DNA from: Candidatus Doudnabacteria bacterium | GTDB lineage: Bacteria > Patescibacteriota > Doudnabacteria > UBA920 | Length of the DNA: 40,359 nt | Assembly: GCA_023245995.1 (NCBI GenBank) | Contig: JAHFJH010000008.1 | Span: 1-40,359, forward strand | Direction: 5' to 3' | In this document: one piece after another, positions 1 to 40,359 of the stretch | Layout of the letters: the number at the start of each line of letters is the position of its first letter | Numbering within the stretch: position 1 is the first letter of the stretch | Notes under the pieces: model-generated | Database searches by the model: none | What the model was told of the DNA's origin: nothing | The model's input: only the letters and a program-made list of their open reading frames with translations | Translations under genes and position numbers: made by a program

Positions 1-1572
1 AGTGCGGAGCTTAAATTGGAAATTAAAGCAGGCTTGGTTGGAAAGTTTGCAAACGCAGTAAGATTAATTGCAGTAGAGCCAAGCGATTCAAGTCTTGTTA
101 ACAATCAAATTGAGTCCGACTTAGAGGTTACAGGTGCAGCAGATACTACACTTACCTGTGTACCAAACGAAGAAACAGTCTTTGTAAATCAGAGCGCTGT
201 TTATGCGGTTATTGGTGGTACAGGAACTTATGAGTGGTCTGCTCCTAGTGGTAGTCAAGTATCCGGTATGGGCCCAAATTTTGCGACAACATATAGTGAG
301 ACAGGAGTGCATGTAATTACTGTAACTTCTGGAACGCAAAAGACTAGTTGTAGCGTTAGCGTGGAAGAAGCTCCGAAGGTTGTGCCAGTTTTCGACCTAG
401 CTATAACAGAGCAGGTAAGTCCTGCTGTGGTAGTAGTTGGACAGACTGCTTTGTTTACAGTAACGCTAAAAAACAGAACACAAGTGGTTGCTAGTAACGT
501 GCTGGTATCGGCTTTAATGCCAAGCAGTTTTAAGCTTGAAAAATATGCAGTTTCAGTTGGGGATTATGTGCCTGCTACAGGAGTGTGGAATGTTGGTACT
601 ATACCTGCAGGACAAACGGTTACGGCAACTTTTAATGTAACAAGTCAAAATGCACGTACGGTAACCGCGCAGGCTGTATTGGGTGGCTCAGTTCCGGAAG
701 ACACAGATAACAGCAACAATGTCGCATCCGCTACTCTATATACAAATACAACGACTGCACTTCAGGGTCCTCTTGCATGTGTACTTTCTACAAATAGTGC
801 GAATGTAGGACAGGTGGTTACTGCCTACGCTGTTGGCGGGAACATTGCCACGCGGACTTGGAGTGCCCCAGATGGTAGTAGTACGAGTGGCGGAGGATCT
901 AACTTTTCTACACTTTTTTCTTCTGCTGGTAAACATGTAATAACTCTTACATCGGAACAAGAAAGCGCGGAGTGTACGGTAGACGTAAAGCCTTTACCTG
1001 TAGGTACTTCTAGTGCGAATTTGTCATTGGTCCAAAGTATTACTCCCACAAGTATTTCTCTGGATGGCAAGGCGGTAATTGTTTTGACTATTACCAACGC
1101 TGGTCCAGATGTCGCGAATTTGGTTAGTGTCAAAGAAAATTTGCCTAGTGGCTTGAGTATGGTTAACCTACAGGCTGGTCAGGGAACGTATGATAAAACG
1201 AACGGTCTGTGGAACGTAGGGAGTGTTGGTCCTACTCAACATATTACTTTGTTAATAACTGTGAAAGCCATTCGTGCTGGTAAGTATACAAGTAGTGCAG
1301 AAATATTTACAAGTGGTAGCAAGGACCCCAACTCAACACCAAACAATGGACTTGCCTCTGAGGACGACGCAGCTTCTGCTGCTATAACGGTAACGGGCGA
1401 GAATGCAAATACTACTTTGCCTATAACACCCATTGCAATTTTTGCCGGGCTTTGCATATTAGCTTTACTTGCAGCTCTTAGAGTAAAGACTAAGCGCGAT
1501 GTGCGCTTGCACACGCCTGGAGGACATACACAAGTAGATTTTGGCGCGCCAGTAAATACACCCAGTTCGTAG
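1..1572 (+). CDS. Partial surface protein with alternating PKD-like and DUF11 repeats and a C-terminal membrane anchor
   Basis: The frame is open to the left edge, so the gene is 5'-truncated and the TTG at 16 in the ORF track is probably not its start. The visible part alternates two types of module. A PKD/Ig-like unit (LTCVPNEE..., later LACVLSTN...) appears twice at about residues 46-117 and 252-325 of the ORF-track protein. Each copy has a W-S-A-P core and two cysteines. Each is followed by a DUF11-like unit (127-245 and 337-470) with the family's asymmetric N-N/N-x-A pattern. A membrane segment near the C-terminus (about 473-492) is followed by KTKR and a short cytoplasmic tail. The protein is probably displayed on the cell surface, where DUF11 domains usually act in adhesion or as wall stalks. 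LPITP precedes the membrane segment but is not a canonical LPXTG motif. The partner or ligand cannot be told. Confidence 0.8.
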   Translation, partial: SAELKLEIKAGLVGKFANAVRLIAVEPSDSSLVNNQIESDLEVTGAADTTLTCVPNEETVFVNQSAVYAVIGGTGTYEWSAPSGSQVSGMGPNFATTYSETGVHVITVTSGTQKTSCSVSVEEAPKVVPVFDLAITEQVSPAVVVVGQTALFTVTLKNRTQVVASNVLVSALMPSSFKLEKYAVSVGDYVPATGVWNVGTIPAGQTVTATFNVTSQNARTVTAQAVLGGSVPEDTDNSNNVASATLYTNTTTALQGPLACVLSTNSANVGQVVTAYAVGGNIATRTWSAPDGSSTSGGGSNFSTLFSSAGKHVITLTSEQESAECTVDVKPLPVGTSSANLSLVQSITPTSISLDGKAVIVLTITNAGPDVANLVSVKENLPSGLSMVNLQAGQGTYDKTNGLWNVGSVGPTQHITLLITVKAIRAGKYTSSAEIFTSGSKDPNSTPNNGLASEDDAASAAITVTGENANTTLPITPIAIFAGLCILALLAALRVKTKRDVRLHTPGGHTQVDFGAPVNTPSS

Positions 1573-1638
1573 TGGTATGTTATAGATGGGTGTGCGTTTG
1601 TAATTTTTTTATAGTTAGTTTTGTCGTGCCAGTTTGCC

Positions 1639-1712
1639 CATGCTACTATGTAGCTTAGCTTTAGCATGTATTTTATAGTTGGAAAGCTAAGGACTATATG
1701 AAATTTATATGA
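1639..1712 (+). promoter_or_regulatory. recO leader: competing inverted repeats and a 4-codon micro-ORF overlapping the recO start
   Basis: CATGCTA (1639-1645) pairs with TAGCATG (1662-1668), and CTTAGCTTT (1654-1662) pairs with AAAGCTAAG (1683-1691), so the two stems compete. An AAGGA sequence then precedes ATG AAA TTT ATA TGA (1698-1712), whose stop overlaps the recO ATG as ATGA. This could couple recO translation to re-initiation. The sequence elements are seen directly; the regulatory role is inference. Confidence 0.4.
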
Positions 1713-2443
1713 GATATGACGAACGGGTAACTGCCATTATTTTAAAGCAACAAGCTATGAATGAAGCGGATGTGTTGCTAACACTATACACGGAAGAGTA
1801 TGGTAAACTTCGTGCGCTTGCAACTGCTGTGCGAAGACCTTCAAGCAAACTTTCTTATGCTTTGCAGCCAGGCAGTCTGTTCGAGGCTCGTTTAGTTGGT
1901 CGCACAATGCATGATTTGTTAAAGTTAGCAGGTGCCACACCTAAACATATCTATATTCGTGAGTTGTCAGAAATTCGGGGGGTGTTGCTGTTTTGGATTC
2001 AGGAAGTTGTGTTAAGAGCCACTCCAGACGCAGAGACAAATTCAACCTTGTTTAAAATTGCCCTTGAATATATGCAGGCTGTTGGTATTTTCTCAGAAAT
2101 TTATGAACATAGTAAGCCTTTGATAATTGCTACAAGCGCGCAAATATTGCAGGCATTGGGCAGTGCTGTTCACGAGCCAGCAGAAGAGCCAAAATTTTAT
2201 AGTGTATTTGGAGGTGGCTTTTTTCTAGAACCTAACTCGGCTGATGCCACAGCCATAACACACGACCTATGGGAGCGCTATAGTAAGCTTGTTCGAACTC
2301 CGTTGCTAGAAGCTGTAAGTTTGCAAACACAGCCTGAAGATGCTTTGCTTTTAAGTGTACTCTCGCGCAGTTTAGAGCAATATATAGACCGAACTATTCG
2401 TACTGGTGCCTTTTTTGGTGGTATACTTAATTCAGAAGCATAA
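1709..2443 (+). CDS. recO: DNA repair protein RecO
   Basis: RecO anneals complementary single strands and, with RecR, loads RecA onto SSB-coated DNA in the RecF pathway. The 244-aa length is normal for the family. The N-terminal OB-fold region carries the expected pattern: AIILKQQAMNEADVLL, then YTEEYGKLRALATAVRRPSSK and the later LxPG. A helical C-terminal region follows. I do not see the CxxC zinc motif found in many RecO proteins, so this is a zinc-less variant like others in the family. The ATG at 1709 overlaps the stop of a 4-codon micro-ORF that carries the only plausible Shine-Dalgarno sequence. The next gene starts after a tract of 7-nt periodic sequence. Confidence 0.9.
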   Translation: MRYDERVTAIILKQQAMNEADVLLTLYTEEYGKLRALATAVRRPSSKLSYALQPGSLFEARLVGRTMHDLLKLAGATPKHIYIRELSEIRGVLLFWIQEVVLRATPDAETNSTLFKIALEYMQAVGIFSEIYEHSKPLIIATSAQILQALGSAVHEPAEEPKFYSVFGGGFFLEPNSADATAITHDLWERYSKLVRTPLLEAVSLQTQPEDALLLSVLSRSLEQYIDRTIRTGAFFGGILNSEA

Positions 2444-2513
2444 ATTAAGAATTATGGTTTAATTCCTAATTTATAATTAGCAATTACTAATTTCCAACCT
2501 GTAATTATGGAAA
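2427..2513. repeat. Degenerate heptamer tract filling the recO / DUF11 gene gap
   Basis: Read in sevens from about 2441, the sequence is TAAATTA, AGAATTA, TGGTTTA, ATTCCTA, ATTTATA, ATTAGCA, ATTACTA, ATTTCCA, ACCTGTA, ATTATGG. The rough consensus is ATTNNNA. It includes the recO stop and the start codon of the next gene. The same consensus recurs inside the helicase gene at 7611-7645. Confidence 0.65.
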
Positions 2514-4324
2514 ATTTTACTAAGCAACCATTGGGCAATTCGTCCTTAGATCAAGATACAAGAGATAAAATTTCACCTGCGCAAGATGCATCTCCTGCTG
2601 TAAGCGGACTTGAGTCACAGGGTACTGGGTTTTTTGCAAAAAACAAATGGTTTGTATTGGTTTTTGTGCTCGCCATTGTTGTTATTGGGATTTTAACCTT
2701 ATTTATTTTTAGAAAACCTAATAGCGTAAAAGAAGGCAAGGTTACAATTGATTTAGTTGTGCCTTCTGAAGTACCAAGTAGCGGTGAGGCGGTTGTGCGA
2801 GCAGTTGTTTCTAATAACGACAGCACAACCTTAACTCATTTAGAGTTAGAAATGGTATATCCAAGTGGTACAGTGTTTGTAAGTAGTAATCCAGAGGCAA
2901 AGAATTTGTCTGGAACCTTGTACAGTTTGCCAGATATATCTCCTGGGGCGAATGTTGCAACACTTATTAAACTAAAATTTGAAGGCGGTGTAGGAACAAA
3001 TGCTCCTATAACAGCCAGGCTGAAGTATTCTCTTGCAGGTTCTAGTGCAAGCTTTACCAAGGAGCAGCAAACTACGGCCAAGTTGGTCGCCGCAGGAGTA
3101 AGTGTGGAGCTACAAGGCCCAGTTACGGCAACAAATGCTCAGCTTGTTAGTTATACCGTGCATTATGCTAACCAAAGTACGGAAGGTTTTGACAGGGTAA
3201 GAGTAAAATTGGGTTTTCCGTCGAGTTTTCAGTTTGCTTCTGCAACTCCTGCATCGACGCAGGGTACCGACACGTGGGATATTGGTCAGCTTGCGCCCAC
3301 AGCTGAAGGCACTATAACCGTTAGTGGAACGTTTTTATCTGCTAGTCTGGGTCAGGGTGTAACTGTTAACGCGAGCGTGCTTGTGCCAGATAAAAACGGT
3401 GGTTATTATGTTCAGGCAGAATCGCAATTTAGCACGTCTATAAGTACGCAACCTTTAGTCGTAACTCAAAGTTTAGATAACGGAGAGCAGACTTCAGTCG
3501 CCGATCCAGGCAATACATTGCAATATAAATTATCCTATCAAAACAACGCATCTGTAGCAGCTCGAGGGGTAAGAATTGTTATGACAATAGACTCTGCGAC
3601 TATGGATACGTCCACTGTGCAAGCAGAGGGAGCTTTAGTTTCTGGAAATACCATTACTTGGAGTGCTGCGTCAAAGTCTGAATTAGAAGTGGTAAATCCA
3701 AACGAGGCAGGTACGGTATTGGTTTCTTTTCGCATTAAGGACCCCCCAGTTAAAGATCGTTCTATTAATCCTGATGTCATAACTAATGTAAAAATAAAGT
3801 CGGATGAGTACGATACTTTTTTGCCGGGTAATAAAATGCAAGTAAAAATTGCTACCAAAGCTCGCCTTGAGGGAACAGTGGCATTTGTTGACGGTCAAAA
3901 ACCGCCTAGAGTTGGCCAACAAAGCAGGTATTCTGTAAGTATAAGTGTAAAAAATACTACTAGTGATGTGACGGGCTCAGATATAGTTATGTTTGTTGCA
4001 ACAGGTGCTGGTAGCTTTGATAAAGCAACGGTAAATAAAGAAGAGGCAAATGCTGTGTCGTTTGATACTTCAACTGGAAAGTTGGTATGGCATGTGGCTA
4101 CGCTCAAAGCACACGTGGGTGAATTCTCTCCAGCAAGAATACTACAATTTACACTTCGTGCTGTTCCAGGCGCAAGCCAGGCAGGTTTACCTTTGCCTTT
4201 GGTAAAGAATATTATTTTTACTGGTACGAACGATTTTACCGCCCAGACTATTACAAAGTCAATTACGCAGTTAACCACTAGCGATACTGCAACGGCAGAT
4301 GCAGGCGGTATAGTTATACAGTAG
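2507..4324 (+). CDS. Membrane-anchored protein with DUF11-like repeats
   Basis: This 605-aa protein has a polar N-terminal stretch of about 45 residues and one strong membrane helix (about 47-68, followed by RKPN). A long extracellular part then carries three or four DUF11/CARDB-like beta-sandwich units. Recognisable signatures are the VSNNDSTTLTHLELEMVYPSG and VHYANQSTEGFDRVRV types, each followed by a W-x-I/V-x-x-L strand. It is a bitopic protein facing outward, and probably part of the cell envelope. It sits 63 bp after recO and 6 bp before the ACT-domain gene, which suggests co-transcription. Its repeats resemble those of the surface protein at the left edge, but its anchor is at the opposite end. 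The ATG at 2507 has no Shine-Dalgarno sequence. Its exact function is unknown. Confidence 0.8.
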   Translation: MENFTKQPLGNSSLDQDTRDKISPAQDASPAVSGLESQGTGFFAKNKWFVLVFVLAIVVIGILTLFIFRKPNSVKEGKVTIDLVVPSEVPSSGEAVVRAVVSNNDSTTLTHLELEMVYPSGTVFVSSNPEAKNLSGTLYSLPDISPGANVATLIKLKFEGGVGTNAPITARLKYSLAGSSASFTKEQQTTAKLVAAGVSVELQGPVTATNAQLVSYTVHYANQSTEGFDRVRVKLGFPSSFQFASATPASTQGTDTWDIGQLAPTAEGTITVSGTFLSASLGQGVTVNASVLVPDKNGGYYVQAESQFSTSISTQPLVVTQSLDNGEQTSVADPGNTLQYKLSYQNNASVAARGVRIVMTIDSATMDTSTVQAEGALVSGNTITWSAASKSELEVVNPNEAGTVLVSFRIKDPPVKDRSINPDVITNVKIKSDEYDTFLPGNKMQVKIATKARLEGTVAFVDGQKPPRVGQQSRYSVSISVKNTTSDVTGSDIVMFVATGAGSFDKATVNKEEANAVSFDTSTGKLVWHVATLKAHVGEFSPARILQFTLRAVPGASQAGLPLPLVKNIIFTGTNDFTAQTITKSITQLTTSDTATADAGGIVIQ

Positions 4325-4330
4325 GGTCAT

Positions 4331-4732
4331 ATGAATAATGAATTGCAAGAAATTATACAAAGCAGTACATTCGAGGTTGTTCCTGGAAGCTATGTTTATG
4401 CACAGGTGAGCACCGTTGGAGATGAGCGAAAGCACTTTTTAGTTGCCCGTGATGCAGACGAAATTACTGTTGTAACCACAGAAGATAATTTGGCCGAAAT
4501 GGATTTGATCGGGCGTAATAAAGATAATTATGCGTTAATTGGTTTGCGTGTGTCTGTGCCTTTTTATTCTGTTGGTTTTTTGGCATTGGTCAGCCAGAAA
4601 ATAGCAGAAGCTGGGATGAATATACTCATTGTCTCCACTTACTCTAAGGACTATATTATGGTAAGGCAAGATTTGTTACAGCAGACGAAGCAGGTCTTGC
4701 TTGGAATTGGGTTTACAGAATACATAAAGTAG
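4331..4732 (+). CDS. ACT-domain protein (ACT_7/CASTOR-like)
   Basis: This is a small 133-aa protein. Its N-terminal half includes FEVVPGSYVYAQV and VARDADEITVVTTED. Its C-terminal half is a ferredoxin-like ACT fold in which VSVPFYSVGFLALVSQKIAEAGMNILIVSTYSKDYIMV matches the ACT_7 family pattern. Proteins of this type usually bind a small effector such as an amino acid and regulate a partner. No catalytic domain is attached, so it is probably a stand-alone sensor. It starts 6 bp after the DUF11 gene and is followed by a strong terminator, so it ends this transcription unit. The ligand cannot be deduced. Confidence 0.8.
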   Translation: MNNELQEIIQSSTFEVVPGSYVYAQVSTVGDERKHFLVARDADEITVVTTEDNLAEMDLIGRNKDNYALIGLRVSVPFYSVGFLALVSQKIAEAGMNILIVSTYSKDYIMVRQDLLQQTKQVLLGIGFTEYIK

Positions 4733-4768
4733 TAGTGTGTATACGTTTAATATTTATAAACTAAATTG

Positions 4769-4812
4769 CTAAAAAACACTTCCTAAATACATGTAGGGAA
4801 GTGTTTTTTTTA
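4769..4812. terminator. Bidirectional intrinsic terminator between convergent genes
   Basis: AAAAAACACTTCC pairs with GGAAGTGTTTTTT across a 12-13 nt loop, with T runs at both ends when read on either strand. It lies between the ACT gene (+) and the LysM/CHAP gene (-), so it can serve both. Confidence 0.85.
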
Positions 4813-4832
4813 GTTTAGAGTATTTAAAATTA

Positions 4833-5879
4833 TTATTGTGGGTATATATAACCAACCACGCTGTCGGCTTCTATTGTTCTATAGCTTTTTACTCCCAGCC
4901 CTTCGTAGTTCATTTCAGAAATGTATATAGTACCTTTGGCAGGGTTAACCGACTCTACAAATGCCACATGTCCGTACCTACCGGCTCGTGAGGTTACAAC
5001 GGCACTTCCTGCAAGCGGTGCTTGCCCAGTTTTGTAGCCGGCTCTTTGGGCGTTTGCAAACCAGTCTTTGGCGTTGCCGTGGAATGTTATTTTCATTTTT
5101 CTTGCTACGTACCAAGTGCAGTTGCCACGAACAAATGTGCTACTGCCTGCTACATCTGGAATGGAAGAATAATTTATACCAACGGTTCGAGCTTTTGCAA
5201 TTGCTTTTGGCGGTGTTGCTACCGAACCACCTGGGCACATAATGTATTGACCCGGCTCTACGCTATCCGCTCCATCTAGTCCGTTATAAGAGATAATTTG
5301 TTCTTCAGAGCATTTAAATTTTCTTGCAATACCAGCAATTGTTGTGTCGTTGTCTGCCAAAACGAGCACGCCCTTAACTGATGGAATAACTAAATACCAT
5401 CCAGGTTTAATGGTGTCGGAAGTCAGGTTGTTTGACCATTTAATAGTGTTAATGTCTATGTCAAACTGTTTAGAAATGGAGCCAAGCGTGTCGCCGCCTT
5501 GTGTTTCGTAAATTTTAATCTGGTTATCTAAAAGTGGTTTTATGCTGTCGGGTATGCTTGTGGCCAAGCCGTCTTCGTCTATGGTGTTAAGCGGACTTTG
5601 AGTTAAGCTAGTACCTGCTACCTGCGTGGAACTGTTTGGCACTATTTGTTCGTTGGCTCTGGCTTTGGTAATTAGTCCATTTGAGTCTGTGACAGTCAGA
5701 GTAGTGCTAAACAATTTGCTGTAGAGAGCGGGGTTGGCGCTTGGTTGTTTGTAGAGGGTTGCAGCTGCCAAACTTTCATCTTGTTTTAGTATGCCTTGGT
5801 GGCCCATACTAATGTTGGCTAGAATAACAACTAAAGCGAGTGTAATAAGTGCAGCCTCGTCGGCAAATTTCATAGCCAT
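4833..5879 (-). CDS. LysM-CHAP cell-wall hydrolase (putative)
   Basis: The 348-aa protein has an N-terminal membrane helix (about 9-24) and a disordered linker. Two LysM peptidoglycan-binding modules follow (about 123-166, YETQGGDTLGSISKQF; and 168-215), then a C-terminal CHAP amidase/peptidase domain (about 245-345). The catalytic cysteine is in RGNCTWYVA (Cys254) and the histidine in GHVAFVE (His304); N324 of SEMNYEG is a likely third residue. It probably cleaves peptidoglycan peptides or amide bonds outside the membrane, for wall remodelling or during contact with a host cell. Beyond the ATG at 5879 the same frame stays open for 88 more codons, to a TAA at 6146, without ATG, GTG or TTG, so the true N-terminus is uncertain. 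Confidence 0.87.
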   Translation of the reverse strand: MAMKFADEAALITLALVVILANISMGHQGILKQDESLAAATLYKQPSANPALYSKLFSTTLTVTDSNGLITKARANEQIVPNSSTQVAGTSLTQSPLNTIDEDGLATSIPDSIKPLLDNQIKIYETQGGDTLGSISKQFDIDINTIKWSNNLTSDTIKPGWYLVIPSVKGVLVLADNDTTIAGIARKFKCSEEQIISYNGLDGADSVEPGQYIMCPGGSVATPPKAIAKARTVGINYSSIPDVAGSSTFVRGNCTWYVARKMKITFHGNAKDWFANAQRAGYKTGQAPLAGSAVVTSRAGRYGHVAFVESVNPAKGTIYISEMNYEGLGVKSYRTIEADSVVGYIYPQ

Positions 5880-6548
5880 TTTATGCCATGGTAAACGGGC
5901 CAGTCTGGTTGCAGGATAGGTAATTAAGCTATCTTTACTTATGTGTTTAAAGCTGTTTGTTGTTTTTTTAAACAGAGTTCTAACAAAATTTGAGTAAAAT
6001 AAAATGTCAAAACTCTTTGTCTTGACGGGTTCTTGACTGAGCCGAGTAATGCGTATGTGGTTGTTTGGTAATTTAAACTTGGAAATACAATTCCTTTTCT
6101 CGTGCTGTTCAGTCGAATGATAATAAAAGCAGAAAGGTCGACTTTAGCACGCATGTCACAAACTTAAAAAGTACTAGATTTCTTTTTGTGCTATTTGTAG
6201 TACCTACGAAGTTTGAACAGTGGAGCCTGCGAGTTGAAAAATTTCTTTATGAAAATTCTTTTAGCATTTGCAGGTGACATATTTAATTTTAGTTAGGAGA
6301 TAGGTAACTATCAAGCACAGACTGCCAATGTTTCTTTATATGCGCTAATTTAAGCAAAAAAAACTATTTTAGTTCTTAAGTATGCGGTAATTTGGCTTTT
6401 TTGCGTATTTATTGGCGTTTATGTAGGAAATACTAATTAGAAGTTAAATCGTGTATTATGTAGTGGTGTTTTACGCGTACATTTTTTAAAGTTTATATTT
6501 TTTGATACCTAGAATTTTTAAATTGAAAGTGTTTTGGATTTATAAAAT
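5880..6548. other. Gene-poor AT-rich gap between the LysM-CHAP gene and the helicase gene
   Basis: This is the longest stretch in the window without a convincing gene. The frame of the LysM-CHAP gene stays open on the minus strand to 6146 but lacks a normal start codon. The 71-aa minus ORF at 5939-6154 looks random. GTACTA/TAGTAC forms a short hairpin near 6170-6215. TATTAT at 6454 could be a -10 for the helicase gene, but I see no good -35. No RNA gene or long repeat is evident. Confidence 0.5.
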
Positions 6549-8828
6549 ATGTTTGAGAATTTGGACTTAAAAAGTTTAAACGAGAGACAAAGGTTGGCTG
6601 TAACTGCTCCAATGAAACCTGCGTTAGTGCTTGCTGGCGCTGGTAGCGGTAAGACCCGCGTTCTTGCGTTTCGTATTGCGTACGTTATTGACATGGGTTG
6701 GGTTAGCCCCGAACATATATTAGCACTGACTTTTACAAATAAGGCTGCCCGTGAAATGCAGAGCCGTGTGCTCGCTTTGCTTGGTGGAAAGTCCGGACAA
6801 CAGACTGCCGACAACAGACTACCTACTACCAAAACTCCGACTTTAAGTACATTTCACAGTTTGGGTGTGAGAATTTTGCGACAACATGGCTATTTGTTAA
6901 ATTTACCAAAAACTTTTGCAATATACGACAAAGAAGATCAACTCAAAGTTTTAAAAGACGTTTATGTGGAAAAAGAGCTGGATGAGAAGATAAAGCCTCA
7001 GGCAGTCCTTCATTTTATTCATACCGTTAAAAACAATGGCGTGGCACCCGAAGTTTTGGCTGAGCAGTATAGCGGGTATATGTCTCAAACTTTTTTGCAA
7101 GGTTATTATGGCTACCAAGCAGCGCTACTAGCTCAGGGTGGGGTGGATTTAGACGACTTGTTAGTGTTGCCACTTAAGCTCTTGTCTAGTTTTGAAGAGG
7201 TCCGTAGTTACTATCGGGCACGTTTTAGGTACATATTAGTAGACGAGTACCAAGATACAAATCCCGTACAGTATGCTCTGCTTAGGCAATTATCTCCGCC
7301 CGCGGCTATTTTTGTGGTGGGCGACGACGCACAAAGTATTTACGGTTTTAGAGGTAGCGATATAACTAACATATTAAATTTTGAACATGATTTTCCAGAG
7401 GCAGAGGTATTTGTTTTAGACCAGAACTATCGTTCCACCCAGAATATTTTGGCTGTATCTGGGGCGGTTTTAAAACATAGTAAAGAACAAAAACCAAAAG
7501 TTTTGTGGACAGAAAATTCTGCAGGGCAGAGGGTTGTGGTTCGAGAGTTTGCCAATGAAACAGCGGAGGCCAATTTTGTGGTCCGTACTATAGTAGAGCT
7601 GGCCAGTGGAATTACGAATCATGATTCACGAATTATGAATCAAGCTGAAGAAAGTCCTGAATTAAGTTTTGATAGTGAATTAGATACTGAAGAACGGCCG
7701 TTTTCTGTGCTTGATTATATGTTGGAACAGAGAAATGCAAAGTCAAAAGGTAAAAGTCAAAATTATAGCACTGTTCATTTACCAGAAAAGCATGCTCCTT
7801 TGAGTCAGTTTGCTATTTTGTATCGCACGCATGCTCAGTCACGAGCGCTTGAAGACGCCCTTTTGGCTTCAGGGGTGCCGTATAAAATTGTCGGAGGTGT
7901 GCGCTTTTACGATAGGCAAGAAGTAAAGGACGCTTTAAGTTATTTGCGCGTTTTGCAAAACATTCGAGATTTTGTTGCACTGACGCGCACCTTTACTGCA
8001 CCCCCAAAAGGCATAGGTGACAAAACCGGTAGTTTGGTTAAGGCGCTTATATTAAAAAATGAAGAATTAGAAACAAACCAACTTGCAAGTGTTGAGGGTG
8101 AACTGGAGGGTAGCCGGCAAGTGGGCATTTTGGGCAACATTCTAATGTTTAAAAAATTGCGCAAAGAAGTATTAACGGCTTTGCCTGGAGTTAAAAGCAG
8201 GACATCTGTAGTAAGTTTCTTTGACATGTTGTTGTCTTGGCTTGAGGCAGATACCATATTGCCTTTACACGAGTTGCTTATGCGCATTATTCACGAGTCG
8301 GGACTTGTTAAATATTTTAGCGATGGTACAGAAACAGGGGATGCGCGGGTAGAAAACTTAGTAGAGTTGGTTTCGGTTGCGAAAAAGTTTAGTCAAGAGG
8401 GTTGGCAGGATGCCTTGCCAAAATTTTTGGAAGAGGTAGCGCTTGTTAGTGATGTAGATCAAATAAGTGATGAACATGATGTTGTAACACTTATGACCTT
8501 GCACTCTGCAAAGGGTTTAGAGTTTGACACGGTATTTTTTACAGGTTTAGAAGAAGGACTACTGCCACACAGCAGAAGTATGCAAGACGAGGCCGCTTTG
8601 GCGGAGGAAGTGCGGTTGGCTTATGTAGGTGTAACTCGTGCCAAACAGAAATTGTACATGACTTATGTCATTATGCGTGGCTTGTTTGGTGAGTCGCGCT
8701 TGGCAGTGCCTTCAAGGCTTCTTCGCGAATTACCCGAGCACTCAGTAGAATGGAGAGGAAGACCTAGGTTTTTACCCAATTCAGATAGCCCAAACAGTGG
8801 CGTGACGTATGAGCCGTTTGTAGAGTAA
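6549..8828 (+). CDS. pcrA: UvrD/PcrA/Rep-family DNA helicase
   Basis: This superfamily 1 3'-5' DNA helicase acts in repair and in removing proteins and nascent strands from DNA. It has 759 aa, somewhat long but normal for UvrD/PcrA. Visible motifs in order are LNERQRLAV (Q motif), Walker A GAGSGKT (30-36), TFTNKAAREM (Ia), DEYQDTNP (232-239), QSIYGFRG (262-269), QNYRST (292-297), and late motifs TLHSAKGLEFDTVF and RLAYVGVTRAKQKLY. The ATG at 6549 lacks a Shine-Dalgarno sequence. Three short low-complexity insertions (about residues 83-95, 355-366 and 396-407) coincide with 7-nt periodic DNA and interrupt otherwise conserved sequence. Whether it is UvrD or PcrA by function cannot be told from the sequence. 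Confidence 0.93.
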   Translation: MFENLDLKSLNERQRLAVTAPMKPALVLAGAGSGKTRVLAFRIAYVIDMGWVSPEHILALTFTNKAAREMQSRVLALLGGKSGQQTADNRLPTTKTPTLSTFHSLGVRILRQHGYLLNLPKTFAIYDKEDQLKVLKDVYVEKELDEKIKPQAVLHFIHTVKNNGVAPEVLAEQYSGYMSQTFLQGYYGYQAALLAQGGVDLDDLLVLPLKLLSSFEEVRSYYRARFRYILVDEYQDTNPVQYALLRQLSPPAAIFVVGDDAQSIYGFRGSDITNILNFEHDFPEAEVFVLDQNYRSTQNILAVSGAVLKHSKEQKPKVLWTENSAGQRVVVREFANETAEANFVVRTIVELASGITNHDSRIMNQAEESPELSFDSELDTEERPFSVLDYMLEQRNAKSKGKSQNYSTVHLPEKHAPLSQFAILYRTHAQSRALEDALLASGVPYKIVGGVRFYDRQEVKDALSYLRVLQNIRDFVALTRTFTAPPKGIGDKTGSLVKALILKNEELETNQLASVEGELEGSRQVGILGNILMFKKLRKEVLTALPGVKSRTSVVSFFDMLLSWLEADTILPLHELLMRIIHESGLVKYFSDGTETGDARVENLVELVSVAKKFSQEGWQDALPKFLEEVALVSDVDQISDEHDVVTLMTLHSAKGLEFDTVFFTGLEEGLLPHSRSMQDEAALAEEVRLAYVGVTRAKQKLYMTYVIMRGLFGESRLAVPSRLLRELPEHSVEWRGRPRFLPNSDSPNSGVTYEPFVE
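6797..6838. repeat. Heptamer tract 1 inside the helicase gene
   Basis: The DNA reads ACAACAG, ACTGCCG, ACAACAG, ACTACCT, ACTACCA, AAACTCC, a seven-base period with an exact repeat of the first unit. It encodes the low-complexity segment QQTADNRLPTTK between helicase motifs Ia and Ib. Confidence 0.65.
7611..7645. repeat. Heptamer tract 2 inside the helicase gene
   Basis: The DNA reads ATTACGA, ATCATGA, TTCACGA, ATTATGA, ATCAAGC, a degenerate seven-base period. It encodes ITNHDSRIMNQ, which does not look like helicase core. The consensus resembles the tract between recO and the DUF11 gene. Confidence 0.7.
7736..7770. repeat. Heptamer tract 3 inside the helicase gene
   Basis: The DNA reads TGCAAAG, TCAAAAG, GTAAAAG, TCAAAAT, TATAGCA, again period seven. 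It encodes the lysine/serine-rich NAKSKGKSQNYS. It lies about 90 bp after tract 2 but has a different consensus. Confidence 0.65.
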
Positions 8829-8895
8829 ACTATGTGTATACATGTATGTTAAGCTGACTATTTGTAATTGTGATAAATAATTTTTAAGGTATTCA

Positions 8896-9768
8896 ATGAC
8901 TGTAAGTGAATTAAAAAATCTATTAAATCGGTACAAGTTAAAGCCAAACAAAACTTTTGGTCAACATTTTTTGTTAGACGATTCCGTTTTGGATTCTATG
9001 GTAGAAGCGGCAGACGTGAAGTCTACAGATATAGTTTTAGAGGTAGGGCCTGGTATTGGAAATTTGACTAGCAAGCTTGTAGCTGTAGCTGGAAACGTGC
9101 TGGCCGTAGAAAAAGACACCTCACTTGAGTTTCTTTTGAGTGATATTACCAATAAACATAAAAATTTAAGTGTCGAATATGCAGATATAATGCGGTTTAA
9201 CTTTACTCAGGCACTCAAGACTTTAAAGGTAGCTCACAAATTGAAGCCAGGACGGTTGCGCTATAAAGTTGTTGCAAATATTCCGTACTATGTTACAGGA
9301 AAGTTACTACAACTTTTTTTGCGAGCTCAGGAAAAACCAGAAAGTATAACTGTTTTGGTGCAGGCGGAAGTCGCGAAGAACATGGTGGCAGAACACGGGT
9401 CCATGAACCTACTTGGTCTTTCTGTGCAACTAATTGGTAAACCAAAGTTCGTTTTGCCTGTGCCTGCAAGTAGTTTTTATCCTGCGCCCAAAGTAGATAG
9501 TGCGATAGTGCATATAAATATTCCTGAAAAGCCTTTATTTGCTAACGTGGACGAGGGGTTTTTGTTTCGTGTTGCGAAGGCTTGTTTTTCGGGTAAACGC
9601 AAACAAATTCATAACAGCCTTGCTTCCGGTTTTAGGCTCTCGAAGTTGGAAACAGATAAGATTTTAGAACAGGCTCACATTGCTCCGAGTATAAGACCAC
9701 AAGAACTCTCTGTAGAAGATTTTGTTCGGTTAGCAAAAATTTACAATGAATTAGTTAACCACAGTTGA
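8896..9768 (+). CDS. rsmA: 16S rRNA dimethyladenosine transferase RsmA (KsgA)
   Basis: RsmA uses SAM to dimethylate two adjacent adenosines in the 3'-terminal hairpin of 16S rRNA, a late check on 30S assembly. The 290-aa protein shows the family start (NKTFGQHFLLDD, 18-29), the SAM-binding motif EVGPGIGNL (49-57), a second acidic motif VEKD, and the catalytic NIPYYV (128-133). The SFYPAPKVDSAIV and KACFSGKRKQIHNSL motifs of the C-terminal helical domain follow. AAGG lies 7 nt before the ATG, one of the few reasonable ribosome-binding sites in the window. It follows the helicase gene by 67 bp on the same strand. Confidence 0.95.
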   Translation: MTVSELKNLLNRYKLKPNKTFGQHFLLDDSVLDSMVEAADVKSTDIVLEVGPGIGNLTSKLVAVAGNVLAVEKDTSLEFLLSDITNKHKNLSVEYADIMRFNFTQALKTLKVAHKLKPGRLRYKVVANIPYYVTGKLLQLFLRAQEKPESITVLVQAEVAKNMVAEHGSMNLLGLSVQLIGKPKFVLPVPASSFYPAPKVDSAIVHINIPEKPLFANVDEGFLFRVAKACFSGKRKQIHNSLASGFRLSKLETDKILEQAHIAPSIRPQELSVEDFVRLAKIYNELVNHS

Positions 9769-9791
9769 TTTTTTAGTTTATATTAATTTTG

Positions 9792-9800
9792 TGGTATAAT
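9792..9800 (+). promoter_or_regulatory. Extended -10 promoter for the lipoprotein gene
   Basis: TGGTATAAT is a perfect -10 hexamer with the TGN extension, 36 nt before the ATG at 9836. A weak -35 (TTAGTT) lies 16 nt upstream. The transcript may continue into the cysteine-rich repeat gene. Confidence 0.65.
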
Positions 9801-9835
9801 ATATTTGCTATATTTAAATAAATAAGAAATAAACT

Positions 9836-10429
9836 ATGTTAAAACAAAAGAGGCTACAAAAAATTATTGTTTTTATGATTGGGGTTTCCCTCTTGGCTGT
9901 TGGCTGTTCAAAAAAGAAAGAGCAGGCGCCCGTGACATCTACGACAAAGATTGGGGAAAATGGTTCTAAGGTGGTTGTATCTACAAATATCCCAAGCGGT
10001 TGGGTGAATTTTGTTTCTGGAGATAATGTGAATTTTGATATCGCCATGCCTAAAACATGGGTAGTGGATGACGTTAGTCAGGAAAACCACTTTATTATCC
10101 GTTCCAGTGCCGGTGCTACTGGTGCTAAGGCTGGCGACTCTTTGATGATATTTAATGTAAATAAGTTAAGCGCTAAGTCTTTGGCAGAGCAGGTAGTGGC
10201 TGACACCAAGGACGGGAAGAATGTAAGTACAGCTACTTATGGTAAAACAAATACTGGTCTTGAATATGCCTTTGTTCGCTATACAGATACCGCGAGTACG
10301 GTAAAGTCTTGGTCGGCATATGCTGTTGCAACAGGGCTTGGAAGTTATGTGTCTATTAAAACAGCTACAAATGGTGGGGACGAGGTCGCTTCGCAGATTG
10401 TGAAAACTGTAAGAGTGTGGAAGCGTTAA
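9836..10429 (+). CDS. Predicted lipoprotein, unknown function
   Basis: The 197-aa product begins with a basic n-region (MLKQKRLQK), a hydrophobic core and a lipobox LLAVGC, with Cys24 as the lipidated residue. It is therefore probably exported and anchored to the outer face of the membrane. The mature part is an alpha/beta domain of about 140 residues. SGWVNFVSGDNVNFDIAMPKTW and the later GLEYAFVRYTD suggest a PsbP/DUF1795-like fold, but only weakly. It has its own extended -10 promoter and is followed after 20 bp by the cysteine-rich secreted protein, so the two may be expressed together. I do not recognise a specific function. Confidence 0.75.
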   Translation: MLKQKRLQKIIVFMIGVSLLAVGCSKKKEQAPVTSTTKIGENGSKVVVSTNIPSGWVNFVSGDNVNFDIAMPKTWVVDDVSQENHFIIRSSAGATGAKAGDSLMIFNVNKLSAKSLAEQVVADTKDGKNVSTATYGKTNTGLEYAFVRYTDTASTVKSWSAYAVATGLGSYVSIKTATNGGDEVASQIVKTVRVWKR

Positions 10430-10449
10430 AATAATATTATAAAAAGTAC

Positions 10450-12435
10450 ATGCTTATGAAACAAAAACTATATTTTTCCGTTGGCGCTTCCGTAGGTATT
10501 TTAGGGCTGTTTATTGCCAGCGTGTTTGTATATACAGCGCCTAATGTATATGCCGAAGATTGTTTTGGCAGTCCTACGGCTTGCGCTACACCACCCACAG
10601 TAAATAATTTTGTCTCCCAGTGTCCAGATGGACAAGTTAACTCTGGCAACTCTGGTAGAGGAGCAAACGCTACACCAAACTGTACACCTTGCCCACCAAA
10701 TACAGTTAAGACGCTCATTTATGGTTCTGAGGCATGTCTTCCACCTGGGTACGTACCTGTGTATAGTTTTGACCCAAACATATTTCAAATCGGACAAAGT
10801 GGTGAAATTTGTCGTAAAGACGGACAACACTTTACCGGTGCCATTGGAAACAGACTACCTACCCGTAAGTACGACTGCTGTGGTATAGGTGTAAGACAAA
10901 ATAGAACTGCAGGAAATAGCTTTGACTATGTGTGTGAAAATGGTGGCGCTCCAGGTACTATTCCAGTTCCGACTGCTTTGGGCGGAAGTGGCTCTGGAGG
11001 CTCCGGAAGCGGCGGTGGAGGTAGTGGTTCTGGTGGCGGCGGAAATAACGGCGGGTTTGTTTCCCAGTGTCCAGACGGACAAGTTAACTCTGGTAACTCT
11101 GGTAGAGGCGCAAACGCCACACCAAACTGTACACCTTGTCCACCAAACACAGTAAAAACTCTTATCTATGGTTCTGAGGCATGTCTTCCACCTGGATATA
11201 CGCCAAATTACAGTTTTAACACAGAAGTATTTCAAATTGGTCAAAGTGGTGAAATTTGTCGCAAAGACGGTCAGCATTTTACTGCAGCCATTGGGGACAG
11301 GTTTCCCACTCGTAAGTATGATTGTTGTGGTTTAGGCATAAGACAAAATAGAACTGCAGGAAACAGTTACGATTATGTATGTGAAAATGGAGGTAGTGGT
11401 GGTGTAATACCTACTCCAATATCAGGTGGAGGTGGCGGAAGCGGCGGTGGAGGTAGTGGTTCTGGTGGTGGTGGAAATAATGGTGGGTTTGTCTCCCAGT
11501 GTCCAGATGGACAAGTTAACTCTGGCAACTCTGGTAGAGGCGCAAACGCTACACCAAACTGTACACCTTGCCCACCAAATACAGTTAAGACGCTCATTTA
11601 TGGTGGTGAGTCATGTCAGGTGCCTGGCTATGTTCCAACATATAGTTTTAATACAGACGTCTTCCAAATCGGACAAAGTGGTGAAATTTGCCGCAAAGAC
11701 GGTCAGCATTTTACTGCAGCCATTGGAAACAGACTGCCTACCCGTAAGTACGACTGCTGTGGTATAGGTGTAAGACAAAATAGAACTGCAGGAAATAGCT
11801 TTGACTATGTGTGTGAAAATGGTGGACCTCCCGGCACTGTTGGTAATTTAGGCGCAGGCGCAGGCGCTGGTAGTGGATATTTAGCTTCATGTATAGGCGG
11901 GGGTAAAGCAGATAAAAATGATCCAGGTATTGGGGTAGAGGTGAAGGCTGATGGAACCATTAGCGCGAGCGTTGAACTTTCCGGCATTACTGGTGCTGTA
12001 ATAAAAATAGATGGCAAAGTTGCAACAGGGAAAAACTTTGCTCTCTCAGCTGGGCAAGTACTAACAGTAACTGTTGGGACAAATACTTACACAGCCGACA
12101 CGGATGGGCTAAAACCGGGTGAGTCTATGTCTGTCCTTATTCCTATGCCGTGCATTAAGGTAAACCCTCAAACAGAAGAGCAGGCTCAAATGGATGAGCC
12201 GGAATTGGAAGCATTCATTAACGGCGATGGTATTGTGAAATCTGGTATTGCTGCTGGAACTTTCCAAATATGGTACATGGTAAAAGGGGATAAGACTAAC
12301 ATTAAGTGGAAACCGTATACTTCTGTATTTACAGTTCAGGGTAAGGGAGTAATTTCCGCAAAAACAAAGTTTGGCGACGATGAAAGCTTGGTAACTTCTA
12401 CAAGTTTTGACGCCACCCCTCCCAAAAAGGAATAA
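10450..12435 (+). CDS. Secreted protein with three cysteine-rich repeats joined by Gly/Ser linkers
   Basis: The 661-aa product has a signal peptide (MKQKLYFSV..., cleavage near VYAED); the second ATG at 10456 is an equally good start. Three near-identical units of about 113 residues follow (54-166, 203-315, 347-459). Each has eight cysteines in the order CPDG, PNC, TPC, EAC/ESC, EIC, DCC, YVC, enough for four disulfides. Units are separated by linkers of almost pure Gly/Ser ending in GGGGNNGG. The C-terminal 200 residues form a different, beta-rich domain (SASVELSGITGAVIKIDGK...) with no membrane segment or sorting motif. It is probably an exported multivalent binding or matrix protein. I recognise no family, and a strong terminator follows. 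Confidence 0.8.
   Translation: MLMKQKLYFSVGASVGILGLFIASVFVYTAPNVYAEDCFGSPTACATPPTVNNFVSQCPDGQVNSGNSGRGANATPNCTPCPPNTVKTLIYGSEACLPPGYVPVYSFDPNIFQIGQSGEICRKDGQHFTGAIGNRLPTRKYDCCGIGVRQNRTAGNSFDYVCENGGAPGTIPVPTALGGSGSGGSGSGGGGSGSGGGGNNGGFVSQCPDGQVNSGNSGRGANATPNCTPCPPNTVKTLIYGSEACLPPGYTPNYSFNTEVFQIGQSGEICRKDGQHFTAAIGDRFPTRKYDCCGLGIRQNRTAGNSYDYVCENGGSGGVIPTPISGGGGGSGGGGSGSGGGGNNGGFVSQCPDGQVNSGNSGRGANATPNCTPCPPNTVKTLIYGGESCQVPGYVPTYSFNTDVFQIGQSGEICRKDGQHFTAAIGNRLPTRKYDCCGIGVRQNRTAGNSFDYVCENGGPPGTVGNLGAGAGAGSGYLASCIGGGKADKNDPGIGVEVKADGTISASVELSGITGAVIKIDGKVATGKNFALSAGQVLTVTVGTNTYTADTDGLKPGESMSVLIPMPCIKVNPQTEEQAQMDEPELEAFINGDGIVKSGIAAGTFQIWYMVKGDKTNIKWKPYTSVFTVQGKGVISAKTKFGDDESLVTSTSFDATPPKKE
10609..11826 (+). 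repeat. Three tandem ~339-bp coding repeats (10609-10947, 11056-11394, 11488-11826)
   Basis: The units begin with TTTGTCTCCCAG or a near copy and end at GAAAATGG. Units 1 and 3 are almost identical at both ends, while the middle of unit 3 (GGTCAGCATTTTACTGCAGC) matches unit 2, so unit 3 is a mosaic. The spacers are GGT/GGC/AGT codons. These are coding repeats and not a CRISPR array. Confidence 0.85.
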
Positions 12436-12452
12436 ACCTTTGTAAACATTTG

Positions 12453-12489
12453 AAAAAGTCGCCCCTCACTCTAGTGAGAGGCGACTTTT
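12453..12489 (+). terminator. Intrinsic terminator after the cysteine-rich repeat gene
   Basis: AAAAGTCGCC...CTCACT pairs with AGTGAG...GGCGACTTTT, a stem of about 17 bp with a very short loop and one mismatch, ending in a T run. It isolates this unit from the T4SS-like locus. Confidence 0.85.
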
Positions 12490-12595
12490 ATGTTTGCGAA
12501 CCTTATTTTTTAGTTGTGTATATTTGCGCGTCTACAAATATATAAGCTAGCTATTTTAGAGGGCAACTTTACTTGTAGCCTTTTGGCGACTTGTG

Positions 12596-12624
12596 TTGTA
12601 ATGAAGTGGTCTTGATGTTATACT
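12596..12624 (+). promoter_or_regulatory. Promoter of the T4SS-like locus
   Basis: TTGTAA (12596-12601) and TATACT (12619-12624) are separated by exactly 17 nt. TGT just before the -10 gives an extended form. The start codon at 12663 lies 38 nt downstream. This is the best -35/-10 pair ahead of the long plus-strand gene series. Confidence 0.65.
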
Positions 12625-12662
12625 AAAACTAAAGTATTAGAGTGTATTTTAAGAAACAAAAT

Positions 12663-14870
12663 ATGAAAATTGCTAATCAACAAAAATTAATTATTGGAGT
12701 TGCTGGTTTGGCAGTGTTTGTGTTGTTAGTAACTACTGTGTGGAGTCGGCCGGGATTTTTATACCGACCAACGTCACCGGAGAAGCAAGCTGAATTGCAG
12801 AAATCGCAGGCAGACAGTTTAAAGGAGTATAGGGATTATTTGGCCAGTGTTCATACAGACCCAATTGCTAGTAGTTTAATTTTTGCCAAAGTTTTTGATA
12901 CTAAAGCCATAGCCCAAGATATACGTGAACAAATAGGTGCAGACAAGCCCGCAGTTATTCCAAAAGTTAATTTAACAGATCTTAAAGTGAATAACACGGC
13001 CGACCCGGCAGTTATAAAGGATTATGTAAGCAAACTACAAGACAGGCTTGCACAGTACCACGGTGAAGTATTGCCCACCTTAGATAACGTACTTACGGAT
13101 TTTCCAGATGTAGTATTAGCCTCGAATGCCGATAACTCCGCTAAGTCTTTACTTACTGACTTATACAGCCAAAGCGTGCCAAAACCAGCCATTCCTTTGC
13201 ATAGCGCTATTATTAGTGCTTATACAACCAGTGAGCAAATGTTTGCCGACGCAAAGCATGCGGCCTCTTTAGATGCGCCGACCGGACAGTGGAAACATTC
13301 AAATCTAGCCTATGTAACAACTCGCACACAGGTGGATTCTATGAACGATATTGTAAAACAGCTAGAACAGGCATACGCGTTTAACGCAGGAGATACAAGC
13401 GAAGGCGGCGAGTCTAACGTCTTTATCCCCATAGCAAAAGCTGTTCCAGTAAGCGTTATATATAGCATACCGCAAACAGTTTCTAATTTTTTGCGTTCTG
13501 CGCTTGGGGTTGCGATTATAAACGCAACTAGGCAAATGTTGACGAAATATATAACCAACACAGAAAAGAACTATTTAGTTTCTAACTATTTATACTACAC
13601 AAATGCTTTAGTGAACTCTAAATACGCTAACGACTACTTAAATAAAAATATTCCAGACGCAAAAGATCGTGAACAAATAAAAAAGTTTTTACCTGAGTTT
13701 AGTTGTGGTATTCAAAACGAAGCTGAATTACAAAAGCAAATGAGTGCCAAGGCTATAGAGTTTTTAGGTTTCGATCCAAAATACTTAGACCCAGCCGATC
13801 CTGACTTTTATAAAAAAGTGGTAAAAACAGTGGACCCAAAGGCAGACACAACTGGAGATGGTTACCGCAAGTTTTATGAATCTTTAGCTACTGTTGCCAG
13901 TGCATCAGCTAATGGTGCTGCGTTTACAGAGGAAATTGGTCCTACTAAAAAAGTAGCTCAGACCGCGGATTTAAAAAACATTAAAGTTTCGCTAGATAAC
14001 ATTTCCGGCCAGCAGAGAGCTGCCAGCAACGCACTCTTTAACATACCGGTGGCTAACGCTACTACGGGGAGTTTTGGGTTTGATAAGTTTATGACCAACC
14101 AAGTGCTGGGCATACTTAAACAGTTTTTAATTAAGGAAGCGGTGGTTATAAAAGAACAGCAAACTTGCGTAAAAGTACCGGTTGTAAATCCTATTATTCC
14201 AGGAGATTTTACACCAAACAAAATACAGCCGACCGAGGCAGAAGTGCAAGCCTGTACTGACGACCCAACGGGCGAGGAATGTGCAAGAATATATTTCCAG
14301 ACTCCATATGACTCTGGTGGAAATTCGCTACTTACCGACTGTCCGGTGCTACAAAATGTTTCAAACAATGGTCGCATACTTTCGGACGGTTTATACTTAA
14401 ATGTGTCTCCGGCTAGGACAAAAGTTGGAGTCGATATACAGCTGGACTACGGGTTGCAGCCTGCATGTGCTCAAAAGATTGCTGAAAACTTAAAAGCAGG
14501 TTCAACCTTGCAGTTGGGTGTGTATGGCGGAGACTTCTATCCAACTAGTTGTGTGCTTCCAACCGACCCAGAAGACCCTACAAAACAAATTGTAGTAGTA
14601 CAACCATTCTCAACCCAGTTGGAAGGTTCTGTAGTTCTCGACTCAAGGCTTATTGCAACCAGACTGGACAGAAATGGTGTAGAGGTAGTAAAACCCGGAA
14701 GACAAGTGGTAACTGCACTTATAACTGGCGTAGATGATGACGGACATCCTTTGTGTATTAGTGGTACAGTTGAACTACAACTTGACGCACCGAATATTCG
14801 CTCAGAGCTTCCAGCTTCGAGTCCGTTTGCCTTACGACCTTTGGGAAAATTTGCACTGGCTTGGCGGTAA
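12663..14870 (+). CDS. Large bitopic membrane protein, first gene of the T4SS-like locus
   Basis: The ORF track begins at a GTG at 12642, but the ATG at 12663 (MKIANQQKL) is directly followed by the membrane helix (about 7-25 from this start) and is preferred. About 700 exported residues follow. The first half is helical, with K/D/Q-rich segments such as EKQAELQKSQADSLKEYRDY. The second half is cysteine-containing (QQTCVKV, VQACTDD, GEECARIY, LTDCPV, QPACAQK, PTSCVLP), so disulfides outside the membrane are likely. DTTGDGYRKF resembles an EF-hand-type calcium loop but is isolated. It lies 35 bp before the polytopic VirB6-like gene. I recognise no family and infer an extracytoplasmic structural part of the machine from position only. 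Confidence 0.75.
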   Translation: MKIANQQKLIIGVAGLAVFVLLVTTVWSRPGFLYRPTSPEKQAELQKSQADSLKEYRDYLASVHTDPIASSLIFAKVFDTKAIAQDIREQIGADKPAVIPKVNLTDLKVNNTADPAVIKDYVSKLQDRLAQYHGEVLPTLDNVLTDFPDVVLASNADNSAKSLLTDLYSQSVPKPAIPLHSAIISAYTTSEQMFADAKHAASLDAPTGQWKHSNLAYVTTRTQVDSMNDIVKQLEQAYAFNAGDTSEGGESNVFIPIAKAVPVSVIYSIPQTVSNFLRSALGVAIINATRQMLTKYITNTEKNYLVSNYLYYTNALVNSKYANDYLNKNIPDAKDREQIKKFLPEFSCGIQNEAELQKQMSAKAIEFLGFDPKYLDPADPDFYKKVVKTVDPKADTTGDGYRKFYESLATVASASANGAAFTEEIGPTKKVAQTADLKNIKVSLDNISGQQRAASNALFNIPVANATTGSFGFDKFMTNQVLGILKQFLIKEAVVIKEQQTCVKVPVVNPIIPGDFTPNKIQPTEAEVQACTDDPTGEECARIYFQTPYDSGGNSLLTDCPVLQNVSNNGRILSDGLYLNVSPARTKVGVDIQLDYGLQPACAQKIAENLKAGSTLQLGVYGGDFYPTSCVLPTDPEDPTKQIVVVQPFSTQLEGSVVLDSRLIATRLDRNGVEVVKPGRQVVTALITGVDDDGHPLCISGTVELQLDAPNIRSELPASSPFALRPLGKFALAWR

Positions 14871-14905
14871 GACAAAAGTTTTGTGTGATTAGGTAATTTA
14901 TTTGC

Positions 14906-17900
14906 ATGGTGAATTTTTATAGACATAAGCATTTTACTAAATATCTAAAAGTACTTATTTTAGGTATTATTGCTAGTGCTTTTCTGTTTGCTCCGCTAAC
15001 TGTTAGCGCTGCCGTGCCCATTACGCCAAGGGAACCAGTTGCAGCTACTGGTAGAGTCTTGCAAGCGTCTACATGCGACACTGTACATGGCTTGGATGTT
15101 AGTATTTCCCCAGCAACTGCGGCGATTGGCCAAAAGGTTACCTTAACAGCACAGGTAAAGTCTTTTTGTAGGTCTGCAGTCGCGAGCAACGCTGTATTTG
15201 TATTGGACATATTTAACGGACCAATTTCTGCTGCTAATACGTCTATTGCGACTATTCGCGGAAGCGGTTACCAAGCCACAAGCGAAATACTTATAGCTCC
15301 TGCAGCGTATAGCGTTGGAGACCATTTGCTTGCCGCTCGGATGGTTTATAAAGATACAGACAACAATATGTACGGCGACGCAACTTTTCAAGTTACTGCC
15401 GCAAGTACTACGGGTGCTGCAACCTTAAGCGTAACCAGAGATGCCAATCCCAGCGTGAGCGCTATAAGCGGTACAGTGACAATGACTTTTCACGCACTTT
15501 ATAGTAAGGGCGGGTCAAATATAGAAGCAACGGCCATACAGTACACTTGTGCAGTTGGAGAAGTAGACGCGCGAACAGCCGACGGGTCTCTTGCCGACAT
15601 AGAATGTAATTATGACAAAACAGCGAGAAGCCATACCGTTACCATGCAAGCTATGCAAAGCGTTAACGGTGCTTTAGTTGCTATTCCTGGTGCAACTTGG
15701 ACAACAAATATCCAAATTACCGGCCACGAAAGTGACGATAGTATTTTAAACACAGTTGTTGGAGCGGGAAAAGCAGCATGGTCTGCGCTTGGGTGCATTA
15801 GTTGGCTTGTGGGTGGTCCAGAATGCACAATCAGCCTCATGATTTCAACCATTTCCGACGTTTTTGGCTCTGTGCTTAAAGTTGGTAGTTTATTGTTGGC
15901 TGTTTTTATGGAAAGAATTTTATCCATACAAACATTTACTCCAAAATTTGCGCAAGTAACTTTTGCAGGTTGGGTAATTTTCCGAAATCTTGGAAATATA
16001 TTTTTCATTTTAGCTATCGTGGCTATAGGTGTTGCTACGGTATTTCGTATATCTGGCTGGGCGGTAAAAGACCTATTGGTAAAACTTATAATTGGGGCAA
16101 TACTCATTAACTTTAGTTTAACGATTGCGCAGGCAATTTTGGGCATTGCTGACACTGTGCAACATCAATTTTTACCGGGGGCGTCGGGTGTGGTGCGTGA
16201 AATTATTAATCCGTTTTTTTCTTCAAGTATTTGGCAGTCTATAACAGTAGATGGCGATTTTGGTACCTACCAAGCGGCAGCGAAATCCATTGTAAACTTT
16301 TGGTTTATGTTTGCCGCGTTTATTGCCATTTTGGGCATAACTTTTTTACTTGTGGTAAGGCTTGTAATGTTGTGGTTGTTGCTTATGTTTTCGCCTTTGG
16401 CCTATGTGGCTATGGTGTTACCGTTTACTCGCAAGTATTCGCACATGTGGTGGAGCAAGTTTTTGCAGTGGGCTTTTGTCACTCCTATAGTTGCTTTTAT
16501 GCTTAATTTAACAGCGCTTGTTACAAGAGAAAACTCTAAGGTTTTTGATAATTTAACAACTCTTGACCCAAGCTTGCAAAATAGTTCACTAGAAAGCACG
16601 GTGTCCGCCATGGCTGTACGACTAGTTCCTTTGGTTTTTATGTACATGACTATAAAAGTTGCTTCTTCATTTGGTAAGGGTGCTTCGGGTTTTGTTGATA
16701 AAACATTGGAAAAAGGCCTTGGGGCTACATTCTTGCCAGCAGCAGCTACTGGCGCGCTAGCTTTAAGTGCTACAAAATACGGCGCTACTCGTTTAAACCA
16801 GTTTAAGCAAGAAAAAACTTTGGCAGCAGCTGAAAAGGGTGGTATTGGGGCTAAAGCTGCACATCTAATTTTAAGTCCTATTAGTACCGGCAAGGGAATA
16901 AAAGCTGCGTTTGACGCTAGTGCCGCGGACAGAAAACGGCGAGGCGAGCACGCACAAGATATGTCTGCTGAAATTCTTTCCAAGTCACCGCTTGGTGCCT
17001 TACTTGGGCATAAGTCGCTAATAGGCGCAGTTGAAGCTCGTAAAGCAAAAGAAGCAAAAGAGCTTATGGACAAAATGGTTGGATACAGCCAACCGCAAAG
17101 CTTGCAAGGTTTTGAAGCAGCAGTTAAGGATAAAAATAGCACTGCAGCAGAAGTAGAAATTATGCGTCATGTTCAAAATAGAGATCTTGGTACTATGCTT
17201 GCAGCAGAAGGTTTGGGTAATACATTGGCAGGAAAAATAGAGTTCCTAGATAGACGGGTGGCCGACGGTACCTTTACCGAAGAAACAGCAGCGCGTTTGT
17301 CTGGACAAATAGACTCTGAAGCAAAAAAACAAGGCGACTTACATTATATGGGTGGAACTCGTGTTGAGGGCGATAAACTTGTACGCATAACCAGCGCCGA
17401 CATCGCTACTGCAGGTTCTGCTGGTGCAGATGAATTCGCAAAACAACAAGCTAAGTATGCAGAAAGACTTACAGACATGGGTGCGGGTGCGAGAGCCAGA
17501 GATGCCAGTTTTGGTATGGTTATGAGAGAAGACGGTGCAGTGCCTGTAACGGATGTTGACAGGTTCCAGTACCAGCAAGAGTATATAGAACGAATAGCTA
17601 ACCTTAGCGATGCAGATGTAAATGCGGCAGACTCAGTAAACGACAAGCGCAAGCGTCAAGAGTTGAAAGCACTGTTTGACCCAGTGGTTGGTGAACTGCG
17701 AAGGCAAAAGGCAGTTGATGCTATTGCCGTGGAACTTGCAGCAGAAGCTGCAAAAGAAGGTGTAACTTTAACTGCGGCTGCGGCTGGTGCTGAAGCACAA
17801 GACAAGTTTAATAAATATTTGCGTAAGTATTTGCAGGTTACGACTTCTGGTCAGGCTATTAATAAGAAATCAAGGGATTTGTTTACAACGCTTTCTCGCG

Positions 17901-18364
17901 AAAATGCCAATTTTGGTTCTTCCTTAAAAGGCATTGGGAGTGCAGACAGACGTCGTGTAGAAGATTATGTAAACAATTTAGGTACTTCACCGGAAGACTA
18001 TACGTACAATATGCGTTCAGATATCAACACAATATTCACCTCAATCTCTCCGGCTCAGGCCGCAGCAGCGCAAGCAGAGTTGCAAGCAACAGTGGCTAAG
18101 TCTGTTGCAAGTCGCTTTAGTCCCGTGGCTTTTGGTATTACATCTCCTGTAACCCATACTCAGCTAGATACCATTCGCAATGGAGTTGCTACAGCCATAC
18201 AACGCATTGTCGCACTTCCAGCAAATGCAGGCGTGCCCTTAAAGAATTTACAACCCGCCTTGCAACGCGCGGTTGATGCAGAGCTAAATTCTATGCCTCC
18301 TGCGGCAACAGGTTTAAGTGCAGCTGAAGTTGCGGCAGTCGCAGCAAAAATTTCTAAAGTTTAA
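14906..18364 (+). CDS. VirB6/TrbL-like polytopic membrane protein of a T4SS-like system
   Basis: The 1152-aa product starts with a signal peptide or helix (about 14-36, ending VSAAVPI). An extracellular beta-rich part of about 240 residues with paired cysteines follows, then six or seven membrane helices between about 318 and 590. The cluster FWFMFAAFIAILGITFLLVVRLVMLWLLLMFSPLAYV resembles the central region of VirB6/TrbL-type channel proteins in CPR T4SS loci. The last 550 residues are cytoplasmic, charged, alanine-rich and helical, which is much longer than VirB6. It probably forms the inner-membrane channel that works with PrgI and VirB4. The stop is 2 bp from the next start, so the genes are co-transcribed. 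Confidence 0.75.
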   Translation: MVNFYRHKHFTKYLKVLILGIIASAFLFAPLTVSAAVPITPREPVAATGRVLQASTCDTVHGLDVSISPATAAIGQKVTLTAQVKSFCRSAVASNAVFVLDIFNGPISAANTSIATIRGSGYQATSEILIAPAAYSVGDHLLAARMVYKDTDNNMYGDATFQVTAASTTGAATLSVTRDANPSVSAISGTVTMTFHALYSKGGSNIEATAIQYTCAVGEVDARTADGSLADIECNYDKTARSHTVTMQAMQSVNGALVAIPGATWTTNIQITGHESDDSILNTVVGAGKAAWSALGCISWLVGGPECTISLMISTISDVFGSVLKVGSLLLAVFMERILSIQTFTPKFAQVTFAGWVIFRNLGNIFFILAIVAIGVATVFRISGWAVKDLLVKLIIGAILINFSLTIAQAILGIADTVQHQFLPGASGVVREIINPFFSSSIWQSITVDGDFGTYQAAAKSIVNFWFMFAAFIAILGITFLLVVRLVMLWLLLMFSPLAYVAMVLPFTRKYSHMWWSKFLQWAFVTPIVAFMLNLTALVTRENSKVFDNLTTLDPSLQNSSLESTVSAMAVRLVPLVFMYMTIKVASSFGKGASGFVDKTLEKGLGATFLPAAATGALALSATKYGATRLNQFKQEKTLAAAEKGGIGAKAAHLILSPISTGKGIKAAFDASAADRKRRGEHAQDMSAEILSKSPLGALLGHKSLIGAVEARKAKEAKELMDKMVGYSQPQSLQGFEAAVKDKNSTAAEVEIMRHVQNRDLGTMLAAEGLGNTLAGKIEFLDRRVADGTFTEETAARLSGQIDSEAKKQGDLHYMGGTRVEGDKLVRITSADIATAGSAGADEFAKQQAKYAERLTDMGAGARARDASFGMVMREDGAVPVTDVDRFQYQQEYIERIANLSDADVNAADSVNDKRKRQELKALFDPVVGELRRQKAVDAIAVELAAEAAKEGVTLTAAAAGAEAQDKFNKYLRKYLQVTTSGQAINKKSRDLFTTLSRENANFGSSLKGIGSADRRRVEDYVNNLGTSPEDYTYNMRSDINTIFTSISPAQAAAAQAELQATVAKSVASRFSPVAFGITSPVTHTQLDTIRNGVATAIQRIVALPANAGVPLKNLQPALQRAVDAELNSMPPAATGLSAAEVAAVAAKISKV

Positions 18365-18366
18365 CT

Positions 18367-19734
18367 ATGGCTACGAACATTCAAACATTGGTAGGACAGT
18401 CTACATGGAATAAGGCTGAACAGCAATTGGTTTTGGGCATGGTTCCTTTGCTTGGTCCGGTTTTTTTAGCAGAGCTGTCTACTCGTTTGCAATCTGCCAG
18501 TTTTGAATATGAGTCTGGTATATGGCTACATACTTTGGAAGTTTGTACGGGGCTCGTAAAAGGTCTCCAAAATAAAGATACGTCTGCTCTTTTGGTGTTT
18601 TCTAGTTCTTATGAAGAGCCACTCTTGGATTTTGGAAAATCTTTAGTGCCTATGGCGGTAGATTTGTTAAATGGTACAGTGCCAAATACACCTCCGCTTG
18701 GCAACCCAGATGCATTGGTGGTAGCAAAGTTTGCAATAGGCTTTATAGAACTTGTTCCAGAACGAGCGTTGGTTTGGTGGGTGCAAAATAATTTACTTCG
18801 TTATTTTGCTTCGTTCCCTCTAACGCAATTATTTATGAAACGAAAGCAAGCCGATTGGGCAGGTATAATGGAAGGCTGGGGAGAGGCATATGTACTGGCA
18901 TTAAAGAAAAATCAGGAACTGTTAGGTAAACAAATAATTGTAGGAGAAAATGTGTTGGCGCCTACTGTAGAGCATTGGCTTTCGGAGTACGATGTGTTCG
19001 CAGGAAAACCCAGTCCACAGCGTGAGGCTTTTGAGCGTTTGCGGTACATACAAGAGAATGTAAACTGCAAAGCGCTAAGTAAAGACGAACAACAGGTGTT
19101 GCTTAAATTGTGTGAGTTGTATGATTGGTTTTCGGACCCATACGTAGCGGAAGCAGAGGAAGACGAGCTAAAGAGTTCCTCTACAGAAGCCCGCACGCAA
19201 GCGAATAAAAGCGTTGCCAAGGTGCCAGCAGAAGACGCGCCAAGACAGCAATCAGTTGCACAACAAACGGAACCAAGCAAAAGTTTCCAAGAGGATGAGG
19301 TGCTAATACCAGAAAAGCCGAGTGTAAATATTCAGGGAATTTTAAGCAAGAATCCCGTATTTCCTACGCAAACTGCTGGCCTGCTTGAAGTAGAGAAAGA
19401 TTCTGGTGTGCCCAAGGCTTATGTTTTGCCTGCAGCTCCGGAAATTTTGACGGAGGAAGAAAAAGTCTATTCACTGAACACATCAAAAGTGACTGCCCCT
19501 GTTGCAAAAGAGCCAAAGCCGACACCCCAGCCACCAACCAAGCCACAACCAAAAGTGGCTGAGCAGGTAAGTAATGCACTGCCACCGAGAATTGTTCCAA
19601 TGCGACAGCCAAGTGGGGTGTCGGACAAGTTAGATATGGCCGCGGTAGCGCAGAATGCAAAACAAAAGGAACTAGCTATGCAAGCAGAAGTAGATAAAAA
19701 GCTTGCGGCTTTAAAAAGAAAATCGGGACAATGA
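18367..19734 (+). CDS. Unknown cytoplasmic protein of the T4SS-like locus (helical N-domain, Pro-rich tail)
   Basis: The 455-aa product has no signal peptide or membrane helix. Residues 1 to about 255 look helical and globular, with tryptophan-rich stretches such as ALVWWVQNNLLRYF. The rest is a disordered, charged and proline-rich tail (PKPTPQPPTKPQPK) that ends in a short basic helix (VDKKLAALKRKSGQ). It is tightly spaced after the polytopic gene (2 bp), so it is probably made with it. The layout of ordered head, disordered linker and terminal helix suggests an adaptor that tethers partners. I recognise no family. Confidence 0.65.
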   Translation: MATNIQTLVGQSTWNKAEQQLVLGMVPLLGPVFLAELSTRLQSASFEYESGIWLHTLEVCTGLVKGLQNKDTSALLVFSSSYEEPLLDFGKSLVPMAVDLLNGTVPNTPPLGNPDALVVAKFAIGFIELVPERALVWWVQNNLLRYFASFPLTQLFMKRKQADWAGIMEGWGEAYVLALKKNQELLGKQIIVGENVLAPTVEHWLSEYDVFAGKPSPQREAFERLRYIQENVNCKALSKDEQQVLLKLCELYDWFSDPYVAEAEEDELKSSSTEARTQANKSVAKVPAEDAPRQQSVAQQTEPSKSFQEDEVLIPEKPSVNIQGILSKNPVFPTQTAGLLEVEKDSGVPKAYVLPAAPEILTEEEKVYSLNTSKVTAPVAKEPKPTPQPPTKPQPKVAEQVSNALPPRIVPMRQPSGVSDKLDMAAVAQNAKQKELAMQAEVDKKLAALKRKSGQ

Positions 19735-19761
19735 GCTTGAGTTTATATCGAGTATATAATT

Positions 19762-20631
19762 ATGAACAACCAAACAAGCGTTGAAGCGTTACAAAAGCTA
19801 ATTAAAATTTCTGGACATTTGTCTTTAAGAGAACGAGACGAATGGCTTGGGCTTTTACCGTACATGAACGACCGGCAAAAGTACGAGCTTTTAGCAATTT
19901 TGCAACCAGAACTCGTTGCGACAAAATCTTCCGTGCCTTCATTTGAACTAGAACTGCCAGCGGGTCCAGTAGAATTAGATTTACCTGCGCCCAGCCAAAA
20001 CAGTTTAAAGCAAAGCGCAGACGTAAATAATACACCTATTGAAGCATTGCCTTTAGGTACTCCAATTTCTGCATTTATCAACCGTAATTTTGGCTCTTCA
20101 AAACTTAATACTTCAACATCTACAAACAGTATTAGCGAAAAGTTAGTTGCAAAGAACGAGGATATAACGAAGCCTAAAACAAAAATTGTACCAGAGCGGC
20201 CCATAGTGCCAAGCAACTCGGTGTCTATGGCGGTGCCTAAAGCGCCAGTCCGACCAGAGGTTCCGGTAACTTCGACCAGCATTAGTTTGGATTTTCTACC
20301 CGAAGCTAGCACCGAAGAGGTATTGTCGAATATTAAAAACTTAGAAGATACACGGAAAATAAACGTTGCAACGTTTAGGAGTCTTGGTGCGGAAGGTGTG
20401 CAAGAGGTACTTAATAAACTCTGCGAAAAATTTGGTTACTTTTCTTTACAATTTGCCCTAGAACACTCTCCTTTGTATCAAACGTACTTAATCGTAGGTA
20501 GTAAGTCTCTTAAGGGGGCGCAGACGTTTGATCAGACTAAAGCGGAGTTAGATTCCAAGGGTAAATCGTATTTAACCAAAGAAGAGTTTGAACAAGTAAG
20601 TGATATTTTGCAAAAATTGAAGAATTCCTAG
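19762..20631 (+). CDS. Unknown soluble protein of the T4SS-like locus
   Basis: The 289-aa product has a short N-terminal helical module (about 1-50, SLRERDEWLGLLPYMNDRQKYELLAIL). A low-complexity middle of about 130 residues rich in S, T, P and V follows, then a C-terminal helical domain (about 185-289, VQEVLNKLCEKFGYFSLQFAL...). There is no signal peptide or membrane segment. The order of helical head, disordered middle and helical end parallels its neighbour, suggesting related adaptor roles, though I see no clear sequence similarity. It follows by 27 bp and precedes a promoter for prgI. Its function is unknown. Confidence 0.65.
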   Translation: MNNQTSVEALQKLIKISGHLSLRERDEWLGLLPYMNDRQKYELLAILQPELVATKSSVPSFELELPAGPVELDLPAPSQNSLKQSADVNNTPIEALPLGTPISAFINRNFGSSKLNTSTSTNSISEKLVAKNEDITKPKTKIVPERPIVPSNSVSMAVPKAPVRPEVPVTSTSISLDFLPEASTEEVLSNIKNLEDTRKINVATFRSLGAEGVQEVLNKLCEKFGYFSLQFALEHSPLYQTYLIVGSKSLKGAQTFDQTKAELDSKGKSYLTKEEFEQVSDILQKLKNS

Positions 20632-20651
20632 CGTGTAAATTGGGGGTGGCA

Positions 20652-20715
20652 TGGTATAATAATATGTATGGACCTTTATCTTTAACACTTGGTCAAAGCT
20701 ATTTTCGGTTAAAGA
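20652..20715 (+). promoter_or_regulatory. Internal extended -10 promoter and hairpin leader ahead of prgI
   Basis: TGGTATAAT (20652-20660) is a perfect extended -10 without an evident -35. The leader of about 85 nt contains the inverted repeat TCTTTAAC (20679-20686) / GTTAAAGA (20708-20715). It also has a possible 18-codon ORF starting at 20664. This would give the PrgI-TraC-VirB4 core its own start of transcription. Regulation by the hairpin is inference. Confidence 0.5.
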
Positions 20716-20750
20716 TTTGAGGTAAATGATTAAGGACATTCGCGCAAATT

Positions 20751-21203
20751 ATGCAGTTTCCGGTGCCACAATTTACCGAAGTAGAAGACAAAATAATTGG
20801 CCCCTTAACTGTAAGGCAGTTTTTTATATTGCTTGTTACAGCAGGGATTATATTTTTTTCATATTCTTTGAGTAAAGATTATTACGTTACGGGGGCTGCA
20901 GGCTTTTTGGTTGGAGTGCCTGGTTTGCTTTTAACTTTTGGTCAGTTTAATGGCCGTCCCATGTATTCTTCCATTATTGTGTTTTTGAACTTTCTGACAA
21001 AACCCAGATTTTTTGTTTTTCATAAAGAAGCGGAAAATAAAAAGACATTAGAGGTTAAAGATTTGAAGCAACAACCTGTTGCAAAGCCAACAGAACCTGG
21101 GGATGACACTCGTAGTAAGCTTAAAAAGGTGGCATACCAGTTGCAGTTGCGCGAGGAGCAGGAGAAGGAGTTGTTGTCCACTAAGCAAAAAATAACAAAA
21201 TAA
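20751..21203 (+). CDS. prgI: PrgI-family T4SS membrane protein
   Basis: The 150-aa product starts with MQFPVPQFTEVEDKIIGPLT, the usual opening of PrgI proteins. Two close membrane helices (about 22-39 and 45-63) and the GRPMYSSIIVFLNFLTKPRFFVF segment follow. PrgI/VirB3-like proteins are small inner-membrane parts of conjugation-type secretion systems and sit next to the VirB4 ATPase. The C-terminal 60 residues are charged and helical, reaching into the cytoplasm. The last codons fall inside a tract of 8-nt periodic DNA. It precedes the TraC-like gene by about 100 bp. The ATG has no well-placed Shine-Dalgarno sequence. Confidence 0.88.
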   Translation: MQFPVPQFTEVEDKIIGPLTVRQFFILLVTAGIIFFSYSLSKDYYVTGAAGFLVGVPGLLLTFGQFNGRPMYSSIIVFLNFLTKPRFFVFHKEAENKKTLEVKDLKQQPVAKPTEPGDDTRSKLKKVAYQLQLREEQEKELLSTKQKITK

Positions 21204-21304
21204 CATGGTAACAAATTGGCATAAGAGTGTCTTATTCAACTAGAGAAAATTATTTTAGCCTGTTTGTATGTTACATTGTTAGTATGTTAAATGGATAAAT
21301 TGTT
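21186..21304. repeat. Octamer tracts in inverted arms between prgI and the TraC-like gene
   Basis: The left arm reads AAATAACA, AAATAACA, TGGTAACA, AATTGGCA. The right arm reads TGTTTGTA, TGTTACAT, TGTTAGTA, TGTTAAAT, GGATAAAT, TGTTATGG. TAACA in the left arm is the complement of TGTTA in the right arm, so the arms are inverted copies of one degenerate 8-mer array. The tract covers the prgI stop and runs into the next start codon. Confidence 0.6.
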
Positions 21305-22015
21305 ATGGCTTTAGAAATGCAAAAACCAAATCAAGCTAAGGGTGTGTCTACACATTCAACTTTACGGATTTCTGAAATTCGTGACGACATTGTTATCATG
21401 CAAGACGGTACTCTTAGAGCTATTTTAGCCGTATCTTCTACCAACTTCGACCTAAAAAGTGAGGAAGAACAGAATGGCATAGTTTACGGATATCAAAGAT
21501 TTCTTAACTCTTTGGACTTTCCACTACAGATACTAATGCAGAGTCGGACTCTGGATATTGCTGACTACGTGAGCCGGCTGAAGATTACAACAACACGGTT
21601 AACCAATGAGTTGCTTAAAATGCAAGCTAACTACTATATAGATTTTATTTCTCAGTTAGTGACTGATGCGAATGTTATGAGTAAAAGTTTTTATATAATT
21701 ATTCCGCTGTCGCAGAATGTTACACCTCAAGCCAGTGGTTTCTTTTCTAAACTTTTTGGCGGAGGTGGAGTTGCAAAACAAACAAATCAACGCTTGGAAA
21801 ACCTGCGTCATTATGGTGAGCAGTTACAGCAACGCGTAGACTCTATTGTTAGCAATTTGTCCGGTATGGGTTTAAAAGTGGTTAGGTTAGACACAGGTGC
21901 TTTAATAGAGTTGTATTATAATTCGTATAATTACGAGTCTGCTCCGGCTTTAGATAGCGCGAGTCTTAAAGATATAAAAGTAATTACTACACCGGAGACG
22001 CCTAAGGTGGCATAA
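21305..22015 (+). CDS. TraC-like protein (separate N-terminal VirB4/TraC-type module)
   Basis: The 236-aa product has the pattern of the N-terminal domain of TraC/VirB4-type ATPases: DGTLRAILAVSSTNFDLKSEEEQNGIVYGYQRFLNSLDFPLQIL, followed by QSRTLDIADYVSRL. It has no Walker motifs. A glycine-rich patch (KLFGGGGVAK) interrupts a helical C-terminal half. CPR T4SS loci commonly hold this domain as a separate gene just before virB4. It probably docks to the VirB4 ATPase or to PrgI at the membrane. It ends 6 bp before virB4, a spacing that implies coupled production. Confidence 0.82.
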   Translation: MALEMQKPNQAKGVSTHSTLRISEIRDDIVIMQDGTLRAILAVSSTNFDLKSEEEQNGIVYGYQRFLNSLDFPLQILMQSRTLDIADYVSRLKITTTRLTNELLKMQANYYIDFISQLVTDANVMSKSFYIIIPLSQNVTPQASGFFSKLFGGGGVAKQTNQRLENLRHYGEQLQQRVDSIVSNLSGMGLKVVRLDTGALIELYYNSYNYESAPALDSASLKDIKVITTPETPKVA

Positions 22016-22021
22016 AATTTT

Positions 22022-23878
22022 ATGAGTATTTTTTCTTCAAAAACTCCAGAGCAAATTCAGGCGGAAAAGATAAAGTTGCAAGCTGCCAAGACAAATACTG
22101 AGGTAAACCGTCAGGTGGTTGAGCTTGAGAAAATTTATCAAGAAGGTCTAACTTCTTTAAAGGACTTAATTTCCCCCGCAGCTGTTAAATATGAGAGTTC
22201 GTATTTTGTTCTAAATGGAAAGTACGGTAGAAGTTTCTTTGTTTTAGCTTATCCTCGGTTTCTTTCTTCTAACTGGCTCTCTTTTATTATAAATTCCGAA
22301 GGACAGTTGGACGTGTCAATGTTTATTTACCCAATCGACTCGGCTACTATTTTAAAGAAATTAAAATCTAAGGTTGGTGAAATTGGGTCACAGCTTGCTA
22401 TAAACCAAGAGAAGGGCGTTGTTCGCGATCCTATGTTAGAAACAGCCTATGGCGATGTGGAAGGCCTGCGCGACGCACTTTTACAAGGTACAGAAAAGTA
22501 TTTTAGGTTTGCTCTATACTTCACCATATACGCAGACAATGTAAAAGATTTGGATGAGCAATCGACCATACTTGAAAGCACGCTTGGGGCTAAGCTGGTT
22601 GTTACAAAAAGGGCTCTTATGCAAACAGAGCAAGGGTTCGTGTCTACTTTGCCTTACGGATTAGATGAAATGAACATAGGCAACAACTTAAACACCAGCC
22701 CGCTCTCTACGACTTTCCCTTTTGTTTCTCCAGATTTAACCAGTAACGATGGTATTTTATATGGTATAAATCGACACAACAACAGCCTTATATTGTTTGA
22801 CCGGTTTAAAATGGAAAATGCTAACTTTGTTGTGTTTGCAAAATCCGGTGCTGGTAAGTCGTATGCTATAAAATTGGAGATACTACGTAGCCTTATGATT
22901 GGCACTGAGGTTATGGTTATAGACCCTGAGAATGAATATCAGCATTTGGCCGAAGCTGTGGGCGGTAGTTTTGTTAGCATTTCGTTAAACTCGCAGTCGC
23001 GCATAAACCCATTCGACTTGCCGAGAGGTCTTGAAGGAGAAAGTCAAGAAGACGTTATGCGCAGTGCCATAATATTTTTACTTGGATTAATGAACTTAAT
23101 GCTTGGTAAATTAGATCCAACCGAAGAAGCATTAATGGATAAAGCGATATGGCAAACTTACGCAAAAAAAGATATTAGTCCTACAAGCAATCTTACAAAT
23201 GCCGAATTTCCAACCATGGGGGACTTGGTGGAGGTGCTATCTGGAATGGTGGGCGCAGAAAATTTGGCACAACGTTTGTCTAAATACACTCAAGGTACGT
23301 TTGCTGGTATTTTTGATCAACAAAGCAATGTAGGTCTTGTAAATTCCCTAGTAGTTTTTTCTATACGAGATTTAGAAGACATACTGCGACCTATAGCAAT
23401 GTTCGTTCTGGTAAACCATGTGTGGAACTTGGTGCGAAGCGAACTTAAACGTCGTATATTAGTACTAGATGAAGCTTGGGTTATGATGCAACATGAAGAC
23501 AGCGCAAGGTTTATATTTGGTATTGCTAAGCGTTGTCGCAAATACTATCTTGGTCTTACTACCATTACGCAAGACGTGGCCGACTTTATGGCCTCTCCTT
23601 ACGGCAAGCCAATTGTTACCAACTCATCTATACAAATGTTGTTAAAACAAAGCCCAGCGTCAATTGCTATAGTTGCTGAAACATTTTTCTTAACTGAAGG
23701 AGAAAAGTATTTGTTGCTTGAAAGTGAGGTTGGTGAAGGAATATTTTTTGCGGGTAGCAAACATGCTGCTATTAAGGTGTATGCGTCTTATATAGAAGAC
23801 CAAATAATTACCACCGATCCTAAACAATTGTTGGAAATTAAGGAACAACAAAAGACTCAAGCAGCGCAAGGAAAGTAA
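22022..23878 (+). CDS. virB4: VirB4-family T4SS ATPase
   Basis: VirB4 ATPases power assembly of, and substrate movement through, type IV secretion and conjugation machines at the inner membrane. The 618-aa protein has an N-terminal domain to about residue 240. The ATPase part follows with Walker A AKSGAGKS (273-280), DPENEY (301-306) and Walker B RRILVLDEAW (477-486). Late motifs include RCRKYYLGLTTITQDVADF and the glutamine/asparagine sensor region NSSIQMLLKQ. It is complete. With PrgI and the TraC-like protein upstream it forms the recognisable core of this locus. No VirD4 coupling ATPase or relaxase is visible in the window, so the substrate is unknown. Confidence 0.93.
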   Translation: MSIFSSKTPEQIQAEKIKLQAAKTNTEVNRQVVELEKIYQEGLTSLKDLISPAAVKYESSYFVLNGKYGRSFFVLAYPRFLSSNWLSFIINSEGQLDVSMFIYPIDSATILKKLKSKVGEIGSQLAINQEKGVVRDPMLETAYGDVEGLRDALLQGTEKYFRFALYFTIYADNVKDLDEQSTILESTLGAKLVVTKRALMQTEQGFVSTLPYGLDEMNIGNNLNTSPLSTTFPFVSPDLTSNDGILYGINRHNNSLILFDRFKMENANFVVFAKSGAGKSYAIKLEILRSLMIGTEVMVIDPENEYQHLAEAVGGSFVSISLNSQSRINPFDLPRGLEGESQEDVMRSAIIFLLGLMNLMLGKLDPTEEALMDKAIWQTYAKKDISPTSNLTNAEFPTMGDLVEVLSGMVGAENLAQRLSKYTQGTFAGIFDQQSNVGLVNSLVVFSIRDLEDILRPIAMFVLVNHVWNLVRSELKRRILVLDEAWVMMQHEDSARFIFGIAKRCRKYYLGLTTITQDVADFMASPYGKPIVTNSSIQMLLKQSPASIAIVAETFFLTEGEKYLLLESEVGEGIFFAGSKHAAIKVYASYIEDQIITTDPKQLLEIKEQQKTQAAQGK

Positions 23879-23912
23879 GTTTTAAATGTTTTAGTGTGTA
23901 GATGCGTTAAGT

Positions 23913-25022
23913 ATGGCTAACGAATCCCAAAATTCAGCTGACCCAAATAATAACCAAACCGAGGCGGCAGATTCTGCCGTCTTTAAACCACAGGCTAAAG
24001 ACAGTGACCAGACAACAGATGGTTCTACTAATACAGACACTGGTGCTGACACTGAAACGGATGGCGAAACAGACGGAGCTCTAGGCCAAATTCGGGCAAG
24101 CCAGAAAGAATCAACTTTGGGCAGAGTCGGAGACTATGCTTCAGACATGGCTTCAGGTAAACTTTTCGACAAGAAAGTAAAACAGATTCAGGAACGGCAG
24201 GCGGCAAAGTCTGGTAGTGGCAACACTTCTGGAGAGGGTACTTCGGAGGCAGGGGTAAATTCTAACAGTTGGCGTGACCAGTATAAAAGAGGGGCCGATG
24301 CGCGCAAAAGAGGGGAAAATCTTAAAGACGCATACAGGGACGAAAGACGCATTCGGCGAGCTCCTACAGGCGGTGGAGCAGATATAGCAGGCGACACAGC
24401 TCGTGCGGCTGGAAAAGAAGCAGTAACAGATACAGCAAAAGCTGTAGGTACAGAAGCGGTTAAGGACACCGCTAAGGGTGTTGGCAAAGAAGTCGCGAAA
24501 GATGGTGCTCGCATAGCGCTGGAGGAGGGTGCGGATGTAGTTCCAGGGCTTGGTTTGGTTACAGCAGTCGATTACAAGGGAGTTAAACATACAGTCCAAG
24601 ATACTGCCCGAGAGCTAAAAGATTTTCATGTGTTACGCGCAGCGAGCAGGGCAGTAACGGGTTTAGGTAAGAGCGCGGCTGTTACATTGTTTAGGGCATC
24701 TTACGATTTATGGGTAATTGGTTTTACCTTAGGCTTGTCGTTGTTGGTTACATTCTTTTTGGGTAACATACTCCTGTTCGTCCCAGACGCGGATATAGGT
24801 CCACTTGAAAAGTTGGTTATTATAGGCACTGATTTATTTTTATTCTTTTTGTTAATGGGAATAGTAGTTATGTTAATTTATGCTTATTGTAAAGTTGACG
24901 GTTCTGGTCAAGGGGTGGTCGGGGCTGCTAGTGGTATAGTTGGGTCTGTTGCTGGGGCGCTCTCAAACTTATTTGGTGGGTCTTCTGGCGGGAGTGGGGT
25001 ATGCCAAGCATTTAGTTTGTAA
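23913..25022 (+). CDS. Membrane protein with four 12-residue repeats, T4SS-like locus
   Basis: The 369-aa product has an acidic, low-complexity N-terminus (about 1-60, rich in D, T, G, E) and a basic helical region (about 85-150). Four tandem 12-residue repeats follow (153-200): GGGADIAGDTAR, AAGKEAVTDTAK, AVGTEAVKDTAK, GVGKEVAKDGAR. Two membrane helices (about 266-290 and 301-326) and a glycine/serine-rich tail end the protein. The repeats look amphipathic, like LEA or apolipoprotein helices that bind membranes. It follows virB4 by 34 bp, so it is probably part of the machine, but I recognise no family. It might be a divergent pilin-like or channel component; this is inference. Confidence 0.65.
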   Translation: MANESQNSADPNNNQTEAADSAVFKPQAKDSDQTTDGSTNTDTGADTETDGETDGALGQIRASQKESTLGRVGDYASDMASGKLFDKKVKQIQERQAAKSGSGNTSGEGTSEAGVNSNSWRDQYKRGADARKRGENLKDAYRDERRIRRAPTGGGADIAGDTARAAGKEAVTDTAKAVGTEAVKDTAKGVGKEVAKDGARIALEEGADVVPGLGLVTAVDYKGVKHTVQDTARELKDFHVLRAASRAVTGLGKSAAVTLFRASYDLWVIGFTLGLSLLVTFFLGNILLFVPDADIGPLEKLVIIGTDLFLFFLLMGIVVMLIYAYCKVDGSGQGVVGAASGIVGSVAGALSNLFGGSSGGSGVCQAFSL

Positions 25023-25090
25023 ATGCGTATTTGTGGCCTTATACTGCGAATTATGTTATATTTGAAAGAGGTAAATTTGTTTGAAATCAA

Positions 25091-26248
25091 ATGAATAAAA
25101 AAGCAATTACAATTTTAGGAGCAATATTTTTATTAATTGTTGGTACACTGGTTTTTTTAATCTTTCAACGCCGGTCAGCAAATAAAAATAAGACCACCAC
25201 ACCAAATCCAGTTGTTACCCCAACTCCTGTGACGGTGGCAACCCCACTACCAACGGGCGGACCGACTCCAACGCCAGATGGTGGGACAACGGTGTATGGT
25301 TCAAATAAAGCTATAAAGTTAACTGACGAAAATGTAGTTAGTCCGGTATTGTTTTATAAGGGTAACGGAGTTGCTTATTTTACGGGGCAGGGTCAATTGT
25401 ATCAGGCCGACATAGACGCTTCAAGCAGTGAACTAAAACTGACCAATAAGCGAGAACTTGGGGTCCCTACTAAGTCTGGAATAACAAAAATTTATTGGCC
25501 AGCCGCAGGCAATAACTATATTGCGGAAATGCAAAGTTCTAACGGCTCACATGCATGGAGTGTATATGTAAGTGATAAGGGTGAGTATGTAGATGTGCCA
25601 AAGCAGGTAACTAATTTTACTTGGACGCCCGACGGTGAACAACTTATGTATTTATGGTTGGACAATAATAAAACCAACCTAAACATAGCTCCACCCGACT
25701 TGGCGACTTGGCGCGTATTAACCGATATTTGGGAGAATGATGATGCCATAAGTATGTCCCCAGATGGTAAGACAATTTTGTTTTGGCGAACAGCGAGCGC
25801 CGACGCTACAAATAATATAAATTTAGTAACGCCAGACGGGAAACTATTTCGAAGTGTTGTAAAGGACGGTTTTAACAGCGGAGTAGTATGGAGCCCAGAT
25901 AGCCAGAAGTTTGCCTTTAATAAGAAAAGCGCAACAGGGTTTTGGCAGTTATGGGTTGGGAACTTATCTACTGGAGAAGTGCAAAATATGAATGTGGAAG
26001 CAGTGGTCGACAAGGTGGTTTGGACTTCAGATGGTAAAAGTATGTATGTAGCTGCAGCAACTTCTGGTAGTGGAGAGCATTTCTTATTACTAGACGCGGC
26101 AACCGGAAAACAGCAAAGTATAGATTTAGACTCAAGCGTGCTTGCATCTGATTTGTTTTTAAGCAAAGACGGCACGAAGCTCTTTTTTAAGAACAATGTA
26201 GATGGTAGTTTGTACTATGTAGATTTGGCTACCGTAGCACTAAATTAG
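25091..26248 (+). CDS. Membrane-anchored TolB/WD40-like beta-propeller protein
   Basis: The 385-aa product has an N-terminal membrane helix (about 5-24) and a Pro/Thr-rich stalk (VVTPTPVTVATPLPTGGPTPTPDGG). A beta-propeller of TolB-like blades follows. Several blades carry the signature pattern: FTWTPDGEQLMYLW, ISMSPDGKTILFWR, VVWSPDSQKFAFNK, VVWTSDGKSMYV and LFLSKDGTKLFF. The propeller would lie outside the membrane and bind a protein partner. It is the last plus-strand gene of the T4SS-like series, 68 bp after its neighbour, and may serve the machine or stand apart. No enzyme residues are evident. Confidence 0.8.
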   Translation: MNKKAITILGAIFLLIVGTLVFLIFQRRSANKNKTTTPNPVVTPTPVTVATPLPTGGPTPTPDGGTTVYGSNKAIKLTDENVVSPVLFYKGNGVAYFTGQGQLYQADIDASSSELKLTNKRELGVPTKSGITKIYWPAAGNNYIAEMQSSNGSHAWSVYVSDKGEYVDVPKQVTNFTWTPDGEQLMYLWLDNNKTNLNIAPPDLATWRVLTDIWENDDAISMSPDGKTILFWRTASADATNNINLVTPDGKLFRSVVKDGFNSGVVWSPDSQKFAFNKKSATGFWQLWVGNLSTGEVQNMNVEAVVDKVVWTSDGKSMYVAAATSGSGEHFLLLDAATGKQQSIDLDSSVLASDLFLSKDGTKLFFKNNVDGSLYYVDLATVALN

Positions 26249-26384
26249 TAAATAATAAAACTAAATTACAACACAAGACTTTTTAAGACTTACAGAGGCT
26301 AATATAAATTTATTGTGTAAGATATTAGTATCTCAGTTTTGACAGGTCTTTTAATTTTATCCATTTTTAAATTACTTGTGGTTA

Positions 26385-26420
26385 TTCTTGTATTGTTATA
26401 TTGTTAGTTTGCTCGTAATA
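26385..26420. repeat. Short octamer tract upstream of radA
   Basis: The DNA reads TTCTTGTA, TTGTTATA, TTGTTAGT, TTGCTCGT. It resembles the right arm of the two longer octamer elements, but I see no convincing left arm. The rest of the 26249-26428 gap holds a TTGACA at 26339 without a clear -10. Confidence 0.4.
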
Positions 26421-26428
26421 AGTTTTTT

Positions 26429-27763
26429 ATGTCTAAAGTAAGTCAACAATTTATATGTGCTAATTGCGGGTTTACGACTGCTCGTTGGCAGGGTAAGTGT
26501 CCAGAGTGCAATGAGTGGGATACCTTAGCTATGAAAACAGTTGTTAAGCAGACGAGTGGAACAGCGAGTGCGGGGACGCCTGTGAGCCTTAAGTCAGCTG
26601 GAGAACAGGGTAATGCCCGAGTAGCTACGGGTTCAAATGAACTAGATAGCGTGCTCGGTGGTGGTTTTGTGCCTGGTAGTTTGGTACTGCTTGGTGGAGA
26701 TCCAGGCATAGGTAAGTCTACCTTGGCTTTGCAAACTGCGCTAAAGATGTGCAACGCAGGAGAGCCAGTGCTGTATGTATCGGGTGAAGAGTCGGCTCAC
26801 CAAATAAACCTTCGTAGTCAGCGAATAGACAAGAAAACCGATTTGCGTGTGTTGTCTGAAACGAATTTGGAAGTAATACTTGCCACGCTAGAAGCCGAAC
26901 AACCGACCCTCGCAATTATTGATTCTATACAAACCATTACTAGTGAGCAGGTAAATGGCGTTGTTGGCGGAGTGAGCCAAGTTTCTTTTGCCACGAATAG
27001 TTTTATGCGTCTTGCAAAGTCTTTGCATGTTACGTTACTAATTATTGGTCATGTTACAAAAGAAGGTATGTTGGCAGGACCGAAAACTTTAGAGCACATG
27101 GTGGATACAGTGTTGTATTTAGAAGGCGAACGGTTTACATCTTTACGAATTTTACGTTGTAACAAAAACAGGTTTGGTAGTACGGGAGAGGTTGGTGTAT
27201 TTGAAATGAAAGAAAGCGGTTTAGTAGAAGTCCCCAACCCCGCTGCTTTGTTTTTAGAACATAGAAGCGAAGGCGTAGCAGGAACATGTGTTGCAGCTAT
27301 TTTGGAGGGGAATAAGGTGTTGTTGTTAGAGGTGCAGGCCCTGACAAACCCTTCTAGCTTCGGTTATCCTAAACGTGCAACATCTGGGTTTGATGCTAAC
27401 AGACTGCAACTGCTTGTTGCCATTATGGAAAAACGATTGGGCGCAAAATTATCAAATCAGGATATATATATAAATGTTGCGGGTGGATTTTCTTTAGAAG
27501 AACGTGCAGCTGACTTGCCTGTGGTGCTGGCTATTCTCTCTAGCTTGCACAATGTGGTTTTACCAGCTCACCTTATAGCTTTTGGGGAAGTGGGACTTGC
27601 GGGTGAGGTACGTGGGGTTACACAAGTAGAAAAACGAATAAAAGAGGCGGAAAAATTAGGTTTTAGCGAGATGTATACTGCTTTTACAAAAGGTGCTAAG
27701 AAAGAGTTGCATAGCTTAAAATTTATAACAGAACTCGCAAAGCTTTTCAATTTAACAAAATAA
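26429..27763 (+). CDS. radA: DNA repair protein RadA (Sms)
   Basis: RadA is a RecA-like ATPase and branch-migration helicase that helps process recombination intermediates, including in natural transformation. The 444-aa protein has the N-terminal zinc finger (C10, C13, C24, C27), the Walker A GDPGIGKST (90-98), the RadA signature KNRFG (246-250) and a C-terminal Lon-like domain (about 270-440, ISVAGGFSLEERAADLPV type). The length is normal. The ATG at 26429 has no Shine-Dalgarno sequence. It converges on recG. RecO, RecG, RadA and the degraded ComF in one window give a recombination and DNA-uptake theme. Confidence 0.95.
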   Translation: MSKVSQQFICANCGFTTARWQGKCPECNEWDTLAMKTVVKQTSGTASAGTPVSLKSAGEQGNARVATGSNELDSVLGGGFVPGSLVLLGGDPGIGKSTLALQTALKMCNAGEPVLYVSGEESAHQINLRSQRIDKKTDLRVLSETNLEVILATLEAEQPTLAIIDSIQTITSEQVNGVVGGVSQVSFATNSFMRLAKSLHVTLLIIGHVTKEGMLAGPKTLEHMVDTVLYLEGERFTSLRILRCNKNRFGSTGEVGVFEMKESGLVEVPNPAALFLEHRSEGVAGTCVAAILEGNKVLLLEVQALTNPSSFGYPKRATSGFDANRLQLLVAIMEKRLGAKLSNQDIYINVAGGFSLEERAADLPVVLAILSSLHNVVLPAHLIAFGEVGLAGEVRGVTQVEKRIKEAEKLGFSEMYTAFTKGAKKELHSLKFITELAKLFNLTK

Positions 27764-27826
27764 CAACTAAACAACTTAACATAAGTCTGAGTTGTTTAAT
27801 TGTTACATTGTTTACATGATTAATTG
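27746..27826. repeat. Octamer tracts in inverted arms between radA and recG
   Basis: The left arm reads ATTTAACA, AAATAACA, ACTAAACA, ACTTAACA. The right arm reads TTGTTTAA, TTGTTACA, TTGTTTAC, ATGATTAA, TTGATTTC. AAACAACT and AGTTGTTT form the central hairpin, which may end transcription from either side. The plan matches the element at 21186-21304. Confidence 0.6.
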
Positions 27827-27829
27827 ATT

Positions 27830-29920
27830 TCACTCCATATGCAGTTCTTCACTAAGAGGAGTGGCTAGAGTTTTTAGTATTTTGTAACTGTCCAAGTTCG
27901 GGTCTTGGGTAGTTAGGTCATGCGCTGCTTGTTTTGCTTTTTCTAATACTTTCAGCGTTAAGTATTGGCCGTATTTAAACTGAAAACCTGTCTGATTTGT
28001 GCCGAAAAGAGAGCCAAACCCTCGGGTTTTTAGGTCGTATTCTGCTAGTAAAAAACCATCGCTTGTTTTTGTAAAAAGTTTTAAGCGTTCCTCTGCTCCA
28101 GCTGAGCCGGAGAATATTAAGCAGTATGACTGGTGCTCCCCACGACCAACTCTTCCTCTAAGCTGGTGTAACTGCGCGAGGCCAAACCTTTCCGCGTCTT
28201 CTATTATCATGACGCTGGCGTTTGGTATGTCTATACCAATTTCAATAACAGAAGTTGCTACTAAAATGTCGATTTCTTTATTTTTAAAAGCTAACATGAC
28301 AGTGTCTTTTTCTGTGCCCTTCATGGAACCGTAAACTAGTCCTAGCTTTAAGTGAGGGAAGACTTTTGTTTGCAGGCGGGCAAATTCTGCTTTTGCTGCT
28401 TTGCTTGCAAGCTTGTCCGACTCTTCCACAAGAGGTGTGATAATAAATGCCTGTCTGCCAGATTTTATTTCTTTGTCTATGAAATTGTACGCCCCAGATC
28501 TTTTATCTTCTGGTACTAGCCATGTTTTTATAGTTTTTCGATTTTTTGGTAATTCGGTAACAGTAGTTATTTCCAAGTCCCCATAGAGCGCAAGTGCTGC
28601 TGTTCTTGGTATTGGGGTTGCTGTCATGGATAAAAGGTGTGGATAACGAACAAGTGTCGATTTTTTAATCGTATTTTTACTATTTGCATTACTTATCTCT
28701 GTTAACGCGCCACGTTGCTCCACTCCAAAGCGGTGTTGTTCATCAATAATTACAAACGCGAGGTTTTTAAAGTTAACAGATTCTTGCAATATGGCATGTG
28801 TACCTATTAAGAGGTTAACTTTGCCATTTTTTACATGGTTTAATAGCTCTATTTTTTTAAATGCATGCTTGTTTAGCGTGTGAAAGTTACGTGTAAGCAA
28901 ACCAACTTTTAATTCCGACTTTTTTACCTTAAAGTTGTATTGAAGAATATTTTCAAAATGTTGTCTGGCTAGAATTTCAGTTGGGACTAGGAAAGCGACT
29001 TGAAAGCCTTCGTCAATAACTTGCATTGCAGCTAATAGCGCGACAATAGTTTTACCACTACCTACATCACCCTGCAGTAGTCTGTTCATGGGGTGCTTGT
29101 GCTCTATGTCTTGCAGTATGGTCCATAGCGCTACTTTTTGACCCTCTGTTAGGGTAAAAGGTAGTTTAGCAATGGCTGATTTTATATATGGTATTTCGGT
29201 TTTTATGCTAGGTGCAGACCATTTTTTTAGTTGCTGTCTATGTTGTTCAACTGCAAGTTGTTGTATAAAACTTTCTTCAAACGCTAGTCTTTCTTGAGCC
29301 TTTGCAAGCTGCTCTAAATTAGACGGAAAATGTAGTTCTTCGACCGTTTTATTAATTGGTAAAATGTTATATTTTCGTATTATATTTTCGGGTAAAATAT
29401 CTATTAGTTCATGTGCATGCGAAAGCTGTTCATGTACAAGCTTTCTAAAGGTTTTTGGAAATATAGCGTCTGGCAGTTTGTAAACAGGTACAAGTCTGCC
29501 TGTGTGTATGGACTCCTTGCTAACTTTTTCGTATATTGGGTTTGTTAGTTGCAACCCTTTATACTGGTCCACCTTGCCTGAAAGTAATACTTCATCGCCT
29601 TGGTGCAGTGTCTCTGCTATGTAGCTAATATTAAACCAAGTTATTTTTATAGTTCCCGTGCTATCGGAAATAATTGCCTCTGTTAGCATTTTTCTCGTAG
29701 CAAAAGAAAACCTTGCGGCTATTGTCTTTATTTTACCGCGAATAGTTACAATTTCGCCTGCCTTAAGTTCTGCAATAGGACTAAATTTACTAAAGTCCAA
29801 ATAACGAGCGGGGTAGTATGCAAGCAAATCGGCAATTGTGTGTATGCCTATTCCTGCTAGGGCTTTAGTGAGTTTCGGCCCAGTTTTTGAGATTTTGTAC
29901 ACAGTGTCTTCAAGATTCAT
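27830..29920 (-). CDS. recG: ATP-dependent DNA helicase RecG
   Basis: RecG remodels stalled replication forks and Holliday junctions. The 696-aa protein has the N-terminal wedge/OB domain (about 1-170), where VTIRGKIKTIAARF and ISDSTGTIKITWFN are typical. Helicase motifs follow: Walker A GDVGSGKT (284-291), TEILARQHF, DEQH box (393-396, IIDEQHRFGVEQR), SMTATPIPRTAAL, VATSVIEIGIDIPNAS and QLRGRVGRGEHQSYC. The C-terminal TRGFGSLFGTNQTGFQFKYG agrees with RecG. The start at 29920 lies 46 bp after tRNA-Arg on the same strand, so tRNA and recG may be co-transcribed. Confidence 0.95.
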   Translation of the reverse strand: MNLEDTVYKISKTGPKLTKALAGIGIHTIADLLAYYPARYLDFSKFSPIAELKAGEIVTIRGKIKTIAARFSFATRKMLTEAIISDSTGTIKITWFNISYIAETLHQGDEVLLSGKVDQYKGLQLTNPIYEKVSKESIHTGRLVPVYKLPDAIFPKTFRKLVHEQLSHAHELIDILPENIIRKYNILPINKTVEELHFPSNLEQLAKAQERLAFEESFIQQLAVEQHRQQLKKWSAPSIKTEIPYIKSAIAKLPFTLTEGQKVALWTILQDIEHKHPMNRLLQGDVGSGKTIVALLAAMQVIDEGFQVAFLVPTEILARQHFENILQYNFKVKKSELKVGLLTRNFHTLNKHAFKKIELLNHVKNGKVNLLIGTHAILQESVNFKNLAFVIIDEQHRFGVEQRGALTEISNANSKNTIKKSTLVRYPHLLSMTATPIPRTAALALYGDLEITTVTELPKNRKTIKTWLVPEDKRSGAYNFIDKEIKSGRQAFIITPLVEESDKLASKAAKAEFARLQTKVFPHLKLGLVYGSMKGTEKDTVMLAFKNKEIDILVATSVIEIGIDIPNASVMIIEDAERFGLAQLHQLRGRVGRGEHQSYCLIFSGSAGAEERLKLFTKTSDGFLLAEYDLKTRGFGSLFGTNQTGFQFKYGQYLTLKVLEKAKQAAHDLTTQDPNLDSYKILKTLATPLSEELHME

Positions 29921-29966
29921 ATTAGTATCCTAAAATAGAAGACTATCTTTCTTACTCAGTTTCGAA

Positions 29967-30043
29967 TGGTGACCCTAGCTGGAATCGAACCAGCGACCTT
30001 CTCCTTCGGAGGGAGACGCTCTAATCCACTGAGCTACAGGGCC
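29967..30043 (-). tRNA. tRNA-Arg (anticodon CCG)
   Basis: The minus strand folds as a standard cloverleaf. The acceptor GGCCCTG pairs with TAGGGTC with G-U pairs, the D arm is GCTCAGTGGATTAGAGC, and the anticodon arm is TCTCC-CTCCGAA-GGAGA. GGTTCGATTCC marks the T arm. The discriminator is A and CCA is encoded. Anticodon CCG reads CGG arginine codons. Confidence 0.95.
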
Positions 30044-30049
30044 TTAGAT

Positions 30050-30079
30050 ATTCTAATTTATATATTGTAAGTAAAACAA
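30050..30079 (-). promoter_or_regulatory. Possible promoter of tRNA-Arg
   Basis: On the minus strand TTGTTT and TAGAAT are 18 nt apart. The -10 ends 6 nt before the first tRNA base, which would place the transcript start at or next to G1. The -35 overlaps the foot of the upstream terminator. Confidence 0.35.
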
Positions 30080-30106
30080 AGAACCACCACAAGGGTGGTT
30101 CTTTGT
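30076..30106 (-). terminator. Intrinsic terminator of the small membrane protein gene
   Basis: ACAAAGAACCACC and GGTGGTTCTTTGT form a perfect 13-bp stem with a 5-nt loop. On the minus strand it is followed by a T-rich stretch. It separates the 157-aa gene from tRNA-Arg. Confidence 0.75.
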
Positions 30107-30116
30107 GTGTCATAAG

Positions 30117-30590
30117 TTAAAAATGGAAGCGGTGGGCAATGCGTTGGGAAAAAGAGGGGAGAGAATTTTCTGCTTCTGCCAAATGTTTTAGTAACAAGTT
30201 TCTTATTGCTGCTCCGTCTTGGTCTAGTAGCTCAATAATTATTGTCTGCCGTAGGTATGTACTCGCTTCAAGATTTAAGGTTTTGTGGTCTTTTGTATTT
30301 ACTATCCAAAAATGTTTAAAGTGTTTATACGGAATGTAAAGCTTGCCCAGTGTTACGCCTTCGTTGTCCAACTCTACAGTAACAACTTCGGGTTTGCGTT
30401 TGGCAAAAAGAGTAATCAGTACAGCCAAAATAACCATAGTAGCAGCACCAAAGTAGTCGCTGACTATAATTTGGTAGGCTGTTAAAATTAATAATATAAA
30501 ATAAAGCGCACTGTACCAGCCGAAAGATTTGTCGTATTGTTTAAACTCTGGCGCTTCCCAACTAAAATGAATTGTGTTTGTTTCTGCCAT
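30117..30590 (-). CDS. Small two-helix membrane protein, unknown function
   Basis: The ORF-track start (30698) runs into tRNA-Ser, so I take the ATG at 30590 (MAETNTIHFSWEAPEF), giving 157 aa. Two membrane helices (about 24-41 and 45-63) are followed by a soluble beta-rich domain with LDNEGVTLGKLYIPYKHFKHFW. This recalls the two-helix plus PH-like domain layout of small CPR membrane proteins. Function is unknown. An extended -10 (TGCTATAAT) sits only 6 nt before the ATG, so the mRNA is predicted to be leaderless. A terminator follows at its 3' end. Confidence 0.75.
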   Translation of the reverse strand: MAETNTIHFSWEAPEFKQYDKSFGWYSALYFILLILTAYQIIVSDYFGAATMVILAVLITLFAKRKPEVVTVELDNEGVTLGKLYIPYKHFKHFWIVNTKDHKTLNLEASTYLRQTIIIELLDQDGAAIRNLLLKHLAEAENSLPSFSQRIAHRFHF

Positions 30591-30596
30591 GTTTTT

Positions 30597-30605
30597 ATTA
30601 TAGCA
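30597..30605 (-). promoter_or_regulatory. Extended -10 predicting a leaderless transcript
   Basis: TGCTATAAT on the minus strand is followed by six bases and then the ATG at 30590, where transcription should begin. It forms an inverted repeat with the plus-strand promoter at 30612-30620, with only a six-base spacer between them. Confidence 0.6.
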
Positions 30606-30611
30606 CTTTTT

Positions 30612-30620
30612 TGCTATAAT
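30612..30620 (+). promoter_or_regulatory. Extended -10 promoter of tRNA-Ser(TGA)
   Basis: TGCTATAAT lies 18 nt before the first tRNA base, giving a 5' leader of about 12 nt. The -35 region (TTTTTA at 17-nt spacing) is weak. It is the mirror image of the minus-strand promoter. Confidence 0.6.
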
Positions 30621-30638
30621 GAGATTCCGGCATGTTCT

Positions 30639-30727
<89 letters not shown>

Positions 30728-30765
30728 GAGTTTTATGCTATTTTATAAATTTTTTATGTCTTGCC

Positions 30766-31680
30766 ATGAATATTTTAGTTATTACTGGCGGGTCGTCTCC
30801 AGAACGAAAGATTTCTTTACTTTCTGCCAGAATGGTAGCGAAAGTTCTTCGTGAAAAGAAACATAGCGTTACCGTATTTGATTTTAAAAATGGTTTAACA
30901 CATTTAAAAGATCTTTTACCCAAATTTAATCTTGCATGGCCAATAATGCATGGCAAAGAAGGGGAAGACGGAGTTCTTTACCAATTTCTTAGCTCAAGTA
31001 AAATAGCTTATGTTGGTTCATCCCCAAAGGGTGCAAAAACAGCTTTCGATAAAATTTTATTTAAAAAGTATTGCAATAGAAAACGTTTGCCTACGGCTAA
31101 ATGGAAGATTATAGCAAATGCAAAGGGGATAGGCAAATTTGGCTTTCCCTGCGTTTTAAAGGGAGCATATGGTGGTTCCTCAAAGGAGGTGTTTTTACTT
31201 CGTTCGGGTCAAGACTTAGAAAATATTCAGGTACGGAAGTTGTTGCGAGCCAATAATAAATTTTTTGTTGAAAAGTTAGTGACTGGAACAGAGATTACCG
31301 TCGGCGTGCTTGGTGGAAAACCTCTTCCAGTTTTGGAGATAATTCCTCCAAAAGGTGCTTGGTTTAACTATAAGAACAAGTATTCGGGCAAGACTTTGGA
31401 GGTTCCATTCGCTCCTTCTGTTAGTTTGGACGTTCAGCGAAAAGCGAAGAAGTTGGCTATGCAAATTCATAAAGATTTAGATTTAGGAAGTTATTCTAGA
31501 ACCGACATTATAGTGGAAAATAATATTCCCTACATTATTGAAATAAATACACCCGGGGGTGTTGGGTTTACAGCTGAGAGCTTGCTACCTAAGGCTGCAA
31601 AGGCTATGGGCATGTCTTTTGGCAAGCTAGTTGAAGCCATTTTGGCCGATGTCAGCAAAATAAGTGCTGATATTAATTAA
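30766..31680 (+). CDS. ddl: D-alanine--D-alanine ligase
   Basis: Ddl joins two D-alanines with ATP to make the dipeptide end of the peptidoglycan precursor. The 304-aa ATP-grasp protein shows GGSSPERKISLLSA at the N-terminus, HGKEGEDG (62-69), and the omega-loop lid GGSSKEV (136-142). GTEITVGVLGG, RTDIIV (245-250) and the magnesium-binding EINTPGG (259-265) follow. The usual PGMT of the last motif is changed to GGVGF, a small deviation near the active site. The length is normal. It sits between tRNA-Ser and a terminator and is probably expressed alone or with the tRNA. A related ATP-grasp ligase cannot be excluded. Confidence 0.87.
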   Translation: MNILVITGGSSPERKISLLSARMVAKVLREKKHSVTVFDFKNGLTHLKDLLPKFNLAWPIMHGKEGEDGVLYQFLSSSKIAYVGSSPKGAKTAFDKILFKKYCNRKRLPTAKWKIIANAKGIGKFGFPCVLKGAYGGSSKEVFLLRSGQDLENIQVRKLLRANNKFFVEKLVTGTEITVGVLGGKPLPVLEIIPPKGAWFNYKNKYSGKTLEVPFAPSVSLDVQRKAKKLAMQIHKDLDLGSYSRTDIIVENNIPYIIEINTPGGVGFTAESLLPKAAKAMGMSFGKLVEAILADVSKISADIN

Positions 31681-31697
31681 ATAGAGAACATTCCATA

Positions 31698-31740
31698 AAA
31701 CAAAAACAGCCTTATCTCTAGAATTTGGCTGTTTTTGTTT
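31698..31740 (+). terminator. Intrinsic terminator of ddl
   Basis: AAACAAAAACAGCC pairs perfectly with GGCTGTTTTTGTTT over a 15-nt loop, ending in a T-rich stretch. Confidence 0.8.
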
Positions 31741-31749
31741 GTTTACGTT

Positions 31750-31857
31750 GTGGCTTGCCACCTCGCAAATCTTTATGTATCTAGGTGAAAGACGTTACAT
31801 CTTTCATATCCGGAAATCTGTGCCGGAGTCTGGTTTTGCATCTCTTGTGCAAAACCA
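31750..31857. other. Run of four consecutive stem-loops between ddl and the anti-sigma-like gene
   Basis: GTGGC/GCCAC (31750-31761), TGAAAGA/TCTTTCA (31786-31806), TCCGG/CCGGA (31809-31827) and TGGTTTTGCA/TGCAAAACCA (31831-31857) follow each other closely. The last has a perfect 10-bp stem. On the minus strand they form the 3' UTR of the anti-sigma-like gene. No known RNA family is recognised. Confidence 0.5.
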
Positions 31858-31872
31858 AGTCCGAAACCGATT

Positions 31873-32979
31873 TTATTTTAAAGGGTATTGGGGTAAAGGG
31901 CTTTCTACTTGGAAACCGCTTTGCAAAGTATCTGGCTCGGTAGCCGCTTCCGTTGGAATAGCTGTGCTGTCTTTTGGTGCGTCTTTGTCTTGGGTATTTG
32001 CAGAATCTGCTGCAGCTTTTACTTTGCCAGGCAGACTAGTAACGGTAATATTTTTGGCAGTTAGTTTGTCACCAGTTTTAACAGCGCTAACACTAACTGT
32101 TATACCAACTTTAAGTATTGTTTTGCTTTCACTGTTTTTTGGTTGCGCTATTTCTGTTTTATCATTTAAGATTATTACTTCTTTGCCTACGGTAAGGTCT
32201 TTGTCGGTAATAGCTGTAATTGTGCCATTTATAGTAGTGGGTAGTTCTGCTAAAGCCGACTCGTTTGAGGCTGCAACAAGCAGACGTTTTGCTTCGGCAA
32301 TAGTTTTAGTTCCTGCTTCGGCAACGGTTAAGGCCTTGGCTGCGGCGTCTTTGACCACCTCGCTAGTTTGGTTGCCACTAATTACCTTAACTTGAGTTTC
32401 GTTAATAGATGCCAGCCTGTTAAGCAGAACAGAATTTTTTTGAGCAATGGCTACTTTATTCACGCTTTCTATAGTGGCTACTGTTTGGCTGCTAAGTTCA
32501 TTTAGTGCGGCTGCCTTGGTTCTTGGGTCTGCATTTGTGTCTTTCAAAATAGCTTCTGTTTCTGCTAATCTGTTTTCTGCAAAAGAAAGCTGAAGGTTCG
32601 CTTTGGCGTTATCGTCGGCTACGAAACTTAAACGAAGTGTTTCCGATTTACGTTTATAAGCGTATAAGGTGCTACCAGGTTTGCTGCCGGAAGCAAGTAC
32701 AATTGTAACTAGGACTCCCATAGCTAAAGTCGCCATGCCAAAGTAGCTGGTTCTGCGAATAAGATGTAAGCTGTTGTGTGCTGGTTCTGCAAGTTCTGCT
32801 GTTAAATATTTACGTTGTTTCTGAGAGTCTGGAAGGGGATTCTTAGGAAGGTTGCGTAAGCTCTCCGAAATATTTAGTAGTTCAGTTGTATCTGGGTTTA
32901 ATGTGGTCATTATAAAAGGACTACCTGCTTGTGCAAGCGTACGTTCCAACTTTTTAGCTTTTATATATGTCCTTATCAT
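31873..32979 (-). CDS. DUF5667/DUF5666 membrane protein, probable anti-sigma factor
   Basis: The 368-aa product has a cytoplasmic N-terminus of about 78 residues and one membrane helix (79-97). A DUF5667-like extracellular helical domain follows (about 100-215; GSTLYAYKRKSETLRLSF, NLQLSFAENRLAETEAIL). A second beta-rich module (about 255-330; INGTITAITDKDLTV, VGITVSVSAVKTGDKLTA) resembles DUF5666. Its start overlaps the stop of the sigma-factor gene as ATGA, so the two are translated together. Genes of this type beside ECF sigma factors are thought to hold the sigma factor at the membrane. The N-terminal part has no classical zinc anti-sigma motif, so the role is inferred from context. Confidence 0.78.
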   Translation of the reverse strand: MIRTYIKAKKLERTLAQAGSPFIMTTLNPDTTELLNISESLRNLPKNPLPDSQKQRKYLTAELAEPAHNSLHLIRRTSYFGMATLAMGVLVTIVLASGSKPGSTLYAYKRKSETLRLSFVADDNAKANLQLSFAENRLAETEAILKDTNADPRTKAAALNELSSQTVATIESVNKVAIAQKNSVLLNRLASINETQVKVISGNQTSEVVKDAAAKALTVAEAGTKTIAEAKRLLVAASNESALAELPTTINGTITAITDKDLTVGKEVIILNDKTEIAQPKNSESKTILKVGITVSVSAVKTGDKLTAKNITVTSLPGKVKAAADSANTQDKDAPKDSTAIPTEAATEPDTLQSGFQVESPLPQYPLK

Positions 32980-33575
32980 TGATTAAAGTTTGTTCTGTCC
33001 TTAAAGTGTTCGCGCAGTTTAGTAAGAGCTCGAAATTGTAATATACGTATGTTGCCTTCGGACTTGCCTAAAAGTTCGGCAATTTCACTAATTTCAAATT
33101 CTTCTAAAAATCTTAATTTAACAACCGTTTGTTGGTCTTGCGGTAGGCTACTTAAGGCTTTGAGTAGTCGAACTTCCTCAGACTGTAACTGCAATGTGTC
33201 TATGGCAGTGGTCTCGAACGACTCTAGCGACTCCAGTTCTTCTATGTTTACCGTAACTGTAGTTTTGCGGTAATGGTCTATAAGCAAATTACGAGCAATT
33301 TGGAACAGCCAGCCACGTAGTTTCGGTGAGCCACCTTTTAAAGAGCCTAAAGCTTTAAAGGCTTTTAAAAAAACCTCTTCGGTCAAGTCTTCGGCGGTTT
33401 GTTTGTGACTTGTACGGTAATAGAGAAATTTAAAAATATTTTCAAAATACCGGTCGTAAATAGCGCCAAATGCGTCTGCGTCGCCATTTTGCGCGTCCAA
33501 TAATATATTGGACTCTATGGATGAGTCTGACACATTTTTACCTTTACTAATATTAAAGACGGTTTCTTGGCTCAT
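32976..33575 (-). CDS. ECF-type RNA polymerase sigma-70 factor
   Basis: The 199-aa protein has region 2 (about 33-105: DAFGAIYDRYFENIFKFLYYRT, AEDLTEEVFLKAFKAL, LRGWLFQIARNLLIDHYRK). A short acidic linker and region 4 follow (about 138-192: LSSLPQDQQTVVKLRFLEEFEISEIAELLGKSEGNIRILQFRALTKLRE). Regions 1 and 3 are absent, as in group IV (ECF) factors. It directs RNA polymerase to a small set of promoters, probably in response to an envelope signal sensed by the membrane protein encoded just after it. The ATG at 33575 has no Shine-Dalgarno sequence. An extended -10 (TGCTACAAT) lies 40 nt upstream. Confidence 0.93.
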   Translation of the reverse strand: MSQETVFNISKGKNVSDSSIESNILLDAQNGDADAFGAIYDRYFENIFKFLYYRTSHKQTAEDLTEEVFLKAFKALGSLKGGSPKLRGWLFQIARNLLIDHYRKTTVTVNIEELESLESFETTAIDTLQLQSEEVRLLKALSSLPQDQQTVVKLRFLEEFEISEIAELLGKSEGNIRILQFRALTKLREHFKDRTNFNQ

Positions 33576-33614
33576 TTGTTACAAAAGGGGATAAATACAC
33601 GGGTATCAGCACCA

Positions 33615-33623
33615 ATTGTAGCA
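33615..33623 (-). promoter_or_regulatory. Extended -10 upstream of the ECF sigma gene
   Basis: On the minus strand TGCTACAAT lies about 40 nt before the ATG at 33575. No clear -35 is seen. It shares the TGC extension with the promoter pair at 30597-30620. Confidence 0.45.
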
Positions 33624-33704
33624 TTTTTCATGGTTTTGGTCTTTTTGAGCGATAGTTTTTTGTTCTATAATTTGCTGCTGTATTGCTAAAATGAGTATAT
33701 TATT

Positions 33705-33733
33705 TTGACTCAAAGCCGTACATTAGTTAGAAT
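33705..33733 (+). promoter_or_regulatory. Promoter of tRNA-Ser(GCT)
   Basis: TTGACT and TAGAAT are separated by exactly 17 nt, the best consensus -35/-10 pair in the window. The tRNA begins about 70 nt after the predicted start of transcription. Confidence 0.65.
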
Positions 33734-33809
33734 ATGATAGCTAATTTAAGGGTAATTTGTTAGGCAATTATATTGGTAATTGCGTGTGCAAGTTCTGCGC
33801 TTTTATGAT

Positions 33810-33899
<90 letters not shown>

Positions 33900-33936
33900 G
33901 ATAAAAATAGACTACCGGTGGTAGTCTATTTTTATC
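33900..33936 (+). terminator. Intrinsic terminator of tRNA-Ser(GCT)
   Basis: A perfect 17-bp inverted repeat with a 3-nt loop, GATAAAAATAGACTACC and its complement, starts directly after the tRNA CCA. The 3' side contains TTTTT. Confidence 0.85.
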
Positions 33937-33994
33937 TTAGTGGATGAGCTATGCATGAAGGTGATACTGTACGTGTGAATAAGGTTTAAAGCAT

Positions 33995-34687
33995 ATGATA
34001 AATAAACTTTTTTTAAGTGGCGGCGGAGACCAGGAAACAACGTATGAATTTGATGAGCTATTTTTTTGTTCGCTGCCATTGAAAGCCAATATTCTTTACA
34101 TTCCGGTTGCCATGGCCAGTACTGTGGAAAAAAGGAAGTCGTGTTTGGACTGGTTTTCAAAACTTGTTTCAAGCCATGAAAGTAGTGAAAGGCATTATAG
34201 TTTTGTAATATGGAATGGTGATGAGGATTTGCCAAATTTGCATAATTATAGTGCTATATACGTCGGTGGAGGGAACACTTATCGGTTATTGGCTATTTTG
34301 CAAAAAACGGGAATGTTGGAAAGTCTACTTGAATATATAAAACAAGGTGGAATTTATTATGGCGGTAGTGCCGGTGCGGTTATTTCTGGGAGGAGTTTGC
34401 GAACAGTAGAAGAAGAAAATTTAGAAAACTACATAAACCATCTTGGCATGGACATGGTACGCGGCTTTTCTATATTTCCGCATTTTTCAAATAGCGATGA
34501 ACAAAGGGGCGCTATTAAAAATATTTGTGTCAAAAACACTCTAAATATAGTTGCAGTTCCAGAAGGCTCTGGCATTGTAATTGAAGAGGCAAATATCTGC
34601 GTTTTTGGCATGGCTTCTGTTTATACGCAAGACGATAAAGTCTATGAATGTACACATGGAGATAGCCTGAAAAATTTTGTGAAATAA
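33995..34687 (+). CDS. Peptidase E-like serine peptidase (family S51)
   Basis: The 230-aa protein has the class I glutamine-amidotransferase-like fold of dipeptidase E. VGGGNTYRLL (about 90-99) and the nucleophile elbow GGSAGA with Ser125 are visible, and His163 in FPHFSN is a likely triad member. Peptidase E enzymes cleave Asp-Xaa dipeptides in the cytoplasm; cyanophycinase is a relative. The N-terminus (MINKLFLSGGGDQE) fits the family. Its substrate cannot be told. The following gene starts within 50 bp on the same strand. AAGG about 10 nt before the ATG is a weak ribosome-binding site. Confidence 0.87.
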   Translation: MINKLFLSGGGDQETTYEFDELFFCSLPLKANILYIPVAMASTVEKRKSCLDWFSKLVSSHESSERHYSFVIWNGDEDLPNLHNYSAIYVGGGNTYRLLAILQKTGMLESLLEYIKQGGIYYGGSAGAVISGRSLRTVEEENLENYINHLGMDMVRGFSIFPHFSNSDEQRGAIKNICVKNTLNIVAVPEGSGIVIEEANICVFGMASVYTQDDKVYECTHGDSLKNFVK

Positions 34688-34736
34688 ATAGTAGTCTTGC
34701 TTGTAGTAATACATAGTGTCAATTAAGAAATTTATT

Positions 34737-35215
34737 ATGCAAATGTCAACAAAAGGTTTTGGGATTGTTATAGCAGTCGTTGTTATTGTGGGTGGAGCAT
34801 TTTTGCTATTCAGCAAAAATAATAACGCAGTACAACCTACAGTACCCGTAGCAGAGCAGTCGGCTACGCCAACAATAGAGCAACAATCAAACCCTACTCC
34901 GAGCACCATAGCAAATACTCCAACTCCGACTATAAAAGTTACCCCAACTTTATCACCGACTGCTACACCTCCTGCTACAAATACTTATTCCATGGCTATG
35001 GTAGCAAAGCATGGCGGTAGCTCCAGTTGCTGGACTGCTATAAATGGTAAAGTCTACGACTTAACAGCATGGATTGGCCAACACCCTGGTGGTCCGGTAA
35101 ATATTTAAGCATCTGTGGAAAAGACGGTAGTAGTGCTTTTAACGACCAACACGGTGGTCAATCCCGCCCAAAGAATGAACTTGCTGGCTTTGAAATTGGC
35201 ACGCTGGTTAATTAA
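34737..35215 (+). pseudogene. Cytochrome b5-like membrane protein gene with a -1 frameshift
   Basis: The first frame gives an N-terminal membrane helix, a Pro/Thr-rich stalk (TPTPTIKVTPTLSPTATPP) and the first half of a cytochrome b5-like haem domain (WTAINGKVYDLTAWIGQHPGG). It then stops at TAA 35106-35108. Reading one base back from there (TTA at 35105) continues the family pattern: LSICGKDGSSAFNDQHGGQSRP, then FEIGTLVN and a stop at 35215. The gene is therefore whole apart from one missing base near ATATTTAAG, or it uses -1 frameshifting. The ATG at 34737 is preferred over the GTG at 34716. An intact product would be an outward-facing haem protein with the HPGG axial-ligand loop. Confidence 0.82.
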
Positions 35216-35231
35216 CTAAGTTAAGAAGTGC

Positions 35232-35261
35232 AAAATCGCTTACATAGTTGAGCGATTTTTT
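35232..35261 (+). terminator. Intrinsic terminator after the cytochrome b5-like gene
   Basis: AAAATCGCT and AGCGATTTT form a 9-bp stem with a 10-nt loop, followed by TTG and TTTT. It lies 16 bp after the stop of the second frame and not near the early stop, which fits a gene that once ended at 35215. Confidence 0.8.
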
Positions 35262-35367
35262 GTTTTGTTATGTGTTAAGCTAAATAAGGGTGTGGCGTTA
35301 AATGCGTCTGAGCATTAAAAATGCATATTGGCTTACTTGCTTTAATATTTTTTATTTTTTTAGTTAT

Positions 35368-35931
35368 ATGACTTGGCGGACACATATGGCGGTTGGGGCA
35401 AATGCAATTTGGCTTGCAGGTTTTGCGGGAAAGTTAGACGCGTCTATTTTGTTGTTACTTTTTGTTGCCTGTGGAATGAGTCTTCTGCCAGATATAGATA
35501 TTGCAGGCAGTGGCGCCAAAGTGCACTATGTTGGCGGGGGAGTCTTGGGTGTGTTTCGTGGCGTTTTCCATGGTGTGTATTTTGGCCACCGTGGTTTAAT
35601 GCATTCTGTTTTGGCTGCTGTAATTGTTTTTGTTGTCTGTTGGTTGTTTACGCATAGTTTATTTCCTGTACTGCCATTTGTAGCGGCTTTAGCTTACTTC
35701 AGTCATTCTTTAATAGACGGTTTTAACGACAGCGTTGGGTATTTTTACCCATTTGTGTTAAGGAAGGTTTCTTTATTGCCAAAGTTTTTAAGGGTAAAAG
35801 TAGGCGGTCCGGTAGATGTCGGTCTTATGTATGTTGCGCTTTTGTGTTTGGCGTTGTTTTTTTTAGTGCATGCTCAAAGTTTTTTGCCAAATATTAATTC
35901 CTCTTTTATACTTGGGCAGAGGGAGTATTAA
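35368..35931 (+). CDS. YdjM-like (DUF457) membrane-bound metal-dependent hydrolase
   Basis: From the ATG at 35368 (MTWRTHMAVGANAIW) the product has 187 aa; the ORF-track start at 35302 adds 22 hydrophobic residues and is less likely. Family marks are THMAVG with a conserved histidine, LLPDIDIAGS (aspartate pair), HRGLMHS (histidine pair) and HSLIDGFN. These residues would bind metal at the membrane. Four or five membrane helices are visible. YdjM/DUF457 proteins are linked to phospholipase-like or stress functions, but the substrate is unknown. It overlaps no other gene and precedes the DNPH1-like gene by 4 bp, so the two are co-transcribed. Confidence 0.82.
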   Translation: MTWRTHMAVGANAIWLAGFAGKLDASILLLLFVACGMSLLPDIDIAGSGAKVHYVGGGVLGVFRGVFHGVYFGHRGLMHSVLAAVIVFVVCWLFTHSLFPVLPFVAALAYFSHSLIDGFNDSVGYFYPFVLRKVSLLPKFLRVKVGGPVDVGLMYVALLCLALFFLVHAQSFLPNINSSFILGQREY

Positions 35932-35935
35932 ATTT

Positions 35936-36355
35936 ATGAAAATATATTTTGCTGGTTCTATTCGTGGCGGTAGGGACGACGCGGGTTTTTATGCGAAGCT
36001 TATAGAAGTATTGCAACAATACGGAACAGTACTAACTGAACATATTGGCCTAAAAACTTTAACCGATAACGGTGAACAGCGTCCGCCTGAAGAAATATTT
36101 GAAAGGGATACTGCATGGGTTAAGGAGGCTTCTGTGGTTGTAGCTGAAGTTACGCAACCCAGTCTTGGTGTAGGTTATGAAATTGGTTTGGCGGAAAGTT
36201 TGCGCATACCAGTTCTTTGTCTGTTTCGAACCAGCTCCGACAAACGTTTATCTGCTATGATTTCTGGAAATACATATTGTGTCGTAAAAAAGTACGACTC
36301 AATAGATGACGCTGTACGTATTTTAGCCGAGTATTTTAAAAAAACTGCTAAATAA
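35936..36355 (+). CDS. DNPH1/Rcl-like 2'-deoxynucleoside 5'-phosphate N-hydrolase
   Basis: From the ATG at 35936 (MKIYFAGSIRGGRDD) the product has 139 aa. The ORF-track start at 35870 lies inside the previous gene. It matches the eukaryotic DNPH1/Rcl pattern closely: AGSIRGGRDD, YGTVLTEHIG, VVVAEVTQPSLGVGYEIG (with the likely catalytic glutamate in GYEIG) and PVLCLFR, SAMISGN. These enzymes split the N-glycosidic bond of deoxynucleotides, removing abnormal nucleotides or recycling bases. That fits a parasite or symbiont with a limited nucleotide pathway. A plain nucleoside 2-deoxyribosyltransferase is a less likely alternative. Confidence 0.88.
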   Translation: MKIYFAGSIRGGRDDAGFYAKLIEVLQQYGTVLTEHIGLKTLTDNGEQRPPEEIFERDTAWVKEASVVVAEVTQPSLGVGYEIGLAESLRIPVLCLFRTSSDKRLSAMISGNTYCVVKKYDSIDDAVRILAEYFKKTAK

Positions 36356-36395
36356 AAAAGCCTGGACACGGGTGAGATGCGCCAAGCTTGCAGTG

Positions 36396-36938
36396 TTACA
36401 CTTTGTGCATTTGTTTTGCTCGCCAGTACCTTATCGGCGTGTGTTTGCGCACGCGGTTGGCCAGTGGTTGGCTAACTTCGTGCCTAGTATTGCACCCTCC
36501 TCTCGTGCACACCCAGAGTAACTTGTCCCCGTCAGTGTTCAGGTCCATGTAGTCTGGGTGCTCAAGGCAGAACCTTGCAGATGTTGCTAGCGAGAGCAAA
36601 ATTTCCGCAAGATGCCTGAACCTTTGTGGAAACGTGTCCTTGTTAACGTATTGGTTAATTTTGGACAATTTCCACGCTGTCACGTCTTGTCCGCTTGGAC
36701 GTCGCGCTTTAATGAGAAGTTGCATCATTTTTTTACCTTTCGGAAAAATAATGCGCCCAGAAACCGCAGTCCAAATTACCAACACAAGTCTGCTTGTAAT
36801 TGTGGTGGTAATTTTTCGTTCGGCGTCTAGGTTAGGAGCTTCCTCGTTGCTACAGCGAAAGTCCAAACCTTCCAAGTAGCGCAAAAGCTTTGCTATAGCT
36901 TTTCGCGCAACTTCGGTTACTGCTTCGTTGCGTTTCAT
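36396..36938 (-). CDS. Unknown protein, composition unlike its neighbours
   Basis: The 180-aa product is basic and mostly helical. A cluster of cysteines and histidines near the C-terminus (FCLEHPDY, LLWVCTRGGCNTRHE) could bind zinc. No membrane segment or signal peptide is clear, though LVLVIWTAVSGRIIF is hydrophobic. GGAGGG lies 4 nt before the ATG, the strongest Shine-Dalgarno sequence in the window. The DNA here is visibly richer in G and C than its surroundings. Both features suggest a recently acquired gene. I do not recognise a family, and a random ORF cannot be fully excluded. Confidence 0.55.
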   Translation of the reverse strand: MKRNEAVTEVARKAIAKLLRYLEGLDFRCSNEEAPNLDAERKITTTITSRLVLVIWTAVSGRIIFPKGKKMMQLLIKARRPSGQDVTAWKLSKINQYVNKDTFPQRFRHLAEILLSLATSARFCLEHPDYMDLNTDGDKLLWVCTRGGCNTRHEVSQPLANRVRKHTPIRYWRAKQMHKV

Positions 36939-37065
36939 ACGCCCTCCGGTTTGATTGTGAACGGTTTGCCCGCGTTACAACCCTCGAGGTAGGCGACTGA
37001 TTGCTTGTATCTTAGTGTTTTGTAATTTGCCTGTCAAAGGGTGCATACGCCATATTTTGCAAAGG

Positions 37066-37773
37066 CTAGTCTTGTGCTATGGCCACGCACCAAACTTCTT
37101 TGGCACCTTTTTGTTTTAGGATTTTACTAGCTTCTCGAAAACTTGTGCCTGTGGTAGTTACGTCGTCTATAAGAATTATTATCTTGCCTCGCACAAAAGT
37201 ATTTGCAAGCAGACCAAAACAGTTTTCCATGTTTGCTAGTCTTGCGGATCTATCTAAATCTTTTTGGACTTTTGTCGCGCGTAAACGCACTAGTGTTTCG
37301 GAATATGGCAGGCTGTTTTGTATTGCGAAGATTTTTGCTATTGTTTCTGACTGATTAAAACCACGCCAGCGTTTTCTGCTTTTGTGTAAGGGTAGGCAAG
37401 TAACAAGAATGGAGGTTTTGTCTGCTGTATATGGGGTAACAAACTTTTTAGCTAACATTTTTCCTAGTTCTGTAAAAACGTCGGGAATAAAATTATATTT
37501 GCCGCAAATAATGCTCTCTGAAAGCCCACCAGAGTGGTAGTCGTATAAGCACTAGAGTCTTTCCGGTGTGTGTCCGTTTTGGCAATGTGTGTGCGTAAGA
37601 CCAAATAGACTTGTTTTTGAGCAAATAATGCAGCGTTGGTGTTGGGGAAAAGCAAATTGAGCAAAACACTTACCGCAAATAGTAGTAGTCTTTTCTTTTT
37701 TGCATACAACACAACGAACTGGCAAAAGCGTGTCTATGAGTAGTTTATATGCGTCTATAAAGATTTTGTGCAT
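37066..37773 (-). pseudogene. comF: comF interrupted by one in-frame TAG codon
   Basis: The two ORF-track pieces 37552-37773 and 37066-37458 are in the same frame and separated only by TAG at 37552-37554. The codons after the TAG stay open (CLYDYHSGG..., ...TELGKMLAKKF) into the second piece. The N-terminal piece has the ComF zinc ribbon (VRCVVCKKE, ICGKCF, CIICSK). The C-terminal piece has the phosphoribosyltransferase-like motif IIILIDDVTTTGTSFREA and RWRGFNQSETIA. ComF helps DNA uptake in competent bacteria. The gene is otherwise complete (about 235 codons), so this is a fresh nonsense mutation, a sequencing error, or readthrough. Confidence 0.85.
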
Positions 37774-37812
37774 AGACCACTATAGCACAAAGTTTGGTTT
37801 TCGTAAGTATAT

Positions 37813-37842
37813 AAAAACCCCGGACATTTGTCTGGGGTTTTT
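37813..37842 (-). terminator. Intrinsic terminator of clpC
   Basis: AAAAACCCC pairs with GGGGTTTTT around a further GC-containing inner stem and a 4-nt loop, with T/A runs on both sides. It lies 4 bp after the clpC stop. Confidence 0.85.
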
Positions 37843-37845
37843 GCT

Positions 37846-40359
37846 CTAGGCTACAACCGGAATTGCTGAGTTAGATTTAGTTATGGAAAAACTAACTTTA
37901 TTATTTTGAATAGTTGCGGTTATGAGGCTACCCGGTTTAACAGGTCTTTCTATAAGCTTACCGGCGAGTGGGTCTTCAATAAGCATTTCTATATTTTTTC
38001 GAATAAATCTTGCACCTTGTAGTGGGTCAAAACTTTTTTCTGCTATAAATTTTGCCAACTGCACAGTGGGTTTAAAGCTAATTTGTTGTCCTTGGAGTCT
38101 GTCGGCGAGTATTCGTAAATGTAGCAGAGAGATTTTTTTTAGTTCGGCTTGGCCCAGTGGTCGGAATACAATAATTTTGTCTATTCGGTTTACAAATTCC
38201 GGTTTAAACGACTGCTTAATTTGTTCTAACACACCTTCTTTAATTTTGTCATATTCAGCGTTCAGCTCTACTTCTTTTGGCGTGTGCTTGTCTCCTATAT
38301 TTCGTTCAGCAAAACCAATTTTAGCAGCTTCACGGGTTAGTTCCTGCATGCCTAGGTTGGAGGTCATTATAATTATTGTGTTACGGAAGCTAACCGATTT
38401 GCCTTGTGCGTCTGTAAGTGTGCCGTCTTCAAGAATTTGTAACAAAATGTTAAATACATCTGGGTTTGCTTTTTCTATTTCGTCAAACAAAACTACTGAA
38501 TATGGCTTTCTGCGAACGGCCTCTGTGAGTTTACCGCCTTCCTCATAACCAACGTAACCGGCTGGTGCTCCTATAAGGCGAGCTACGTTGTGTCGCTCCA
38601 TGAACTCCGACATGTCTACTCGAATAAGCGCATCTTCATCTTCGAAAATTTCTTTGGCTATAACTTTGGCCGTTTCAGTCTTTCCAACACCCGTAGGGCC
38701 TAAGAAAATAAATGATCCTAGTGGCCGCTTTGGGTCGTGCAAACCCGCGCGGGACCTACGAATAGCTTTCGCTACTTCGGAAATGGCTTCGTCTTGGCCA
38801 ATTATATGGGTTTGTAAAATTTCTTCTAAACGAGCAAGTTTTCCAATTTCCGTTCTAGTAAGCCGGTCTAGCGGAATTTTAGTCATCATGGAAACCGTGT
38901 GGGCTATGTCTTCGGCGGTAATTTTCCGGGTTTCTTTGACTGTTTCATTTTTAAGCTCGGTTTCCAAAATATTTTTTTGGCTTAGCAAAAGTTGCTCTTG
39001 CAAACGTAAATGTTCGGCTGTGGCAAAGTCGCCTTGCCAGACTGCTTTGTTTTTTTCAGTTTCCAAGTTTTGCAAGTCGTCTTCTATTTTTTTCTTTTGC
39101 CGTAAGGACTTGGAAGACTCGGTCAGGCTACGTAAAAACGCTGCGGTTTCGTCCACTAAGTCTACTGCTTTGTCGGGCAAGAAGTGGTCTTGTATGTAAC
39201 GGCTGGAAAGTTCCACGGCAGCTTTTATGGCTTCGTCGGTAATGGTTATTTTGTGATGTTGTTCATAGTTAGCGCGCAGGCCTTTTAAAATGTCCACTGC
39301 TTCGCTTTGGCTGGGTTCTTCCACCAGAATGGACTGAAATCTACGTTCTAGTGCAGCGTCGTGCTCTATGTGTTTTTTATATTCCGCTAGGGTGGTTGCG
39401 CCCACAACACGAATTTCACCTCTAGCAAGTGCTGGCTTTAAAATATTGGCTGCATCTAAACTGCCCGTAGCGCTACCTGCGCCCACCATGGTGTGCAGTT
39501 CGTCTATAAATAGCACGATGTTCGGGTCGGCTTTTACTTCGTCTATTATTTGCTTTAATCGGTTTTCAAATTCACCACGGAACATGGAACCTGCAACCAC
39601 AAGCGCTAAATCTAGAGATAGTATGCGTTTGTCCAACAAAATATCTGGGACCTCGCGTTTGGCTATGGCCAAAGCCAGACCTTCCACAATAGCTGTTTTG
39701 CCCACACCGGCTTCGCCAATTAGCACCGGATTATTTTTTGTACGTCTAGACAAAATAGAAGTCATGCGAGCTATTTCCGCTTTTCTACCAATTACAGGAT
39801 CTACTTTGCCTTCACTTGCTTTTTTAGTTAAGTCGGTGGTGAAGTATTCTAGTGCACTATGGTTGCCTTGTGCGCCTTGCGGTGCATTTGGTTGCGGTTG
39901 TAGGGGAGTAGTGCGATCGTCTTGGGTGCTATTTTCCGGAAATTTTGAAATGTTTTCAAAAACTGAAAGCAAATTATGTTCAAGATCATGGCTGTCTACG
40001 CCAAGCTTGCTTAAAATAACTTTTGCTCTATTACCTTGCATGGAAATAAGTCCGTACAAAAAATGTTCTGTGCCTATAAACTGGTAACCAAACTGGCTCG
40101 CTGCAATAGCAGAACGCTCAATGGCAGTTCTAAGGTTTTCGGAGAGTACGGGTTTCCAATGGTCTACTTTATGGTTGGCGTTGACTTGGTCTATTTCAGG
40201 CTTTAATCGGTCGGTGGAAAGTTGTGCGCGTGCTAAAATTTCTGCTGCAAAAGAATTTTTCTCCGCAACTATGCCATATAGTAAATGCTCTGTGCCAATG
40301 TGGTCGCACTTTAGTTCTTCAGAAATTAGTTGTGCTGAAATAAGAGCATTTTTTGCTCT
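37846..40359 (-). CDS. clpC: ClpC-type AAA+ protease ATPase, 5' end cut by the window
   Basis: ClpC unfolds proteins with ATP and feeds them to the ClpP peptidase, or acts in disaggregation. The ORF track starts at 40059, but the frame is open to the window end (837 visible residues), and only about 10-20 N-terminal residues are missing. The visible N-domain has both repeats (IGTEHLLYGI and IGTEHFLYGL). AAA1 has Walker A GEAGVGKT (about 215-222) and VLFIDELHTM. A coiled-coil middle region with a UVR-like stretch (AEHLRLQEQLLLSQ) follows. AAA2 has GPTGVGKTE, VVLFDEIEKA and IIMTSNLG. Most residues match ClpC rather than ClpB, because the middle region is short. The ClpP-binding loop was not located with certainty. 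Confidence 0.93.
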   Translation of the reverse strand, partial: RAKNALISAQLISEELKCDHIGTEHLLYGIVAEKNSFAAEILARAQLSTDRLKPEIDQVNANHKVDHWKPVLSENLRTAIERSAIAASQFGYQFIGTEHFLYGLISMQGNRAKVILSKLGVDSHDLEHNLLSVFENISKFPENSTQDDRTTPLQPQPNAPQGAQGNHSALEYFTTDLTKKASEGKVDPVIGRKAEIARMTSILSRRTKNNPVLIGEAGVGKTAIVEGLALAIAKREVPDILLDKRILSLDLALVVAGSMFRGEFENRLKQIIDEVKADPNIVLFIDELHTMVGAGSATGSLDAANILKPALARGEIRVVGATTLAEYKKHIEHDAALERRFQSILVEEPSQSEAVDILKGLRANYEQHHKITITDEAIKAAVELSSRYIQDHFLPDKAVDLVDETAAFLRSLTESSKSLRQKKKIEDDLQNLETEKNKAVWQGDFATAEHLRLQEQLLLSQKNILETELKNETVKETRKITAEDIAHTVSMMTKIPLDRLTRTEIGKLARLEEILQTHIIGQDEAISEVAKAIRRSRAGLHDPKRPLGSFIFLGPTGVGKTETAKVIAKEIFEDEDALIRVDMSEFMERHNVARLIGAPAGYVGYEEGGKLTEAVRRKPYSVVLFDEIEKANPDVFNILLQILEDGTLTDAQGKSVSFRNTIIIMTSNLGMQELTREAAKIGFAERNIGDKHTPKEVELNAEYDKIKEGVLEQIKQSFKPEFVNRIDKIIVFRPLGQAELKKISLLHLRILADRLQGQQISFKPTVQLAKFIAEKSFDPLQGARFIRKNIEMLIEDPLAGKLIERPVKPGSLITATIQNNKVSFSITKSNSAIPVVA

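Follow-up and report, generated by a model that had tools for sequence, protein, structure and literature searches.

Heptamer repeats have been reported from bacteria for decades, and we know of no mechanism that accounts for them. The TAACTGA repeats of marine Beggiatoaceae, which are also present in some Cyanobacteria and Bacteroidetes, consist of one near-perfect unit in direct repeats, most of which lie immediately ahead of start codons (PMC4679880). They are scattered heptamer tandems in scattered taxa, mostly intergenic, with some in ORFs, where they lie mainly at the protein periphery (PMC4679880). The GGGNATC heptamers of Xanthomonas and Nostoc, which are mainly intergenic and have G-quadruplex potential (PMC4692102), and the cyanobacterial STRRs are 7 nt long, degenerate, dispersed and sometimes inverted. 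The Rickettsia palindromic elements (RPE) are described as palindromic selfish DNA of about 150 bp with a family consensus and a conserved peptide, inserted in frame into unrelated housekeeping genes at tolerated positions (PMC10969869). REP/RAYT elements (REPINs) are short palindromes in spacers with many copies, while the Borg tandem repeats are near-perfect, have unit lengths in ORFs that are divisible by three and create disordered protein regions (PMC9879509).

Here, we describe elements with a 7-nt period from a window of 40,359 nt, the whole stretch of DNA that was analysed, from a Candidatus Doudnabacteria genome (contig JAHFJH010000008.1), and from the rest of that genome and its relatives. 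Like the known heptamer repeats, these elements are in excess at lag 7 over other periods and are mostly intergenic (67 of 120 tracts). Unlike the TAACTGA repeats, they have many degenerate units, half of them form inverted pairs and many lie in frame in internal loops; exact tandem dimers of TAACTGA, GGGGATT, GGGGACT and GGGAATC were not found in 832 kb. They form AT-rich hairpins, in contrast to the G-quadruplex potential of the GGGNATC type. An RPE-like insertion in frame was seen in uvrD relative to PcrA (PDB 1pjr) and in argS relative to G001 and G002, but the elements are 25-100 bp in size and defined by their period, and the encoded peptide varies with unit and frame, in contrast to the RPEs. 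With regard to a family consensus, families A and B of the S10 operon have a consensus core, whereas half of the tracts are unpaired and the uvrD tracts of the window do not fold. The genus has no Y1 transposase and no fixed REP sequence, unlike the REP/RAYT systems, and the difference from the Borg repeats is that 7 is not divisible by three and that the units are degenerate. Heptamer repeats and Rickettsia palindromes come close, but neither matches fully, and the elements lack one tested defining feature of each: the four published units are absent in the one case and there is no conserved peptide in the other. We found no description of heptamer hairpins in CPR genomes or in this lineage in a literature search that left subscription journals largely outside.

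The three tracts from which the analysis started are located in a helicase gene of the window:

6549-8828, plus strand: uvrD/pcrA-type DNA helicase gene, host of the three tracts; 759 aa; NCBIfam TIGR01073 pcrA, E 7e-201; PDB 1pjr, 2is1
6796-6838, plus strand: tract 1; units ACAACAG / ACTGCCG / ACAACAG / ACTACCT; about aa 83-97, loop 1 between helicase motifs Ia and Ib
7609-7645, plus strand: tract 2; units GAATTAC / GAATCAT / GATTCAC / GAATTAT; about aa 354-366, variable stretch in domain 2A
7736-7770, plus strand: tract 3; units AAAGTCA / AAAGGTA / AAAGTCA; about aa 396-408, variable stretch in domain 2A, as for tract 2

An earlier note on this DNA had placed three 7-nt tracts in the gene at positions that differ from these by a few bases at most, and they are indeed its three best lag-7 local segments (7609-7640, score 11; 6796-6830, score 10; 7739-7762, score 9), with lag-7 matches of 20/35, 18/28 and 16/28 in tracts 1, 2 and 3. 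The three best lag-14 segments are the same three tracts, with a lag-14 score of 14 for tract 1. The periodicity also survived the codon-aware controls that the note had proposed. The 300 synonymous-codon shuffles, in which protein and codon usage were kept, gave means of 6.9, 5.8 and 5.3 for the top three segments and a top score of at least 11 in 1.3% of cases, and the observed summed score was reached in 0/300 of these and in 0/300 codon-order shuffles. The tracts are nevertheless weak, degenerate and unpaired, with a fold z of about 0, and across the whole window segments at lag 7 are no more frequent than those at lags 6 or 8 (8, 7 and 8 segments at equal threshold).

The note had further taken the tracts to be non-conserved insertions in loops between the helicase motifs, and comparison with structures and relatives bears this out. 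Compared with PcrA (1pjr), the helicase is longer by about 12 residues in loop 1, which separates motifs Ia and Ib, and by about 59 residues in loops 2/3, ahead of the FAILYRTHAQSR motif. Across 29 relatives, the two stretches vary in length (13-40 and 44-83 aa). All three tracts lie inside these variable stretches, which comprise 95 of 759 residues, a placement with a chance of about 0.002. An AlphaFold2 model built from 28 orthologues (mean pLDDT 79.8), the fold of which matches UvrD and PcrA structures, has pLDDT below 50 at residues 81-93, 358-385 and 396-405; tracts 1 and 3 coincide with the first and last of these, and tract 2 reaches into the beginning of the second. In the predicted structure, the tract-bearing stretches are thus three short disordered loops.

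The same stretches carry other heptamers in other genomes, which goes beyond the earlier note. In the 30 helicase orthologues, 16 of 20 lag-7 segments fell within the two variable stretches, which make up 11.4% of the coding length (binomial P 2.5e-12 when segments are treated as independent, which overstates their independence because the orthologues are related, so that the comparison between lags is the safer control). For lags 5, 6, 8, 9, 10, 11 and 13 there was at most one segment each in these stretches, and two for lag 12. The lag-7 segments within the variable stretches come from 10 of the 30 genomes, with units such as CCAACTT, AATTTCC and AGCTACA in loop 1 of L009, L027 and L028, and GAATCAT in a variable stretch of L005. 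Inverted hairpin pairs of the form AAAAGTT...AACTTTC were identified in loop 1 of L011, L023 and L025. Within genus g2, the hairpin is present in L011 and L023, and loop 1 is a 17-aa loop without a hairpin in L010, L012, L014, L018 and L019. Other palindromes take the place of these in some loops (L010, L012, L016 and L030). The peptides encoded in loop 1 differ between genomes, with no conservation found, and the alignment of loop 1 revealed no target-site duplication.

Likewise, the 28 orthologues of argS contain 11 lag-7 segments, as compared to 0, 0, 1, 2, 0 and 0 at lags 5, 6, 8, 9, 10 and 11. Most of these are placed at gap-rich columns, and the units AGGGGCT, AGTGGAC, AAATTCC and AACTAGC occur at overlapping columns in different genomes. 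Further tract-bearing genes of this genome encode UvrC, a class I tRNA synthetase, a UvrD-PDDEXK helicase and a glycosyltransferase, and turnover between congeners was seen in argS, UvrC and the glycosyltransferase. The same heptamer tracts are shared by G000 and G001, with unchanged length, in a gatA-like gene (L066 6963-8475, with L111) and in the class I tRNA synthetase gene (L052 2379-5493, with L104); some tracts therefore predate the split and are not fresh insertions. As a separate observation, the argS gene of three genomes of one genus (G031, G035, G039; L174, L176) has an in-frame TGA within the gene.

A genome-wide search for lag-7 tracts, as suggested in the earlier note, covered 832.6 of 949 kb and showed that heptamer tracts are abundant. 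At a score of at least 12, we identified 101 tracts at lag 7, as compared to 0, 14, 4, 10, 2 and 2 at lags 5, 6, 8, 9, 10 and 11, and none at lag 7 in first-order Markov sequence. The helicase gene is only one of about 30 affected genes: a strong lag-7 tract is present in 30 of 469 genes with a length of at least 200 aa, versus 2, 14, 2, 5, 1 and 1 at the same control lags. At a score of at least 11 (n=120), and with locations assigned by a simple ORF caller, 67 tracts are intergenic, 14 at ORF ends and 39 inside ORFs, while non-coding DNA makes up about 13%. Consensus units are common to tracts on different contigs in 97 pairs, whereas permuting the letters of each unit gives 17 pairs on average and 34 at most. 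The note's suggestion of a single spreading heptamer family holds insofar as heptamers are widespread, but there are many families (AAGCACT, AAGCTAG, AAATCTG, AAATTAG and others). An inverted partner within 120 bp was found for 57 of the 120 tracts, versus 7 of 120 with swapped flanks, and a direct partner for 7 of 120. About half of the tracts are therefore hairpin arms, a feature that the earlier note had not seen.

Two of the helicase tracts can be connected to this population by 9-mers that they share with other tracts of the genome, with a P of 0.02 for tract 2 and of 0.007 for tract 3, and no excess for tract 1 (P 0.33); tracts 2 and 3 thus belong to the heptamer vocabulary of the genome. 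The connection is also seen in a fourth tract of the window, in the spacer after recO:

1709-2443, plus strand: recO (TIGR00613), upstream flank of the spacer tract; stop codon at 2441-2443, ATG of the next ORF at 2507
2443-2497, plus strand: heptamer tract of AATTNNN type in the spacer after recO; lag-7 score 14
2440-2474, plus strand: hairpin of the recO-spacer tract, 14 bp; arms 2440-2454 / 2460-2474; fold z about -2.0

Among the 62 9-mers of this tract, 25 are common to other tracts of the genome, versus 1.1 expected. The earlier note had described it as filling the gap from 2427 to 2513; the tract is real but shorter, with its best segment at 2443-2497.

The elements also occupy the spacers of a ribosomal protein operon. 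Contig C23 (L056, G000) shows the gene order and gene sizes of the S10-spc operon at 2692-13167, an assignment that rests on gene order and on the match of the presumed L2 gene across relatives. Nearly all of its spacers, about 90 bp in length, are heptamer-armed hairpins of two families, A and B, which are multi-copy and have conserved asymmetric consensus cores. In the S10 operons of genomes from the same family (f1), the spacers hold 73 tracts in 34 kb and the genes 6 in 203 kb, and in the genera g3, g6 and g8, which lack the tracts, the median S10 spacers are 21-33 bp. The unit sequences of the S10 hairpins differ entirely even between congeners. Where both flanking genes are on one strand, 13 of 14 copies of families A and B in the operon are oriented along transcription and 1 against it; outside the operon, 4 are with and 2 against transcription, which is uninformative. 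There is no excess of G-U over A-C among the opposed pairs in the S10 stems (25 v 23; 192 v 245), where only the pair-type counts were used because the criterion for hairpins was loose enough to accept 130 of 333 shuffled spacers, and this argues for a process at the DNA level rather than at the RNA level. Searches against Rfam at the gathering threshold recovered only tRNAs in the window and no match in L056, L011, L023 and L025. Two further observations from S10 spacers are that hairpin arms with a 9- and 10-nt period, such as AATTGACAA and AATTAAATAA, occur in L128 (G018) and L126 (G021), and that non-periodic palindromes, TGTCATTCTGAGCG...CGTTCAGGATGACA, replace the heptamer hairpins in several spacers of L129 (G008).

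In the phylum at large, (ACTNNNN)x5 was found in 102 of 287 genomes, versus 24 for an 8-nt period; this genome alone has 36 occurrences, versus 0 for the 8-nt period. G018 carries hairpins of 9 and 10 nt, and with units of 8, 9 or 10 nt in other genomes, a length of 7 is favoured but not obligatory. The constant of the elements is their period, not their sequence. Degenerate octamer arrays of the type (ACTNNNNN)n were observed in G110, G173, G209, G245, G157, G273 and G127, whereas most genomes have heptamers.

The candidates that we searched for, Y1_Tnp, MutS and DinB/IMS, did not include an enzyme responsible for these patterns. Y1_Tnp (PF01797) was not found in G000, G001 and G002, all three genomes of the genus, and a REP/RAYT transposase of Y1 type was rejected for the genus on this basis. 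MutS domain V (PF00488) had no match in 49 of 49 searched members of the order, and was matched only in G049 and G055, both of which belong to other orders. Because MutS is missing throughout the order and IMS is present in most genomes, neither discriminates genomes with heptamers from those without, and MutS and DinB/IMS were rejected as the genes that separate the two.

We considered several other explanations for these findings. A period that arose by chance in loop sequence of low-complexity or helical character would agree with the weakness of the three window tracts and with the even lag counts over the whole window, but it is very improbable given that the shuffles never reached the observed summed score, that the lag specificity extends over 30 helicase and 28 argS orthologues with no loop enrichment at other lags, and that lag 7 is in excess genome-wide. 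Purely local replication slippage, by which each loop enlarged its own sequence in steps of 7 nt and later mutated, without any dispersal between sites, is a more serious possibility, although we still hold it to be doubtful. An excess of heptamers is known from many bacteria and has been attributed to slippage (Mrazek, 2007, as cited in PMC4679880 and PMC4692102). Furthermore, MutS is missing throughout the order, and the unit of tract 1 is not shared with other tracts. However, local expansion does not account for the recurrence of units on different contigs (97 v 17 pairs) or for the multi-copy families A and B with their conserved asymmetric cores, and slippage alone does not produce inverted partners such as those of half of the tracts.

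The families and the inverted pairs could instead suggest a REP/MITE-like palindrome, mobilised by a Y1/RAYT-type transposase into spacers and, in frame, into loops. The multiple palindromic copies, the presence of the hairpin in two genomes of g2 and its absence from five at the same loop, and the other palindromes in these loops elsewhere would all be in line with such a scenario. Yet the Y1 domain was not found in the three genomes of the genus, half of the tracts are unpaired, the loop 1 alignment is without a target-site duplication and the copying of a fixed element does not explain why the unit changes while the period stays, which makes this scenario unlikely. Yet another idea is that the hairpins are functional RNAs, selected in the ribosomal operon for mRNA processing or 3'-end protection, with the copies inside genes as by-products. 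The hairpins in nearly all S10 spacers and their orientation along transcription (13 versus 1) speak for this idea, but the stems show no G-U excess, three genera manage with spacers of 21-33 bp, congeners have entirely different units and there was no Rfam match at the gathering threshold; we therefore consider it quite unlikely.

The interpretation that we favor, and think is probably correct, is that short DNA elements made of 7-nt words, about half of them palindromic, form a population throughout the genome to which the three uvrD tracts belong in degenerate form, and that these elements arise or spread at the DNA level and are tolerated in spacers and loops. In a palindromic element, a run of four or five heptamers would be linked through a short core to its complement. 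Short seeds or hairpins may be dispersed through the genome and lengthened by slippage in whole-heptamer steps, while template switching between the arms could keep these matched, and the absence of mismatch repair might allow both slippage and template switching to go on. The elements would then persist where they are harmless, in spacers, including those of the S10 operon, and in frame in housekeeping proteins, at surface loops that are disordered. In the helicase, loop 1 and the 2A stretch could accordingly be seen as permissive sites where heptamers land and are gained, lost or exchanged. Most likely, the helicase tracts have no function and would simply be tolerated. A bolder hypothesis, which we put forward tentatively and regard as unlikely, is that the elements represent a new class of self-propagating palindromes defined by their period (7 nt, apparently 8-10 in some lineages), the product of an enzyme or replication mode acting on DNA, which would enter the same loops of proteins and the spacers of ribosomal operons time and again.

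The heptamers described here form matched hairpin arms, occupy nearly all spacers of a core operon and, in essential enzymes, recur at the same loops. Neighbouring genera without heptamers provide natural controls, so that an origin by slippage, copying or hairpin synthesis can be tested by comparisons of strains. The elements also show a route from non-coding repeat DNA to disordered protein segments, and such loops, where they appear in structures or alignments from these bacteria, may lack a function. A repeat of a different kind was also observed in the window, where a 432-bp tandem repeat with 2.8 copies spans positions 10609-11823, within an ORF at 10450-12435 (661 aa).
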